Positions 1-64,000 of a stretch of 64,000 nt of DNA are shown here, piece after piece. How positions within the stretch are numbered: position 1 is the first letter of the stretch; each line of letters starts with the position of its first letter. The DNA comes from Gluconacetobacter tumulicola. GTDB taxonomy: Bacteria > Pseudomonadota > Alphaproteobacteria > Acetobacterales > Acetobacteraceae. The stretch covers positions 248,001-312,000 of the forward strand of contig NZ_JABEQL010000001.1 in NCBI RefSeq assembly GCF_014174215.1, given 5' to 3'. Below the pieces are notes generated by a model. It had not been told where the DNA came from and did no database searches. It worked only from the letters and a program-made list of their open reading frames with translations. A program made the position numbers and the translations under genes.

Positions 1-2931
1 ACGCCCGGCCTGGTGCTGCAGAAGCTCTATTTCCAGCCCGGCGTGAATGTCGACCTGGCGGTGGCCCAGACCGTCTCGGCCACGAATTCGATCCGCGCCT
101 TCCTGCCGCCAGGCGTGCAGCCGCCGATCATCATGCAGTACAGCGCCTCGTCCGTGCCGGTGCTGCAACTCTCCCTGTCGTCCGACAGGCTGACCGAGAG
201 CGAGCTTTACGATTACGGCATCTATCGCGTGCGCCAGCAGCTGGCGCCCATCCCCGGCACCATGCTGCCGCCCCCCTATGGCGGCAAGATCCGACAGGTC
301 ATGGTGGATATCGACAGCACGAGGCTGGCAGGCCTGGGATTGACGCCGCTGGACGTGTCCAACGCCATCAACGTGCAGAACCTGACCCTGCCCGCCGGCA
401 CGACGAAGTTCGGCCCGACCCAATACGACCTGCGCATGAACGGCATGCCCGACATCGCGGCCCAGTTGAACCAGGTACCCCTGAAGCGCGACCCGAAGAC
501 CGGCGCCATCGTGCGGATCGCCGACGTGGCCCAGGTGCGCGACGGCACGGCGGTCCAGCAGAATGTCGTGCGGCGCGAAGGGCGGCGCTCGGTCCTGCTG
601 TCGATCATGAAGGCCGGCAATGCCTCGACGCTCGACGTAGTGAATGCCATCCGCGACCGGGTATTGCCGGTCACCCGCGCCGCCGCTCCGCCGGGCATGA
701 AGATCGACGAATTGTTCGACCAGTCCGTCTTCGTCAAGGCCGCCATTTCCGGCGTGGCGTCGGAAGCCGTCATCGCCGGCCTGCTGACGGCGGCAATGAT
801 CCTGGCCTTCCTGGCCAGCTGGCGCTCGACGCTCATCGTCGCGGCATCGATCCCGCTGGCCATCCTGTCCTCGATCGCCATCCTGTCGATGACGGGCCAG
901 ACGCTGAACCTGATGACATTGGGCGGCCTGGCGCTGGCGGTCGGCATCCTGGTCGATGACGCCACGGTCACGATCGAGAACATCCACCGCCTCCGCCACG
1001 ACGGCGCCGACCTGCGGCTTGCCGTGCTGGACGGCGCCGCCGGCATCGCACTGCCGACCCTGGTCTCCACGCTGGCGATTTCCTGCGTGTTCGTCTCTGT
1101 GGAATTCCTGACCGGCCCGTCGCGCTTCCTGTTCACGCCGATGGCGCTGGCCGTGGTCTATGCCATGCTGGCCTCCTACGCCATCAGCCGGACCCTGGTG
1201 CCGATCCTGGCCGCCCTGCTGCTGGGCGCCGAGGAAGAGCAGGCCCGGCGACGCCGAGACGCCGGGCTGCCGCCAGGCCCCATCGCCCGCTTCGGGCAGC
1301 GTTTCGACCATCATTTCGAACGGCTGCGCGACCGCTATGTCGCCCTGCTGGGCCGGCTGATCGCCAGTGCGTGGAAAGTGCCCGCGCTGGCTGGCGCGAT
1401 GCTGGTCGTCGCCGGACTCGTGGCCACCCAGGTCGGCCAGGATTTCTTTCCCGCCATCGATGCCGGCGAATTCCGCCTGCATGTCCGCGCCCCCGCCGGC
1501 ACAAGGATCGAAAGCACGGAGAAAATCTTCGACCGCGTCGAGGACACGATCCGGCAGGTCGTGCCGGACAGCGAGCGCGACCTGGTGCTGGACAATATCG
1601 GCATCCCGTTCCGCTACTCCATGCCGTTCGACGACGGCACCACGATCGGTCCCAATGACGGACAGATCATGGTGGCGCTCAAGGAACATCACCACCCCAC
1701 CGCCGATTATATCCGCACGCTGCGTACCGAACTGGCCCGGCGCTTCCCCGACTGCGTGTTCTATTTCCAGCCGGCGGACATCGTCACCCAGATCCTGAAT
1801 TTCGGCATTCCCGCCCAGGTCGATATCCGCATCGCCGGCTACGACCAGGCCAACAACCGCAAGGTGATGCGCGACATCCTGCGCGAGGCCGCGCAGATTC
1901 CGGGCCTGGTGGACGTGCATCTGCACCAGCAGATCGCGGCCCCCGAACTGCTGATCGCCATCGACCGGGTCCGCGCCCAGGATCTGGGCCTGACGCTGAA
2001 CGACGTCGCGCGCAACGTCATGGTGTCGATGGCTTCGTCCAATACCGTCACGCCCAATTTCTGGGTCGATCCCCTCACCGGCATCCAGTACCCGCTGGCG
2101 GTGCAGACGCCGCAATACCGCGTCAACGGGATGGGCGACCTGCTGGATACGGTCATCTCGCCGGCCAACGGCGCAACCGGCACGCCCTCATTGCTCAGCA
2201 ACGTGGCCACGATCAGGCGCGGCATGGCGCAGAACGTGATCTCCCACAGCAACATCCAGCCGGTCCTGGATATCGACGCCAGCGTCGAAGGGCGCGACCT
2301 GGGCGGCATCGCACGCGCCATCGACCGGATCGTCGCCCGCCACAGCGGCCAGCTATCGCCCGGCAACACCATCACGGTGCAGGGCCAGATCGACAGCATG
2401 CGCTCGGCCTTCACCCGGCTGGGTATCGGCCTGATGGTCGCCGCACTGGCCGTCTACCTGCTGATGGTCGTGAACTTCCAGTCCTTCATGGACCCGTTCG
2501 TGGTGGTGCTGGGCCTGCCGGGGGCAATGTGCGGCATCGTGTTCATGCTGTTCGTCACGGGCACGACCTTTTCCGTCCCGTCGCTGATGGGCGCGATCAT
2601 GAGCGTCGGCGTCGCCAGCGCCAATTCGATCCTGCTCGTCACCTTCGCCAAGGAACGCCGCGCCGACGGCCACTCGGCGGCCGAGGCCGCCATCGCCGCC
2701 GGGCAGGCGCGCCTGCGCCCGATCCTGATGACGTCGCTGGCCATGGTGATCGGCATGCTGCCGATGTCGCTGGGCCTGGGCGACGGCGGCGAACAGAACG
2801 CGCCGCTGGGCCGCGCCGTCATCGGCGGCCTGATGGTGGGAACCTGCGCCACATTGTTCGTGGTGCCCTGGCTCTACAGCCGCCTGCGGCGGCGCGAGAG
2901 CCGCCTTCTCGAGGATTATCGCGATGTCTGA
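1..2931 (+). CDS. RND efflux permease (AcrB/HAE1-like), 5' end outside window
   Basis: Inner-membrane proton/drug antiporter of the hydrophobe/amphiphile RND family. It takes substrates from the periplasm and hands them to an outer-membrane duct. The frame is open from base 1, so the real start lies upstream; about 975 residues are present where the family usually has about 1,040-1,060, so roughly 70-80 are missing. The signature of transmembrane helix 4 is clear: GILVDDATVTIEN, with the paired proton-relay aspartates at codons 319-320 counted from base 1. Two clusters of hydrophobic helices (about nt 750-1430 and 2410-2890) flank the second periplasmic domain, as in AcrB. The stop overlaps the adaptor start by 8 bp, indicating translational coupling. 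Substrate cannot be deduced. Confidence 0.93.
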   Translation, partial: TPGLVLQKLYFQPGVNVDLAVAQTVSATNSIRAFLPPGVQPPIIMQYSASSVPVLQLSLSSDRLTESELYDYGIYRVRQQLAPIPGTMLPPPYGGKIRQVMVDIDSTRLAGLGLTPLDVSNAINVQNLTLPAGTTKFGPTQYDLRMNGMPDIAAQLNQVPLKRDPKTGAIVRIADVAQVRDGTAVQQNVVRREGRRSVLLSIMKAGNASTLDVVNAIRDRVLPVTRAAAPPGMKIDELFDQSVFVKAAISGVASEAVIAGLLTAAMILAFLASWRSTLIVAASIPLAILSSIAILSMTGQTLNLMTLGGLALAVGILVDDATVTIENIHRLRHDGADLRLAVLDGAAGIALPTLVSTLAISCVFVSVEFLTGPSRFLFTPMALAVVYAMLASYAISRTLVPILAALLLGAEEEQARRRRDAGLPPGPIARFGQRFDHHFERLRDRYVALLGRLIASAWKVPALAGAMLVVAGLVATQVGQDFFPAIDAGEFRLHVRAPAGTRIESTEKIFDRVEDTIRQVVPDSERDLVLDNIGIPFRYSMPFDDGTTIGPNDGQIMVALKEHHHPTADYIRTLRTELARRFPDCVFYFQPADIVTQILNFGIPAQVDIRIAGYDQANNRKVMRDILREAAQIPGLVDVHLHQQIAAPELLIAIDRVRAQDLGLTLNDVARNVMVSMASSNTVTPNFWVDPLTGIQYPLAVQTPQYRVNGMGDLLDTVISPANGATGTPSLLSNVATIRRGMAQNVISHSNIQPVLDIDASVEGRDLGGIARAIDRIVARHSGQLSPGNTITVQGQIDSMRSAFTRLGIGLMVAALAVYLLMVVNFQSFMDPFVVVLGLPGAMCGIVFMLFVTGTTFSVPSLMGAIMSVGVASANSILLVTFAKERRADGHSAAEAAIAAGQARLRPILMTSLAMVIGMLPMSLGLGDGGEQNAPLGRAVIGGLMVGTCATLFVVPWLYSRLRRRESRLLEDYRDV

Positions 2932-4099
2932 CCTCCCTTCCCCGCCTGCTCCATCCTCGCGCGGCGGCCGCGCCACCGGCGCCGCGATCGGCCTGGGCCT
3001 GGTGGCCCTGCTGGGCTACGGCGCGGTAACGCATGTCGAACGCGCCCGCGCCGTCCGCGCCCTGGCCGATACCCGCCGCGACCAGGTGCCCGAAGTGCTC
3101 ACGACGGTCGTCCACGCGGACACGACACCGATCGCGCTGGACCTGCCGGGCGAAACCGCCCCGCTGGAGACGGCGGCAATCGGCGCAAGGGCGTCGGGCT
3201 ATATCGAAAAGCGGTTCGTCGATATCGGCACCCCGGTCAAGGCCGGGCAGGTCCTGGCGCTGATCCGCGCCCCGGAACTGGACCGGCAGGTCGCCCGCGC
3301 CCAGGCCGCCCTGGCCCAGGCCCAGGCCGACCTCGACCTGGCGCGCGTCACGGCGCGGCGGTCGGCGGGACTCGTCGGCGGCGGCGCCGTCAGCCGGCAG
3401 AATTTCGACGTCGACCGCATCACCCAGCAGGCAAGGCTGGCCGAACAGGACGCTGCCCGCGCCGCCCTGGCCGACATCGCCCAGCGCCAGGCCTATACGA
3501 CCATCACCGCGCCCTTCGACGGCGTCGTGACCGCCCGCACGGTCGAGGCCGGCGACCTGGTCAACGCCGACAACATCCAGGCGGCACCCTTGTTCGTGGT
3601 GGCGCGTACCGACCGGCTGCGCGTGCGGGTCCACGTGCCGCAGGACCAGGCCGCCGGACTCGCGGTGGGCACGCAGGCCACCCTCTCGCTGCCCGCGCGG
3701 CCGGACGTGCATGTCAGCGGCACCATCACCCGCACCGGCCACGCGCTGGAACGCGACAGCCGCATGCTGCCGGTGGAAATCGAACTGGATAATAAGGATG
3801 GCAGGCTGGCGGCCGGCCTCTACGCCACCATCCATTTCGACCTGCCACGCGCCGGCGGCAACACGCTCATCCCGGCGGAGGCCCTGAATTACGAAGCCGA
3901 CGGGCTGTCGGTCGAAACGGTCTCGCCCGACCACCGCGTCACGATCCATCCCGTCACGGTCGGGCGTGATTATGGCGACCGGATCGAAATCCTCGGCGGC
4001 CTGCCGGACGGCAGCCAGTTGATCGTCCACCCACCCTCCGCCCTGCATGACGGCAGCCCCGTCACGCCCCATCCCGATTCCCAGACGAAGGGAGCCTGA
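2924..4099 (+). CDS. RND periplasmic adaptor subunit (HlyD/AcrA family)
   Basis: Membrane-fusion protein of 391 residues linking the preceding permease to an outer-membrane channel. One N-terminal hydrophobic segment (about residues 18-38) would anchor it in the inner membrane. A biotinyl/lipoyl-like hairpin follows, with the typical sequence GYIEKRFVDIGTPVKAGQVLA. A coiled-coil stretch rich in Ala and Gln (about residues 125-185) comes next, then the second lipoyl half with ITAPFDGVVTARTVEAGDLV and beta-barrel regions. The ATG overlaps the permease stop by 8 bp and the next gene begins 2 bp after this stop, so the three genes form one operon. No regulator is adjacent. Confidence 0.93.
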   Translation: MSDLPSPPAPSSRGGRATGAAIGLGLVALLGYGAVTHVERARAVRALADTRRDQVPEVLTTVVHADTTPIALDLPGETAPLETAAIGARASGYIEKRFVDIGTPVKAGQVLALIRAPELDRQVARAQAALAQAQADLDLARVTARRSAGLVGGGAVSRQNFDVDRITQQARLAEQDAARAALADIAQRQAYTTITAPFDGVVTARTVEAGDLVNADNIQAAPLFVVARTDRLRVRVHVPQDQAAGLAVGTQATLSLPARPDVHVSGTITRTGHALERDSRMLPVEIELDNKDGRLAAGLYATIHFDLPRAGGNTLIPAEALNYEADGLSVETVSPDHRVTIHPVTVGRDYGDRIEILGGLPDGSQLIVHPPSALHDGSPVTPHPDSQTKGA

Positions 4100-4101
4100 C
4101 G

Positions 4102-5562
4102 GTGCGGCCCACCAGACCCCTCGCCTCACTCGCCGCCGGCCTCGCACTGCTGCTGTCCGGCTGCACCATGATCCCGGCCTGGCACCGCCCCGCCCCCGCC
4201 ATCGCCACGGCGTGGCCCGGCGGCAACGAGACCACCGCCACCCTGCCCGACTGGCAGCATTTCTACCGCGATCCGGTCATGCAACGCCTGATCGCCCTGG
4301 CGCTGGCGAACAACCAGGACCTGCGGATCGCCCAGCATCAGGTCGAGGCCGCCAGCGCGCAGTTCGACATCGAAAATGCCTCGCTGTTCCCCACCCTGAA
4401 CGGCGGCGCCATGGCGAACGTCCAGAAGGAATATGCCAGGATCTGGAGCCTGTCGCAGACGAACGGCCCGTTCTACATGCGCCAGTATGCCGTGGGCTTC
4501 GGCGTCTCGGCCTACGAGGTCGATTTGTGGGGCCGTATCCGCAGCGCCTCGCAGGCCGCGTTCGACCGCTACATGGCCGACGCGCTGAACCGCGAGAACA
4601 TGCAACTCAGCCTGATCGCCAGCGTGGCATCGGGCATGCTGACCTGGGTGGCGGACAACCAGGCGGTGCTGGTGACGCAACAGGTGCTGGACAGCCGCCA
4701 GCGCACCTACGACCTGGTCCGGCAGGCAAACCAGACCGGCACGGTCACGGCGCTGGACATGGCCCAGGCGGAATCCGCCCTGCACGATGCCGAAACCAGC
4801 CTGCAAATCTATACGCGCCAGCGCGCCCAGGCCCTGGACCAGTTGACGCTGCTGGTCGGCACGCCACTGGACGACGCCACCATGCGGGCATTGCATGGCA
4901 TCACGTCCCTTGATTCCGTCACCGGTTTTCCGGACGTCCCCGCCGGCCTGCCGTCGGACATGATCGCCCGCCGCCCGGATATCCTGTCGGCCGAAGACGT
5001 GCTGCGCGCGGCCAACGACGATATCGGCGCCGCCCGCGCCGAATTCTTCCCCAAGATCCAGATCACGGCGGCCAACGGCACCGCCAGCAACAACATCACC
5101 CGCCTGTTCCAGAGCGGCATGGGCGCCTGGAACGTCGCCCCCCAGATCACGGTGCCGCTCTTCGACGCCGGCCGCCTGACGGCCCAGCTTCGGGTGGCGA
5201 AAGCCCGCAGGAAGGAGGAAATCGCCCGCTACGAAAAGACGATCCAGACCGCCTTCCGCGAAGTCGCCGACGCCCTGGCCGGACGCGACACCTATCTTAA
5301 GCAGCTTCACGCGCAGGACGCCCTGATCGCGTCGAACGACCGGCAATACCATCTGGCGATCACACGCTTCCAGGCCGGCTACGACCCCTACCTGACCACC
5401 CTGGTCGCCCAGCGCGACCTGTACACGGCCCGTCTCGGCGGCATCACGACGCAACTCCAGACCTTGGCCAACAGCGTGACCCTCTACAAGGCGCTCGGCG
5501 GCGGATGGACCAGCACCGTTCCCCCACGCCCGACCGCCTCCCCCGGCGGCCATATCCTGTAG
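4102..5562 (+). CDS. Outer-membrane efflux lipoprotein (NodT/OprM family)
   Basis: TolC-like outer-membrane duct of 486 residues completing the tripartite RND pump. It starts with GTG two bases after the adaptor stop. The N-terminus has a lipoprotein signal peptide ending in the lipobox LLSGC (Cys at about residue 21), so the mature protein should be lipidated. Two homologous halves follow; family landmarks include the IASVASGMLTWVAD helix and the MIARRPDIL motif preceding the second half. Length is normal for the NodT family. The C-terminal ~25 residues are Pro-rich and probably unstructured. Confidence 0.92.
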   Translation: MRPTRPLASLAAGLALLLSGCTMIPAWHRPAPAIATAWPGGNETTATLPDWQHFYRDPVMQRLIALALANNQDLRIAQHQVEAASAQFDIENASLFPTLNGGAMANVQKEYARIWSLSQTNGPFYMRQYAVGFGVSAYEVDLWGRIRSASQAAFDRYMADALNRENMQLSLIASVASGMLTWVADNQAVLVTQQVLDSRQRTYDLVRQANQTGTVTALDMAQAESALHDAETSLQIYTRQRAQALDQLTLLVGTPLDDATMRALHGITSLDSVTGFPDVPAGLPSDMIARRPDILSAEDVLRAANDDIGAARAEFFPKIQITAANGTASNNITRLFQSGMGAWNVAPQITVPLFDAGRLTAQLRVAKARRKEEIARYEKTIQTAFREVADALAGRDTYLKQLHAQDALIASNDRQYHLAITRFQAGYDPYLTTLVAQRDLYTARLGGITTQLQTLANSVTLYKALGGGWTSTVPPRPTASPGGHIL

Positions 5563-5648
5563 AGGCCATTTACAAGCCCCCCGCCGGCCGGGGCGGAACA
5601 TGGGCTCCGAGGGCATGAAGGCAGAAACGGAGACGCGAACCATCGCGT

Positions 5649-6074
5649 CTATCCCCGATCCGCCGACATCCCGACGCGGGCGAACACCGCGCCGGCCTCC
5701 TCCCGCCCTTCGCGCGGGGCGGGCGGGCGTCCGGGTTGCGCAATGGCGGCCGGGCCGCGAGGCCCATCCAGCACGCCAAGCAGCATCCGTGCCCACCCCG
5801 CCTCTCCATCGTCCGAAAAACTGTAGAAAATGGCGCGCGATTCCCGCTCGGCCCGGATAATTCCCGCACGACGCAGCGCGCCCAGTTGCTGACTCAGGAC
5901 CGGCTGGCCGATGCCGGTTTCATCCTCCAGCACACTGACGGCGCGCGGGCCGTCCAGCAACCGCGACAGGATCAGCAGCCGCTGCGGCTGGGCGAACAGT
6001 TTCAGCCGATCGGCCACCCGCCGCGCCTCGTCCGGCGTCAGCCCGCCCATGCGGACCCACTCACGCGGCATCAT
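5649..6074 (-). CDS. ArsR-family regulator resembling BigR/SqrR but without cysteines
   Basis: Winged-helix repressor of 141 residues. The core RLLILSRLLDG, then GIGQPVLSQQLGALRRAGII and RAIFYSFSD, is the ArsR/SmtB fold in the BigR/SqrR flavour. BigR and SqrR sense persulfides with two conserved cysteines, one in helix alpha2 (RLLILC in the family) and one near the C-terminus. Here the first is Ser and the whole protein has no cysteine, so it cannot use the known disulfide/tetrasulfide switch. The start overlaps the 3' end of the peroxiredoxin gene by 14 bp, so the two are co-transcribed. The Pro/Arg-rich C-terminal ~35 residues look like an unstructured extension. Location next to persulfide genes supports the family assignment; the inducer is unknown. 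Confidence 0.85.
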   Translation of the reverse strand: MMPREWVRMGGLTPDEARRVADRLKLFAQPQRLLILSRLLDGPRAVSVLEDETGIGQPVLSQQLGALRRAGIIRAERESRAIFYSFSDDGEAGWARMLLGVLDGPRGPAAIAQPGRPPAPREGREEAGAVFARVGMSADRG

Positions 6075-6717
6075 CCGGCCGCATCCGCATAAACCAGGCC
6101 GGGCCGGCCGCCGCCGCGTCCTGCTGCGTCTGCACTGCGGGCAGCACGGTATCGTCTCCGGGCATCCACCCCTCGGGTGTCAGCACGTCGTCCGCCGTCA
6201 CCCTCTGCAACGCCGTCACCAGCCGCAGCAATTCCGCCACCGAGCGACCCACCGACATCGGATACCAGACGACGGCACGGATCACCCCCTCAGGGTCGAT
6301 CGCATGCACAGCCCGCACCGTGGCACTGCTCTCCGCCGTCTCGTCCAGCATGCCATAGGCCCGGGCGATCGCCATCGACGGGTCCTCGATGATCGGAAAA
6401 GGGATCGTCACCCCGAACTGGGCGCGAATGGCCTCGACCCACGCCAGATGCGCGGACAGGCTGTCCACCGACAGGCCCAGCAGGGCGCAGTTCATCGCCC
6501 GGAACCGGTCGGAAGCCGCCGCGAAGGCCAGGAACTCACTGGTGCAGACCGGCGTGAAATCCGCCGGGTGCGAAAACAGCAGCACCCACCGTCCACGCAG
6601 ATCGCTCAGGCGCAGACGGCCCTGCGTGGTCCGGGCACTGAAATCCGGCGCCACATCCCCAATCTTGGGTGCAACGCCCGGCAAACCGGCACGGGACGGA
6701 GAAACAGGATCGCTCAT
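6061..6717 (-). CDS. 1-Cys peroxiredoxin (Prx6/AhpC-TSA family)
   Basis: Thiol peroxidase that reduces peroxides, and possibly polysulfides in this setting. The conserved block SHPADFTPVCTSEF carries the peroxidatic Cys; the C-terminal half has the long Prx6-type extension ending near WMPGDD. There is no second conserved resolving cysteine, hence 1-Cys class. The frame stays open to an ATG at 6765 lying 20 bp from the operator palindrome; ATGs at 6729 and 6717 fit family length better. None has a good ribosome-binding site, so the start is uncertain. The downstream ArsR gene overlaps its end by 14 bp. It is divergent from the ETHE1-like gene across a shared control region, implying co-regulation. 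Confidence 0.87.
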   Translation of the reverse strand: MSDPVSPSRAGLPGVAPKIGDVAPDFSARTTQGRLRLSDLRGRWVLLFSHPADFTPVCTSEFLAFAAASDRFRAMNCALLGLSVDSLSAHLAWVEAIRAQFGVTIPFPIIEDPSMAIARAYGMLDETAESSATVRAVHAIDPEGVIRAVVWYPMSVGRSVAELLRLVTALQRVTADDVLTPEGWMPGDDTVLPAVQTQQDAAAAGPAWFMRMRPDDAA

Positions 6718-6745
6718 GACCCATTTCATAAGGCGCCCATCCGGC

Positions 6746-6774
6746 TTGACGCAAGACAGTTTCATTATTAAATA
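6746..6774 (+). promoter_or_regulatory. Candidate sigma-70 promoter for the persulfide operon
   Basis: TTGACG at 6746-6751 is a good -35 element; 17 bp later TAAATA (6769-6774) lies in an AT-rich tract and could serve as a weak -10. The predicted start of transcription falls at the edge of the palindrome at 6788-6810, so a protein bound there would block initiation. Inferred by eye only. Confidence 0.35.
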
Positions 6775-6787
6775 AACTACGAAGCAT

Positions 6788-6810
6788 TAATTAATGATTT
6801 TCATTAATTA
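6788..6810. promoter_or_regulatory. Perfect 10-bp inverted repeat, probable ArsR/BigR-type operator
   Basis: TAATTAATGA (6788-6797), three bases, then its exact reverse complement TCATTAATTA (6801-6810). It sits between the divergent peroxiredoxin and ETHE1-like genes, just before the strong ribosome-binding site AGGAGG (6813-6818) of the latter. ArsR-family repressors such as BigR bind AT-rich palindromes overlapping their promoters, and the only regulator here is the ArsR protein at 5649-6074. Binding by that protein is inferred. Confidence 0.65.
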
Positions 6811-6824
6811 TCAGGAGGACCCCG

Positions 6825-7751
6825 ATGTCCGACCCCGTGCTGGCGGCAGCCGCCGCGCAGATCCATGATGTTGAACAGGGACGCATCCCCGCGCCGGTGG
6901 TGCGCACCTTCTTCGACGAACAGACCTTCACCGCCAGCCACGTGGTGCATGATCCCGAGACCCGGGAGGCCGCAATCATCGACAGCGTGCTGGAGTACGA
7001 AGCCGCCTCGGGCCGGACCCGCCATAGCGAGGCCCAGCGGATCGTCGATTACGTCCGGGCCGAAGGCCTGCATGTACGCTGGCAGCTCGAAACCCACGCC
7101 CACGCCGACCATCTGTCCGCGGCACCCTGGCTCCAGCAGCAGCTCGGCGGCAGGCTGGGCATCGGTGCCGAAATCGTCCGCGTCCAGGACGTGTTCGGCA
7201 AGATCTTCAACGCCGGCACCGATTTCGCGCGCGACGGCTCGCAGTTCGACCATCTGTTCCATGACGGCGACCGCTTCACCGTGGGGCGGATCGAGGCCAT
7301 CGCCCTCCATGTTCCCGGCCATACACCGGCCGACATGGCCTTCATCATCGGCAATGCGGCCTTTATCGGCGACACGCTGTTCATGCCCGATTACGGAACC
7401 GCGCGGGCCGACTTCCCCGGCGGCGATGCCCGCCAGCTCTACCGCTCCATCCGGCGCCTGCTCTCCCTGCCGGACGAAACCCGCCTGTTCCTCTGCCACG
7501 ACTACAAGGCCCCCGGCCGCGACCATTTCGCGTGGCAGACCACCATCGGCGCCGAGCGCCAGACCAATGTCCACGTGCATGACGGCGTGACCGAGGACGC
7601 GTTCGCCGCCATGCGCACCGCGCGCGACGCCACCCTCTCGCTGCCCAACCTCATCATGCCGTCCGTACAGGTCAACATGCGCGGCGGCCGCCTGCCCGAA
7701 CCCGAATCCAACGGCACCCGATACATCAAAATCCCCATCGACACACTCTGA
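6825..7751 (+). CDS. ETHE1-like persulfide dioxygenase (MBL fold, Blh type)
   Basis: Metallo-beta-lactamase-fold non-heme iron enzyme of 308 residues. ETHE1-type members oxidise glutathione persulfide to sulfite in sulfide detoxification. The metal motif ETHAHADH (HxHxDH) is intact, followed by VPGHTPADMAF and GDTLFMPDYGTARADFPGG, both typical of the ETHE1/Blh group; the last metal His is in LFLCHDYK. The start is well set by AGGAGG seven bases upstream. It is the first gene of an operon with the DUF442-SQR fusion and TauE, repressed presumably through the palindrome just upstream. It is not an antibiotic beta-lactamase: context and the DYGTARADFPGG motif argue for persulfide chemistry. Confidence 0.9.
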   Translation: MSDPVLAAAAAQIHDVEQGRIPAPVVRTFFDEQTFTASHVVHDPETREAAIIDSVLEYEAASGRTRHSEAQRIVDYVRAEGLHVRWQLETHAHADHLSAAPWLQQQLGGRLGIGAEIVRVQDVFGKIFNAGTDFARDGSQFDHLFHDGDRFTVGRIEAIALHVPGHTPADMAFIIGNAAFIGDTLFMPDYGTARADFPGGDARQLYRSIRRLLSLPDETRLFLCHDYKAPGRDHFAWQTTIGAERQTNVHVHDGVTEDAFAAMRTARDATLSLPNLIMPSVQVNMRGGRLPEPESNGTRYIKIPIDTL

Positions 7752-7753
7752 GC

Positions 7754-7916
7754 GAGGCTGTTTCAAAAGCCCCGCTGGCGGCGGCCTGACGGCGGTTTCC
7801 TGCGCTTCGGTGCTCACGGCCCACAAGGCCGCTCCGCTCCGATGCTCAAAAACCACCGCCAGACGCGTGGCTGGCGCCACGCTTCCACTCACCATCGGAA
7901 CTTTTGAAACAGCCTC
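7754..7916. repeat. Inverted-repeat intergenic element, copy 1
   Basis: A 163-bp segment bounded by perfect 16-bp inverted ends: GAGGCTGTTTCAAAAG at 7754-7769 and its exact complement at 7901-7916. The interior carries CGGTGCTCACGGCC, a short spacer, then AAGGCCGCTCCGCTCCG and TGCTC (about 7808-7847). The same core recurs at about 23580-23618 in another element of this window. It begins two bases after the ETHE1-like stop and sits inside an operon, so the transcript would form a long hairpin. No coding capacity is evident; it looks like a non-autonomous palindromic or MITE-like repeat. Confidence 0.75.
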
Positions 7917-7960
7917 TCCGACCCACTACCCCTTCTTCCCCTTCCAGAGGTCCCCCACCG

Positions 7961-9643
7961 ATGCCTTTCCGTTCCCTGACGCCCCTTTTCTCCGTGTCTC
8001 CGCAACTGTCGATCACCGACGTGGACCAGGCTGCCGCCGACGGGTTCAAGGCCATCGTCTGCGCCCGTCCGGATGGCGAAGGGCCCGGCCAGATCCCGGC
8101 CGGCACCATCGAGCAGGCGGCACATGAAAGGGGGCTGGCCTTCGCCGCCATTCCCGTCCCATCGGGCAGCACGCCCGATGAGGCGGCGGTGGCGGCCATG
8201 CGTTCGGCGCTCGACGCCATGCCCGGCCCGGTCCTGGCCTATTGCCAGGGCGGCGGCCGGGCCGCACGGCTCTGGGCGCTGGCACAGGCCGGCACAATGC
8301 CGGCCGAAGCCATCCTCGCGGCAGGCCGGAATGCCGGGATCGACCTGTCCCCGCTCTCGGCCCGCCTGACCGCCCCGGCGGAGGCACAGCCGACCGGCGG
8401 GCAGAAAGCACCCAGGCGCTTCAACGTCGTGATCGCGGGCGGCGGCGCGGCAGGCCTGGCCACCGCCGCCAGCATCCTGCGCCGCCGGCCCGGACTCTCC
8501 GTCGCCATCGTCGAGCCCTCCCCGACCCATTTCTACCAGCCGGGCTGGACCCTGGTCGGCGGCGGCGTGTTCACACCGGAACAGACGAAGCGCCCGGAAG
8601 AAGGCCTGATCCCGGCCGGCGCGACATGGGTGCGCCAGGCGGTGGCCAGTTTCCTGCCCGAGCAGCGCGAGGTCGCACTGGATGACGGCACCACGCTGTC
8701 CTACGACATCCTGGTCGTGGCCACGGGGCTGGTGCTGGACTGGTCGGCCATTCCCGGCCTGGCCGAAACCCTGGGGCGCAACGGCGTCACCTCCAACTAC
8801 CGCTACGACCTCGCACCCTATACCTGGCAACTGATACAGGGCCTGACGCGCGGCACCGCCCTGTTCACCCAGCCGCCCATGCCGATCAAATGCGCCGGCG
8901 CACCGCAGAAGGCGATGTACCTGGCCTGCGACGCCTGGCGCCGGCGCGGCGTGCTGACGGATATCTCCGTCGCGTTCGACACCGCCACCCCCGCCCTGTT
9001 CGGCGTGCCGGCCTTCGTGCCCGCGCTGATGGCCTATATCGAACGCTACGGCATCGACCTCCATCTGCGCTCGAAACTGGTGGCGGTCGATGGCGACCGG
9101 CGCGTGGCAACCTTCGAACGCACGACCACGGAGGGCACGACGCGCATCGAACGCGGCTTCGACATGCTGCACGCCGTCCCACCCCAGATCGCCCCCGCCA
9201 TCGTCAGCGGCAGCGCCCTTGCCGGCGCCGACGGCTTCGTGGCCGTCGACCCCGCGACGCTGCGCCATACCAGCTTCGCCGATGTCTTCGCCCTGGGCGA
9301 CGTCGCCGGCACGTCCAACGCCAAGACCGCCGCCGCCGTGCGCAAGCAGGCCCCGGTGGTGGCGGTCAACGTCCTGGCGGCGCTGGACGGCAAGGCCCCC
9401 GTCGCGACCTATGACGGATACGGCGCCTGCCCGCTGACGGTCGAACGCGGGCGGATCGTGCTGGCCGAATTCGGCTACGGCGGAAAGCTGGAGCCGACCC
9501 TGCCCCTGTGGCTGCTGCGCGGCACGCAGCCGACGCGCCTGGCATGGTTCCTCAAGGAAAAGATCATGCCCCCGCTCTACTGGCACGCCATGCTGCGCGG
9601 GCATGAGCTGATGGTCGCCCCCCGGATCACACAGGGCGCCTGA
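7961..9643 (+). CDS. DUF442 sulfurtransferase-like domain fused to sulfide:quinone oxidoreductase-like flavoprotein
   Basis: Two-domain protein of 560 residues from the ATG at 7961 (preceded by CCAGAGG). Residues ~1-125 form a DUF442/TIGR01244 domain with the phosphatase-like loop AYCQGGGRAARLW; Cys95 and Arg100 match the persulfide-carrying CX4R motif of Blh. After a linker, residues ~145-560 are an SQR-family flavoprotein: FAD fingerprint VVIAGGGAAGLATAAS, the HFYQPGWTLVGGG segment, PIKCAGAPQK with a conserved cysteine, and a late FALGDVAGTSNAKTAA FAD motif. Proposed role: oxidise sulfide to sulfane sulfur and transfer it, feeding the upstream dioxygenase. An upstream TTG at 7904 in frame lies within the repeat and is less likely. 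The next gene starts one base after the stop. Confidence 0.88.
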   Translation: MPFRSLTPLFSVSPQLSITDVDQAAADGFKAIVCARPDGEGPGQIPAGTIEQAAHERGLAFAAIPVPSGSTPDEAAVAAMRSALDAMPGPVLAYCQGGGRAARLWALAQAGTMPAEAILAAGRNAGIDLSPLSARLTAPAEAQPTGGQKAPRRFNVVIAGGGAAGLATAASILRRRPGLSVAIVEPSPTHFYQPGWTLVGGGVFTPEQTKRPEEGLIPAGATWVRQAVASFLPEQREVALDDGTTLSYDILVVATGLVLDWSAIPGLAETLGRNGVTSNYRYDLAPYTWQLIQGLTRGTALFTQPPMPIKCAGAPQKAMYLACDAWRRRGVLTDISVAFDTATPALFGVPAFVPALMAYIERYGIDLHLRSKLVAVDGDRRVATFERTTTEGTTRIERGFDMLHAVPPQIAPAIVSGSALAGADGFVAVDPATLRHTSFADVFALGDVAGTSNAKTAAAVRKQAPVVAVNVLAALDGKAPVATYDGYGACPLTVERGRIVLAEFGYGGKLEPTLPLWLLRGTQPTRLAWFLKEKIMPPLYWHAMLRGHELMVAPRITQGA

Positions 9644-9644
9644 C

Positions 9645-10418
9645 ATGCAAGCCGACCTGGCCCATCTGGCGCTGGATATCCTCTCCGGCGCCCTGGTCGG
9701 CTTCACGCTGGGCCTGATCGGCGGCGGCGGGTCGATCCTGGCCGTGCCGCTGATGGTCTATGTGGTCGGCGTCGCGAACCCGCACGTCGCCATCGGCACC
9801 AGCGCGCTGGCCGTCGCGGTCAATGCCCTGGCCGGCGTGGCGCAGCATGCGCGCGCGGGCACCGTCAAATGGCGTTGCGCCGCGATCTTCGCCGGTTGCG
9901 GCGTCATCGGCGCCCTGGCCGGCGCCACGCTGGGCAAGGCCATGGACGGGCGCCGGCTGCTGCTGTGCTTCGCGCTGCTGATGGTGGTGGTCGGCGCGCT
10001 GATGCTGCGCGGGCGCCGCAATCTCGGCTGCCCTGGCGCCGCCTGCAACCGCCACAACATCACCCGCGTCATGTCCTCCGGCCTGGGCACCGGCCTGCTG
10101 TCGGGCTTTTTCGGCATCGGCGGCGGGTTCCTGATCGTGCCGGCCCTGGTCGCCTCCACCGGCATGCCGATCCTCAACGCCATCGGCACCTCGCTGGTCG
10201 CCGTCGCCGCCTTCGGCGCCAGCACGGCCATCAGCTACATGGTCTCCGGCCTGATCGACTGGAATCTCGCCCTGCTGTTCATCCTGGGCGGAATCGCCGG
10301 CAGTTTCGGCGGCATGCGCGCGGCAAGGGCCATGGCCGGCACCACCGGCGCGCTGACCATCTTCTTCTCCGGTGTCATCTTCTGCGTCGCCGCCTACATG
10401 ATCTGGCGCAGCCTCTGA
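9645..10418 (+). CDS. TauE/SafE-family anion exporter (sulfite permease-like)
   Basis: Integral membrane protein of 257 residues with about eight hydrophobic helices. The family glycine-rich signatures GLIGGGGSILAVPLMVY (about residues 23-39) and the internal duplicate GFFGIGGGFLIVPALV (about residues 150-165) are present. TauE/SafE proteins export sulfite, sulfoacetate or related anions; in BigR-type operons the role proposed is removal of sulfite made by the persulfide dioxygenase. The ATG starts one base after the preceding stop, so it is the third gene of the operon. Confidence 0.9.
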   Translation: MQADLAHLALDILSGALVGFTLGLIGGGGSILAVPLMVYVVGVANPHVAIGTSALAVAVNALAGVAQHARAGTVKWRCAAIFAGCGVIGALAGATLGKAMDGRRLLLCFALLMVVVGALMLRGRRNLGCPGAACNRHNITRVMSSGLGTGLLSGFFGIGGGFLIVPALVASTGMPILNAIGTSLVAVAAFGASTAISYMVSGLIDWNLALLFILGGIAGSFGGMRAARAMAGTTGALTIFFSGVIFCVAAYMIWRSL

Positions 10419-10429
10419 CGCGCCTTCCT

Positions 10430-11941
10430 TCACGCTCGGGCCGCACCGCCGACAAACGCCCCGCGCCTGAAAACATCGGCCAGAATCCGCGTCCCCATGT
10501 CCGCCTCCTGCTCCGACAGTCCCGAAAACCCGAGCATCAATCGTGACGTATCGCGAGAGGCGACATTCATCCGCGAAAGCGGCATGACAACGACGCCACG
10601 CTTCAACGCGGCTTCCGAAACGGCGCTATCGCTGCTCCAGGTCCCGGTACTGCGTACGGTCAGATTGATGCCCTGATCCGGCAGGATGACCGCAAGATGC
10701 TCGGCGACACGCGCCCTCAGCATGGCCGCGAGCAGATCCCGCGACACGCGCAGACGCTCCCTGAGGCGGCGCAGATGCGCCGGAAAATATCCCTCATTGA
10801 GAAAATCGGCGATCACACGCTGCTGAAACGTGGGCGGGCAGCGATCGAGCGCGGGACGAACGGCCCTGAACACAGGCACGAGATCGGCCGGCACCACAAG
10901 ATAGCCGATGCGCAGGCTGGGCAGCAGCGCCTTGCTGAACGTCCCCGTATAGAGGACGCGCCCTGCCTGATCGAGCCCCTGGAGCGATGCGATCGGGTGC
11001 CCGTCATAGCGGAATTCGCTGTCATAATCGTCCTCGACAATCCAGCAGCCATGGTCCCGGGCATAGGACAGCAATTCCAGCCGTCGCGGCAGGGACAGGA
11101 CGGAGCCGACCGGATATTGATTGGACGGCGTGACATAGATGAAGGCCGGCGGCCGCAACGCGCCCTCCGCCAGCCTCTCCGTCATGATCCCCTCCTGATC
11201 CACCGGCAGGCCGACAATCGTCGCGCCATTGAGCGCCAGGCACTGCCTGGCAGGCGGATAACAGGGGTCTTCGACGATCACGGTATCACCGGGGGACGCC
11301 AGGATGCGAAACGCCAGATCAAGCGCCTGCTGCGTGCCGGCGGTGATCAGGATCTGATCGGCCGCACACCGCACCCCGCGCGAAACCGCCAGATGGGCGG
11401 CGATCGCGGACCGCAATCCGGGTTCTCCCTGGATATCTCCATAGCCTTCGAAAGCGTAGTTCATGTGCCGGCCGGCGATACGGTTCAGCAGCCCCGCCGT
11501 CCGCTCATCATGGGCCATCCGCCCCGTCACGAACGGCAGGAGCTTCTGCGGTTCCAGACTGGGCCCGGCGGTGCAGACCCGTCTCGCCGCATCCGACAGC
11601 ACGCGGCTGGTCACAGGGGCCGCCACCGCCTGCCCCCCACCCCCCTTCGGAACGCTCTCCGGCACCTCCGGCGTAATGTAGGTGCCGGACCCGTGGCGGG
11701 CGACGGCATAGCCCTCCGCGATCAGGATGTCATAGGCCTCGGCAATCGTCCCACGGGACAGCGTCCATTCCTTCGCGGCCAGACGCGTGGAGGGCAACCT
11801 TTGCCCAGCCTCCAGCCGGCCATCGGCCACCGCCTCGCGCAACGCGACATAGAGCTGCCGCGCCAGGGACGCCGGCCGGGACGGATCAATCTCGGGCCGA
11901 AAGACCGCCGACGGCGTTTCCCGCCGCCGCTTCAAAGTCAT
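10430..11941 (-). CDS. MocR-type (GntR/aminotransferase) regulator, probable DdlR-like
   Basis: 503-residue regulator with an N-terminal GntR winged helix (ending RHGSGTYI) and a C-terminal fold-I aminotransferase domain. The latter has VEDDYDSEFRY and the PLP-lysine segment TGTFSKALLPSLRIGY. MocR proteins use PLP plus an amino acid as effector. The frame opens further to a TTG at 11992, but operator-like repeats occupy 11955-11986; the ATG at 11941 is preferred. It is divergent from D-Ala-D-Ala ligase. In other bacteria a MocR protein named DdlR controls ddl in the same arrangement, so D-alanine or D-Ala-D-Ala sensing is a reasonable inference. It converges closely on the TauE gene (11 bp apart). 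Confidence 0.88.
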   Translation of the reverse strand: MTLKRRRETPSAVFRPEIDPSRPASLARQLYVALREAVADGRLEAGQRLPSTRLAAKEWTLSRGTIAEAYDILIAEGYAVARHGSGTYITPEVPESVPKGGGGQAVAAPVTSRVLSDAARRVCTAGPSLEPQKLLPFVTGRMAHDERTAGLLNRIAGRHMNYAFEGYGDIQGEPGLRSAIAAHLAVSRGVRCAADQILITAGTQQALDLAFRILASPGDTVIVEDPCYPPARQCLALNGATIVGLPVDQEGIMTERLAEGALRPPAFIYVTPSNQYPVGSVLSLPRRLELLSYARDHGCWIVEDDYDSEFRYDGHPIASLQGLDQAGRVLYTGTFSKALLPSLRIGYLVVPADLVPVFRAVRPALDRCPPTFQQRVIADFLNEGYFPAHLRRLRERLRVSRDLLAAMLRARVAEHLAVILPDQGINLTVRSTGTWSSDSAVSEAALKRGVVVMPLSRMNVASRDTSRLMLGFSGLSEQEADMGTRILADVFRRGAFVGGAARA

Positions 11942-11954
11942 CGGTCCGTCATCC

Positions 11955-12026
11955 AAGTGGCTCACGACCCGCCTCCAAAGTGGATCTTTCAATCGAATCG
12001 ATCCTGTCTTTTTAATGATCCACTTT
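11955..12026. promoter_or_regulatory. Repeat cluster, likely MocR operator between mocR and ddl
   Basis: AAGTGGCT at 11955 and AAGTGGAT at 11978 form a direct repeat 23 bp apart; ATCCACTT at 12018-12025 is the inverted copy. The last two belong to a perfect 10-bp inverted pair, AAAGTGGATC (11977-11986) and GATCCACTTT (12017-12026). Two direct sites plus one inverted site is the layout described for several MocR operators (for example PdxR and GabR). It lies in the only divergent gap between the regulator and ddl. Confidence 0.6.
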
Positions 12027-12093
12027 CAACATGCCATCGCTTGATCGCGTTCGTTTTCACAACATCCTTTCAACGCCGGCCTCAGGAGGTCTC

Positions 12094-13185
12094 ATGCCAA
12101 TCCCCCCGACCAGATTGCGGATCGCCGTGCTTTTCGGCGGCCGCTCCACCGAGCACGAGGTCTCCGTGCTGTCGGCCACCAATGTCCTGAAGGCCCTGGA
12201 GCCCGCGAAATACGACGCGGTCCCGATTTTCGTCACGCGCGACGGGCGATGGCTGATGAGCCGGTTCGAAGCCGGCACGCTCTCCACTCCCGAAAGCGGC
12301 ACGGAACTCTGCCTCGTCCCCGGCGGTCGCGGGCGCATGATCGCAATCGGGACCGATGGCCGCGCGGCCGAGGCCGGGAAGATCGACATCCTGTTCCCGG
12401 TGCTGCACGGCCTCCATGGCGAGGACGGCTCCGTACAGGGCATGGCGGACGTGGCGCGGGTGCCGCTCGCGGGCTGCGGCATCCTCGGCTCCGCAACCGC
12501 GCTGGACAAGGTGATCGCCAAGCAGCTCCTCCGCGCCAGCGGCCTTCCGGTCGCCCGCGCGGTCACCATCGGCGAGGACGCGATTCCCGATCTTGCGATG
12601 CTGGAAAACGCAATCGGGCTCCCGCTTTTCCTCAAGCCGGCCCGCCAGGGCTCATCCGTCGGCGTGCGCAAGATCTCCGGCAGCCAGGAATTCCTGCCGG
12701 CGCTGGCCGAGGGTTTCCGGCACGACCGCCGCCTGCTGGCCGAGGAATTCATTCAGGGACGCGAAATCGAATTCAGCGTCCTGGAAGACAGCACGGGCGA
12801 AGTGTTCGTCTCCCGACCCGGCGAGATCACCCCCTCCGCCAGCCACGGCTTCTACAGCTACGACGCGAAATATATCGACCAGCACGGCGCGGCATTGAAG
12901 GTCCCCGCCGAATTGCCACCGGACGTCGAAGCCAGAATGCGCAAGATGGCCGCCGAGGCGTTCAGGGCCCTCGGCTGCGACGGCATGGCGCGCGTCGATT
13001 TCTTCCTGACGACGGACATGACGATCATCGTGAACGAGGTGAACACAATCCCCGGCTTCACCGATATCAGCATGTATTCCAGGGCCATGGCGGCCAGCGG
13101 CGTAAGCTACGCGGACATCATCGAACGCCTGATCGCCCACGGCCTGGCGCGGGCCGCTCACCCGAGCCACACCGACGCACCCTAA
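12094..13185 (+). CDS. ddl: D-alanine--D-alanine ligase
   Basis: ATP-grasp enzyme of 363 residues joining two D-alanines for peptidoglycan precursor synthesis in the cytoplasm. The start is set by AGGAGGT at 12084-12090; an upstream in-frame ATG at 12031 has no ribosome-binding site. Motifs: the N-terminal VLFGGRSTEHEVSVLSA, the HGLHGEDGSVQG segment, the ATP-grasp loop FLKPARQGSSVGV, the omega-loop YDAKYIDQ typical of Ddl with a Tyr, and EVNTIPGFTDISMYSRA with Mg-binding residues. It stands alone rather than in the murein division cluster, and is divergent from the MocR regulator, which suggests separate control and possibly a second Ddl in the genome. Confidence 0.94.
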   Translation: MPIPPTRLRIAVLFGGRSTEHEVSVLSATNVLKALEPAKYDAVPIFVTRDGRWLMSRFEAGTLSTPESGTELCLVPGGRGRMIAIGTDGRAAEAGKIDILFPVLHGLHGEDGSVQGMADVARVPLAGCGILGSATALDKVIAKQLLRASGLPVARAVTIGEDAIPDLAMLENAIGLPLFLKPARQGSSVGVRKISGSQEFLPALAEGFRHDRRLLAEEFIQGREIEFSVLEDSTGEVFVSRPGEITPSASHGFYSYDAKYIDQHGAALKVPAELPPDVEARMRKMAAEAFRALGCDGMARVDFFLTTDMTIIVNEVNTIPGFTDISMYSRAMAASGVSYADIIERLIAHGLARAAHPSHTDAP

Positions 13186-13226
13186 CCAGGGCTCTGCCCT
13201 GGACCCGGCAGGGCCTGAGGCCCTGC
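13186..13226. repeat. Two adjacent perfect hairpins between convergent genes
   Basis: CCAGGGC-TCT-GCCCTGG (13186-13202) directly follows the ddl stop and is followed by GCAGGGCC-TGA-GGCCCTGC (13208-13226). Both stems are perfect. The position between convergent ddl and the outer-membrane factor gene fits a bidirectional terminator; the form also fits the REP-like GC palindromes common in this family. No T-run follows immediately. Confidence 0.6.
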
Positions 13227-13241
13227 ACCCCAATTATTTTG

Positions 13242-14669
13242 TCAAAGAGTCCCCCCACCCAACGACACCGCCAGCCTGATCGTCGCCATGGCCCGCCCGT
13301 CCTCCGACCGCACCCCCGCATCCTCGATCGCAACGGCATCCAGCCGCGCCTGCAACGCATCCAGCAGCGTCGATCGCCCACCGTCGAACAGGCCCAGCCG
13401 ATCCTCGGCCGCACGCAGCGCCACCGCCAGCGCCGCCGCCAACCCCTGCCCCTGCACATCCAGGGCCGCACGACTTTCATAGGCGCTCTCGACCTCGGAC
13501 AACGCCGTCAGCAACGCCTGCTCATACAGCGTGACGGCTTCGTCCAGCCGCGCATCGGCGACATCGATCTGCGCGTGAATCCGCCCGGCCGTGAAGATCG
13601 GCAGATAAGTCGTCAGCGCCATCAGCCCGCCACTGCCCGACAGGCCGGGCAATCCGTCAAAACGCAACCGCCCGTTGCCCCCGAAGAATTCCAGACCGAA
13701 ACGCGGCAGCAGATCGGTCCGAGCGCTGCGCAACCGCTCCAGCGCGGCCTGGACCAGATCGCGCCGCGCCCGGATATCGGGCCGCCGCTCCATCACCCCA
13801 ACGGGCACAATGCCGGCAGGCACGGGCGGGATCACGAACAAAGCCGGCTGGGGAATGGCGGGCGCCTGCTCCGGCAGCCGGCCCGAAAGCACGGCCATCC
13901 GCCGCCGCCGCGTATCCACATCGGCCACCAGCAACGGCCGCGCCGCCAGCACCGTCCGGCGGCGCGCACGGATGGCGTCGATATCGGCCCGCGTCGCCTG
14001 CCCCGCCGCCATCCGCGCCCCGGCATAGGCCTCCATGCGATCCAGCACCGCCGCCGCGCGATCGATCAGCGCCACACGGCGCAGATCGTCCACCGACGCG
14101 ACATAATTTTCCACCACATCGGCGGCCACCAGCATGCGCGTGCCGTGAAGCTGCTCCTCCACCGACTGGGCGACGGCCCGCGCGGCCCGCAGATCGGCGG
14201 CACGACCGCCAAAGATATCGGGCTCCCACGCCGCCGCCAGCCCGGCCAGATGCCCATCCGTCGCCGGATCGCCCAGATTGGGCGCCAGCGCCGTCGGCAC
14301 GGCCGGATTGCTCCAGCCCAGCCCGCCACCCGCGATATCGCCGGTCGCCCCCACGGTCGGGTACAGCGCCGAACGCGCCACCGCCACATAGGCGCGCGCC
14401 TGCCGAACATGATCGCGCGCCACGGCCAGGTCCGGATTGGCCGCCAGCGCGTCGTCGACCAGCCGATCCAGCACCGGATCGTGCCACTGCGTCCACCAGC
14501 GGCCCAGATCCGCATGCATCCCACCCGTGACCGGGGCCTCGGCAAACCGTGCAGGCAGTACAACCCGCGATGGCGGCGCGGCACTGTCCTTTACGGTACA
14601 GCCACCGGCAAGAACCACGCCCAGCGCCAGGATCGCCGGCCACAGGCGGACGGGTCGAAATCGTGTCAC
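13242..14669 (-). CDS. Outer-membrane efflux lipoprotein (NodT/OprM family)
   Basis: TolC-like duct of 475 residues. The GTG start at 14669 follows AGGAGAG at proper spacing; the frame reads further upstream but only as an antisense extension into the permease gene. The N-terminus is a lipoprotein signal with lipobox VLAGGC (Cys about residue 21). Family landmarks are LVDDALAANPDLAVARDHVRQARA in the first half and GVMERRPDIRARRDLV in the second. It is the last gene of the YhiI-RbbA-YhhJ type operon, beginning 11 bases after the permease stop, so this exporter has its own outer-membrane channel. Confidence 0.9.
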   Translation of the reverse strand: MTRFRPVRLWPAILALGVVLAGGCTVKDSAAPPSRVVLPARFAEAPVTGGMHADLGRWWTQWHDPVLDRLVDDALAANPDLAVARDHVRQARAYVAVARSALYPTVGATGDIAGGGLGWSNPAVPTALAPNLGDPATDGHLAGLAAAWEPDIFGGRAADLRAARAVAQSVEEQLHGTRMLVAADVVENYVASVDDLRRVALIDRAAAVLDRMEAYAGARMAAGQATRADIDAIRARRRTVLAARPLLVADVDTRRRRMAVLSGRLPEQAPAIPQPALFVIPPVPAGIVPVGVMERRPDIRARRDLVQAALERLRSARTDLLPRFGLEFFGGNGRLRFDGLPGLSGSGGLMALTTYLPIFTAGRIHAQIDVADARLDEAVTLYEQALLTALSEVESAYESRAALDVQGQGLAAALAVALRAAEDRLGLFDGGRSTLLDALQARLDAVAIEDAGVRSEDGRAMATIRLAVSLGGGTL

Positions 14670-14680
14670 GCCAACTCTCC

Positions 14681-15808
14681 TCACCCCTGCCGGGCCAGCA
14701 TGGACCGGAACCGAACCAGCGCGACCAGCAGGAACAAAGCGGCCGATATCAGGATCACCAGCAGCGGCAGCCACACCGTTTCCAGCCCCGCGCCCCGATA
14801 CAGGATGGATTGCGTCAGGCTGACGAACTGCGTCGTCGGCAGCACGCTGATGGTCTTCTGCAACAGGGTGGGCATGTTCGCCACCGGCGTCGCGGCGCCC
14901 GACAGCAGATACGCCACGGCATAAACCGGCACCGCCAGCAGCCCGAACTGCGGCATCGCCGGCGCGATGGTGGCCAGCATCATCCCCAGCGCCGAAACCG
15001 CGATCACGTAGGCGAACAGGCACACGGCGAACAGGCCGAGCGATCCGGCCAGCGGCACCCCCAGCCAGACATGCACCACCAGCAGCAGGGACAGCAGGGC
15101 GGCCACGAAGATCACCAGCGCATTGGCAATGATCTTGGCCACCGCGATCTCGCCGGCCGATACCGGCAGCACCAGCAGATGTTCGATCGTGCCATGCTCC
15201 CGCTCGCGGATCACGGCCGCGCCGACCAGGATGATCGACAGCACGGTCACATCGGTCACGATCTGCATGACGGAGGTAAACCACGCGGATTCCGAATTCG
15301 GGTTGAAGCGGATGCGCGGCACCAGATGAAAGGGCGGCGCGGGTCCCGCAACCGGGCGCGGCATCGCATCGGCAATCCGGTGCAGGAAGATATCCTGCAG
15401 ATAGACTACCCCCAGCCCCGCCTGGGTCATGGCGGTGGCATCGACCTGGATATCCAGCGACGGCGTCCGCCCGGCCAGCAGATCGGCCTCGAAACGCGGC
15501 GGCACATCGACGACGAAGATCAGCGTCCCCCGGTCCAGCCGCTCCCGCGCCGTCCTGCGGTCCACCAGGACCGGCGCCTGGAAATAAGGTTCCTGCACCC
15601 CTTCGCGCAATTGGCGCGAGAGCGTGGACCCATCCTCGTCGATGAAGGCGATGGTGGCGTGCGACACTTCCGCCTTCACCCCATAGGCAACGATCAGGAT
15701 CGCGGCGGTAAAGGCAAAGACGATCAGCCCCAGCAGCACGCCATCGCGGCGCAGGCTCAGCGCCTCCTTGCGGCACAGCAGCCAGACGGTGATCCCCCAG
15801 CGCCTCAT
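14681..15808 (-). CDS. ABC-2 type permease (YhhJ-like)
   Basis: Inner-membrane permease of 375 residues: one N-terminal helix (about residues 22-44), a large periplasmic domain (about 45-175) and five C-terminal helices, as in YhhJ/YbhS-type ABC-2 exporters. The segment ILVGAAVIREREHGTIEHLLVLPVS is the typical cytoplasmic coupling motif of the family. The ATG overlaps the stop of the RbbA-like gene by 4 bp (ATGA), showing translational coupling. It should pair with the permease half of that protein. Substrate unknown. Confidence 0.9.
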   Translation of the reverse strand: MRRWGITVWLLCRKEALSLRRDGVLLGLIVFAFTAAILIVAYGVKAEVSHATIAFIDEDGSTLSRQLREGVQEPYFQAPVLVDRRTARERLDRGTLIFVVDVPPRFEADLLAGRTPSLDIQVDATAMTQAGLGVVYLQDIFLHRIADAMPRPVAGPAPPFHLVPRIRFNPNSESAWFTSVMQIVTDVTVLSIILVGAAVIREREHGTIEHLLVLPVSAGEIAVAKIIANALVIFVAALLSLLLVVHVWLGVPLAGSLGLFAVCLFAYVIAVSALGMMLATIAPAMPQFGLLAVPVYAVAYLLSGAATPVANMPTLLQKTISVLPTTQFVSLTQSILYRGAGLETVWLPLLVILISAALFLLVALVRFRSMLARQG

Positions 15809-18585
15809 GGCTCCTGCTTCCGGATCAGCAGCCGCGCACCCAGCATGCAGCCCATCGCCGAGGCCGCCAGCACCAGATAGGCGGTGGTGAACGTCGCAGC
15901 CCCCACCCCCTTGGTGAAACTGCCCAGGCTGATGATCTGAAACCACCCGGCGGGAAAGACCACGCCGACCCCATAACCCAGGCCCGACAGGGTCGAGACC
16001 GGATAGAGCAGGCCCGAGAAATTGACACCGGGAATCAGGCAGATCAGCGCGGCTCCGAAGATCGCCGCCACCTGCGACGTCGTAAAGGCCGAAACCAGCA
16101 GCCCCAGCCCGGTCGCCGCGAACAGATACAGCAACGCCCCCACCGACAGCGCGAGCAGCGACCCTTTCAGCGGCACGCCCAGGCACGTCACCGACAGCAG
16201 CACCAGCGCCGCATAGGCCACCAGCGCCACCAGCACATAGGGCATCTGCTTGCCCAGCAGATACTGCCCAACCGTGGCCGGCGAGGCGTAGAGATTCATG
16301 ATCGAGCCGATTTCCTTCTCCCGGACCACGCCCAGCGCCGTCAGCATGGTCGGAATCAGGATCAGCGCCAGCATGATGATTCCGGGCGTTATGGCGTAAA
16401 CACTGCGGAATTCCTGATTATAGACAAAGCGCGGCAGTACCTGGACCGGCAATGGGTCCAGCCGGATCACCCCCTTCTCGCGCATCATGGCCTGCTCGTA
16501 CTGCATGACCACCCCTTCGGCATACGCGCGGATATTCGCGCCGAGGAACGGCACCGCCCCGTCGATCGCAAGCCCCACCGCCGGGTCCCGCCCGGCCGCC
16601 ACATCGCGGCCGAAGGCGGCGGGAATATCGATCCCGATATCCACCTCCCCACGCCGCAGCCGCGCCTCCAGCGCGTCACGATCCGGCGACGAAGCCTGCT
16701 GCACGAAATAGGGCGATCCCTGGAACTGCTCCACCAGCTCCCGGCTGGCCTGCGTGTGGTCATGATCGCAGACCGTGAAACGGATCGTGTTCACGTCGAA
16801 TGAAATGCTGAAGACCGCAATCAGCAACAGCACGACCGGCCCACCCACGGCAAACAGCAGCCGCAGCCGGTCGCGCAGCAATTCCACCGCCTCGCGCCGA
16901 CCGAACGCATAGGCCCGCGCCACCCAGCCACCGATCCCCGTCGCCGGCACGTGCCGACCGGTCGCGGCCATGGCGGGGGCGGATGCCTCCCCCACCGGCA
17001 CGCTGTCCTTGTCCCCTGCCATGGCCTCTTCCAGGCAGGCGACAAAGGCATCCTCCAGCGTCGCCGCATGCCGCGCCTGCACCAGCGCCTCCGGCGCGCC
17101 CACCGCCAGCACCCGGCCACGATGCATGAACGAGATCCGGTCGCAGCGCGCGGCCTCGTTCATGAAATGAGTGGAGACAAAGATCGTCACCTGCTTCCCG
17201 CGCGACAGCGCGACCAGATGTTTCCAGAACATCTCCCGCGCGGCGGGGTCCACGCCCGATGTCGGCTCGTCCAGAATCAGGATCGACGGGTCGTTGATGC
17301 ACGCCGCCGCCAGTTGCAGACGCTGGCGAATGCCCAGCGGCAATCCCCCCGGCCGCAGGTCCGCCACCCCCTCCAGCGCAAAATCCGCCAGCGCCGCCTG
17401 CGTCCGCCGCTCCGCCTCACCGGCCAAAAAACGGAAAAGCCGCGCCTGCAACACCAGATTCTGCCGAACCGTCAGCTCCTCGTACAACGAGAACGCCTGC
17501 GACATGTAACCGATGCGCATCCGGCTCTCCAGATCGCCGGCCCGCACCGGCCGGCCGAAGACCCTGGCACTGCCCTCGCTCACATCCAGCAGCCCGGTCA
17601 GCATCTTCATCGTGGTCGATTTGCCGCAGCCATTGGAGCCGAGAAACCCGAAGATCTCGCCCCGTCCGATATGAAAACTGACATGATCGACGGCAACGAA
17701 GCGCCCGAACCGCTTGGTCAGCCCATCCGCCTCGATCGCCGGCCCCCCACCGGGGTCGCGATAGGGCGGGATCGACAGCGCGGACGCTCCCGCCCGCTCG
17801 GCCTCCGGCAGCAGCGACACATAGGCTTCTTCCAGCGTGGCGCGCCCGGTACGGCGCAGGATGGACGCGGTCCGGTCGCAGGCCAGCACCCTTCCGTCAT
17901 TCATCGCCACCAGCCAGTCGAACCGCTCGGCCTCCTCCATATAGGCCGTGGAGACGATCACGCTCATGCCCGGCCGCCGGGCGCGCAACTGGTCCACCAG
18001 GGTCCAGAACTGGCGGCGCGACAGCGGATCGACGCCGGTGGTCGGCTCGTCCAGGATCAGCAGGTCCGGGTCATGTACTAGCGCACAGCACAGGCTGACC
18101 TTCTGCTTCATCCCGCCCGAAAGCTGGGCCGCCGGACGATCCGGAAAGGGCGCCAGCCCCGTCGCGTCCAGCAACTGCGCAATCCGCGCCTGCCGCGTCG
18201 CCGCATCCAGCCCGAACAGACGGGCGAAGAAATCGATATTCTCCCGCACCGACAGCGTCGGATAGAGATTCTTCCCCAATCCCTGCGGCATGAAGGCGAC
18301 ACGGCCCAGAAAAGCCTCCCGCGCCCGCCGGTCGGCCATGTCGCACCCCAGCGTCACCACCCGTCCCGCCTGCAGGCGCCGCACCCCGGCGATCAGCCCC
18401 AGCAGCGTGGATTTGCCGACCCCGTCCGGCCCGATGACGCCGATGGTCGTGCCCGCCGGCAGGTCGATCGACACCTCACGCAGCGCCTCGGCCCGCCCAT
18501 AGCGATGCCGCACACCGGCAACCCGTATCCCCGCCTCGTACGGCGCGGCAGGCGGCACGCCGGTCGGGGGCGGGGCGTCGCTCAC
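15805..18585 (-). CDS. RbbA/YhiH-like protein: two ABC ATPase domains fused to an ABC-2 permease
   Basis: 926 residues, close to the ~910 of E. coli RbbA. ATPase 1 (about residues 20-240) has Walker A GPDGVGKSTLLGL, signature LSGGMKQK and Walker B LLILDEPTTGVDP. ATPase 2 (about 285-510) has GSNGCGKSTTMKML and ILILDEPTSGVDP, but its signature reads LPLGIRQR instead of LSGGQ, so the second ATP site is degenerate. The C-terminal ~380 residues form an ABC-2 permease with a periplasmic loop and six helices (coupling motif VVREKEIGSIMNLY). E. coli RbbA was named for ribosome association, but here the adaptor, second permease and outer-membrane factor argue for export. Overlaps neighbours by 4 bp on both sides. 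Confidence 0.92.
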   Translation of the reverse strand: MSDAPPPTGVPPAAPYEAGIRVAGVRHRYGRAEALREVSIDLPAGTTIGVIGPDGVGKSTLLGLIAGVRRLQAGRVVTLGCDMADRRAREAFLGRVAFMPQGLGKNLYPTLSVRENIDFFARLFGLDAATRQARIAQLLDATGLAPFPDRPAAQLSGGMKQKVSLCCALVHDPDLLILDEPTTGVDPLSRRQFWTLVDQLRARRPGMSVIVSTAYMEEAERFDWLVAMNDGRVLACDRTASILRRTGRATLEEAYVSLLPEAERAGASALSIPPYRDPGGGPAIEADGLTKRFGRFVAVDHVSFHIGRGEIFGFLGSNGCGKSTTMKMLTGLLDVSEGSARVFGRPVRAGDLESRMRIGYMSQAFSLYEELTVRQNLVLQARLFRFLAGEAERRTQAALADFALEGVADLRPGGLPLGIRQRLQLAAACINDPSILILDEPTSGVDPAAREMFWKHLVALSRGKQVTIFVSTHFMNEAARCDRISFMHRGRVLAVGAPEALVQARHAATLEDAFVACLEEAMAGDKDSVPVGEASAPAMAATGRHVPATGIGGWVARAYAFGRREAVELLRDRLRLLFAVGGPVVLLLIAVFSISFDVNTIRFTVCDHDHTQASRELVEQFQGSPYFVQQASSPDRDALEARLRRGEVDIGIDIPAAFGRDVAAGRDPAVGLAIDGAVPFLGANIRAYAEGVVMQYEQAMMREKGVIRLDPLPVQVLPRFVYNQEFRSVYAITPGIIMLALILIPTMLTALGVVREKEIGSIMNLYASPATVGQYLLGKQMPYVLVALVAYAALVLLSVTCLGVPLKGSLLALSVGALLYLFAATGLGLLVSAFTTSQVAAIFGAALICLIPGVNFSGLLYPVSTLSGLGYGVGVVFPAGWFQIISLGSFTKGVGAATFTTAYLVLAASAMGCMLGARLLIRKQEP

Positions 18586-19592
18586 GGCGCGGCCCGATGC
18601 GCTCCGGCGGGAGATGCCGGCCAGGGCGCCGTGACCTCGGTCCGCACATAACCCTCCCCCGTCATGCCGGCCTTCAGCACCCCGCCCAGCGCCTTCTGGG
18701 CCGCCCGCTCCACCCGCAGGCGAACGCGATAGACCAGTTGCTCGCGCTCGGTCGCCGTCTCCACATATTTCGGCGTGAACTGCGCCTCGGGCGAGACATA
18801 GGAAATCCGGGCCGCGACCGGCCCGGTCTCCAGGTCATCGAACACGATCCGCGCCTCATCCCCCACGCGGAGCTGCCGGGCAACCCGCGCCGGGAAGAAG
18901 ACCGTCAGATACGGATCGACCGGGTCCAGCAGCGCATAGAGCCGCCCGCCCGCCGGCAGCACACTGCCGGCCTCGACCACGCGATATTCGATCTGCCCCG
19001 CGACCGGGGCATGGATCACCATATCCTCCACCACCACCCGCGCCTGCGCCACCATCGCCGCCGCCGCGTCCACCGCGCGACCGGCTTCCTGCACTGCCTG
19101 CGCCGCGCCGTCGCGCGCGCGCTCGGCAACGTCGAACGCCGTCTGCCGCTGCGTCACTTCCATGTCCGAGACCAGCATCTGGCGCCGCATGGTCCGGGCA
19201 TGGGCCAGCTCGTCGCCCGCCAGCAGGGCGGCCCGGGTCCGCGCCGCCAGTTCCGCCAGCGCCCGGCCCGTCGCCGCCTCGGCCTGCCCCTGCCGGGCCA
19301 TGGCCGCCGCAAGCTGGGCCCGCGCCTCTTCATCGTCTTCGCGGGCCAGTACCTGGCCCCGCACAACCATATCGCCTTCCTGTGCGTCCAGCGCACCGAC
19401 CCGCCCCGGATATTTCACCGCAACGTCGATCCGCGTCAGCTCAAGCCGCCCGTTGGAATGATACAGACCCGGCACGGACTGGTCCGCATGCGCAACCCAC
19501 AGCCACCCGATGGCACCGGCGATGATCACCAGACCGGCCACGCCGGCGGCAATGAGGATTCTCCGCGCCATCTCCGCCCGATCCCTGTTCAT
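18582..19592 (-). CDS. HlyD-family periplasmic adaptor (YhiI-like)
   Basis: Membrane-fusion protein of 336 residues, with an N-terminal transmembrane helix (about residues 13-35, a possible alternative start is the ATG at 19571). A lipoyl half, RIDVAVKYPGRVGALDAQEGDMV, is followed by a long Ala/Arg-rich coiled coil (about 85-185) and a second lipoyl half, VIHAPVAGQIEYRVVEAGSVLP. It is the equivalent of E. coli YhiI, which lies beside rbbA and yhhJ. It should link the ABC exporter encoded next to the outer-membrane factor. Only 12 bases separate it from the upstream MFS gene, so it may be read from the same long transcript. Confidence 0.9.
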   Translation of the reverse strand: MNRDRAEMARRILIAAGVAGLVIIAGAIGWLWVAHADQSVPGLYHSNGRLELTRIDVAVKYPGRVGALDAQEGDMVVRGQVLAREDDEEARAQLAAAMARQGQAEAATGRALAELAARTRAALLAGDELAHARTMRRQMLVSDMEVTQRQTAFDVAERARDGAAQAVQEAGRAVDAAAAMVAQARVVVEDMVIHAPVAGQIEYRVVEAGSVLPAGGRLYALLDPVDPYLTVFFPARVARQLRVGDEARIVFDDLETGPVAARISYVSPEAQFTPKYVETATEREQLVYRVRLRVERAAQKALGGVLKAGMTGEGYVRTEVTAPWPASPAGAHRAAP

Positions 19593-19604
19593 CCCGATCC
19601 GACA

Positions 19605-20882
19605 CTACCCCGCCCGCACCGCCGCTCCGGTCTCGCGGAGAAACAGGGCCACCACGCCGGCCAGCACGATCCCCACTACGCCGACCGAAAATCCCTCACG
19701 AAAGACCGTCTCCGTCAGTCCCCCGGCGCCGGCCAGCCTCTGCAGGAACCATCCGAACAGCGGCGACGCCACCGCACTCATGACGAACACCAGGAAATTG
19801 ATCGCCCCCGTGGCGCTGCCCTTCACACTGTCGGGATTGACCTCCTTGATGACGCTATAGGGGATCATCGCCGCACCCGACGCAAAGCCGAGGATGAAGG
19901 CCAGGATGTAAGGCGGGAAAAATCCGGGCGGCGGATAGATGATCGCGGCCGAGGACAGCAGCATCGCCACGATGCCGCCGAACAGCACCGGCTTCCGGCG
20001 CCCCAGATGATCGGCCAGATACCCCAAAATAGGGCAGCCGAAGACCCAGCCGATCGGCACCATCGCCGCCCGGCTGACGGCCTCGTGGTAGCTCATGTGC
20101 CACCCATGCGTCATGAAGGACACGCCCCACGTCATGCTGCCCACCGTGGTCGGCAGGAACAGCAGGCCCGAACACAGGCCGCACAGCCAGGATTGCGGGT
20201 TGCCCAGCACGACCCTGTAGGGCGCCATCATCGACCCCTGCCCGCCCGACGCGCTCTTTTCCTGACGCGGCGTGCCCAGGAAGATGGCCACCGCCACAAT
20301 CGCCGTCGCCACCCCGGCATAGACCCAGAACGACCGCCAGGTCACGACGCCATGGATCAGCCACGCCACGGTGGACTGCCCCATCGCCCCGCCGAGCATG
20401 CCCACACACTGGGTCACGCCGATCGCGGTCGCCAGATAACGCGCCGGAAAACCGTGCGAGGCCAGATAGACCGCGCCCACGAAGGCAAAGGCCGCCCCGG
20501 CGCCCTGCAACAGGCGCCCCAGCTCCGCCATCCAGACCGGCCCGGCGCCGAACATGGCGATCCCCACGGCCAGCACCAGCGTGCCGACCGGGATCGCCAG
20601 CTTGGCACCCCACCGGTCCATCGACGCGCCGGAGATCAGCGAGCAGGCCGAATAAGTATAGTAATACAGCCCCAGCAACGACCCCAGACCCGCCGTCGTC
20701 AGCCCCATGGTGGCGGTCAGCTCGTCCATCATGACGCTGGGCGCCGAGCGGACGGAATATTGCAGGAAATAGAACAGCAGGCAGAACGCCCAGGCAAGGA
20801 TATAGCCGGGCTGAAAGGCCCCTTTCGCCTGCACGCCGCCCGATGGCGGCGCGGATGGCGGCAACGTGGAAACCATATTCAT
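19605..20882 (-). CDS. MFS transporter
   Basis: Major facilitator protein of 425 residues with 12 predicted helices. The MFS loop motif between helices 2 and 3 reads GASMDRWGAKLAIPVGT, and the equivalent in the second half is GYLADHLGRRKPVLFGG. The N-terminal ~25 residues are a Pro/Ser-rich cytoplasmic tail. It is the distal gene of the operon carrying the phosphotransacetylase fusion and pyruvate oxidoreductase, so export or uptake of an organic acid is possible, but nothing in the sequence names the substrate. Confidence 0.88.
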   Translation of the reverse strand: MNMVSTLPPSAPPSGGVQAKGAFQPGYILAWAFCLLFYFLQYSVRSAPSVMMDELTATMGLTTAGLGSLLGLYYYTYSACSLISGASMDRWGAKLAIPVGTLVLAVGIAMFGAGPVWMAELGRLLQGAGAAFAFVGAVYLASHGFPARYLATAIGVTQCVGMLGGAMGQSTVAWLIHGVVTWRSFWVYAGVATAIVAVAIFLGTPRQEKSASGGQGSMMAPYRVVLGNPQSWLCGLCSGLLFLPTTVGSMTWGVSFMTHGWHMSYHEAVSRAAMVPIGWVFGCPILGYLADHLGRRKPVLFGGIVAMLLSSAAIIYPPPGFFPPYILAFILGFASGAAMIPYSVIKEVNPDSVKGSATGAINFLVFVMSAVASPLFGWFLQRLAGAGGLTETVFREGFSVGVVGIVLAGVVALFLRETGAAVRAG

Positions 20883-20968
20883 CGGCGTATCCTCCCCTCG
20901 CCAGGCGATGGCGGGTTTTTGTTATTGTACCGAATCGAAAAGGACTCCTCCACGCAGGGAGGCCGGAA

Positions 20969-22336
20969 TCACGTCATGCCATGGGCCATGATCAGGGCGA
21001 TGGCGCAGGAAGTCAGCCGGGCCTGCTCGGAATCCGCGCGGCTGGTCAGGATCACCGGCACCTTCGCGCCCAGCACCACGCCGGCGGCGTCCGCACCGGC
21101 CAGGAAGGACAATTCCTTGGCCAGCATATTCCCCGCCTCCAGGGTCGGGACGATCACGATATCCGCCTGCCCGGCCACAGGAGATTCGATATGCTTGATC
21201 TTGGCGGCATTCAGGTTCACCGCATTGTCGAAGGCCAGCGGGCCATCCACAATCCCGCCGGTAATCTGCTTGCGGTCCGCCATCTTCGACAGCACGGCCG
21301 CATCCAGCGTCGACTGGATCGCCGGGTTGACGGTCTCCACCGCCGACAGGATGGCAACGCGCGGTTCCGCCAGCCCCAGCACATGCGCGAAATCGATCAC
21401 GTTCTGCACGATGTCATGCTTGGCCCGCACATCGGGCGCGATGTTCACGACCGCATCGCTGATCATCAGCAGCCGGTCGTAGAACGGCACATCCATGACA
21501 AAGACATGGCTCAGCCGCCGCTCGCCGCACAGACCGGTCGGGCGCGCCACGACCTCATGCAGCAGCACGTCGGTATGCACCGCCCCCTTCATCAGCATCC
21601 GTGCCCGACCCGACCGCACCAGTGCGACAGCCTGGGCCGAGGCCGTATGCGGGTCCTCGGCCTCGACGATCTCCAGCCCCTCGATCGACAGGCCGGATTC
21701 CTTGGCGACGGACTCGATCAGCGCCTTCGGCCCGACCAGGATCGGCTGCCCCAGGCAGCGCTTGGCGGCATCGCAGGCCGAGCGCAGCGACAGATCGTCG
21801 CACGGATAGGCCACCGCGATCGGCAGGACCGGCAACTGGGCCGCCTTCTCGCACAGGGCGCGAAAGCGGCGATGCGTGACGATATGCTCGAACGACGAAC
21901 AGGCCATCATCACCGATTGCGGCGCCTCGGGCGCCACGATCTGCATCGTGCCCCGCGCAACCTCGCCCCCATCCTGCCGCACGCAGACGAATGACAGGTC
22001 GAGCAGCGCATCCGTCTCGTGCTTCGCCATCACCTGGCAGGTGACGACGACCTGGTCGCCGACCGACAATCCGCCTTCCAGCGTCAGCGCATAGCTGCGC
22101 ACCACACTGCCGACCCCCGGAAAACGCGTGCTGACCAGCCGCATGACCAGAATGCCGATCCACACGCTCGCCACCGACTGGCTGACCGAGGCCGTCTCCA
22201 CCCCGGCCCCATCGGGCTGCCATCCGCCCAGCAGGTCCGCATTGTCGCGTGTCAGGATCTCGGTCAGATCGGATTTCTCGCCGACCGCGATATCCTTGAA
22301 CAACCGGTTGGTCACAAGTTCCTGAGTCTCATCCAC
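20969..22336 (-). CDS. MaoC hotdog-phosphate acetyl/butyryltransferase fusion
   Basis: 455-residue bifunctional protein. Residues ~1-135 form a MaoC-like hotdog domain (enoyl-CoA hydratase type). The rest is a PTA/PTB acyltransferase with FEHIVTHRRFRALCEKAA, PILVGPKALIESVA, ARMLMKGAVHTDVLL and VNPAIQSTLDAAVLSKMAD. PTA-type enzymes exchange CoA for phosphate on acetyl- or butyryl-CoA. With the pyruvate oxidoreductase upstream this gives pyruvate to acetyl-CoA to acetyl-phosphate. No acetate kinase gene is visible in the window. It starts with GTG, preceded by AAAGGAAT. The fusion architecture is a recognised one in Proteobacteria. Confidence 0.9.
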   Translation of the reverse strand: MDETQELVTNRLFKDIAVGEKSDLTEILTRDNADLLGGWQPDGAGVETASVSQSVASVWIGILVMRLVSTRFPGVGSVVRSYALTLEGGLSVGDQVVVTCQVMAKHETDALLDLSFVCVRQDGGEVARGTMQIVAPEAPQSVMMACSSFEHIVTHRRFRALCEKAAQLPVLPIAVAYPCDDLSLRSACDAAKRCLGQPILVGPKALIESVAKESGLSIEGLEIVEAEDPHTASAQAVALVRSGRARMLMKGAVHTDVLLHEVVARPTGLCGERRLSHVFVMDVPFYDRLLMISDAVVNIAPDVRAKHDIVQNVIDFAHVLGLAEPRVAILSAVETVNPAIQSTLDAAVLSKMADRKQITGGIVDGPLAFDNAVNLNAAKIKHIESPVAGQADIVIVPTLEAGNMLAKELSFLAGADAAGVVLGAKVPVILTSRADSEQARLTSCAIALIMAHGMT

Positions 22337-22370
22337 CAGCTTTATTCCTTTGGACAGAAGGGCCGAACGA

Positions 22371-22439
22371 TCAATTCCCCGTCATGATACCGGTGAACAG
22401 ATGGGCCGCGTTGATCCCGGTCAAATCGATCCCGCCCAT
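22371..22439 (-). CDS. Possible 22-residue peptide
   Basis: Short open frame starting ATG 7 bases after the stop of the DHOD-like gene and ending 34 bases before the phosphotransacetylase fusion. The product begins MGGIDLTGINAAHLF and is a plausible amphipathic/hydrophobic microprotein. Upstream AAAAGCGAG is a weak ribosome-binding site. Its placement in an otherwise unexplained intra-operonic gap is the main support; coding is unproven. Confidence 0.3.
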   Translation of the reverse strand: MGGIDLTGINAAHLFTGIMTGN

Positions 22440-22446
22440 CTCGCTT

Positions 22447-23457
22447 TTATAATTGAGACGCCGCCTGCGCGTCATAGCTGGTCAGGATCGTCCGGTACTG
22501 GGCACGCAGGAACTGCGCCGCCTCGTCAGGCTGCCCTCCGGCCGCAAGCTGCCCCTTGAAGGACGCGACCGACTCATGGCCCCGGCGCTCCATCCAGCCC
22601 CGCAGCGCCCCCAGCAGCGTGGCCAGGTGCCCCGGCCCATGGCGCAGCAGCGCGGAAGTGGTCATGACCGCATCCGCGCCCGCCAGCAGGTATTTCACCA
22701 CGTCCCCACCGCTCCAGACCCCGGTCGAAGCCGCGATCGATGTCGGGATGCGCCGCGCCAGCAGCCCGACCCACATCAGCGGCAAGCGGATGTCGTACGG
22801 ATTGCTCAGATGCAGATCATCACGCGCCGTCAGCGCCGCCAGATCGACGTCGGGACCATAGAACCGGTTGAACAGCACCAGCCCGTCCGCACCTTCTTCG
22901 GCAAACCGCGCCGCCATATGACCGGGCGCGCTGAAGAAGGGCGCCATCTTCACGCTCACCGGCACACCCACCGCCGCCTTCACCCGGCGCAGGATCTCCA
23001 GCGCCGCCGCCTCGACCGAGGGGCCGCTTTCCATCGGGTCGGCCGGCACGCGATAGATATTCAGTTCGATCGCCGACGCCCCCGCCTGCTCCAGCTTGCG
23101 GGCGAAATCGACCCACCCGCTGGCCGAACAGCCATTCAGGCTGGCGATGATCGGCACCCCCGCCCGCTCGGCGGCCCGCCGCAGCGTCTCCAACCGCCCG
23201 TCCAGCACATTGCCGCCGGGGGCCGGCGGCAGATAGCCCGCCGCTTCCGGCTGGCAATCGGTGCCCAGATCCATCATGGCCGCCTCGGCCAGTTCCTCGG
23301 CGATGATCTGTTCCTCGAAGATCGACGACAGGACAATCGCCGCCGCCCCCGCATCCGCCAGCCGCAAAATGCCATCCAGCTCGGCACTGAGCGGCGACGC
23401 CGAAGCGACAATCGGATGCTTCAGCTCAAGACCGAGATAAGTCGTGCTCAAATCCAT
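22447..23457 (-). CDS. Dihydroorotate dehydrogenase-like flavoprotein
   Basis: 336-residue TIM-barrel flavoprotein of the DHODH/DPD family. It starts MDLSTTYLGLELKHPIVASASPLS and includes GVPIIASLNGCSASGWVDFA, VPVSVKMAPFFS, and FMN-site segments near IAASTGVWSGGDVVKYLLAGADAVM. Ribosome-binding site GGAGAGAG precedes the ATG at 23457. It differs from housekeeping PyrD in size and in its operon, between pyruvate:ferredoxin oxidoreductase and phosphotransacetylase. Such DHOD-like proteins often accompany PFOR genes, but the substrate is not established; it may not act in pyrimidine synthesis. Confidence 0.88.
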   Translation of the reverse strand: MDLSTTYLGLELKHPIVASASPLSAELDGILRLADAGAAAIVLSSIFEEQIIAEELAEAAMMDLGTDCQPEAAGYLPPAPGGNVLDGRLETLRRAAERAGVPIIASLNGCSASGWVDFARKLEQAGASAIELNIYRVPADPMESGPSVEAAALEILRRVKAAVGVPVSVKMAPFFSAPGHMAARFAEEGADGLVLFNRFYGPDVDLAALTARDDLHLSNPYDIRLPLMWVGLLARRIPTSIAASTGVWSGGDVVKYLLAGADAVMTTSALLRHGPGHLATLLGALRGWMERRGHESVASFKGQLAAGGQPDEAAQFLRAQYRTILTSYDAQAASQL

Positions 23458-23510
23458 ATCTTTAACTCTCTCCGCTAGCGGATTCCTGGAACCCCGCGAA
23501 ACGCACGCGC

Positions 23511-23674
23511 AGTTTTGGGCCGGAAACGTGGGCTGGTGAGCGAGAGCGGCCCAAAGGGCCGCGCCCGTCGTGTGTCCGCGAGCACCGGAGCGGAGCGGCC
23601 TTGATGGCCGTGAGCACCGGAGCACAGCGGACGCGCGCCGGATCGCCACCAGCGCGCGTTTACGGCCCAAAACT
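23511..23674. repeat. Inverted-repeat intergenic element, copy 2
   Basis: 164-bp segment with inverted ends: AGTTTTGGGC at 23511-23520 and its complement at 23665-23674, extended with few mismatches to about 28 bp through GCTGGTG (23532-23538). The core at 23580-23618 (GAGCACCGGAGCGG, then CGGCCTTGATGGCC, then GTGAGCACCG) matches the element at 7754-7916 almost base for base, in the same orientation relative to the flanking operon. It overlaps the last base of the nifJ-like stop codon region and separates it from the DHOD-like gene. Outer ends differ between the two copies. Confidence 0.72.
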
Positions 23675-26600
23675 CAGGGGATGTCTTCCCAGTGGGGCAG
23701 AAACCGGCTGCCGTCACGGGCGGCCATATCCTCATAGATGCGATAACGCTCCTGCGCCGCCGCCTCGGCCTGCTGCAGAAGATGCCCGGCCGATTCCGGA
23801 TGCGTGCGCAGCAGGGTCTTGTACCGCAGCTCGCGATAGGCATATTCCTTCAGCGGAATACGCGGACGCGGCGAATCCAGCCGGAACGGATTCAACCCGC
23901 TCTTGCGCATCGTGGGGTCGAAGCGGAACAGCGGCCAGTATCCCGATGCCACCGCCCGCGCCTGCTGCTTCATGCCGGTGCGCATGTCGATGCCGTGCGC
24001 GATGCACTGCGAATAAGCCAGGATCAGCGACGGCCCGTCATAGGCCTCGGCCTCGCGCATCGCGATCAGCGCCTGTTCCGAATTCGCCCCCAGCGCGATC
24101 TGCGCCACATAGACCGTGCCGTAGGAAATGGCCTGCAAGGCCAGATCCTTGCGCGGCACCCGCTTGCCGGCCGCCGCGAACTTGGCACTCGCCCCCAGCG
24201 GCGTCGCCTTGGAGGATTGGCCACCGGTGTTCGAATAGACCTCGGTATCCAGCACCAGCACATTCACATTGCGGCCCTGCGCCAGCACATGGTCCAGCCC
24301 GCCATAGTCGATATCGTAGGCCCAGCCATCGCCACCAACGATCCAGATCGAACGCCGGACCAGGAAATCAGCCAGGATCAGCAGGTTTTTCGCATCCGGC
24401 CCGTCCAGCGGCGCCAGGCGCTGCTTCAGGGCTGCCACACGCTCACGCTGCTCGGCATAATCGCGTTCGGTGTGCTGGGTCTTCGCCAGAATCTCATTCG
24501 CCAGATCCTGCCCCACCTTCGGCGCCAGCCGGGTCAGCAGGTCGCGCGCCAGCCCGGTCTGCTTGTCCACCGCCAGGCGGAAACCCAGTCCGAATTCGGC
24601 ATTATCCTCGAACAGCGAATTCGCCCACGCCACCCCGCGCCCTTCGGCGTTCGCCTTCCACGCATGGGCCGGCATATTGGCGGCATAGATCGCCGAACAG
24701 CCCGTGGCGTTGGCGATCTGCATCCGGTCGCCGAAAAGCTGCGAGATCAGCTTCAGATACGGCGTCTCGCCACAGCCCGCGCAGGCCCCGCTGAACTCGA
24801 ACAGCGGTTCCAGCAACTGCACGCCCCGCACATTGGCCTGGTTCACAAAGGTCCGGTCCGGCGTCGGCAGAGTTTCGAAGAAGCTGATATTCTTCCGCTC
24901 CTGCTCCAGGATCGGCAGCTTCTCGCCCATATTGATCGCCCGATGCACGCCATCCTCGGCGATGGCGGGGCAGTTTTCCACGCACACGCCGCAACCGGTG
25001 CAATCCTCGACATAGAATTGCAGCGAGAAACGGGAATCCGGATAGCCACGCGCATTGACCGGCGCCGAGCGGAAATGCTCCGGCGCCCCCTCCAGCGCAT
25101 CCTCGTCATAGATCTTGGCGCGGATCACGCTATGCGGACAGACGATGCTGCACTGGCCGCACTGGATGCACGCATCCTGGTCCCAGATCGGCACCTCGAC
25201 CGCGATATTGCGCTTTTCATATTGCGTGGTCCCACCGGGAAACGTCCCATCGGCCGGGATCTTGCTGACCGGAATCGCCTCGCCCCGGCTGGCCATGATC
25301 TCACCCGTGACCTCGCGCACGAACAGCGGTGCCGAGGCAGGCACGATCGGCGGCATGGCCACGGTGCCGGCAGCCACCTGCGGCACCGTCACTTCATGCA
25401 GTGCCGCCACCGCCGCGTCCACGGCGGCAAAATTCAGCTTCACCACCGCGTCGCCCTTGGCGCCATAGCTCTTGGTGATGAAATGCTTGATCTGCGCCAC
25501 CGCCTCCTCGGGCGGCAGCACCTTGGACAGATGGAAGAAGCAGGTCTGCAACACCGTGTTCACACGCGGCCCCAGCCCGATCTTCAAGGCCACGTCGGAG
25601 GCATCGATCACGAAGAAACGCAGCTTCTTGGCCACGATCTGGTCCTGCACCCGGCGCGGCAGCTTGTCCCACACCGCGTCCGGCCCATAGGGGCTGTTCA
25701 GCAGGAACGTCGCGCCATCGATGGCCGGCCCGAGGATATCGCGCTTGAACAGGAATTCGAACTTGTGACAGGCCACGAAATCCGCATGCCGGATCAGATA
25801 GGGTGCTGCGATCTGCGCCGTGCCGAACCGCAGGTGCGAAATCGTCTCGCCGCCCGATTTGTGCGAATCATAGTCGAAATAGGCCTGCGCGAACCGTCCC
25901 GGCTGTTCGCTGAGGATCTTCACGCTGTTCTTGTTCGCGCCCACCGTGCCGTCGGCACCCAGCCCGTAGAACAGGCAGCGCACGGTGTCCTTCGGCTCGA
26001 TATCCAGGTTCTGGTCATACTCCAGATTGGTATGCGTCACGTCGTCATCGATGCCGAGCGTGAAATTGTTCTTCGGCGTCGCCTTCGCCAGCTCGTCGAA
26101 GACCGCCTTGACCATGCCCGGATTGAAATCGCGCGACGACAAGCCGTAGCGTCCCCCGATCACGCGCGGCATCGCGGCAATCCGCCCGGTGCCGAACGCC
26201 TGCGCCAACACCCCCAGCACGTCGGCATAAAGCGGCTCCATCGGCGCGCCCGGCTCCTTGGTGCGGTCCAGTACCGCGATCGACTTCACGCCCGGCGGCA
26301 GGGCTGCCAGGAAATGCTCGGCCGAGAACGGGCGATAGAGCAGCACCTGCAACGCCCCCACCTTCTCGCCGGGCCGGTTCGCTCCTTGGCGGTTCATCCA
26401 CAGCGCGGTTTCCCGCACCACTTCCGCGCCCGATCCCATGCTGATGATCACACGCTCGGCATCCGCCGGCCCGTCATAGCGGAACAGGCGATAGTCACGG
26501 CCGGTCTGGGCAGCGAACCTGTCCATCACCTCCTGCACGATACCCGGCACCTTCGCATAGTACGGGTTCACCGCCTCGCGCGTCTGGAAATAGGTATCGG

Positions 26601-27264
26601 GATTCTGCCAGGTACCGCGAATGAACGGATTGTTCGGCGTCAGCGCGCGGCCGCGATGGGCATGCACCAGATCGTCGTCGATCATGGCCCGGATCACACT
26701 GTCGGGCATGATCTTCAGCATGTTGTATTCGTGCGACGTACGGAACCCGTCGGTAAAATGGATAAAGGGCACCCGCGCCGCCAGCGTCGCCGCCTGCGCG
26801 ATCAGCGCCAGATCATGCCCTTCCTGCACCGAGGCCGCGCCCAGGATCGCGAAACCCGTCGGCCGCGCCGCCATGATATCCTGATGGTCGCCGAAGATCG
26901 ACGACCCGCCCGCCGCCAGCGCCCGCGCCGCGACATGGAAGACCGTCGCCGTCAGCTCGCCCGCGATCTTGTACATGTTGGGCAGCATCAGCATCAGCCC
27001 CTGCGACGCCGTAAAGGTCGTCGTCAGCGCGCCGCTCTGCAACGACCCATGCACGCAGCCCGCGGCACCGCCCTCGGCCTGCATTTCCTGCACTTCGGGG
27101 ATATCGCCCCAGATATTGCGCAGCCCCTGGTCCGACCAGGCATCGGCCAGTTCCGCCATCGGCGAGGACGGCGTGATGGGATAGATGGCGCAGATCTCGT
27201 TGACCCGATAGGCCACATGCGCAACGGCCGTATTGCCGTCCATCGTGGCGGTCTGTTCGGTCAT
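23674..27264 (-). CDS. nifJ: Pyruvate:ferredoxin (flavodoxin) oxidoreductase
   Basis: Single-chain PFOR of 1,196 residues from the ATG at 27264, which has GGAGAAGG eight bases upstream; an ATG at 27297 overlapping the preceding stop (ATGA) is the alternative. It oxidises pyruvate with CoA to acetyl-CoA and CO2 and passes electrons to ferredoxin or flavodoxin. Domain I has YPITPSSPMAELADAW; domain VI near residue ~700 has two 4Fe-4S motifs, CIQCGQCSIVCPHSV and CTGCGVCVENCPA. The C-terminal TPP domain has ACAGCGETPYLKL for the proximal cluster, NATGCSAIYAAN and NTGGQSSKATPLGA. Everything needed for catalysis is present. It follows the ferredoxin-type flavoprotein gene and precedes the DHOD-like gene. 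In diazotrophs such enzymes can supply electrons to nitrogenase; no nif genes are in view here. Confidence 0.94.
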   Translation of the reverse strand: MTEQTATMDGNTAVAHVAYRVNEICAIYPITPSSPMAELADAWSDQGLRNIWGDIPEVQEMQAEGGAAGCVHGSLQSGALTTTFTASQGLMLMLPNMYKIAGELTATVFHVAARALAAGGSSIFGDHQDIMAARPTGFAILGAASVQEGHDLALIAQAATLAARVPFIHFTDGFRTSHEYNMLKIMPDSVIRAMIDDDLVHAHRGRALTPNNPFIRGTWQNPDTYFQTREAVNPYYAKVPGIVQEVMDRFAAQTGRDYRLFRYDGPADAERVIISMGSGAEVVRETALWMNRQGANRPGEKVGALQVLLYRPFSAEHFLAALPPGVKSIAVLDRTKEPGAPMEPLYADVLGVLAQAFGTGRIAAMPRVIGGRYGLSSRDFNPGMVKAVFDELAKATPKNNFTLGIDDDVTHTNLEYDQNLDIEPKDTVRCLFYGLGADGTVGANKNSVKILSEQPGRFAQAYFDYDSHKSGGETISHLRFGTAQIAAPYLIRHADFVACHKFEFLFKRDILGPAIDGATFLLNSPYGPDAVWDKLPRRVQDQIVAKKLRFFVIDASDVALKIGLGPRVNTVLQTCFFHLSKVLPPEEAVAQIKHFITKSYGAKGDAVVKLNFAAVDAAVAALHEVTVPQVAAGTVAMPPIVPASAPLFVREVTGEIMASRGEAIPVSKIPADGTFPGGTTQYEKRNIAVEVPIWDQDACIQCGQCSIVCPHSVIRAKIYDEDALEGAPEHFRSAPVNARGYPDSRFSLQFYVEDCTGCGVCVENCPAIAEDGVHRAINMGEKLPILEQERKNISFFETLPTPDRTFVNQANVRGVQLLEPLFEFSGACAGCGETPYLKLISQLFGDRMQIANATGCSAIYAANMPAHAWKANAEGRGVAWANSLFEDNAEFGLGFRLAVDKQTGLARDLLTRLAPKVGQDLANEILAKTQHTERDYAEQRERVAALKQRLAPLDGPDAKNLLILADFLVRRSIWIVGGDGWAYDIDYGGLDHVLAQGRNVNVLVLDTEVYSNTGGQSSKATPLGASAKFAAAGKRVPRKDLALQAISYGTVYVAQIALGANSEQALIAMREAEAYDGPSLILAYSQCIAHGIDMRTGMKQQARAVASGYWPLFRFDPTMRKSGLNPFRLDSPRPRIPLKEYAYRELRYKTLLRTHPESAGHLLQQAEAAAQERYRIYEDMAARDGSRFLPHWEDIP

Positions 27265-27293
27265 GCCGACCTTCTCCGTTCCTGTCATGTCGC

Positions 27294-28967
27294 TCATGCC
27301 CGCACCTTGAATCCCGACGGCGCCGGGGCGGCATCCTGGCCGGCCGGCTCCGGCTCCATTTCGATCGCATGGCAGGGACATTGCTCGAAACAGGTGGCAC
27401 AGCCGGTGCATAGATCCATCGACACCGCATAGCCCTGCCCCGGCCCCAACCGGGTAATCGCCTGTTCAGGACAGGCGGCATAGCAATTGTCGCATTCGAA
27501 GCAATTGCCACACGAAAGACAGCGCTGCGCCTCATAGCGGGCATGGCGCGCGTCCAGCCCGGCATCGACCTCGTCGAAGCCCATGCGCTCGGCCACCGGT
27601 CGCTCGGCCTGCACGCTGCGCGGCGCATCGCGATAATCCGGCAGATGCAGCATGTCGAAACGGACCAGCGGATGCGACGCCGGATGCTCATACGTCCCGC
27701 CGCCCAGCCACGCATCGATCGCCCGCGCCGCCAGCTTGCCATGTCCCGTCGCCGTGGTCATGGTCCGCGCACCGCCAATACAGTCGCCACCGGCAAAGAT
27801 GCCCGCCTGCCCGGTCATCAGCCCGGCATCCACGGCAACGGTGCCGTCCTTCTGCACCTTCACCCCCACGGCATCGGCCAGCAGGCCGAGGTCGCTATGC
27901 TGCCCCACCGCCAGCACCACCGCATCGGCCGCCAGCCGCTCCGTCTCGCCGGTCGGCGTCACGCTGCCGTCAGGGTTCATGGTCACCTTCTCGACCACCA
28001 GCCCATCGGCGCCGAAATGATCGACCACGCTCAGCCAGCGCACCTTCGCCCCCTCGGCGACGGCCTCGGCCGCCTCGGCCGGCAGGGCCTCCATATGCTG
28101 CGGATCATAGCGGAAGATGATGACCGTATCGGTGGCACCCAGCCGCCGCGCGGTGCGCGCGGCATCCATCGCCACATTGCCGCCGCCGACCACGGCCACC
28201 ACGCGCCCCAGCGCCGGCCGCCCGCCACGACTGACATCGCCCAGCAGGCCGATCGCATCGGTCATCTTCCGGCCATCCATGGCCGGGATGTTCAGTCGGT
28301 TGGCCAGTTGCGCGCCAACCCCCACGAACACCGCGTCGAAGCCCCCCTCCTGCTTCGCCCGCACCACGTCATCCACCCGCTGCCCGCAGCGCAGCGTCAC
28401 ACCCGGCAGGCCGGTGATGCGCGCAATGTCCTTGTTCATCGGGTCGCGCGGCAGGCGATAGGCCGGGATGCCATACATCATCATCCCACCCGGCTGCTCG
28501 GCCGCGTCCCGGATTTCCACCTGATGCCCCATCCGGGCCAGATGCCACGCACAGGACAGACCGGCCGGCCCCGCGCCCACGACCAGAACCTTCTTGCCGG
28601 TGGCGGGCGCCACCGACACCTGCCAGCCCTTCTCGGCCGCCAGATCGCCCAGAAACCGCTCGACCGCATGGATGGCAACCGGCGAATCCAGCTCACCCCG
28701 ATTGCACCCGCCTTCGCACGGATGATAGCAGGCCCGGCCATGGATGGCGGGCATCGGGTTGTTGGCCACCAGCGCCCGCCAGGCCTTTTCGTACTCGCCC
28801 GCCTGGGCCAGGGCCAGCCAGCCCTGAATGTCCTCGCCGGCCGGGCAGGCATGGTTACAGGGCGGCAGGAAATGCCTGTAGACGGGCTTCTGCCAGCGTC
28901 GGCTGCCGACCCCGCGCCGCGTCGTCTCCTGCAGCACCTGCGTCATGTCATCGCGTTTCAAAGCCAT
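27294..28967 (-). CDS. GltD-like NAD(P)H:ferredoxin-type oxidoreductase with C-terminal 4Fe-4S domain
   Basis: 557-residue flavoprotein of the glutamate synthase small-subunit family. The N-terminal iron-sulfur helical domain has CNHACPAGEDIQGW and CYHPCEGGCNRGELD. An FAD fingerprint (VLVVGAGPAGLSCAWHLARMG) is followed by GGMMMYGIPAYRLP and an NADPH fingerprint (VAVVGGGNVAMDAARTARRLG). The C-terminus carries a bacterial ferredoxin fold with CLSCGNCFECDNCYAACP and CTGCATCFEQCP. It could move electrons between NADPH and the ferredoxin partner of the adjacent PFOR. An ATG at 28967 is chosen over a GTG two codons upstream. It is the first gene of the operon, downstream of a FNR-type box, and overlaps an alternative nifJ start. 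Confidence 0.9.
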   Translation of the reverse strand: MALKRDDMTQVLQETTRRGVGSRRWQKPVYRHFLPPCNHACPAGEDIQGWLALAQAGEYEKAWRALVANNPMPAIHGRACYHPCEGGCNRGELDSPVAIHAVERFLGDLAAEKGWQVSVAPATGKKVLVVGAGPAGLSCAWHLARMGHQVEIRDAAEQPGGMMMYGIPAYRLPRDPMNKDIARITGLPGVTLRCGQRVDDVVRAKQEGGFDAVFVGVGAQLANRLNIPAMDGRKMTDAIGLLGDVSRGGRPALGRVVAVVGGGNVAMDAARTARRLGATDTVIIFRYDPQHMEALPAEAAEAVAEGAKVRWLSVVDHFGADGLVVEKVTMNPDGSVTPTGETERLAADAVVLAVGQHSDLGLLADAVGVKVQKDGTVAVDAGLMTGQAGIFAGGDCIGGARTMTTATGHGKLAARAIDAWLGGGTYEHPASHPLVRFDMLHLPDYRDAPRSVQAERPVAERMGFDEVDAGLDARHARYEAQRCLSCGNCFECDNCYAACPEQAITRLGPGQGYAVSMDLCTGCATCFEQCPCHAIEMEPEPAGQDAAPAPSGFKVRA

Positions 28968-29120
28968 CCCCACCCCCAGCCCGTCGGGGCCGCCCGCGCA
29001 TTATGAGCGCGTGACAGGCCTCCTGCCGCACGATCGATATCACGAGATCATCGTTTCGATACCGATCCAGATAAACCCTCGCCCCAGGATCGGACACCCG
29101 CTCAAGGATTCGCCGGATTT

Positions 29121-29126
29121 GTCATA
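29121..29126 (-). promoter_or_regulatory. Candidate -10 element of the PFOR operon promoter
   Basis: On the minus strand this reads TATGAC. A start site about 7 bases downstream (near 29114-29115) would put the FNR-type palindrome centre (29156.5) at about -41.5, the classical spacing for an activator-dependent class II promoter. No good -35 is seen, as expected for such promoters. Confidence 0.45.
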
Positions 29127-29147
29127 ACATCGAACAGGCTGGGAGCC

Positions 29148-29165
29148 GTTTGACCGAAGTCAAAC
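29148..29165. promoter_or_regulatory. FNR/FixK-type binding site upstream of the PFOR operon
   Basis: GTTTGAC-CGAA-GTCAAAC, a perfect 7-bp inverted repeat with a 4-bp spacer, containing TTGAC-N4-GTCAA of the CRP/FNR superfamily (FNR, FnrN, FixK). It lies about 180 bp upstream of the first gene (28967) and in the gap after the cyanase gene. The rest of the 28968-29273 gap shows only a GC palindrome (GGCCCGCGGGCC, 29233-29244) that might end the cyanase transcript. Confidence 0.72.
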
Positions 29166-29273
29166 GTCACAAATTTCTTTTATCTGTCATCAGGATGGCC
29201 ATGGCGGACGCGTGCCCTCAGCGCCCCGGCACGGCCCGCGGGCCGCCACCAAAAAGTCCAGCGCGCCTCGGCC

Positions 29274-29723
29274 TCAGTACGGCCTGTAGGGCAGGAACTT
29301 GCCGGAAATCGTGACCCGAACCCGATCGCCCGCCGGATCGGCCTCGCGCCCGACCTGCATGCGAAAATCGATCGCGCTCATGATTCCGTCGCCGAATTCC
29401 TCATGGATCAGTTCCTTCAGCGCCGGCCCGTAGACGCTGAGCATCTCATACCAGCGATACAGGAGAGGATCGCCGGGCGCCCCACCGTCAAAACTCCCCT
29501 TGTACGGCACCGCGCACAGCCAGGGCAGCGCCGTCTGGTCCAGGTCGAACAGGCCGATCACCGTCCGCGCCTCATCCTCCGAAAACACCATCTGGCCCAG
29601 ACAGGCGCAGGTCGTCCATTCCTTGCTGCGCCCCACCTGCCGGGCGATATCGGCCCAGTTCAGGCCCTTGCGAACCCGGGCGATCACGATCGCCTCGGTG
29701 ACCTCTTCGCGGCTGGTATACAT
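29274..29723 (-). CDS. cynS: Cyanate hydratase (cyanase)
   Basis: 149-residue enzyme that converts cyanate and bicarbonate to ammonia and CO2; the active form is a decamer. The N-terminal helical DNA-binding-like domain has LNWADIARQVGRSKEW. The C-terminal catalytic domain YRWYEMLSVYG...IHEEFGDGIMSAIDF holds the family residues, Arg90, Glu93 and Ser116 here, and ends SGKFLPYRPY. Length is normal. No carbonic anhydrase gene (cynT) lies nearby, unlike the E. coli cyn operon. It follows the SSS symporter by 15 bases, so symporter and cyanase are probably co-expressed. Confidence 0.96.
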   Translation of the reverse strand: MYTSREEVTEAIVIARVRKGLNWADIARQVGRSKEWTTCACLGQMVFSEDEARTVIGLFDLDQTALPWLCAVPYKGSFDGGAPGDPLLYRWYEMLSVYGPALKELIHEEFGDGIMSAIDFRMQVGREADPAGDRVRVTISGKFLPYRPY

Positions 29724-29738
29724 GCGCGTCTCCCTTCG

Positions 29739-31133
29739 TCAGACGGTCTCCGAAACCGGTCCCGCGATACGCTTCCGGCGTTCCATCCACCAGATCGCGC
29801 CCGCGACCAGCAGATTGGCCACCAGCCCGATCATGCCGGTATTGAGCCCGGCCGGCTGCAAGCCCGCAAGCGCACCGCCCATGGCCACGACATCGCCGAC
29901 GACCAGCCCGGCGCCCAGCGCCCGGGCCGAGAGCGGCCAGCGCCAGATGATCGCGGCAATGCCGGGAATGAATTGCGACACACCCAGATAATAGAAGCTG
30001 GTCAGCGTGACCATCAGGCCGGACAGATGCCCCGCCGCGAGGATCGAGAACAGCAGATAGAACGCGATCACCGCCTGCGCCCCCCGCCGCTGCCCGGCGT
30101 CGGAAAGCCCATGCAGCAGGTTGCGCGACACCAGCGGGCCGATGGCCAGACAGGTACCGGCCAGGATCACCAACCCCGACAACGCACAGGCACCGGCGGC
30201 CAACCCCACCATCCAGTCCGGCAGCAGCGCCCCGGCCGCCACCATGAACACCGCATTGGGCGACGGCACCGGCAGCGCCGCCGAGCGCGCATACAGCGCC
30301 ACCAGATAGAGAAACGGAAACATCACCATATAGAGCGGCATGACGATCTGGTTGCGGCGCACCGTCCGCGCCGAGCGCGCGGTGAACACGAAGGCGACCG
30401 TCTGCGGCGCCACACAGAACGCCACGGCCTGGAGCGGAATGGTGGAAAGCGCATAGATCTGGTCCCGCAGCGCCACCGGCTGCCCGCTCCAGTCCACGGG
30501 CGGCAGGTGCGCCATGCCCCCCGCCCGCAACGCGGCCAGCCCCACCACCGTCACCGCGATCAGCACCAGACTGTCCTTGATCACCGAGACATAGGCCGGC
30601 GCACGGATGCCCGAGAGCATGATCCAGGCAAAGGTCAGGGCGGCAGCGGCGCTGGTCGTCCATTGCTGGGGCAACGCCCAATGGAACTGGTCGATGACGC
30701 GCAGCAGGCCGACGATCTGCAATTCGCCCATCGGCAGCAGACACAGGATCGCCGTCAGCACCACCAGCCGTTCCAGCCCGATGCTGCCGAAACGGGCACG
30801 GAACAGATCGGCCATGGTCAGGGCCTGATAGTCCCGCCCCGCCCGCCAGATCAGCGGATTGATGAAATAACCGACCGGATAGGCCAGCACGATATAGCCC
30901 AGGAACCAGATGATGAAGGACGTTCCGGTGCTGTAGGCCGCCGACGGAAACCCCATGATGCTGCCGATACTGTAGGTTTCCCCCACCGCCAGCATGAAGA
31001 CCAGGATGCCGCCGAACTGCCCCGACGCCACGAAGAAATCGCGGCTGTCCTGGTGGCCATGGCCACGCCGCGAGAACAGCGCCACCAGGATCGACAGCAG
31101 AATGACCAGGAAAAAGACGATGCTAGCCATCAT
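29739..31133 (-). CDS. Sodium:solute symporter family (SSS) transporter
   Basis: 464-residue membrane protein with about 13 hydrophobic helices and the SSS-family organisation (FFVASGQFGGILVFMLAVGETYSIGSIMGFPSAAY near the N-terminus, GAALLPDWMVGLAAGACALSGLVILAG in the centre). It starts inside the DUF3311 gene (11 bp overlap), the usual arrangement for SSS carriers that have a DUF3311 partner. Placement before cyanase suggests uptake of a small organic acid, amide or cyanate-yielding compound, but that is inference from order only. Confidence 0.9.
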   Translation of the reverse strand: MMASIVFFLVILLSILVALFSRRGHGHQDSRDFFVASGQFGGILVFMLAVGETYSIGSIMGFPSAAYSTGTSFIIWFLGYIVLAYPVGYFINPLIWRAGRDYQALTMADLFRARFGSIGLERLVVLTAILCLLPMGELQIVGLLRVIDQFHWALPQQWTTSAAAALTFAWIMLSGIRAPAYVSVIKDSLVLIAVTVVGLAALRAGGMAHLPPVDWSGQPVALRDQIYALSTIPLQAVAFCVAPQTVAFVFTARSARTVRRNQIVMPLYMVMFPFLYLVALYARSAALPVPSPNAVFMVAAGALLPDWMVGLAAGACALSGLVILAGTCLAIGPLVSRNLLHGLSDAGQRRGAQAVIAFYLLFSILAAGHLSGLMVTLTSFYYLGVSQFIPGIAAIIWRWPLSARALGAGLVVGDVVAMGGALAGLQPAGLNTGMIGLVANLLVAGAIWWMERRKRIAGPVSETV

Positions 31134-31326
31134 CCCCTCCGCGATCGAACGCCAGCCAGACGACGACCATGCACAGCGACGTCAGGAAGAACCAGCCGAA
31201 CAGCCAGCACACCACCAGCGGCACCCCGAAGACCAGCAGGCGGCTTGAACTCAGGATGGGCAGCAACAGCACGATCGCGCCGAGCGGCACGCCAACCCCC
31301 AGGCCGACACGCCACACGTCTCTCAT
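31123..31326 (-). CDS. DUF3311 small membrane protein
   Basis: 67 residues with two hydrophobic helices (about 8-25 and 30-60), matching the small DUF3311 family that sits in front of SSS transporters. Starts MRDVWRVGLG with ATG and ends overlapping the symporter start. Probably an accessory subunit of that carrier; function not established. Confidence 0.8.
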   Translation of the reverse strand: MRDVWRVGLGVGVPLGAIVLLLPILSSSRLLVFGVPLVVCWLFGWFFLTSLCMVVVWLAFDRGGDDG

Positions 31327-31450
31327 GCGTCCCTCTGTCGATCGCGGCTTCAGTGCGCTGCCCTCCCATGCGGAATTGTGCCGGACGAAGATCCGGCCAC
31401 CATGCTGGTCCGTGCCGTTCCCGTTCGGATTGCGGCTGTATCATGCGGGT

Positions 31451-32446
31451 TCATGCCCGATACCGCAGCCCGGCCATATCGGTCCCGCCCCCACCGGTCG
31501 GGTCGGAGACGCCCATAGTCTGCCAGCATGCATCCGGGCCGCCCACCCCCTTCTCACGCCGGCGCATATGCTCCAGCAGGGCCGTATTGAGGGCACGCGC
31601 GGCATAGGTCAGGGCGCGGTCGGGATGGCGGCATACGTCCAGACTGGTGCCGATGCGGTCCTCGCCCAGCAGGGGCACGCTCCTGAGCGACCCGGCTTCG
31701 ATCTCGCGGCGAAAACATTCCGGCGGCAGGATCAGCACCGCCCGCCCCCGCAGGGCGAGTTCCTTCTGCACGATCAACGATCCGGTGACGAAAACGGGGT
31801 CGATGCTCAGGCCGTTGCTCCGGGCCACCCGCTCCACCTCCTGCCGCACCGAATAGGATGCATCGGGCACCGCCAGCGGATGGCGCACGACATCGCGCAG
31901 GGTAACGCCCCGCATCGTCGCCAGCGGATGGTCCGCCCCCACGATCGCGGCATGCTCCAGCGATGTGCTCGCCTGCACATAGGGCCTGGCGCTCGCGGGC
32001 GAGAAAATGGCCACGCCCAGATCCGCCTCGCCATGGCGCAGGGCCTCGAACAGCTCCTTGGTACGCCCCTCGCTCACCCGGAAACGCAGGCCGGGATAGC
32101 GGTCATGAATCTCGGTCAGGATCGGCACCAGAAGTTCGGAAACCAGCGCACCGCCCGCGTAGATGCACACGCTGCCGCGCCGCAGGCCGCGCAGATCGTC
32201 GATCAGCTGGCGCGTGGTATCCATGTCGCCCAGGGTCAGGCGCGCGCGCGCGGCCAGCAATTCGCCCGCTTCGGTCAGGGCCATGCCGCTGGGCGAGCGG
32301 TCGAGCAACGGGGTGCGAAAATGATATTCCAGATGATCCAGCTTCCGCGCCACGGCAGCCGGCGACATGCCCAGAAGCTGTGCTGCCTGCCGCAACGAGC
32401 CTGTCCGCGAAACCTCGATGAAAACACGCAGGGCTTTCAGATCCAT
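31451..32446 (-). CDS. LysR-family transcriptional regulator
   Basis: 331-residue regulator from the ATG at 32446; the upstream extension in frame lacks a start with a ribosome-binding site. The N-terminal winged helix is MDLKALRVFIEVSRTGSLRQAAQLLGMSPAAVARKLDHLE, and the LysR substrate domain follows (about residues 90-300). It lies divergently from the TonB receptor-amidase-peptidase genes, the usual position for their regulator, and also 124 bp upstream of the DUF3311-symporter-cyanase genes in the same direction. Either set may be its target; the divergent one is the better guess. The gap 32447-32738 holds the divergent promoters; no clear palindrome was found. Confidence 0.9.
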   Translation of the reverse strand: MDLKALRVFIEVSRTGSLRQAAQLLGMSPAAVARKLDHLEYHFRTPLLDRSPSGMALTEAGELLAARARLTLGDMDTTRQLIDDLRGLRRGSVCIYAGGALVSELLVPILTEIHDRYPGLRFRVSEGRTKELFEALRHGEADLGVAIFSPASARPYVQASTSLEHAAIVGADHPLATMRGVTLRDVVRHPLAVPDASYSVRQEVERVARSNGLSIDPVFVTGSLIVQKELALRGRAVLILPPECFRREIEAGSLRSVPLLGEDRIGTSLDVCRHPDRALTYAARALNTALLEHMRRREKGVGGPDACWQTMGVSDPTGGGGTDMAGLRYRA

Positions 32447-32738
32447 GACAGCCACCCGGAAACAGTCTGACGCGTGGCGCGCCACATATCATTATGATTC
32501 AACAACAATGTGAAGCAGACCGCCCGCCGAGGCAACCGTTATTGCACCCCGCCCCGCATCCCGTCATATACGCCACCGTCGGCACGCCAGACCATACACC
32601 ACCGCACGTCGCCGGGGTGTTACGGAAACCGTTCTACTCTGCTCCGCTTTTCGAACTCACGCATTTTATTTCGACCATGCAACCATGCCCCATCGCCTCA
32701 CCCATATGCTGACATGGCTCAGCCCGGAGACACCGCGC

Positions 32739-35117
<2,379 letters not shown>

Positions 35118-35136
35118 TACAGGCAGGGCGCCAGTC

Positions 35137-36549
35137 ATGACGAAACCCCTCTTCGCGCTCGACGCGACGGAAATGCTCGCCGGCTATGCCACGGGCGCGT
35201 TCACGCCCACCGAGGTAATGCGCGCGCTCAACGCCCATATCGCCCGTTGGGAACCGACACTCGGCGCGCTCTATCTCTGGCGGCCCGAACAGGCCGAGGC
35301 CCAGGCCGCCGCCGCCACCGCGCGCTGGCAGCAGGGCCAGCCCATGGGCGCGCTGGACGGCGTGCCCGTCACGGTCAAGGAACTGATCGCCACGGCCGGC
35401 GACCCCGTACCCCTGGGCACGGCGGCGGTGGACCTGTCCCCCGCCCCGGCCGACGCCCCCTGCGCCGCCCGCCTGCGCGAGGCCGGCGCCATCATCTTCG
35501 CCAAGACGACCATCCCCGATTACGGCATGCTCTCCTCCGGCCTCTCCAGCTTCCATACGCTGGCGCGCAACCCGTGGAACCTCGCCACCAATCCGGGCGG
35601 CTCGTCCGCCGGCGCCTCGGCGGCGGCGGCTTCCTGCTACGGGCCCATCCATGTCGGCACCGATATCGGCGGCTCGGTACGCCTGCCCGCCGCATGGTGC
35701 GGCACGGTGGGCTTCAAGCCCACGCTGGGCCGCATCCCCATCGACCCGTACTATACCGGCCGCTGCGCCGGCCCCATGACACGCGGCATGGAAGACGCCG
35801 CCCTGGCCATGGGGCCGCTCACCCTGCCCGACTCGCGCGATGCCACCTCCCTGCCCTACGAGGCCATCGCCTGGTCGTCCGCTCCCCTTTCCCCGGCCGG
35901 GCTGCGCGTGGGCGTGATGCTGGATGCCGGCTGCGGCCTCGCGGTCGACGCGGAAATCGCCGCCGCCATCGAAAACGCCGCCAGCCTGTTCGCGCGCGCG
36001 GGCGCCACCATAGTCGCCGCGCCGCCCGTCCTCACGCGGGACATCCTCGACGGCATCGACCTGTTCTGGCGCGCCAAATTCTGGGACGAGGTCAGCCGGC
36101 TGCCACAAGCGCGGCGCGCGCGCATCCTGCCCTATATCCTGGAATGGGTCAGCGCGGGCGCACATGTCACGGGCGTGGAGGCCGCACGCGGCTTCGGCGG
36201 CACCTTCACCCTGCGCCAGGCGTGCGCCACCCTGTTCGACACGGTGGATGTGGTCCTGTCCCCCACCACGCCCAACCTCTCCTTCCCGGCCGACTGGGCC
36301 TCGCCCACCAACGATCCGGCCCTCCCGTTCGAACATTGCGCCTTCACCCTGCCGTGGAACATGTCCGAACAGCCGGCCCTCACCCTCAATTGCGGCTTCT
36401 CGCACGCCGGCACGCCCATCGGGTTGCAGATCGTCACAAGGCGTTTCGCCGACCTCCAGGCCATCCGCCTGGGCCGGTGGTTCGAACGGGAATATGGACG
36501 CGTGCCCCACTGGCCGGGCGAATCCCCCCAGCCCCCGCCCTTCCCCTGA
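35137..36549 (+). CDS. Amidase signature family enzyme
   Basis: 470-residue hydrolase of the amidase signature family, cleaving C-N bonds. The catalytic triad is complete: Lys81 in PVTVKELIATAG, cis-Ser157 in NPGGSSAGASAAAAS, and nucleophile Ser180 in GTDIGGSVRLPA. No signal peptide is seen, so it acts in the cytoplasm. The ATG at 35137 has AGGCAGGG upstream and lies 19 bases after the receptor stop. The segment could process the imported ligand. GatA is unlikely since no gatC or gatB is near and the length and context differ. Confidence 0.9.
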   Translation: MTKPLFALDATEMLAGYATGAFTPTEVMRALNAHIARWEPTLGALYLWRPEQAEAQAAAATARWQQGQPMGALDGVPVTVKELIATAGDPVPLGTAAVDLSPAPADAPCAARLREAGAIIFAKTTIPDYGMLSSGLSSFHTLARNPWNLATNPGGSSAGASAAAASCYGPIHVGTDIGGSVRLPAAWCGTVGFKPTLGRIPIDPYYTGRCAGPMTRGMEDAALAMGPLTLPDSRDATSLPYEAIAWSSAPLSPAGLRVGVMLDAGCGLAVDAEIAAAIENAASLFARAGATIVAAPPVLTRDILDGIDLFWRAKFWDEVSRLPQARRARILPYILEWVSAGAHVTGVEAARGFGGTFTLRQACATLFDTVDVVLSPTTPNLSFPADWASPTNDPALPFEHCAFTLPWNMSEQPALTLNCGFSHAGTPIGLQIVTRRFADLQAIRLGRWFEREYGRVPHWPGESPQPPPFP

Positions 36550-36596
36550 ACGCCCTCCTCCCCCAAACGCTCCGTCGCACAAGGTCCGCTTTCCCG

Positions 36597-37721
36597 ATGA
36601 AAAGACGCATGCTTCTCGGCCTCACGGCCGCCCTGCCGATGCTGGCGGCCCGCGCGACGCAGGCCCGCGCGGCAGAGGGCGATCCGCTGCATCCCGGCCC
36701 CGGCCATGTGGGCCCCACCAACCTCATCACCGATGTCGCGGGCCTCACCATCGGCGAGGCGCATGACGCGAAGGCCCGCACCGGGGTCACGGTCATCCTG
36801 CCCGACCAGCGGGCGGCCTGCGCGGTCGATGTGCGCGGCGGCGGCCCCGGCACGCGCGAGACCGATGCCCTCACGGCCGGCAATCTCGTGCGCAGTGTCG
36901 ACGCCATCGTGCTGTCCGGCGGCTCGGTTTACGGGCTTGGCTCGGCCGACGGCGTCGCCGCGTGGCTGGGCGCGCGCGGGCGCGGCTTTTCCATGACGAA
37001 GCAGCCCGGCGTCCCGCCCTCGCCCATCGTGCCCACCGCGATCCTGTTCGACCTGGCCAATGGCGGCGACAAGAACTGGGGCCTCAACCCGCCCTATCGC
37101 GACCTGGCATTGCGGGCCATGGACCATCCCTCCCGCACTGTCGATCTCGGCACGGCGGGCGCGGGCTACGGGGCCCAGGCCGGCGCCCTCAAGGGCGGGC
37201 TTGGCTCGGCCTCCTTCGTCACCGCCGACGGGCTGACCGTCGGCGCGCTGGTGGCGGTCAACAGCCTCGGCTCGGTGGTCGTGCCGGGCACGCGCCATTT
37301 CTGGGCCGGCGCCTTCGAAATGGGCCGCGAATTCGGCGGGCTGGGCGCCAGCGCCGCCCATGTCGATCCCGAGGATTGGGGCCGGGCGAAATTCAACCCG
37401 GCGGCCCGCGCCAACACCACCATCGCCTGCATCGCCACCGATGCCGATATCGACGCCGACGACCTCAAGCGCGTGGCGATGATGGCGCAGGACGGGCTTG
37501 CCCGCGCCATTCGCCCGGTTCACTCGCCCTTCGACGGAGACGTCATCTTCGCCCTGTCCACGGGCCGCCGCCCCCTGCCCGCCGGGCCGCCCCCGCTCCA
37601 TGTCGCACGGCTGGGCGCACTGGCGGCCGACGTGCTGGCCCGCGCCGTGGCGCGCGGCGTCTACGAGGCAACCCTCCCCCCAGGCATGGGCGGCCCGACC
37701 TGGAAGAGCCTGCCGGGGTGA
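36597..37721 (+). CDS. S58 (P1/DmpA) family peptidase
   Basis: 374-residue N-terminal-nucleophile hydrolase of the P1/DmpA L-aminopeptidase/D-esterase family. A signal peptide is likely (MKRRMLLGLTAALPMLAARA, with paired arginines). Landmarks: GPTNLITDVAGLTIGEAHD, TDALTAGNLVRSVDAIVLSGGSVYGLG, and PVHSPFDGDVIFALST. The autoprocessing site is NTTIACIATDA with Asn273-Thr274, after which Thr becomes the nucleophile. The start lies 47 bases after the amidase stop. A periplasmic aminopeptidase or esterase beside a TonB receptor and a cytoplasmic amidase suggests stepwise breakdown of a small peptide-like compound. Confidence 0.88.
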   Translation: MKRRMLLGLTAALPMLAARATQARAAEGDPLHPGPGHVGPTNLITDVAGLTIGEAHDAKARTGVTVILPDQRAACAVDVRGGGPGTRETDALTAGNLVRSVDAIVLSGGSVYGLGSADGVAAWLGARGRGFSMTKQPGVPPSPIVPTAILFDLANGGDKNWGLNPPYRDLALRAMDHPSRTVDLGTAGAGYGAQAGALKGGLGSASFVTADGLTVGALVAVNSLGSVVVPGTRHFWAGAFEMGREFGGLGASAAHVDPEDWGRAKFNPAARANTTIACIATDADIDADDLKRVAMMAQDGLARAIRPVHSPFDGDVIFALSTGRRPLPAGPPPLHVARLGALAADVLARAVARGVYEATLPPGMGGPTWKSLPG

Positions 37722-37726
37722 CCAGC

Positions 37727-38851
37727 CTACCGACGCATGAACCGCCGAAGCATGCGAGAGGTCATCTGCCCGAACCGGCCGGACAGGCCGGGGGGAACAT
37801 GCACGCTGGCATGTCCACCGACATCCTGGTCGAAGGCGCCGACATCTCCGCGCTTCCGCCAGACATGGACACCCACCCCGCCTTCCTCCAGCCAGTCGTG
37901 GAATGCCCATAAGGCGGGCGCGCGGCGCCGTCCGACCGCATGGATGCGCCACAGATCGACCAGGGGCGCAAAGAACGGATTGCCCCGTTCGTACGCCCAG
38001 ATTTCCACCCGGATACCAGGCTGCTCGCTGACCCCGCGCGCATGAAAGCCGCCGGTGTCGGCGACGATCAGCGTATTGGCGGGCACGGCAACGGCGCGCG
38101 GCGCCGGATAGCCCATGGCGGCAAGCGCCTCCTCGTCGACACGGAAGGACCCACGTCCGCTCAGACGATCGGCGGAACCGGCCGCCTCCAGGCTCATCCG
38201 CTTTTCCCATGTCTGCCGTGCCGGATTCAGCCTGTGCGAACCGGGAACGTACACGAACGGGCCGCTATTCTCCGCCGTCTCGGTCAGCGTGAACCAGGCC
38301 TTGACGGTAGGATGAAACGTATCGGCATGAAGCTGAAGCTGCGGATCGGGAACGCCGGTGACGGCGTGCGGCAGGATCGTCTGGATATAATAAAGCGGTT
38401 CGCAGTCGCGGCTGCCGGCCAGCCGGATCAACCGGCCCAGAAGAGGCACGGCCAGCAACTGCCGGACACCGGGCATGCGAGCCAGAAGCCGGGGCTCCAG
38501 CGCGATACGGCGGGTCACCGTATCGCCCTGAATGGTCTCGCGCGCCTCTCCCCGATATTGCCGAACATCATCGAGAAGCCGGCTGAACGTCGCGGCCGGC
38601 AGAAAGTCGCGGATGACGACAAACCCGTCACGGTCGAACTCGGTCACGAGATGCGGCGGAATCGCACGTTTCAGCCGCCGCCGCCGCCAGGATGCGGCCC
38701 GATGGGCCAGGCTCTGGCGCAGAACATGCAGCCCCGTCTCGTTCAGCCGACGGCTGCCGATCAGCGGATTGTCGCGAAAGGATTTCGCCCCGGTGAAAAG
38801 CTGAAGCGCCCAGACAGGATAGGTCAGAATGTTCTTGATTGTCTTATGCAT
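37727..38851 (-). CDS. PhyH (phytanoyl-CoA dioxygenase) family oxygenase
   Basis: 374-residue Fe(II)/2-oxoglutarate oxygenase-like protein. The double-stranded beta-helix iron ligands appear as HAD in QLQLHADTFHPTVKAWF and the distal His in DTGGFHARG, followed by a probable 2-oxoglutarate Arg (VRVEIW). A central FTLTETAENSGPFVYVPGSHR is typical of PhyH proteins. The ATG at 38851 (MHKTIKNIL) is chosen because upstream codons lie in unrelated sequence. It converges on the S58 peptidase with five bases between stops, and is followed upstream by an AT-rich 208-bp gap. Similar proteins modify lipids or secondary metabolites; the substrate is unknown. Confidence 0.85.
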   Translation of the reverse strand: MHKTIKNILTYPVWALQLFTGAKSFRDNPLIGSRRLNETGLHVLRQSLAHRAASWRRRRLKRAIPPHLVTEFDRDGFVVIRDFLPAATFSRLLDDVRQYRGEARETIQGDTVTRRIALEPRLLARMPGVRQLLAVPLLGRLIRLAGSRDCEPLYYIQTILPHAVTGVPDPQLQLHADTFHPTVKAWFTLTETAENSGPFVYVPGSHRLNPARQTWEKRMSLEAAGSADRLSGRGSFRVDEEALAAMGYPAPRAVAVPANTLIVADTGGFHARGVSEQPGIRVEIWAYERGNPFFAPLVDLWRIHAVGRRRAPALWAFHDWLEEGGVGVHVWRKRGDVGAFDQDVGGHASVHVPPGLSGRFGQMTSRMLRRFMRR

Positions 38852-39059
38852 AATATCCGGTCGGCCATAACGGCATGGGAACGCCTCCCCCACCGCACAG
38901 TTGCAGCCCCGCGCATCGCGAGCGTGTAGAGGCACACGCCATAGCATCATAAGAATGTGTTGCAAAATCGCACGACAACGCGATCAAATCATGAAAGAAA
39001 ATTTCATTTTAACCATGAAGACGATGCACCGAGCCGCCCCTTGCTGCCAGTCCCGCTGA

Positions 39060-41162
39060 TCAGGCACAGGCCCGCAGACTCGGCAGAATATCTTCCACCG
39101 GCCGGGGCCGGGCGAACAGATAGCCCTGGACCTCATCGCATCCCATCCTGACGAGCAGCCGATGCTGCTCGTCCGTTTCCACACCTTCGGCCGTAACAGA
39201 CAGATCCAGGGAATGCGCGAGGCTGAGGATGGTCCGCGCGATCCTGCCGACCTTCTCCTGAGACATCGCCTGCACGAACCCGCAATCGATCTTGATCTTG
39301 CTGAACGGAAAGGACCACAGATATTTCAGCGAGGAATATCCGGTTCCAAAATCATCCAGCACAAGCCGGCAACCGATCTCGGCCAGCTTGCACAGCGCCG
39401 CATGGTTCGCTTTCTCGTTTTTCAGAAACGATGTTTCCGTAATCTCGATTTCCAGCCTGTGTGCCGGCAGGCCGGTCTGCCGGAGGATTCTCCGTACCAT
39501 GTCGGGAAAGGCCGCATCGCCGAGCTGGATCGACGATACATTCACCGCCACCCTGATAGCGTCCGGCCATGACATCGCTTCGCGGCACGCGGCATGCATC
39601 ACCCACTGCCCCAGCGTGTGGATCAGCCCGTTCTGTTCGGCAAGCGCGATGAACTGGTCAGGCAGGACGGTGCCGCGCGCCGGATGGCACCAGCGCACCA
39701 GGGCCTCGCAACTCCTGACCTGTAGGCCCTCACGCTCATAGATCGGCTGGAAATGCAGGGTCAGGGTCTCGCTCGCCAGCGCATCGCGCAGTTCCTCGGT
39801 CAGGATCGCAGCACTCCTGACCTCGTCGCTCAGCGCGGCCTGGAACTGCTGGAAACGATTCCGCCCCTGGGTCTTCGCGCGATACATCGCCATGTCCGCG
39901 TGCTGCAGCAGGGTCTCCGCACTGTCGGCATCTTCGGGGAAACGGGCGGACCCGATGCTGGCCCCGATCACGATCCGCTTGCCATCCACCAGATAGGGCG
40001 CGCTCAGCGACGCCAGAAGCGGCGTCATCCGCAGCTCGATTTCCGACGGCAAGGCGGTATTGGACCACAGAATGGCGAATTCATCCCCCCCGAGGCGGGC
40101 GATCAGGTCGCCAGGCCGCCCGTGCTCGCGCAGACGTTCCGCGACAAGGCGCAGCAGGGCGTCCCCCGCAGGATGACCATGGACGTCATTCACCGTCTTG
40201 AAATAGTCAAGGTCGATATAGAACAGCACAGCCGGCCTGTTCCCGCCGCACAATGCCTCCAGCCGCATGCTGAACAGACGGCGATTGGCCAGATCGGTCA
40301 CCTTGTCGAAATGGGCCAGCCGCTCGATCTGCCGCTCATTCTCCCGATAGACCGTCACGTCATCGAAAACGTACAGGTCCCACAGCGGCATTCCCGACCG
40401 GTCGGCAATCATCAGCCGATTGAGGATCAGGTCCCGCCGCTTTCCCTCCGGGTCCTCGAGCGAAAACTCCATGCTCGCCTGCCCGTCATCCGCCGGCGCC
40501 GCATCCGTCATGCGGGACGTCATATGAGACGTCCTTTCAGAGAGGGCGGAATCGCCGAACCGCCTGGCCGCGCGATTCATCAGAATGACCTCTCCATCCG
40601 CGACGGACCGGACGATCAGCGGCGACGGCACATTCTGGACGATGCGATCGATGAACAGCTTGTCGCGCAGGATCTTCTCATTCGCCTCATGGAGCCTCTC
40701 CGTCGCCGTGCGCAGTTCCGACAGCGCCGTCTTCTTGGCGGCATGCGCGTGACGGACCAGGTCGATGGCCGAGCCGACCCCCAGGCAGATCCCGTGTTCG
40801 ACGACGATGAAGCCCAGCAGCAATTCCGACGGGTTCGCACCCAGGGCCTGCGGCAGGAAGTCCGCCACCAGCACGGCGGCTTCGACGATGGTCGGGCGCG
40901 GGTCCATCAGCAGCGTGACAGGGCGCCGGTGATAGACCGAATAGCCATACTGTCCGGCCATGCGCACATGAAACGTATGGCGGTCGACCAGGCCCAGCGG
41001 GTGCCCTTCCCGATCGACGATGACGACGTACAGCAGGTGGGGGTCATTCTCGAAATGCTGCTGGACATCGCCGCCGACGGCCGTTTCCGGCAGGATGGGC
41101 ACAACGGCCGCGATATCGCGCATCGTCTGCGCGGCCACCGTGCCATTCTCCAGCATCGTCAT
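39060..41162 (-). CDS. CBS-like/PAS-GGDEF-EAL bifunctional c-di-GMP enzyme
   Basis: 700-residue signalling protein. The N-terminal ~170 residues look like a CBS pair (LYVVIVDREGHPLGLVDR, GFIVVEHGICLGVGSAIDLV), followed by a coiled coil and a PAS-like segment (about 180-280). The GGDEF domain keeps LIARLGGDEFAILW and an inhibitory I-site (RPGD) five residues before it, so product feedback is possible. The EAL domain has CEALVRWCHP, EITETSFLKN, LVLDDFGTGYSSLKYL, KIDCGFV and QGYLFARP, so the phosphodiesterase site looks intact. No transmembrane helices, so cytoplasmic. Acetic acid bacteria use c-di-GMP to control exopolysaccharide, so a link to biofilm or polymer production is a fair inference. 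Confidence 0.92.
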   Translation of the reverse strand: MTMLENGTVAAQTMRDIAAVVPILPETAVGGDVQQHFENDPHLLYVVIVDREGHPLGLVDRHTFHVRMAGQYGYSVYHRRPVTLLMDPRPTIVEAAVLVADFLPQALGANPSELLLGFIVVEHGICLGVGSAIDLVRHAHAAKKTALSELRTATERLHEANEKILRDKLFIDRIVQNVPSPLIVRSVADGEVILMNRAARRFGDSALSERTSHMTSRMTDAAPADDGQASMEFSLEDPEGKRRDLILNRLMIADRSGMPLWDLYVFDDVTVYRENERQIERLAHFDKVTDLANRRLFSMRLEALCGGNRPAVLFYIDLDYFKTVNDVHGHPAGDALLRLVAERLREHGRPGDLIARLGGDEFAILWSNTALPSEIELRMTPLLASLSAPYLVDGKRIVIGASIGSARFPEDADSAETLLQHADMAMYRAKTQGRNRFQQFQAALSDEVRSAAILTEELRDALASETLTLHFQPIYEREGLQVRSCEALVRWCHPARGTVLPDQFIALAEQNGLIHTLGQWVMHAACREAMSWPDAIRVAVNVSSIQLGDAAFPDMVRRILRQTGLPAHRLEIEITETSFLKNEKANHAALCKLAEIGCRLVLDDFGTGYSSLKYLWSFPFSKIKIDCGFVQAMSQEKVGRIARTILSLAHSLDLSVTAEGVETDEQHRLLVRMGCDEVQGYLFARPRPVEDILPSLRACA

Positions 41163-41379
41163 TGCGGAACCTTCAACTGCATGCTCAATGAATTACGACC
41201 ATCTCGCACATCAAAAAACAAAAATACATAGAATTCACGCAGTCGACCAGGTACATCCGATCTGAACAAGAATTTTTTATTTCGGACATCATATCAGGAT
41301 CATCAGATCCGCAAAACCATCCGGACGATTTTATCGTCCACTCTTTTGCTCCCGATAGAAGCCGGCGCGCGCCGCCTGG

Positions 41380-42703
41380 TTACGACTGTATCCCCGCCAG
41401 ATGCATGGCCAGGCCCCGGGCCTGCTGCCGGATCTCGGGGATCGCCGTCGTCTCGAACAGGGTTCCGGCCCGCATGGGCCCGATCGCGTACAACACCCGC
41501 GAACAGGCACCGGATGCCCCCTCAAGCGCCCCGTCGGCACCGGTCGCCAGCGTCACGCCCAAATCCCCGGCGACCGCATGTCCGTCCAGGAAGAGCGCCC
41601 TCAGCAACGGGGATTGGACCTTCCGGTAGTCGGTGGCCGGCCCGGTGCAGTTGATGACGCATGATGCGGCCAGGCTTTCCGTCCCCCCTGACGTCACGAT
41701 CGTCAGATGTCCAACCCCGGCCGACATCGCCAGATCCCGCACATGCCCGCGCCGGATGGCCAGAAGCCCCGCTCGCCGCTCCCGCTCCACTTGTTCCGCG
41801 ATGCACGGCGCCATGCGATGCCGTGCCACGCTCCAGTAATGAAAGAGATGCCGCCTGAACCGCGCCTTCTCGCCCGTCGGCAAGCGCGCCCATAACGGGT
41901 TGCTCGTTCCCCGCAGACTGTCGACGGCCGCCCGCCAGGCCGCCCCATTCCGCACGGCGCTCCGAAACGCCGCCAGATAGGCGCCGGCGGAGGGCGCCGT
42001 CGAATCCGGCACCGCGGGCCCCGCACCCGGCGCACAGGGCGCATGGCCCAGGCTCAGCAGGCCGTGCCTGGACACCATGGTGACCGGCCCGCGATGCCCC
42101 TTTTCCCGCAGGCGCAGCAGCATGTCCACCGCCGTCAGCCCCGTCCCGATCAGAACGACCGGCGAATCGCGATCGGACGGCAGCGGAAAATCACCCCAGG
42201 GGTCACGATGATAGAGGCCCCCCGAGAGGGCATCGGCGCTGATCCGCGGCAGGTCGACCGGCGGAAAATGCCCCAATGCCAGCACGACGCGACTGGCCGG
42301 GATGCTCCCGCCATCCGCAAGGACGACCGACGCCGCCTCGCCCTCCACCCTCACCGCCACCGCCCCCTGCCGGCAATGAACGGCACCGGACCGGGCCGCC
42401 AGGGATTGAAGGTACCGTCCAAACACCATGCGCGGCGCGAAGCTCCCCGCATCGGCCGAGGGATCATGCTCCCGCCGCAGCCAGTCCAGAAAATGGTCCG
42501 GCATGTCGGGAAAGGCGCTCATGTTCCCCGCGCGGACGTTCAGCAGATGGGCGGGGCTGCGCGTCGCATAGGCAATGCCCCGCCCCAGTTCCTCCCGGGG
42601 CTCGATCACCACAAGGTTCGGCGGATTCACCTGTCGCGTCAGATGGATCGCCGCCAGGGCACCGCTCGCCCCCCCCACCGACGATCGCGACCGTCCCGGC
42701 CAT
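41380..42703 (-). pseudogene. FAD/NAD(P)-binding oxidoreductase (YdhS-like) broken by a frameshift
   Basis: The C-terminal ~430 residues are an intact FAD-NAD(P)-binding protein (NAD_binding_9 type) with VVIEPREELGRGIAYATRSPAHLLNVRAGNMSAF and SPVVLIGTGLTAVDMLLRLREKG. The expected N-terminal FAD fingerprint MAGTVAIVGGG lies in another frame starting at ATG 42703. The two halves join across a run of eight C (42669-42676, eight G in the coding sense); seven would restore VAIVGGGASGALAAIHL. So either the gene is inactivated, the run varies in length, or one base is a sequencing error. Everything after the run is uninterrupted, which suggests a recent or artefactual change. Confidence 0.8.
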
Positions 42704-42932
42704 GCCCCGCCTCCGTCAGCCGAGGCGACGACAGCGGCAACAGCGCCGTGACCCGCTGCCCAGAATGGTCTTCATGATGTCGTATCCCCGATCCCGGAGG
42801 CTGTCTCCAAAGCAGAGCCTCTGAACCAGCCTCCTACCCTCCTTCGCAGATCCGACGACTGCGGGGAAAGGATGGACAGAGTAACGAATGATAACAGCGA
42901 AAGGTCCCGAGAGTGGCCCTGGCGCGCTGCGC

Positions 42933-43895
42933 CTATAGCGGCAGCGCGGCGCTGCGGACATCCACCGCCACCGGAAGCTGCCCTTCCCGGTGGAAGATAT
43001 CCGCCATTCTCTGCTGCTCGGCCAGGATATCGGCCCCCACCGGCTGGATGCCGTAGGTAATCTTCTCCACCGACCGTCCAACCACCGCCGGATCGAGCCC
43101 CGTGGCATCGGCGAGAATCCGCATGACCTCCAGCTTGTTGGCCTGCGCCCACGCATCGCATCGCGCCACGGCATCGCGGATCGTCTTCAGCAGATCGGGC
43201 TGAAGACGCGCGAATTCACGCCGGGTCATGAAAAACTGGACCCCGCCCCCGATATCGGCACCGGTCGCCAGAACACGCACGTCGCTGCCCGCGGCCGACA
43301 GGTACGGGTCCCAGATCGACCAGGCATCGACCACTCCCGTCTCGAATGCCGGGCGCGCGGCGGAAGGCAGCAGGTACGTCACATCGACGTCACGCAGGCT
43401 CAATCCATTCTTCGACAGCGCGGCCAGCAGCAGCCAGTGCGCGTCCGATCCCCGCGTCACGGCGACCTTGCGCCCCCGCAGATCCCCGATCGCATGGATC
43501 GGACTTCCCGCAGGCACGATAATCGCCTCGCTCGACCCCACCTGCGGCTCATGCCCCGCATAGACCAGCATGCCGGGCGCGCTCGCCTGGGCGAAGATCG
43601 GCGGCAGGTCGCCCGTCTGGCCGAATTCCAGCGCACCGGCGGCCATGGCCTGCAACATCGGCGGCCCCGCCGGAAACTGCGCCCATTGTACCGCAATCCC
43701 TCGCGGCGCCAGGGCCTCCTCCAGAAAACGCTTCTGCTTCAGCAGGATCAGCGTGCCGAATTTCTGATAGCCGATCCTGACGGCCGTGACCGCGGCATGC
43801 GCGGCCGGTGCCCGCAGGGGCAACGCCAGCCCGGCGAAACCCAGGGCAAGGGTCGAACGTCTGGACAGGGTCATCGGTCCGGTCATTTCCTCCAT
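42933..43895 (-). CDS. ABC transporter substrate-binding protein (aliphatic sulfonate/SsuA type)
   Basis: 320-residue periplasmic binding protein. A signal peptide with twin arginines (SRRSTLALGFAGLALPLRAPAAHA) suggests Tat or Sec export. The mature part starts VTAVRIGYQKFGTLILLKQKRFLE and continues with WAQFPAGPPMLQAMAAGALEFGQTGD, both typical of SsuA/NitT-TauT binding proteins for sulfonates. Alternative ATGs at 43886 and 43874 are possible. No permease or ATPase gene is adjacent, so it is an orphan that must share a membrane complex encoded elsewhere. The gap to the FAD gene (42704-42932) shows no feature. Confidence 0.88.
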   Translation of the reverse strand: MEEMTGPMTLSRRSTLALGFAGLALPLRAPAAHAAVTAVRIGYQKFGTLILLKQKRFLEEALAPRGIAVQWAQFPAGPPMLQAMAAGALEFGQTGDLPPIFAQASAPGMLVYAGHEPQVGSSEAIIVPAGSPIHAIGDLRGRKVAVTRGSDAHWLLLAALSKNGLSLRDVDVTYLLPSAARPAFETGVVDAWSIWDPYLSAAGSDVRVLATGADIGGGVQFFMTRREFARLQPDLLKTIRDAVARCDAWAQANKLEVMRILADATGLDPAVVGRSVEKITYGIQPVGADILAEQQRMADIFHREGQLPVAVDVRSAALPL

Positions 43896-44524
43896 GCACC
43901 GCGATCGACGATATCGCGGCCGCCGTCACGTTCACGCGGGCACGCCCGCACCGGCCCACCGACAATGCTTCAGTTTCCTGCTTTCAACAACACATCCTTC
44001 CGCCCGCCGCGAGACATGACCATCGAACGATCCGCAGTGCGACGGATGATGGACCTCCACACATCCGGCTGGTGATGCTCCAGGTTCATGGTACCGCCAT
44101 GTTCCATTCGCGGGTGGGACGGGAACGAGGGGGGTGCCCGCATCGTTTCTCGCATATCCGTCGGAGGCTGGAATCACGGCCATGACGATGCCCTTCAGAC
44201 AGAGATCAAGTAAAAATAAATCTGCCATATTTCAGATCGATTCGAAGCAGCATATTCATTTGAATACATTCGTATTAATGAATAATTTACTATTTTTAGC
44301 GTGAATAGCACCGTTTAATATTGATATTTTATCGAAAACCGACACGAATTCGCCGCAAATTCGTCATCAAATTAAATTTGACTCCTGTAACCAAAAAGTG
44401 ATCTTCTCTCTCCTGCCCCGAAGGCGACAGACATAAGCCGTTGTAAAACAACATTTTGTCGACGAATACCACGGTCATGAGGCAGCTCCTCGACCAGGAG
44501 TGCGTCATACGGAAGGAGGGTAAT
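43896..44524. promoter_or_regulatory. Levansucrase upstream control region
   Basis: 629-bp non-coding gap between the divergent binding-protein gene and lsdA. The 44205-44390 part is strikingly AT-rich against a GC-rich genome. An imperfect inverted repeat runs from ATTCATT (44254-44260) with AATAC after it to GTATTAATGAAT (44272-44283), broken by a two-base bulge. Close to the start, CTCCT (44486-44490) can pair either with AGGAG at 44496-44500 or with the Shine-Dalgarno core AGGAG at 44514-44518. No clear -35/-10 pair could be fixed by eye. Confidence 0.55.
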
Positions 44525-46261
44525 ATGGCAAACATACGCCGGAAAAAACCAATATTCACAATGGCAGTGGCCGGATCGTTGATCGCCGCCACGGCTGCCC
44601 AGACAGCATTCGCGCAGACGCAGAATGCCCAGCAGGAGGCGCTCCGTGTCGCCCCCCATCCCGGCATGATGCCCCACGCGGGCCGGATGTTCCCGGGGAC
44701 GTCGCTGACCGGCGTGCCTGGCTTCCCCCTGCCCACGATCCATACCCAACAGGCCTATGCGCCCGACGGGGACTTTACGGCCCGCTGGACGCGCGCCGAC
44801 GCGCTGCAGATCAAGGCGCATTCGAATCCATCGGTCTCGGCGGGGCAGAACTCATTGCCTTCCCAGCTGATCATGCCCGGTATTCCTGCAGATTTCCCGA
44901 CCATCAATCCGGATGTCTGGGTATGGGACACCTGGACCCTGATCGACAAGCATGCCGATCAGTTCAGCTATAATGGCTGGGAAGTCATCTTCTGCCTGAC
45001 GGCGGACAAGAATGCCGGATACGGCTTCGACGATCGCCATACCCATGCCCGCATCGGCTTCTTCTATCGCCGCGCCGGGATTCGGGCCGACCAGCGCCCC
45101 GCGAATGGCGGCTGGATCTATGGTGGTCTCCTGATCCCGGAAGGCGCGCAGGAACAGGTCTTCAAGGGGACGGCCTACACGATCACGGCGGAATGGTCGG
45201 GCTCGATGCGCCTGCTGGACCCGCGCGACAACAAGGTATCGCTGTTCTACACCGACATGGCGTTCAACCGCGACGCGTCCGGGCAGGATATCACCCCCGC
45301 CCAGGCGGTGATCACCCAGAGCCTGGGTCAGATCCATGCCGATTTCAACCATGTCTGGTTCACCGGCTTCACCACCCACACACCGCTGCTGCGTCCTGAC
45401 GGCGTGCTTTACCAGAACGGGGCGCAGAACCCGTACTATAACTTCCGCGATCCGTTCACCTTCGAGGACCCGAACCATCCCGGCGTGAACTACATGGTGT
45501 TCGAGGGCAATACCGCCGGCCAGCGCGGTGTCGCGAACTGCACCGCCGAGGATCTGGGCTACCGCCCCAACGATCCGCACGCCGAAACCGTTCAGCAAGT
45601 CCTCGATAGCGGCGCCTATTATCAGAAGGCGGCGATCGGCCTCGCGGTGGCCGAAGATTCATCGCTGTCGAAATGGAAGTTCCTGACGCCCCTGATCTCG
45701 GCCAACTGCGTCAACGATCAGACCGAACGTCCCCAGATGTATATCAAGAACGGCAAATACTACATCTTCACCATCAGCCACCGCACGACCTACGCGGCGG
45801 GTGTGGATGGTCCGGACGGCGTATACGGCTTCGTCGGCAACGGCATCCGCAGCGACTTCCAGCCCATGAACTATGGCAGCGGCCTCGTGCTGGGCAACCC
45901 CACGGACCTCAACCAGGCGGCAGGCACCGACTATGATGCCAATCCGCAGCAGAACCCGCGGGCCTTCCAGTCCTACTCCCACTATGTGATGCCGGGCGGC
46001 CTGGTCGAATCCTTCATCGACACGGTCGAAAACCGTCGCGGCGGCACGCTGTCACCGACGGTCAAGCTGGGCATCCACGCCGATGCCTCGGCGGTCGACC
46101 TGCGCTACGGCAATGGCGGCCTGGGCGGCTATGGCGACATCCCGGCCAACCGCGCGGACACCAACGTCTCCGCCTTCATCCAGGACCTGATCAGCCAGAA
46201 TGTTTCGATCGGGCCCAACACCACCGGCCAGGTCAACGCTTTCGTCAACACGAACAAATAA
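44525..46261 (+). CDS. lsdA: Levansucrase (GH68)
   Basis: Secreted fructosyltransferase of 578 residues that splits sucrose and transfers fructose to build levan and fructo-oligosaccharides. Start set by AAGGAGGG at 44513-44520. A 30-residue signal peptide ends TAAQTAFA, mature start near Gln31. The catalytic set of GH68 is present: nucleophile Asp135 in NPDVWVWDTW, the transition-state stabiliser in the FRDPFTFED motif, and the acid/base Glu in NDQTERPQMY. Asp135 is the same position reported for G. diazotrophicus LsdA, to which the sequence is closely similar but not identical. That enzyme crosses the outer membrane by the type II system; the corresponding operon lies just downstream. The exolevanase gene follows after a hairpin. 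Confidence 0.96.
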   Translation: MANIRRKKPIFTMAVAGSLIAATAAQTAFAQTQNAQQEALRVAPHPGMMPHAGRMFPGTSLTGVPGFPLPTIHTQQAYAPDGDFTARWTRADALQIKAHSNPSVSAGQNSLPSQLIMPGIPADFPTINPDVWVWDTWTLIDKHADQFSYNGWEVIFCLTADKNAGYGFDDRHTHARIGFFYRRAGIRADQRPANGGWIYGGLLIPEGAQEQVFKGTAYTITAEWSGSMRLLDPRDNKVSLFYTDMAFNRDASGQDITPAQAVITQSLGQIHADFNHVWFTGFTTHTPLLRPDGVLYQNGAQNPYYNFRDPFTFEDPNHPGVNYMVFEGNTAGQRGVANCTAEDLGYRPNDPHAETVQQVLDSGAYYQKAAIGLAVAEDSSLSKWKFLTPLISANCVNDQTERPQMYIKNGKYYIFTISHRTTYAAGVDGPDGVYGFVGNGIRSDFQPMNYGSGLVLGNPTDLNQAAGTDYDANPQQNPRAFQSYSHYVMPGGLVESFIDTVENRRGGTLSPTVKLGIHADASAVDLRYGNGGLGGYGDIPANRADTNVSAFIQDLISQNVSIGPNTTGQVNAFVNTNK

Positions 46262-46273
46262 TACGAGGCCAGA

Positions 46274-46312
46274 CCGGCCCTTTCCGGGACCATCCCGGAA
46301 GGGGCCGGTTTT
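46274..46312 (+). terminator. Intercistronic hairpin between lsdA and lsdB
   Basis: CCGGCCCTTTCCGGGA (46274-46289), three-base loop, and its complement (46293-46308) with a single T-G mismatch, followed by TTTT. This is a strong 16-bp intrinsic-terminator-like stem 12 bases after the lsdA stop and 20 before the lsdB ATG. Since no other promoter is obvious for lsdB, it probably acts as partial terminator, reducing levanase relative to levansucrase. Confidence 0.8.
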
Positions 46313-46328
46313 CCGATTCGCGGGAACC

Positions 46329-47945
46329 ATGCCCAGGAAGATGAAAAGATCCGTTCATACGGCCCGGTTCGACATTGTCCTTCGCTGCCGCGCGCTCGCC
46401 GTGGCATGCCTGTTTCTGATGCCGCCACCGCACCTGCGGGCGCAGGAGCCACCCACACCCCAATGGCGTCCGGCCCTGCATTTCTCACCCGCCGAACATT
46501 GGGTGAACGACCCGAACGGTCCATTTCTTCTCGACGGCACCTATCATCTTTTCTACCAGTACAATCCGGCCGGCAGGGTCTGGGGCCCGATGTCATGGGG
46601 GCACGCCATCAGCACCGACCTGCTGCACTGGCAGGAGCAGGACATCGCCCTCCCCGCCACCCAGCGGGAGGATATCTTCTCCGGCACCGTCGTCTATGAC
46701 AGCCAGAACCGCTCCGGGCTGGGCAGCGCCTCCGCACCGCCGCTGCTGGCATTTCATACCTCGGTCTTCCACGGCAATCCCGCGCACCCCGATGACACGC
46801 AGGCCCAGTCCCTGTCCTACAGTCTGGATCGCGGCGCGCACTGGCAGGCCTACGATCGCAATCCGATCCTGACCTTGCAGCCGGATTCAAGACAATTCCG
46901 CGACCCGTCGATTATCTGGTACCCGCAAGGCCAATGCTGGATCATGACCACGGTCGTCGCCGATGCGCAGCTGGTCAAGCTGTACCGGTCGACCGACCTG
47001 CTGCACTGGTCCTTCCTGAGCGATTTCCAGCCGTCCGGCTACCGCAAGCCGGGCATGTTGTGGGAAATGCCCTTGCTGATACCGCTTTCGCTGGACGGCA
47101 ATCCGCATGAGACACGCTGGGCGATGATCGTCAGCGTCAATCCCTGGAGCATCGCCGGCGGATCGGGCGTGCAATATTTCATCGGGCGCTTCGACGGCAC
47201 CCGTTTCACGCCCGACACCTTGCCGCCGGAAGGGTCAGATCCATCGGCCTATCATTGGCTGGATCACGGCGCCGACCAGTATGCGGCGATCCGCTTCGCC
47301 AATACCGGCTCCGGTGCGCCGCTGCTGATCGGATGGATGAGCAACTGGGATTACGCGGACACTCTCCCGACATCCCCCTGGCGCGGACAGATGACGCTGC
47401 CCGTCCAGCTGGCGCTGAAGACGGTCGACGGGCAACCCGTCCTGATCCAGACACCAACCGCAACGTACGAGGATCTGGTGCATCGGCAGGGCGTCTCTGC
47501 CTTTTCCGATCGGCAACTGGGTCCCGGCCAGACCTGGCATGCCCCGCTGGGCGGAGACGTGCTGGATATCCACCTGACCCTGCGGCGGGGCGACGCGCCA
47601 CGCGCCGGCATCGTCGTGCGGCAGGCGCCGGACAGCCGGACAGGAACCGTGATCAGCTACGATTTCACATCGGGAAATCTCACGCTCGATCGCAGCCATT
47701 CCGGCCAGGTCGGGTTCTCGCCCCGGTTCAGCCTGGCGCATGTCGCCCACCTGTCCGCACCGGGCGGGGTGGTATCGCTGCATCTGGTGGTCGATCGCAA
47801 TTCGGTCGAACTCTTCGCCAATGGCGGCGTGCTGCGCATGACCGATCTGGTCTTCCCACCCGCGGGCAGCAACGGTGTGTCGCTGTTTTCCGATGGCGGT
47901 CACACGCAGTTCACCGGCCTCCGCATCTCCGCACCCGCCCGATGA
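46329..47945 (+). CDS. lsdB: Exo-levanase/fructan hydrolase (GH32)
   Basis: 538-residue secreted glycoside hydrolase that releases fructose from levan (and usually inulin or sucrose). A signal peptide spans the first ~38 residues (hydrophobic VLRCRALAVACLFLMPPP, likely cleavage after LRA). The GH32 motifs are HWVNDPNGPF with nucleophile Asp61, FRDPSIIW (RDP) and WEMPLLIPL with the acid/base Glu, where the usual EC motif reads EM. A C-terminal beta-sandwich (about 400-538) includes HLVVDRNSVELFANGG. Size and position match LsdB, the exolevanase next to lsdA in G. diazotrophicus. The ATG at 46329 has only a weak ribosome-binding site (GGGAA). Confidence 0.94.
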   Translation: MPRKMKRSVHTARFDIVLRCRALAVACLFLMPPPHLRAQEPPTPQWRPALHFSPAEHWVNDPNGPFLLDGTYHLFYQYNPAGRVWGPMSWGHAISTDLLHWQEQDIALPATQREDIFSGTVVYDSQNRSGLGSASAPPLLAFHTSVFHGNPAHPDDTQAQSLSYSLDRGAHWQAYDRNPILTLQPDSRQFRDPSIIWYPQGQCWIMTTVVADAQLVKLYRSTDLLHWSFLSDFQPSGYRKPGMLWEMPLLIPLSLDGNPHETRWAMIVSVNPWSIAGGSGVQYFIGRFDGTRFTPDTLPPEGSDPSAYHWLDHGADQYAAIRFANTGSGAPLLIGWMSNWDYADTLPTSPWRGQMTLPVQLALKTVDGQPVLIQTPTATYEDLVHRQGVSAFSDRQLGPGQTWHAPLGGDVLDIHLTLRRGDAPRAGIVVRQAPDSRTGTVISYDFTSGNLTLDRSHSGQVGFSPRFSLAHVAHLSAPGGVVSLHLVVDRNSVELFANGGVLRMTDLVFPPAGSNGVSLFSDGGHTQFTGLRISAPAR

Positions 47946-47958
47946 TCGCACGCCCCAT

Positions 47959-48390
47959 CTATGGCAGGGTCGGCTGGAACAGGCGCCGCGCCCAGGCCAG
48001 CACCAGCGCCTGGTAGGATTGGTTCAGAAGGACGGTATGAGAATGATAATTGCCGACCGCCCGCATCAGGTCGCCGCGCGTTTCATTCAGATACACACGC
48101 ATGATCGCGCCCGCCGCGCTGATATTATAGCAAGGCTGGTCCAGCAGGTTGCGATAGACGATCTGCGGCGCAACATGGGTGAAACGGGCGATCGGATCGA
48201 TCCAGAGCGTATTGACCTGCATGACACCCAGATCGTCCGTACCGTTCGCATTATGATGCACCAGCCCGTTCCGCCCGTTCTCCACCGCCTGGATGGACGG
48301 CAGGATGCGCGGAGGCAGATGGTACAGCGACGCCGCAAACACCATGCAGCCGACATACGCAATCGCCATGGCGGGGTTCTGCCCTTCCAT
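47959..48390 (-). CDS. Lytic transglycosylase-like protein (SLT/VirB1 fold)
   Basis: About 143-residue protein with the soluble-lytic-transglycosylase core: LPPRILPSIQAVENG (catalytic Glu37 from this start), DDLGVMQVNT (the GxMQ-N motif), a conserved central ARFTH...NLLDQPCYNISAAGAIM and AVGNYHSH. Such small enzymes open peptidoglycan for secretion or pilus machines. It lies between lsdB and the T2SS operon on the opposite strand, convergent with lsdB (13 bp apart) and divergent from lsdG. ATG 48369 is a possible later start; a GTG at 48432 without ribosome-binding site is unlikely. A secretion signal is only weakly visible (hydrophobic MAIAYVGCMVFAASL). A role in T2SS assembly is inferred. 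Confidence 0.82.
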   Translation of the reverse strand: MEGQNPAMAIAYVGCMVFAASLYHLPPRILPSIQAVENGRNGLVHHNANGTDDLGVMQVNTLWIDPIARFTHVAPQIVYRNLLDQPCYNISAAGAIMRVYLNETRGDLMRAVGNYHSHTVLLNQSYQALVLAWARRLFQPTLP

Positions 48391-48449
48391 CCTGAATGCC
48401 GGCCCTGATGCGGCGGCCTCGTTTCCTATCACAGCAAAGCGGGTTCAAG

Positions 48450-48896
48450 ATGCCGAAATCTTCTCACGCCTTTTCCTCCGCGCCGCAGGGCCGCGACGGC
48501 GGCTTCACCCTTCTGGAACTGCTGGTCGTAATCGCCATCCTCGGCCTGCTGATCGGCCTCGTGGCCCCGGCCGCGCTGCGCCAGTTGGGCGGCGCCCGCA
48601 ATTCGGTGGCCCGGCAGTCGATCCAGCGGCTGGGCGAGGTGCTGGATCTGTACCGGCTGGACATGGGCAGCTATCCCGGCACCGAAGACGGGCTCCACGC
48701 CCTGGTCGCCCGGCCGGCCGGCACCGAGAGCTGGAACGGCCCCTACGTCAAGGACGGCACCGACCCGCTCGATCCGTGGCACCATCCCTATATCTATCGC
48801 AATCCCTCCGAGCGGCCGGGGCATGAGTACGACCTGTGCTCGGCGGGCTCCAGCGGCAATGCCGCCGATCGTGCAACGATGATCTGCAACCCCTGA
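48450..48896 (+). CDS. lsdG: Type II secretion major pseudopilin GspG
   Basis: 148-residue major pseudopilin, first gene of the T2SS operon. Prepilin leader ends with Gly before Phe in DGGFTLLELLVVIAILGLLIGLV, with Glu at +5, as recognised by the prepilin peptidase encoded next. The C-terminal globular domain keeps the GspG features: LDLYRLDMGSYPGTEDGLHALV, WNGPYVKDGTDPLDPWHHPYIY and DLCSAG. The ATG at 48450 is used; no strong ribosome-binding site is visible. Divergent from the transglycosylase gene by about 60 bp, which must hold the operon promoter. Confidence 0.94.
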   Translation: MPKSSHAFSSAPQGRDGGFTLLELLVVIAILGLLIGLVAPAALRQLGGARNSVARQSIQRLGEVLDLYRLDMGSYPGTEDGLHALVARPAGTESWNGPYVKDGTDPLDPWHHPYIYRNPSERPGHEYDLCSAGSSGNAADRATMICNP

Positions 48897-48907
48897 ACGC
48901 CCCGGCA

Positions 48908-49696
48908 ATGCAGCTCCCTCCCCCTCTGCCGTCCCCCTGGCTGCCTCTCTTTCTGGCCCCCTTCATCGGGTCGTTCCTGGGGGTGCTGGCCTGGCGCCTG
49001 CCCCGTACCGACCCCGTGGTCCTGGCCCGCTCGGCCTGTCCCCGCTGCCGGACGATCCTGACCCCATGGGAGCTGGTGCCGCTGCTCAGCTACCTGGCGC
49101 AGAAGGGGCGCTGCCGCACCTGCCACGCCCCGATCGACCCTTCCCATCCGGCCATGGAAATCCTGGCCCTGGCCGTCACGGCCCTGGCCATGCTGGCAAC
49201 CTTGGCGGGTGGTGCGAGCGGCCCGCTCGCAGCGGCGGCGATCTGGCGCGGCTGCCTGTTCGGGTGGTGGCTGCTGGTCCTGGCCGCAATCGACCTCAAG
49301 ACCTTCCGCCTGCCGGACATCCTGACCCTGCCGCTGACGGCGGCGGGGCTGGTACTGGCGGCAACGGACGGATGGACCACGTTCCTGGCGCACGGCACGG
49401 CGGCCCTGCTCGGCTATACCCTGTTCACCGGGATCGCGCTGGCGTACCGCCGGCTGCGGGGCCATGACGGGCTGGGGCTGGGCGACGCGAAACTGCTGGC
49501 GGCCGGCGGGGCATGGCTGGGGCCGGCCGCGCTGCCCATGGTGGTGTTCGCGGCAGCGCTCCTGACTCTCGGCTTCATTCTCGTCATCACACGCGGCAGG
49601 ATCGGCCGCGACATGGCCATTCCCTTCGGCCCCGGCCTCGCCGCGTCGATGTGGGGAACCTGGCTATGGCAGACGGCTTGCCCGCTTCATGGATAA
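48908..49696 (+). CDS. lsdO: Prepilin peptidase GspO/PilD
   Basis: 262-residue aspartic membrane protease and methyltransferase that matures the pseudopilins. A zinc-type tetracysteine cytoplasmic loop is seen as CPRC (residues ~43-46) and CRTC (~68-71). The two catalytic aspartates are in AAIDLKTFRLPD and GLGLGDAKLL (GxGD motif). About seven to eight hydrophobic helices. Begins 11 bases after lsdG; its end overlaps lsdE by 8 bp. Inclusion within the operon means this T2SS brings its own peptidase. Confidence 0.93.
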   Translation: MQLPPPLPSPWLPLFLAPFIGSFLGVLAWRLPRTDPVVLARSACPRCRTILTPWELVPLLSYLAQKGRCRTCHAPIDPSHPAMEILALAVTALAMLATLAGGASGPLAAAAIWRGCLFGWWLLVLAAIDLKTFRLPDILTLPLTAAGLVLAATDGWTTFLAHGTAALLGYTLFTGIALAYRRLRGHDGLGLGDAKLLAAGGAWLGPAALPMVVFAAALLTLGFILVITRGRIGRDMAIPFGPGLAASMWGTWLWQTACPLHG

Positions 49697-51380
49697 GACC
49701 ATCCCCCCGGTCGAGGACCTGGCCGAATTGCTGGTCGCGCGCGGCCGCTGCGACCCACGCGCCGTCGAACGCGCGCGCCGCGCGGCGGAGCAGAGCGGCG
49801 GCCGGCTCGACCAGATCCTGCTGCAACTGGGCCTGGTGTCGGAACGGGAAATGGCGCAGAGCTACGCCGACCTGCTGCACATCCCGCTGATAGCGCCCGA
49901 ACATTATCCCGATGACCCCGTGCTGGCGGATACGCTCGGCGCCCGCTTCCTGCGCGACGCGCACGCGGTGCCGCTGGCCGTGCGCGACGATATCCTGACA
50001 CTGGCCCTGCGCGACCCGCTGGACGGGTTCACGCCGGCATCGATCGCAGCCGCCACCGGCCTGCGCGTGGCCTGCCAGGTCGGCGTGCCGATCGAACTGG
50101 AAGCCGCGCTCGACCGCCTCTATCCACGCACCGAGGCCGAATCGGCCCCGCCCGAAGATCACGAGGCCCCGCTGGAGGACGATGCGGAGCGGCTGAAGGA
50201 CCTGGCCTCCGAGGCGCCGGTGATCCGCCTGGTCAACCAGATCATCGGCCGCGCGGTGGAGAGCCACGCATCCGACATCCATATCGAGCCGTTCGAGGAC
50301 AGGCTGCGCGTGCGCTACCGCTATGACGGCGTATTGCATGAGGTCGAAAGCCCGCCGGCCCAACTGATCCCCGCCATCATCTCGCGCATCAAGATCATGG
50401 CCCGGCTGGACATCGCCGAACGCCGCCTGCCGCAGGACGGGCGGATCAAGCTGGCCGTGCGCGGGCACGAGATCGATTTCCGCGTCTCCACCATCCCGTC
50501 ACTATACGGCGAGACGGTGGTGCTGCGCGTGCTGGACCGCTCCAGCGTCCGCTTCGACTATGCCACGCTGGGGCTGGCACCCGACATCGTCACCCGCATG
50601 CGCGCCCTGCTGGCGCAACCGAACGGCATCGTGCTGGTGACGGGCCCGACCGGCTCGGGCAAGACCACGACACTCTATACCGGCCTCGCGGACCTCAACG
50701 CCACCACACGCAAGGTCGTGACGATCGAAGACCCGATCGAATATCAGCTCGACGGCATCAACCAGGTCCAGGTCCGGCCGCAGATCGGCCTGACCTTCGC
50801 CACCCTGCTGCGCTCCATCCTGCGCCAGGACCCGGACGTGATCATGGTGGGCGAAATCCGCGACATCGAAACCGCGCAGATCGCGGTGCAGGCGGCGCTG
50901 ACCGGGCACCTGGTCCTGTCCACCCTGCACACCAATTCGGCCGCCGCCGCCATCATCCGCCTGCGCGACATGGGGGTCGAGGACTACCTGCTGACGGCCG
51001 TGCTGCGCGGGGTGCTGGCGCAACGGCTGGTCCGCCGACTGTGCGACGCCTGCAAGACGCCCTACACCCCATCGCCCGAACTGGTGGACCGGCTCGACCT
51101 GCGCCGCCTGTCCGGCGGCGCACCGGTGACCCTGTTCCATGCCGTCGGCTGCCCCCGCTGCCGCCAGACCGGCTATAGCGGCCGCCAGGCGATCGCCGAA
51201 CTGCTGGAACCGGACGAGGCGATCGAGCACCTGATCTTCTCGCGCAGCGACCACATGGCGATCGAGCGCGCGGCCATCGCCGCCGGCATGGTGCCGATGT
51301 TCACCGCCGGCCTGGCGGCCGCCCTGCGCGGCGAGACGACGATCGAGGATGTCACGCGCAGCGTCCGCGCCGGCACCTGA
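49689..51380 (+). CDS. lsdE: Type II secretion ATPase GspE
   Basis: 563-residue hexameric cytoplasmic ATPase that drives pseudopilus assembly. N1E/N2E domain about 1-145; a catalytic core with RYRYDGVLHEV, Walker A GPTGSGKTTT at 319-328, Asp box VTIEDPIEYQ, Walker B DPDVIMVGEIRDIETAQ and His box LSTLHTNSA. A tetracysteine zinc-finger follows (LCDACKTPY and CPRCRQTGYSGR). Complete in length. Overlaps lsdO by 8 bp. Confidence 0.96.
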   Translation: MDKTIPPVEDLAELLVARGRCDPRAVERARRAAEQSGGRLDQILLQLGLVSEREMAQSYADLLHIPLIAPEHYPDDPVLADTLGARFLRDAHAVPLAVRDDILTLALRDPLDGFTPASIAAATGLRVACQVGVPIELEAALDRLYPRTEAESAPPEDHEAPLEDDAERLKDLASEAPVIRLVNQIIGRAVESHASDIHIEPFEDRLRVRYRYDGVLHEVESPPAQLIPAIISRIKIMARLDIAERRLPQDGRIKLAVRGHEIDFRVSTIPSLYGETVVLRVLDRSSVRFDYATLGLAPDIVTRMRALLAQPNGIVLVTGPTGSGKTTTLYTGLADLNATTRKVVTIEDPIEYQLDGINQVQVRPQIGLTFATLLRSILRQDPDVIMVGEIRDIETAQIAVQAALTGHLVLSTLHTNSAAAAIIRLRDMGVEDYLLTAVLRGVLAQRLVRRLCDACKTPYTPSPELVDRLDLRRLSGGAPVTLFHAVGCPRCRQTGYSGRQAIAELLEPDEAIEHLIFSRSDHMAIERAAIAAGMVPMFTAGLAAALRGETTIEDVTRSVRAGT

Positions 51381-51395
51381 CGGGGAGGCAATCAC

Positions 51396-52622
51396 ATGGC
51401 TGAATTCGCCTACACCGCCGTCGATGCCCAGGGCACGCTGATCCGCGGCACATTGGAGGCCGAGACCGAAGATGCGGTCCTGACGGCGCTGCGCCGCCAG
51501 GGCCATATCCCGATGCGGATCGGCGCGCCGCCGCCCTTCGCCCCGACACGGGCGCTCGGCGGCCTGGCGGGCACGCTGCGCCGCCCTGGCCTGCGCCGCG
51601 CCGAACTGGCCGCCATCACGCGTGAACTGGCGGTCATGCTGGGGGCCGGGCAGGATATCGACCGCGCCCTGCGCTTCCTGGCCGAGACCACGCCCCGCGC
51701 GCGGGTGCGCGCCGTGCTGGACGGCGTCCGCACGATGGTGCGCGACGGCCGCGCGCTGCACGTGGCCATGGGGCGTTATCCCGGCAGTTTCCCGCGCCTG
51801 TATCTCGGCATGGTCCGCGCGGCGGAAGCCACCGGCGATCTCGCACCGACCATGGACCGGCTGGCGGTGCTGCTGGAACGCGAACGGGCCCTGACCGCGA
51901 CGGTGCAGTCGGCGATGATCTATCCCGCCATCCTGACGCTGGCGGCCATCGGGTCGATCACCCTGCTGCTCACCACCGTCCTGCCCCAGTTCACGCCCCT
52001 GTTCGCCCAGAACGGGGTCGCATTGCCAGCCTCGACCCAATTCCTGATCGGGGCCGGCGCCTGGCTGGGCCATTATGGGCTGGCCGTGCCGCTGGTCCTG
52101 CTGGCGCTGGTTCTGCTGGGCCGCGCCCTGCTGCGCCGCCCCCCCATCCGGCTGATGGTGGATCGCCGGCTGCTGGCCCTGCCGGTCGTGGGCGCGCTGA
52201 TCGGCGAAATCCTCGCCGCCCGCTTCGCCCGCATCCTGGGCACGCTGCTGGAAAACGGCGTACCGATCCTGACGGCACTGGCGATCGTGCGCGAGGCGAC
52301 CACCAATCGCGCCGCCGTCGCCGCGATCGACGCGGCGACGCAGAGCGCCAAGGCCGGCTACGGGCTGGCCGCAACGCTGGACGGCGCGTCGGTCTTCCCG
52401 CGCCGCATGATCCACCTGCTGCGGCTGGGCGAAGAAACGGCACAGCTCGGGCCGATGGCACTGCGCGCCGCCGACATTCACGAGGACCAGGCCCGCATCG
52501 CCATCCAGCGCCTGGTGGCGCTGCTGGTGCCGGCGATCACCATCATTATGGGGCTACTGGTCGCCGGGATCGTTTCCTCGCTGCTGCTGGCGATGCTGAG
52601 CCTGAACGACCTTGCACAATAG
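51396..52622 (+). CDS. lsdF: Type II secretion inner-membrane platform protein GspF
   Basis: 408-residue polytopic protein of the GspF/PilC family. N-terminal MAEFAYTAVDAQGTLIRGTLEA, then two homologous T2SSF domains (about 68-190 and 270-392), each with the hallmark LPRxYxxMVxAxEATG-type motif, here SFPRLYLGMVRAAEATG in the first and VFPRRMIHLLRLGEETAQLG in the second. Three hydrophobic helices. The ATG follows a GGGAGG at proper distance. The stop overlaps lsdH. Confidence 0.95.
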   Translation: MAEFAYTAVDAQGTLIRGTLEAETEDAVLTALRRQGHIPMRIGAPPPFAPTRALGGLAGTLRRPGLRRAELAAITRELAVMLGAGQDIDRALRFLAETTPRARVRAVLDGVRTMVRDGRALHVAMGRYPGSFPRLYLGMVRAAEATGDLAPTMDRLAVLLERERALTATVQSAMIYPAILTLAAIGSITLLLTTVLPQFTPLFAQNGVALPASTQFLIGAGAWLGHYGLAVPLVLLALVLLGRALLRRPPIRLMVDRRLLALPVVGALIGEILAARFARILGTLLENGVPILTALAIVREATTNRAAVAAIDAATQSAKAGYGLAATLDGASVFPRRMIHLLRLGEETAQLGPMALRAADIHEDQARIAIQRLVALLVPAITIIMGLLVAGIVSSLLLAMLSLNDLAQ

Positions 52623-53040
52623 ACGCCCCGCCCGCCCCGGCGAGGGCGGCTTCACCCTGATCGAAATGATCGTGGTCGTCCTGATCCTGAGCCTGGTCGG
52701 CGCGATCATGGTCGGACGCGGGCCGTTTCATTCCGTCACGCTGGATCTGCACGGCGCGGCGCGGCAGGTCGCGTCGGCAATGCGCGAAGCCCGGATGCAG
52801 GCCATCTATTCCGGCACCACGCTGCTCTTCACGCTCGACGCGGCGCACCGGGATTACGGGCTGCAACCCGGCTCCCGCCACACCCTGCCGGCGGGCGTGT
52901 CGATCGCGGGGCCGGCGCGCTTCCTCTTCTATCCCGACGGCAGCGCGGCCGGCCCCACAGCCGCGCTGGCCGAAGGCGGGCGGCATGTCATCCTGCGCGT
53001 CAACTGGCTGACCGGCGCCGTCGGCGTGGAGGGTCCATGA
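52612..53040 (+). CDS. lsdH: Type II secretion minor pseudopilin GspH
   Basis: 142-residue minor pseudopilin with a TTG start that overlaps lsdF by 11 bp. The prepilin site is EGGFTLIEMIVVVLILSLVG with Glu at +5. The C-terminal part (AARQVASAMREARMQAIYSGTTLLFTLD) matches the GspH/FimT family. It overlaps lsdI by 4 bp (ATGA). Confidence 0.9.
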   Translation: MHNRRPARPGEGGFTLIEMIVVVLILSLVGAIMVGRGPFHSVTLDLHGAARQVASAMREARMQAIYSGTTLLFTLDAAHRDYGLQPGSRHTLPAGVSIAGPARFLFYPDGSAAGPTAALAEGGRHVILRVNWLTGAVGVEGP

Positions 53041-53453
53041 CCCCACCACGCCCACCCACCCCACAGGACGGCTTTACTCTGATCGAAGTCCTGGTCGCCT
53101 TCGTCATCGTGATCCTGGCGCTGACGGTCGCCTATCGCGGCATGCTGGACGGCGTCGCCGCCACGCAACTCTCCAACCGCACGCAGGATGCCCTTTCCCG
53201 CGCCCAATCGCATCTGGCAGCCGTCGGCCAAGGCATGCGGATCGGTCCGCTGGAACAGGATGGCGACGACGGCAGCGCCCTGCACTGGCACGTCCGGATC
53301 GTGCCCGCACAGGCGGCTGCCGGCACCTCATCCGGCCTCGTGCTGTACCGGGTGCAGGTCACCGAATCCTGGCCCGACCCATCCGCCGCATCAGGCCGGC
53401 GGTCCGTGGAACTGCGCACCCTCCGCCTGGGCACGCGCGAGGCAGTTCCATGA
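53037..53453 (+). CDS. lsdI: Type II secretion minor pseudopilin GspI
   Basis: 138-residue minor pseudopilin. Prepilin site QDGFTLIEVLVAFVIVILALTVAYRG, with Glu +5. The position between H and J, and the short globular domain ending in a basic VELRTLRLG, fit GspI. It overlaps both neighbours by 4 bp. Confidence 0.9.
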   Translation: MTPPRPPTPQDGFTLIEVLVAFVIVILALTVAYRGMLDGVAATQLSNRTQDALSRAQSHLAAVGQGMRIGPLEQDGDDGSALHWHVRIVPAQAAAGTSSGLVLYRVQVTESWPDPSAASGRRSVELRTLRLGTREAVP

Positions 53454-54037
53454 CCCGCAAATGTCACAGGCAGGCAGGCTTCACCCTGCTGGAAATCCTG
53501 ATCGCACTGGTGGTGTTCTCGCTGGTGCTTCTGGTCCTGCAACAGGGATTCCAGACGGCGACGATGCTGTTCGAACGCCAGCACGGCATGCTGGCGTCGC
53601 AGGCCGAACTGGGCGCCGTCGATCGCCTGCTGCGCGGATTGATCACGCGCGCCGATCCCGGAGCGGGCCGGCAAGGGCCCCTCTTCGTCGGACAGGCGCA
53701 CGGGCTGGTGCTGCGCGGCACGCTGCCGATGGCACTGGGCAACCAGCCAGACGCCCAGGCGGACATCCGCCTGTCAGTCGATACAAGGCACCGCCTGCTG
53801 CTGATCTGGATTCCCTACCGGCACGTCATCGAACCCGCAGCAGGCGAACGGCAGCAAACGCTGCTGACAAACGTTACGGACCTGGACTGCTCCTATTTCT
53901 CGAACGGACACTGGAATACGACATGGGACGGCGACCACCTGCCGGCGCTGGTGCGCATCCGCATCCGCTTCCCCGACGGCGATCCCCGGCACTGGCCGGA
54001 CATCGTCGCTTCCCCCCTGCTGGACCCGATGCCGTGA
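53450..54037 (+). CDS. lsdJ: Type II secretion minor pseudopilin GspJ
   Basis: 195-residue minor pseudopilin with prepilin site QAGFTLLEILIALVVFSLVL (Glu +5). Its larger globular domain (MLASQAELGAVDRLLRGLI, DCSYFSNGHWNTTWDGD, LPALVRIRIRF) fits the GspJ family, which forms the pilus tip with I and K. Overlaps lsdI by 4 bp; 28 bp separate it from lsdL. Confidence 0.9.
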   Translation: MTRKCHRQAGFTLLEILIALVVFSLVLLVLQQGFQTATMLFERQHGMLASQAELGAVDRLLRGLITRADPGAGRQGPLFVGQAHGLVLRGTLPMALGNQPDAQADIRLSVDTRHRLLLIWIPYRHVIEPAAGERQQTLLTNVTDLDCSYFSNGHWNTTWDGDHLPALVRIRIRFPDGDPRHWPDIVASPLLDPMP

Positions 54038-54065
54038 TAGGAGCCAACATCATGAAGCGCACCTC

Positions 54066-55103
54066 ATGATTGCCAGGCTCCTGTTCGCCTGGTGGTGGCG
54101 ACAGATCAGCAGCCTGATCCCGGAACGGGTGCGGCTGGCACGGCTCCCGTCGCCTCCCCGGCTGGTCGCCGCATGGAACGGGCAATCGCTTTCCCTGTCG
54201 CTGGAACGGCAAGGTCATTCCACGCCATTGGGCACGCTCGGCCTGTCCGAAGCCACCGATGCCGAAACACATGCCGCCTGCCAGGCCATGCAGGCAGGCC
54301 GGCATCGCCCGACCGAAACGATCCTGCTCCTGTCACCCGGCATGGTGATGCAGCGCGAGGTGACCTTGCCCGCCGCGACCGAGACCGACCTGGATGGAAC
54401 CCTGGCCTATGAGATGGACCGGCTGACCCCCTTTTCCGCCGATGCGCTCTTCTACAGCCACACCATCATCCGGCGGGACACCGCGTTGAATCAGGTGCGC
54501 ATCCTGCTGTCGCTCGTACTCCGGGCATCCATCGCTTCCCCCCTGGGGATGCTCGCGTCGCTCGGCATCCAGCCGGACCGGCTGGAAGACGCCACCCGGT
54601 CGGTTCCCATCCCGCTGAAGACGGACCGGTCGCCCTGGCGCAGCCTGAAGGACACCCGCATCCTGGTGGCGGCCGGTGCCACCCTGCTGCCCGCACTGGT
54701 GGTGGCGCTTCTGTTCTGGCGCCAGGCCACCGAACAGGCGGCACTGTCGGCGCGGATCGCGGCGCTGCGCCCGGCCGCCCTGCAGGCGGCCATGCTGCGC
54801 CGCGAGGCCGAAGATCGCCAGGCCGGCGAGACCGTCATCGCCGCGACGCGCCGGCAATGGGGCGACCCGATGGCGGTACTGGCGGCAACCACGCAGATGC
54901 TGCCCGACAACAGCTTCCTGACCGATCTGAGCCTCCGCCAGGGACAATTGATCATCAGCGGCCAGTCGCCCGAGGCGACGGGGCTGATCCAGGTGCTGAG
55001 CCGGACGCCGCTTTTCCGCAATCCCGCCTTCGTCGCCCCGGTCACGCGCGTGACGGGGCAGAATGCCAGCGTGTTTTCCATTCGCGTCGATGTCGGCCAC
55101 TGA
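54066..55103 (+). CDS. lsdL: Type II secretion protein GspL (PilM/PilN-like)
   Basis: 345-residue inner-membrane assembly protein. The N-terminal cytoplasmic domain is actin-like (LLSPGMVMQREVTLPAATE, TLAYEMDRLTPFSADALFYSH). One transmembrane helix follows (ILVAAGATLLPALVVALLFW, about 198-217), then a periplasmic ferredoxin-like domain. Its role is to link the ATPase LsdE to the pseudopilus and to LsdM. It has no strong ribosome-binding site, but lies 28 bases after lsdJ. Confidence 0.88.
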   Translation: MIARLLFAWWWRQISSLIPERVRLARLPSPPRLVAAWNGQSLSLSLERQGHSTPLGTLGLSEATDAETHAACQAMQAGRHRPTETILLLSPGMVMQREVTLPAATETDLDGTLAYEMDRLTPFSADALFYSHTIIRRDTALNQVRILLSLVLRASIASPLGMLASLGIQPDRLEDATRSVPIPLKTDRSPWRSLKDTRILVAAGATLLPALVVALLFWRQATEQAALSARIAALRPAALQAAMLRREAEDRQAGETVIAATRRQWGDPMAVLAATTQMLPDNSFLTDLSLRQGQLIISGQSPEATGLIQVLSRTPLFRNPAFVAPVTRVTGQNASVFSIRVDVGH

Positions 55104-55114
55104 GCGGAAAAAAC

Positions 55115-55726
55115 ATGAATCACGGGACAACATCCTTGCTGACATGGGTACGCACCCTCCCCGAAGGGCGGCGGGGGCAGGCACTGGCATTGGGCATGCT
55201 GGCGGTCGCGCTGGGGCTGGCATGGCTTCTGGTGCTGGGACCGGTCTGGAACCTCCATGCCGACCGCGCACAGGGGCTGGAACTGCAACGCGCCACCCTC
55301 GCCCGCATGGAACGGCTGGCCACCGCCCTGCCGGCACTGCGCCAGGCGGCCACCACCTCAGCGCCCGGCCCGTCGCAATTGATCGACGGCACCACCGACG
55401 CCGTCGCAAGCGCCAATTTGCAGGACATCCTGCAAAAGCTCGCCAGCACGACGGGGACCGAGATCACGAGTGCCGAAAACGTGGCCCCGGCAATCGCCGG
55501 GCGCTACCGGCGGATCGGGCTGCATGTCGTGGTCACCGCGCCGTTTCCGCCCCTCATCCAGTTGCTTGCCCGGCTGGAGCAATCCGCCCCCGCGATCGTG
55601 ATCGACGGGCTGCATCTGCATGGCGCCGATGCGGACGGCGGCTCGGCCGCCGCCATGGATTGCGACATGGTGGTTCATGCGTTCCGGCGCACGGACGGCA
55701 CGCCGGCGCGGAAGGACGCACCATGA
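55115..55726 (+). CDS. lsdM: Type II secretion protein GspM
   Basis: 203-residue bitopic inner-membrane protein: short cytoplasmic N-terminus, one helix (about residues 25-44) and a periplasmic domain typical of GspM/PilO (TLARMERLATALPALRQ coiled coil, then AGRYRRIGLHVVVTAPFPPLIQLLARLEQ). It pairs with LsdL. The ATG at 55115 lies 11 bases after lsdL and its stop overlaps lsdN by 4 bp (ATGA). Confidence 0.88.
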   Translation: MNHGTTSLLTWVRTLPEGRRGQALALGMLAVALGLAWLLVLGPVWNLHADRAQGLELQRATLARMERLATALPALRQAATTSAPGPSQLIDGTTDAVASANLQDILQKLASTTGTEITSAENVAPAIAGRYRRIGLHVVVTAPFPPLIQLLARLEQSAPAIVIDGLHLHGADADGGSAAAMDCDMVVHAFRRTDGTPARKDAP

Positions 55727-56211
55727 TCCGCACCGCATCCCGACCGCGCCGAGCCCCCGCCGCCTGCCTGGCGGCGCTGATGCTCGGCGCCTGCGCGGCA
55801 CGGGCCCTCGCCGCCCCGCCTCCGCAGAAGGCACAGAACCCCCCGGATACCACGCAGATCGACTCATGGCGGCAGACGATCCTGGCGCGCCCCCTGTTCA
55901 ACCCGACCCGCCGCCCGGCCGAAACCCAGGCGACGGAAGACAGCCTCCCCCGCCTGGCGGGCATCGTCGTCAGCCATGGCAGGCGGCACGCCATCTTCAT
56001 GATCCCGGGACAGGCGCGCGGCCGAATCGCCGATGTCGGCGACGTCGTCGGCCCATGGCGGGTCCTCGCGATCGAGAACGGTACGATCCGGGTTCGCGGC
56101 GCGACGGGCGAACAGGCCATGCGCCCGGACCGCGATCGCCGCACCGACAGCGGGACGCACGGTAACGCGTCCATATCCACCCCACCCCACACCAGCCCTG
56201 AAGACCAATGA
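55723..56211 (+). CDS. lsdN: GspC/GspN-like periplasmic T2SS protein
   Basis: 162-residue exported protein. The N-terminus looks like a signal peptide, possibly a lipoprotein (LMLGACAARALA). The folded part (IDSWRQTILARPLFNPTRR...PRLAGIVVSHGRRHAIFM...DVGDVVGPWRVLAIENGTIRVR) resembles the homology region of GspC that docks on the secretin. There is no PDZ domain and no transmembrane anchor of normal GspC form. It takes the place of GspC in an operon that otherwise lacks it. The gene symbol follows the order of the G. diazotrophicus lsd operon. Overlaps lsdM and lsdD by 4 bp each. Confidence 0.78.
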   Translation: MIRTASRPRRAPAACLAALMLGACAARALAAPPPQKAQNPPDTTQIDSWRQTILARPLFNPTRRPAETQATEDSLPRLAGIVVSHGRRHAIFMIPGQARGRIADVGDVVGPWRVLAIENGTIRVRGATGEQAMRPDRDRRTDSGTHGNASISTPPHTSPEDQ

Positions 56212-58643
56212 CAAGGCCCTACACGATGAATATCCTGCTCCGCTCCCTGGCAGGCATGACAACGCGTCGCCGCCTGCCCGAGGGCACGATGCCTCGTCAT
56301 GCCCCTTCCCTCTGCACCGGCCTGGCCCTCTGCCTGTCAGTAGCGGGGTGCGACAACGGGCCGCCACGGGTCAAACCCCTCTCCGGCGCACTGCCACTGG
56401 CCTCTCCGGCTCCCGAGGGCGCCCAGGGGCGGATCGGCACGACCGATGTGTCCGGGCAGGTGCAGTATAGTTACGGCCGCAACACCCTGCCGTCCCTGCG
56501 CTCCTCGGGCATCGCGGCCGGCGAAGGACAGATTTCCCTCAACTTCGCCGATACCGACATACGCGATGCCGTGGCGCAGATCCTGACCGATATCCTGCAT
56601 GTGAACTACGCGATCGACCCGGCGGTGCATGGGACGGTGACGCTGCATACCTCCGCCCCGCTGACGAACGCGCAGGTACTGCCGGCCTTGCAGATGCTCC
56701 TGGCCCAGGTCCAGGCCGTGCTGCTGCACAGCGACGGGCTGTACCGCATCGTCCCCGCCCAGGGTCAACCCGGCGGTCTGCAGGGCGGCGGTTCCCCGGC
56801 CGGCATGGCCGGAATGGCCGACAACCCCGCGCTGGGCGGCAACATGATGGTCCCGCTGCGCTACGCCGAGGCTGCCAGCCTGACACGCGCCCTTCAGCCA
56901 TTCGTGCAGTCCGGCGCGCACCTCACGCCGGTCGACAGCGGCAACGCGGTGATCGTCAGCGGCGACCCGGCGGCACGCAACGCCCTGGTCGAGGTGATCC
57001 ACGCATTCGACGTCGACTGGCTCAGCAGCCAATCCTATGCGCTTCTTCCGGTCGATTCCGGCAATGCCAAGGACATGGCGTCGGCCCTGCAGACGGCATT
57101 GCACGGCAGCGGCGGCTCCCTGGCGCAAATCGTGCAGGTTCTGCCCCTCACCCGCGTCAACGCCGTGCTGATCGTGGCACGCAATACACGCTATATCGAC
57201 GACGCACGCCGCCTGTTCGCACTGATCGAACGCAACCGCCGCGCCACCATCCGCTCCTGGCACATTTTCTACGTGCAGAATTCCAACGTGAACGACGTCA
57301 CCTACACGCTGCAACAGGCCTTCACCCCGGACAATGTGACGGCCCTGCCGCCCGGCACCACACCGGGCACGACCTCACAACTCACCCAGACCAGCTTCAC
57401 CGGCGGCATGGGCAACGCCATGAGCAATCTGGGCGGTGGCGCCACGGGTGGCACCACCGGCGGCCTGGGCGGACTGGGTGGCAATGCAGGCACGACCGGC
57501 GGCCTGGGCACCAACAGTGCGACCGGCACCCAGACAGGAGCCCCGGCAGGAACCCAGGGGGCGACAGGCACGGGCCAGCAGCAGGCCGCGTCCTTCAACA
57601 ATCCCCTGCTGGGCGGACTGGACAATTCCGCAAGCAGCGAGTCCTCCCGCACGCAGGGCATGCGGATCATCTCCAACGGCCAGCATAACGCGATCCTCGT
57701 CTACGCCACCGACCAGGAGAGCGACAATGTGGAACTGATGCTGAACCGCATCGACGTCATGCCGCTCCAGGTCCGCATCGACGCCGTGGTCGCCGAGGTC
57801 CAGCTCAACGACGCGCTCCAATACGGCACGCAGTTCTTCTTCAAATCCGGCGGCATCAATGGCGTGCTCAGCACCAACAGCCAGACGATCACCACCGGCA
57901 CGCTGGCGACCGCCGCATTCAGCCACACCCTGCCAGGTTTCATCATCGGCGGCGCCAGCGGCGGCGGCGCACCGTTCGCCATCGACGCGCTGCAGAACGT
58001 CACCACCGTGCATGTCCTGTCCTCGCCGCAACTGATGGTCCAGGACAATCACCCGGCCCGGTTGCAGGTCGGGCAATTGGTGCCGGTCCAGATCGGATCG
58101 CAGTCCAGCACCATCGGCACGTCGATCTACAACCAGTTCACCTACCAGCCGACCGGCGTGATCATGGAAGTCACGCCCCATGTCAGCCATGCCGGCCTGG
58201 TCACGCTGGACATCGCGCAGGAGGTCAGCTCGGTCAGCAGCACCTCGGCGGTAACGACCACCAGTACCACCACCAACCCCACCTTCAACGACCGCTCGGT
58301 CAGTTCGCGCGTCGTGGTGCAGGACGGGCAGACGGTTGGGCTGGCCGGGCTGATCACCGAGAATTCCAGCCGCGCCAACAGCGGCATCCCCTGGCTGAAG
58401 AACATCCCCGTTCTGGGCTTCCTGGCCGGCAACCAGAACAACAACCGCCAGCGCACCGAACTGCTCATCCTGATCACCCCCCACGTCATCCATGACGAGC
58501 GCGATGCGGTCAGCCTGATGGAAGATCTGCGCGACACCCATCCGAATGCCGCAAACGTGCCCGATGAACTGACGCCCATGCACACGACCGGCAGCGCCGA
58601 CCCCCTGCGGCCGCTGCGACGGGGGGTGGGGCTGGACCGGTGA
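56208..58643 (+). CDS. lsdD: Type II secretion secretin GspD
   Basis: 811-residue outer-membrane secretin. A lipoprotein-type leader ends LSVAGC, so lipid anchoring may aid targeting. N-domains start at QISLNFADTDIRDAVAQILTDIL. A Gly/Thr-rich linker of about 90 residues (about 390-475, TTGGLGGLGGNAGTTGG) splits the last N-domain. The secretin core has VTTVHVLSSPQLMVQDNHPARLQVGQLVPVQIG and ends GIPWLKNIPVLGFLAGNQNNNRQRTELLILITPHVI. A stalk S-domain is not obvious. The ATG overlaps lsdN by 4 bp; an ATG at 56226 is possible. The end overlaps gspK. Confidence 0.95.
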   Translation: MTRPYTMNILLRSLAGMTTRRRLPEGTMPRHAPSLCTGLALCLSVAGCDNGPPRVKPLSGALPLASPAPEGAQGRIGTTDVSGQVQYSYGRNTLPSLRSSGIAAGEGQISLNFADTDIRDAVAQILTDILHVNYAIDPAVHGTVTLHTSAPLTNAQVLPALQMLLAQVQAVLLHSDGLYRIVPAQGQPGGLQGGGSPAGMAGMADNPALGGNMMVPLRYAEAASLTRALQPFVQSGAHLTPVDSGNAVIVSGDPAARNALVEVIHAFDVDWLSSQSYALLPVDSGNAKDMASALQTALHGSGGSLAQIVQVLPLTRVNAVLIVARNTRYIDDARRLFALIERNRRATIRSWHIFYVQNSNVNDVTYTLQQAFTPDNVTALPPGTTPGTTSQLTQTSFTGGMGNAMSNLGGGATGGTTGGLGGLGGNAGTTGGLGTNSATGTQTGAPAGTQGATGTGQQQAASFNNPLLGGLDNSASSESSRTQGMRIISNGQHNAILVYATDQESDNVELMLNRIDVMPLQVRIDAVVAEVQLNDALQYGTQFFFKSGGINGVLSTNSQTITTGTLATAAFSHTLPGFIIGGASGGGAPFAIDALQNVTTVHVLSSPQLMVQDNHPARLQVGQLVPVQIGSQSSTIGTSIYNQFTYQPTGVIMEVTPHVSHAGLVTLDIAQEVSSVSSTSAVTTTSTTTNPTFNDRSVSSRVVVQDGQTVGLAGLITENSSRANSGIPWLKNIPVLGFLAGNQNNNRQRTELLILITPHVIHDERDAVSLMEDLRDTHPNAANVPDELTPMHTTGSADPLRPLRRGVGLDR

Positions 58644-59482
58644 CATGCCGCGCCCCGACATCGGCCACGCGCGACCGCCAGGGCGGCTTCGCCCTGCTGA
58701 TCGTGCTGTGGACGCTGGTGGGGCTGTCGCTGCTCGTCTCCATCGTCATCGCCACAGCCGACGCCGAATTGCGCGGAATCCGGGCGCTGCGTAGCGCAAC
58801 CCAGATGCAGGAGGAAGCGGACGGCGCAATCTGGCAGGCGATTTTTCACGCCCTGGACCGATCCCCGGCGCGTTGGGCGATGGACGGCCGCGCCTATGTC
58901 ACGCACATGGACGGCCTGACCCTGACCACGCGACTACGCAGCGAAGCCGGCCTGATCAACCCCAATAGCGCACCCCGCTCCCTGCTGGCCGCCCTGATGG
59001 AACAATGCGGCGCGACCGCCGGCCAGGCGACCTCGGTCGCGGCCAACATGGTGGAATGGCGCAGCAGCGCACAGGGCAATGTCGCAGCCATGCGCGCCCG
59101 CTATCTGGCGGCAGGGCTGACATATCGTCCGCCGCAGGGCTCCTTCCAGACAGTCGGCGAGATCGGACTGGTCCTGGGCATGAATCCAGCCCTGCTGCGC
59201 GCCATGGCGCCGCATCTCTCCGTCATCCAGCCCAACGATCCGGATATCACGCAAGCCGACGCCACGGTGCGACAAGCCTTGCGGAAGGCAGGTGACGCCG
59301 TGCCCCCTCCGCCCTCCCGCAACGAGAACAGACCCAGCAGTTTCAGGGCCGAGATCATCGTCCAGGACGGCCAGGGCGGTCGGACGACCCGTCAGGCCAC
59401 GGTCCTGCTGACCCCGACGCAACACCCCGGCACACCCCTGGCCGATATCGTGCATATCGTCCAATTGCAGTCAGGATCGTGA
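58640..59482 (+). CDS. Type II secretion minor pseudopilin GspK
   Basis: 280-residue tip pseudopilin with GTG start overlapping lsdD by 4 bp. Leader and helix QGGFALLIVLWTLVGLSLLVSIVIATADAE; as in other GspK proteins the +5 Glu is absent. The SAM-like domains include LINPNSAPRSLLAALMEQCG and YRPPQGSFQTVGEIGLVLGMNPALL. It is the last gene of the twelve-gene operon and converges on cysE (21 bp). Confidence 0.9.
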   Translation: MTCRAPTSATRDRQGGFALLIVLWTLVGLSLLVSIVIATADAELRGIRALRSATQMQEEADGAIWQAIFHALDRSPARWAMDGRAYVTHMDGLTLTTRLRSEAGLINPNSAPRSLLAALMEQCGATAGQATSVAANMVEWRSSAQGNVAAMRARYLAAGLTYRPPQGSFQTVGEIGLVLGMNPALLRAMAPHLSVIQPNDPDITQADATVRQALRKAGDAVPPPPSRNENRPSSFRAEIIVQDGQGGRTTRQATVLLTPTQHPGTPLADIVHIVQLQSGS

Positions 59483-59503
59483 GCCGGAAAAACCGCCGGA
59501 TTC

Positions 59504-60394
59504 TCAGATTTCATACTCGATGGCCGGCAGGCTCTGATCCATGGTCAGCGATGGCAGGCCCCTGTGCGGCGCACCGACGACCCGCGCCGGATTGCCCACG
59601 ACGGTCGTGAACGGGGCAACGGGCTTGAGCACGATCGACCCGGCACCGACTTTCGCCCCCTCGCCGATCTCGATATTGCCCAGCACCTTGGCCCCGGTTC
59701 CGATCAGCGCCCCCCGCCGCACCTTGGGATGCCGGTCGCCGGCCTCCTTGCCGGTCCCACCCAGCGTGACGTTCTGCAACAGGGCGACATCATCCTCGAT
59801 CACCGCGGTTTCGCCCACCACGATGCCGGTTCCGTGGTCGAACATGACCCGCTGCCCCAGTTGCGCGGCAGGATGAATATCCACGGCGAACATTTCCGAC
59901 GCCCGACCCTGGATATAATGTGCCAGCGGGCGGCGGTTTTCCTGCCACAGCCAATGCGCGACCCGATAGGACTGGATCGCATGAAAACCCTTGAAGAACA
60001 GGAACGGGACCAGCAGCCCGCTGGCGGCCGGATCGCGCTCGCGGATCGACGCCAGATCGGCAACGGCCATATCGACCGCCTGCGGATGACCGATCTGGAA
60101 ATCCCTGATCAATGCGAAGACACTTGCCTTGCGCATCAGATCGTTGCTGAGCTTGCGCGACAGTAGATAAGCCAGCGCGGTCGCTAAATCCGGCTGATCG
60201 AGAATGCTCGGCCGGGTCAGGTCCCGTAGAACCGGGTCACGGTGTGCCCGGGCTTCGCCCCGAATCAATTCCCACAGCCCGGCGGGCGAGACCGACGGGG
60301 CCACGGCACCGATCGCCGCCGCATCCACCCCGCCCCGTTCGAAATAGGCACGCAGGCTGGTGACGTCCGCGTCCATCCTCTGTTCCAGTCCCAT
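59504..60394 (-). CDS. cysE: Serine O-acetyltransferase
   Basis: 296-residue enzyme making O-acetylserine from serine and acetyl-CoA, the first step of cysteine synthesis. N-terminal helical domain with SILDQPDLATALAYLLSRKLS; left-handed beta-helix with hexapeptide repeats containing the catalytic His-Asp region FDHGTGIVVGETAVI, TLGGTGKEAGDRHPKV and GAKVGAGSIVLKPV. The ATG at 60394 is preferred, since further upstream codons overlap a hairpin ending the groEL transcript. C-terminal tail lacks the usual inhibitory Ile at the very end in classical form but ends YEI. Confidence 0.93.
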   Translation of the reverse strand: MGLEQRMDADVTSLRAYFERGGVDAAAIGAVAPSVSPAGLWELIRGEARAHRDPVLRDLTRPSILDQPDLATALAYLLSRKLSNDLMRKASVFALIRDFQIGHPQAVDMAVADLASIRERDPAASGLLVPFLFFKGFHAIQSYRVAHWLWQENRRPLAHYIQGRASEMFAVDIHPAAQLGQRVMFDHGTGIVVGETAVIEDDVALLQNVTLGGTGKEAGDRHPKVRRGALIGTGAKVLGNIEIGEGAKVGAGSIVLKPVAPFTTVVGNPARVVGAPHRGLPSLTMDQSLPAIEYEI

Positions 60395-60410
60395 CCCCGA
60401 AGACGAAAGG

Positions 60411-60442
60411 GATCGCGTCCGCCCGAGCGGGCGAACGCGATC
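60411..60442 (-). terminator. Hairpin after groEL
   Basis: 15-bp stem (GATCGCGTCCGCCCG, two-base loop, complement with one G-T pair) between the groEL stop (60454) and the cysE start. Only a weak T tract (CCCTTTCG) follows on the minus strand, so efficiency is uncertain. Confidence 0.6.
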
Positions 60443-60453
60443 CTCCGTTTTCG

Positions 60454-62097
<1,644 letters not shown>

Positions 62098-62397
62098 TCA
62101 GCGCGTGTCGGCAATAATGCCGAACAGGTCCGATTCCTTGACGATCAGAAGATCCTCACCGTCGATCTTCACTTCCGTACCCGACCATTTTCCGAACAGG
62201 ACGCGATCGCCCTCATGGACGCCCGGCGGCACCACCTGTCCCCGCTCATCCCGCACGCCCGGTCCCACCGCCACAACGATGGCCTCGACCGGCTTTTCCT
62301 GCGCCGAATCCGGAATAATGATACCGCCCACCGTCCGTTCGGCAGGGGTGATACGCCGCAGGACCACCCGGTCATGCAGAGGACGAAATCCACTCAT
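62098..62397 (-). CDS. groES: Co-chaperonin GroES
   Basis: 99-residue lid of the chaperonin. Typical [33 protein letters not shown] mobile loop and [33 protein letters not shown], ending ESDLFGII. Partner of the adjacent GroEL. Confidence 0.95.
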
Positions 62398-62439
62398 TGT
62401 CTCAAACCTTCCGACGATTTCAGAATTGCCGCGTTCGGA

Positions 62440-62649
62440 TTACCGCGCCAGTGTCAGGCTGTCCGCGTGGGCGCGGCGGAACTGCCACAGGACCTGTCGC
62501 GTCAGTTCGTCCGGCTCAGCCAGGACACGGTTATGGAGAAGGCGCACGCTCTCATGCGCTGCGTAGAAGCGCCGCGTCTTGCGGTCAGCCTCCACAATCA
62601 GCGCCCCCAGAAACGTGCCTTCGATTTCGACGATCCGTGATTCAAACAT
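62440..62649 (-). CDS. Small conserved-looking protein upstream of groES
   Basis: 69 residues, beginning MFESRIVEIEGTFLGALIVE and ending RAHADSLTLAR, mixed charged/hydrophobic composition of a folded cytoplasmic protein. It is the first gene of the groESL operon, 42 bp upstream of groES and downstream of the promoter at 62848-62875. No family is recognised with certainty. Ribosome-binding site is weak (AAGGCAGCAGG). Confidence 0.6.
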   Translation of the reverse strand: MFESRIVEIEGTFLGALIVEADRKTRRFYAAHESVRLLHNRVLAEPDELTRQVLWQFRRAHADSLTLAR

Positions 62650-62847
62650 TGCCTGCTGCCTTGTCGTTCCGCTTGCGCGGGTCCGCCGGCAGCATTCACC
62701 ACCGGCGCGTTATCGGGCGGGCGGCGGCCCCATGTGGCCGGACCATCCCACGCTACATCGATTGCTGCGACACATTCGCGCACTCATGAGGGTCATCGGA
62801 CTCCATACCCCGGATGATCACGCCATCATGCGATGGCGACAGACGGG

Positions 62848-62875
62848 ACGATACAGGCTCTCCGGCATGCGTCAA
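62848..62875 (-). promoter_or_regulatory. Candidate sigma-70 promoter of the groESL operon
   Basis: On the minus strand TTGACG (62870-62875) and TATCGT (62848-62853) are 16 bp apart. It would start a transcript near 62841, giving a leader of about 190 bases before the 69-aa gene. No HrcA (CIRCE) or sigma-32 box was recognised. Confidence 0.45.
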
Positions 62876-63176
62876 GATTAAAACGTCATATGATCGTATT
62901 ATTAATCATATTACGATTATCAACGTTATTAGTGCGTAGATCGTAACGTAAATCCATTCATATAATTGTTTTAATTATGTTTTTTTCATAGAACCCCCTT
63001 AAAGGTCCGGCTCGCACGGCGCGTTGCCTTACGGGTCAGGCCGGGATGCCTGCGCCAGACGCATCACGAACGCCGTCTATAATACCAATTTGCACGTTGA
63101 ATGTTCCATATAACGATATAAGATCGTTATCGAGCGCCCCAGCAGAGCGGGGCCTGGTTGGAAGGGTACCAACATC
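62876..63176. promoter_or_regulatory. AT-rich divergent control region with repeated ATCGTA/ATCGTT half-sites
   Basis: 301-bp non-coding region between the groESL operon and the tandem peroxiredoxins. ATCGTA at 62893 and TACGAT at 62912 form an inverted pair; another ATCGTA lies at 62940. Closer to the peroxiredoxin start there is a perfect 8-bp repeat, ATAACGAT (63110-63117) and ATCGTTAT (63123-63130), with a 5-bp spacer. The recurring half-site suggests a dimeric regulator serving both directions. GGTTGGAAGGG (about 63157-63167) is near the start. Confidence 0.5.
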
Positions 63177-63809
63177 ATGAGCATTCATCTCGGCGACATC
63201 GCGCCTGATTTCGAGCAGGAGACGACCATCGGTCGCATCCGCTTCCATGAATGGCTGGGGGATTCATGGGGCATCCTGTTCAGCCACCCGAAGGATTTCA
63301 CCCCTGTCTGCACCACCGAACTGGGGGCCGTCGCGAAACTCGCCCCGGAATGGGCGAAGCGCAACACCAAGGTCATCGGCCTGTCCGTCGATCCGGTCGG
63401 CAGTCATGCCGAGTGGGCAGCCGATATCGCCGACACCCAGGGGGCCACGGTCAATTTTCCGATCATCGCCGACGCCGACGGAAAAGTCGCGGCGCTCTAC
63501 GACATGATCCACCCGGCAGCGGACCCCAAGGTCACCGTCCGGACGGTCTTCATCATCGACCCCGCAAAGAAGGTCCGGCTGACTTTGACCTACCCGCCCT
63601 CGGCCGGCCGCAATTTCAATGAGATCCTGCGCGTGCTGGACAGCCTGCAACTGACAGACCGCCACAAGGTGACAACGCCCGCCAACTGGCAGGAAGGCGA
63701 CGACGTGATCATCGCCCCCTCGGTCAGCGACGAGCAGGCCCGCGCCCTCTTCCCCAATGGCTGGAAGACGCTGCGTCCCTATCTGCGTCTGGTTGCGCAG
63801 CCACGCTGA
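63177..63809 (+). CDS. 1-Cys peroxiredoxin (Prx6 family)
   Basis: 210-residue peroxidase. The single cysteine of the protein is the peroxidatic Cys47 in SHPKDFTPVCTTELGAV. The C-terminal extension TTPANWQEGDDVIIAPSVSDEQARALFPNGW marks the Prx6 class. It has close resemblance to the peroxiredoxin at 6061-6717 but is a separate paralogue. A second peroxiredoxin-like gene follows 15 bases after its stop. Confidence 0.95.
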   Translation: MSIHLGDIAPDFEQETTIGRIRFHEWLGDSWGILFSHPKDFTPVCTTELGAVAKLAPEWAKRNTKVIGLSVDPVGSHAEWAADIADTQGATVNFPIIADADGKVAALYDMIHPAADPKVTVRTVFIIDPAKKVRLTLTYPPSAGRNFNEILRVLDSLQLTDRHKVTTPANWQEGDDVIIAPSVSDEQARALFPNGWKTLRPYLRLVAQPR

Positions 63810-63824
63810 AAAGGAGAATTCACT

Positions 63825-64000
63825 ATGGCGCTGTTCCCAGGATGGCAGGCCCCTGATTTCGCGGCGGAGACGAATGCGGGCCCGATTCATTTCCATACAT
63901 GGCTGCAAGGAAGCTGGGGCATCGTCATCACGCATCCGGCCGATTACGATCTGGATAGCCTGCGCCGCGCCGTCGCATGGGCACTTGCGCGTACACAGCC
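63825..64000 (+). CDS. Peroxiredoxin-like protein without peroxidatic cysteine, 3' end outside window
   Basis: Starts ATG with AAGGAG at 63811-63816, 15 bases after the preceding peroxiredoxin. The 58 visible codons begin MALFPGWQAPDFAAETNAG and align with the first peroxiredoxin (HFHTWLQGSWGIVITHPADY versus its FHEWLGDSWGILFSHPKDF). Where the partner has TPVCTTEL the sequence continues DLDSLRRAV, so the catalytic Thr and Cys are missing. It is a degenerate or regulatory peroxiredoxin; the remainder is outside the window. Confidence 0.85.
   Translation, partial: MALFPGWQAPDFAAETNAGPIHFHTWLQGSWGIVITHPADYDLDSLRRAVAWALARTQ

Follow-up and report, generated by a model that had tools for sequence, protein, structure and literature searches.

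Tandem genes at the window edge

The window, a stretch of 64,000 nt from Gluconacetobacter tumulicola (G000, bases 248001-312000 of the 322601-base contig C1), closes within a pair of genes on the same strand, here called A and B. Gene A (63177-63809, + strand) encodes a 210-aa 1-Cys peroxiredoxin of the Prx6 subfamily. Both domains of LsfA-like proteins were detected by Pfam (AhpC-TSA, PF00578, E 9.2e-31; 1-cysPrx_C, PF10417, E 1.5e-12), and the protein carries the PVCTTE motif together with the Thr and Arg of the triad, as in LsfA-like 1-Cys Prx6 enzymes. Matches to Pseudomonas aeruginosa LsfA, human PRDX6 and yeast PRX1 extend over nearly its full length, and LsfA (6p0w, 7kuu) is the nearest solved structure by sequence. 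According to extracts of PMC4199769, lsfA owes its name to induction when sulfate is low, a response that it shares with an organosulfur ABC transporter and whose mechanism is unexplained; strong induction by sulfur starvation is also reported in extracts of PMC12581299. The window encodes a second Prx6-like peroxiredoxin with a PVCT motif (6076-6666, - strand), 41% identical to gene A. Proteins like it (37-42% identical to A) were present in 24 of the 25 genomes with B, among the matches listed, and it is a possible alternative partner of gene B. An ordinary peroxiredoxin related to both genes also occurs on a plasmid of Rhizobium sp. BG4 (L119:8001-8627), where metB (cystathionine gamma-synthase) follows directly as a sulfur neighbour.

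Gene B begins with an ATG at 63825, 15 nt past the stop codon of A, and its first 176 nt lie inside the window (63825-64000, + strand). A Shine-Dalgarno-like GGAG (63813-63816, + strand) was read from the sequence 8 nt before the ATG. The contig continues beyond the window (L009, C1:308500-322000), and there the frame is complete (L009:3326-3811), with 161 codons and a stop at what would be 64308-64310, its last base 310 bases beyond the edge. The protein is 49 residues shorter than A, lacks PF10417, ends in RAA and contains no Cys and four Met among its 161 aa. BLASTP aligned A and B at 32% identity over 163 columns (E 1e-22), a likeness that is not due to chance and that bears out an earlier note on this DNA, which had taken B for a paralogue of A with TPVCT replaced by DLDSL. 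The replacement was confirmed by the alignment, in which DFTPVCTTE of A stands opposite DYDLDSLRR of B, Thr giving way to Asp and Cys to Ser. A shifted peroxidatic cysteine or an early stop past the window edge, either of which that note had considered damaging to its proposal, was ruled out by reading the full frame: there is no Cys anywhere and no stop close to the edge. Pfam AhpC-TSA scored the window copy at 16.4 bits, under the cut-off of 26, and Pfam and NCBIfam returned weak peroxiredoxin matches to gene B and no others.

A perfect 8+5+8 inverted repeat, ATAACGAT-ATAAG-ATCGTTAT (63110-63130, + strand), lies upstream, with 46 nt between the repeat and the ATG of A. It is operator-like, and 0.04 matches would be expected in the window at up to three mismatches. 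The repeat was found at the same place in four relatives, identical in G003 and G005 and with one mismatch between the arms in G001 and G006, and was partly recognisable in G007, G008 and G004. Situated near the likely A-B promoter, it looks like the site of a regulator. No link between this palindrome and other A genes was found, the ACGA...TCGT form being absent upstream of 13 of 13 A genes from other genera. On the - strand lie a 69-aa protein divergent from A-B (62443-62649), with no Pfam or NCBIfam match, then GroES (62098-62397), GroEL (60454-62082) and a CysE-like serine acetyltransferase (59504-60457), these three being named from sequence reading, not from the family scan. Past B in the same genome, two TonB-dependent receptors, a GGDEF protein and a phospholipase C-like protein, named in the same way, are encoded on the other strand (L009:3982-13499).

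A clade without the peroxidatic cysteine

A profile built from 19 B proteins (A2) recovered 27 B copies in 25 genomes when 397 genomes from the family of the window (Acetobacteraceae, by named matches) were searched with it. The scores were bimodal among the matches listed, with the B copies at 178 bits or more and other matches at 133 bits or less. The copies are spread over four genera, comprising 12 of the 14 genomes of the window's genus (g1), nine genomes of g76, three of g89 and one of g42; two copies each were found in G005 and G006. The 27 are not independent, as those of G004 and G012 are identical and those of G011 and G013 nearly so. Named matches were Gluconacetobacter aggeris, G. 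asukensis, G. takamatsuzukensis and G. liquefaciens, Komagataeibacter rhaeticus and two K. saccharivorans plasmids. At E 1e-38 the same profile retrieved only the window's own B from 385 class and 398 phylum genomes, sets that had drawn few family members and in which a distant B could score below the line. A tblastn search of plasmids with B matched 184 records, mostly annotated peroxiredoxins among the matches listed. The gene is easily overlooked: two Komagataeibacter plasmid records annotate it as 'hypothetical protein', and the window copy falls under the Pfam cut-off.

When 57 proteins were placed in a quick maximum-likelihood tree, B occupied one side of a branch (SH-aLRT 100) and was nested among Prx6 genes. 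Its attachment to the A genes of that genus has a support of only 80-88 and lies on a long branch, a situation in which, by the program's own warning, the join may be spurious. By its fold, its nearest relatives and this tree, B belongs by descent to the Prx6/LsfA subfamily, with a weak exact joining point. Like LsfA, PRDX6 and PRX1, it has FHxW, HPxD[YF], TIRxT and the Phe of GRNF in the core of its N-terminal fold; unlike them, it has no peroxidatic Cys and mostly no motif Thr or Glu; the window copy has no C-terminal domain, and a C-terminal Ala-Ala and Gly96 are invariant.

The position of the peroxidatic Cys is occupied by Ser in 19 copies, Thr in four, Gly in two, and Asp and Val in one each, and by Cys in none of the 27. 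Working peroxiredoxins carry a PxxxT/SxxC motif that includes the peroxidatic Cys (extracts of PMC6466579), and this motif is missing from gene B. The catalytic Thr site holds Thr in 7/27 and Ser in 7/27, the Glu of PVCTTE was retained in a single copy of 27, and the catalytic Arg site holds Arg in seven copies and His in 20. Other positions are nearly fixed: the His (26/27) and Asp (27/27) of HPxD, Trp31 (27/27) and Arg125 (26/27). The Gly96 is specific to B (23/23 non-redundant proteins), with Met in 28/28 A proteins, and the C-terminal Ala-Ala was found in 27/27 B copies vs 6/149 other mechanically called ORFs of at least 150 aa. A clade-wide replacement Cys was sought across the 27 copies; the fullest column, near the C-terminus, reached 13/27, and the window copy has none. 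By its sequence B is thus unable to be a Cys-based peroxidase, and it is almost certainly not a peroxidase.

The retained positions might also be read as the site of a new enzyme, such as a hydrolase, an isomerase or a thiol transferase, working in the old pocket through the His, the Asp and the His/Arg. His37, Asp40, Trp26, Trp31, Arg125 and Gly96 are each kept in at least 22 of the 23 non-redundant B proteins, and the associated genes include metabolic ones. Against this, there is no clade-wide Ser or Cys nucleophile (the best Cys column stays at 13/27, the Prx6 phospholipase Ser at 10/27), and the Pfam and NCBIfam matches are weak and of peroxiredoxin type only, which leaves a new catalytic activity quite unlikely. 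The phospholipase A2 triad of human PRDX6 is His26/Ser32/Asp140, with Gly at the Ser site in some Prx6 proteins (extracts of PMC6466579). The equivalent residues in B are His in 25/27, Ser in 10/27 and Asp in 18/27 and 13/27 at A positions 128 and 130, and an intact Prx6 phospholipase A2 site was accordingly rejected.

The low sulfur content of the window copy, with no Cys and four Met in 161 aa, and the sulfur genes near several copies would be consistent with a structural or filler protein that spares sulfur under starvation and has no specific partner. However, the number of Cys per B protein ranges from 0 to 5 among copies of 156-174 aa, so that Cys avoidance is no clade-wide rule, and specific residues are invariant; such a role is very improbable.

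All 27 copies are intact open frames. In pairwise comparisons among the window's genome and four relatives, dN/dS of B was 0.19-0.21 in the seven pairs with dS >0.5, and that of A in the same pairs 0.03-0.07; the three closest B pairs gave 0.25-0.48 on few changes. B is under purifying selection (dN/dS ~0.2), and the earlier note's view that it is no decayed gene held up. A functionless by-product of duplication in the course of decay would fit with the faster evolution of B than A, with the higher ratios of the three closest pairs and, in the window's genus, with the absence of B from G007 and its reduction to a remnant in G010. Set against the ratio of ~0.2 in the seven better pairs, the intact frames, the invariant residues and C-terminus and the presence in four genera, this explanation is barely credible, and pseudogene status was rejected on dN/dS, frames and conserved residues. 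The G010 remnant is the last part of B alone, beside foreign sequence (L024:1501-1746, L088:6066-6263); no A orthologue was found in that genome, and A and B may have been lost jointly.

An AlphaFold model of B (161 aa) had a mean pLDDT of 78.6 and a pTM of 0.77, with residues 99-109 and 153-161 mostly below pLDDT 50. Its best matches in the PDB were yeast PRX1, LsfA and PRDX6, at moderate TM-scores (0.57-0.65 in the best ten). The same fold without the catalytic Cys is also known from engineered proteins, Arenicola Prx6 C45S (2v2g) and ApPrx 0Cys (6krs), both by their PDB titles, and extracts of PMC6617597 describe a triple-Cys mutant of Teladorsagia Prx1, another engineered Cys-less form. 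Those proteins are active enzymes mutated in the laboratory; the B clade arose naturally and has lost neighbouring active-site residues as well. In the open-access full texts searched, seen as extracts, we found no description of a natural Cys-less pseudo-peroxiredoxin clade. We regard B as a clade of pseudoenzymes within a fold family that is already known.

Partners and gene neighbourhoods

The earlier note had proposed that B, as an inactive partner, forms mixed oligomers with A, and a check of other genomes showed the tandem A-B pair in ten. A orthologues were searched in 27 genomes, the true ones being 88-100% identical; they were present in 11, of which ten also carry B and the eleventh, G007, is a member of the window's genus that has A and no B. 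None was found in the 15 other B genomes (G011, G013, G054, G101, G162, G210, G215, G251, G304, G325, G345, G360, G385, G396 and G407), where the best match to A was 37-41% identical, or 36% in G013, an 87% complete genome whose close relative G011 is a single contig. With no A orthologue seen in 15 of the 25 genomes that carry B, mixed oligomers with A are not the general answer, and the role of partner of A was rejected as the general function of B. A non-catalytic subunit that tunes or protects active A in mixed dimers or oligomers would be consistent with the tandem pairs, 15 nt apart in the window, with core residues common to both proteins, such as Phe138 and Arg125, and with the partner-activating inactive paralogues known in other enzymes, for example the prozyme described in extracts of PMC5201418. 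Apart from the missing orthologues, however, B has no C-terminal domain, its dN/dS is roughly four times as high as the ratio for A, the gene most often found downstream of it encodes a serine hydrolase, and several copies have sulfur genes nearby; we consider this arrangement unlikely. What stands of the proposal is that B is intact, selected and, by its residues, a non-peroxidase, and A-B contact is possible in the ten genomes having both.

Inactive paralogues kept by selection are also known in the trypanosomatid AdoMetDC prozyme and the deoxyhypusine synthase paralogue, as far as the extracted texts describe them, and like these B lies beside an active gene in ten genomes. Prozyme-type paralogues activate their partner, whereas activation of A by B would be speculative and most B genomes show no A orthologue. 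Another peroxiredoxin, 37-41% identical to A, is kept in 14 of the 15 B genomes without an A orthologue, so that a switched partner for B is possible. The roles of 'sensor' and 'binding scaffold', which the earlier note had also put forward, are possible and close to the reading preferred below.

The serine hydrolase gene lies downstream of B on the same strand in 18/27 loci, directly or after one recognised gene. It was typed by Pfam on one representative as PF06821, which we take to be the RBBP9/YdeN-type serine hydrolase family, and elsewhere by tblastn to that representative. The nine loci without it downstream are the five of the window's group and those of G304, G360, G054 and G162, and in G162 it lies on the far side of B, pointing away. 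Of 394 family genomes, 46 gave a hydrolase match, and B is present in 21 of these and absent from 25; four B genomes had none (G000, G003, G054 and G360), and in G001 and G304 the gene is elsewhere in the genome, away from B. The window's genome has no PF06821 gene, and the hydrolase is thus no obligate partner of B there. In a control, the hydrolase was not seen at 33 peroxiredoxin loci without B (~1.5 kb each side). Ten hydrolase loci with no B neighbour were examined, and in one of them (G369) the gene is directly 3' of an active A gene without B, showing that the hydrolase can adjoin A as well as B. Relatives of the 69-aa protein were found at 22/27 B loci and at 6/10 hydrolase loci without B, divergent from A, B or the hydrolase, with the exception of G162, where the gene runs in the same direction as B.

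MetQ, MetN and MetI share the gene row of B in G004, G011, G013, G054 and G210, and the G012 locus is cut after MetQ; the NlpA/MetQ assignment was made by Pfam on one representative. The fullest row, in G004, reads A - B - hydrolase - MetQ - MetN - MetI. Of the two K. saccharivorans plasmids, the one that was read carries B - alpha/beta hydrolase - MetQ/NlpA - ABC ATPase - methionine permease. Beyond the permease, the opposite strand encodes a nitroreductase and a sulfate ABC transporter. Rrf2-like, methylthioribose kinase-like and monooxygenase-like genes accompany B in G215, G101 and the shorter G251 contig, the Rrf2 gene of G101 being typed by Pfam. In G215 (L084), a monooxygenase ~3 kb past B passes the NCBIfam cut-off for alkanesulfonate monooxygenase (SsuD-like), the kinase between them passes that for MTRK, and a MetA-like protein is under the cut-offs. 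In K. rhaeticus (L046), a monooxygenase on the other strand passes the NCBIfam cut-off for NtaA/DmoA. MetQNI or typed sulfur enzymes were found near B at a minority of loci.

Two other families recur around B. An ATP-grasp-like protein, with weak similarity to RimK and cyanophycin synthetase, comes right after B in four loci (L089:4717-5817, L074:7645-8673, L075:6083-7144 and L078:7100-8122), and in G001 a protein of this kind lies beside the hydrolase, away from B (L134). A small protein family (c6) with no Pfam or NCBIfam match occurs near B in seven loci (e.g., L073:6572-6934 and L089:4004-4453).

A putative role in sulfur limitation

Gene context and descent, given the sulfur induction of lsfA, point at sulfur limitation, and B likely belongs to the physiology of sulfur acquisition or sulfur limitation. 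Sulfur-limitation gene sets contain MetQNI, SsuD or NtaA/DmoA monooxygenases, and such genes are present at several B loci. Kept in relatives, and in several of them beside sulfur-scavenging genes, B probably has a new, non-antioxidant job. Our best explanation, about as likely as not, is that B descends from an LsfA-like protein and now serves a sulfur-limitation operon as a non-redox accessory protein, for binding or as an adaptor. An LsfA-like 1-Cys Prx6 gene would have been copied in an ancestor of some acetic acid bacteria, and the copy would have kept the peroxiredoxin fold core with the His and Asp of HPxD, while losing the C-terminal domain and, from PVCTTE, the peroxidatic Cys in every case, the Thr in most and the Glu in nearly all. 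It would then have joined a sulfur-limitation operon whose fullest order places it between A and the RBBP9-type serine hydrolase, ahead of MetQ, MetN and MetI. The A-B pair of the window may be a shortened form of this longer operon, as the window's genome contains no gene of the hydrolase family and its MetQNI genes lie on a separate contig.

On this explanation, what B binds in its former peroxide pocket would most likely be either a small molecule containing sulfur or another protein, for instance the hydrolase, and B would act as an adaptor or sensor; taken by itself, such a mode of action is about as likely as not. Clp-type proteolysis might control the abundance of B by way of the Ala-Ala with which every copy ends. 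The C-terminal end of Caulobacter CtrA is a precedent for a Clp-type degron. Streptomyces ClpP examples in extracts of PMC9775585 illustrate the recognition of a C-terminal AA; we put forward turnover of B by this route tentatively. In the most complete version, the whole B clade would have given up thiol chemistry and would be dedicated, in acetic acid bacteria, to the scavenging of organosulfur compounds: as a sensor or adaptor under proteolytic control, it would detect a sulfur metabolite where peroxide once bound and act on the neighbouring RBBP9-type hydrolase and MetQNI transporter. Taken as a whole, this version is rather unlikely. In the literature searched, no description was found of a peroxiredoxin-derived, cysteine-independent component of sulfur-limitation gene sets.

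A single cysteine defines the peroxiredoxins. The B clade, natural and under selection, has dropped this residue, its helper residues and the C-terminal domain and so offers a clean case of a redox enzyme repurposed, and ten of the genomes examined still carry the active and the inactive state next to each other. The gene context of B also gives a concrete starting point for explaining why 1-Cys peroxiredoxins are linked to low sulfate, a connection reported without a mechanism in the extracts of PMC4199769.
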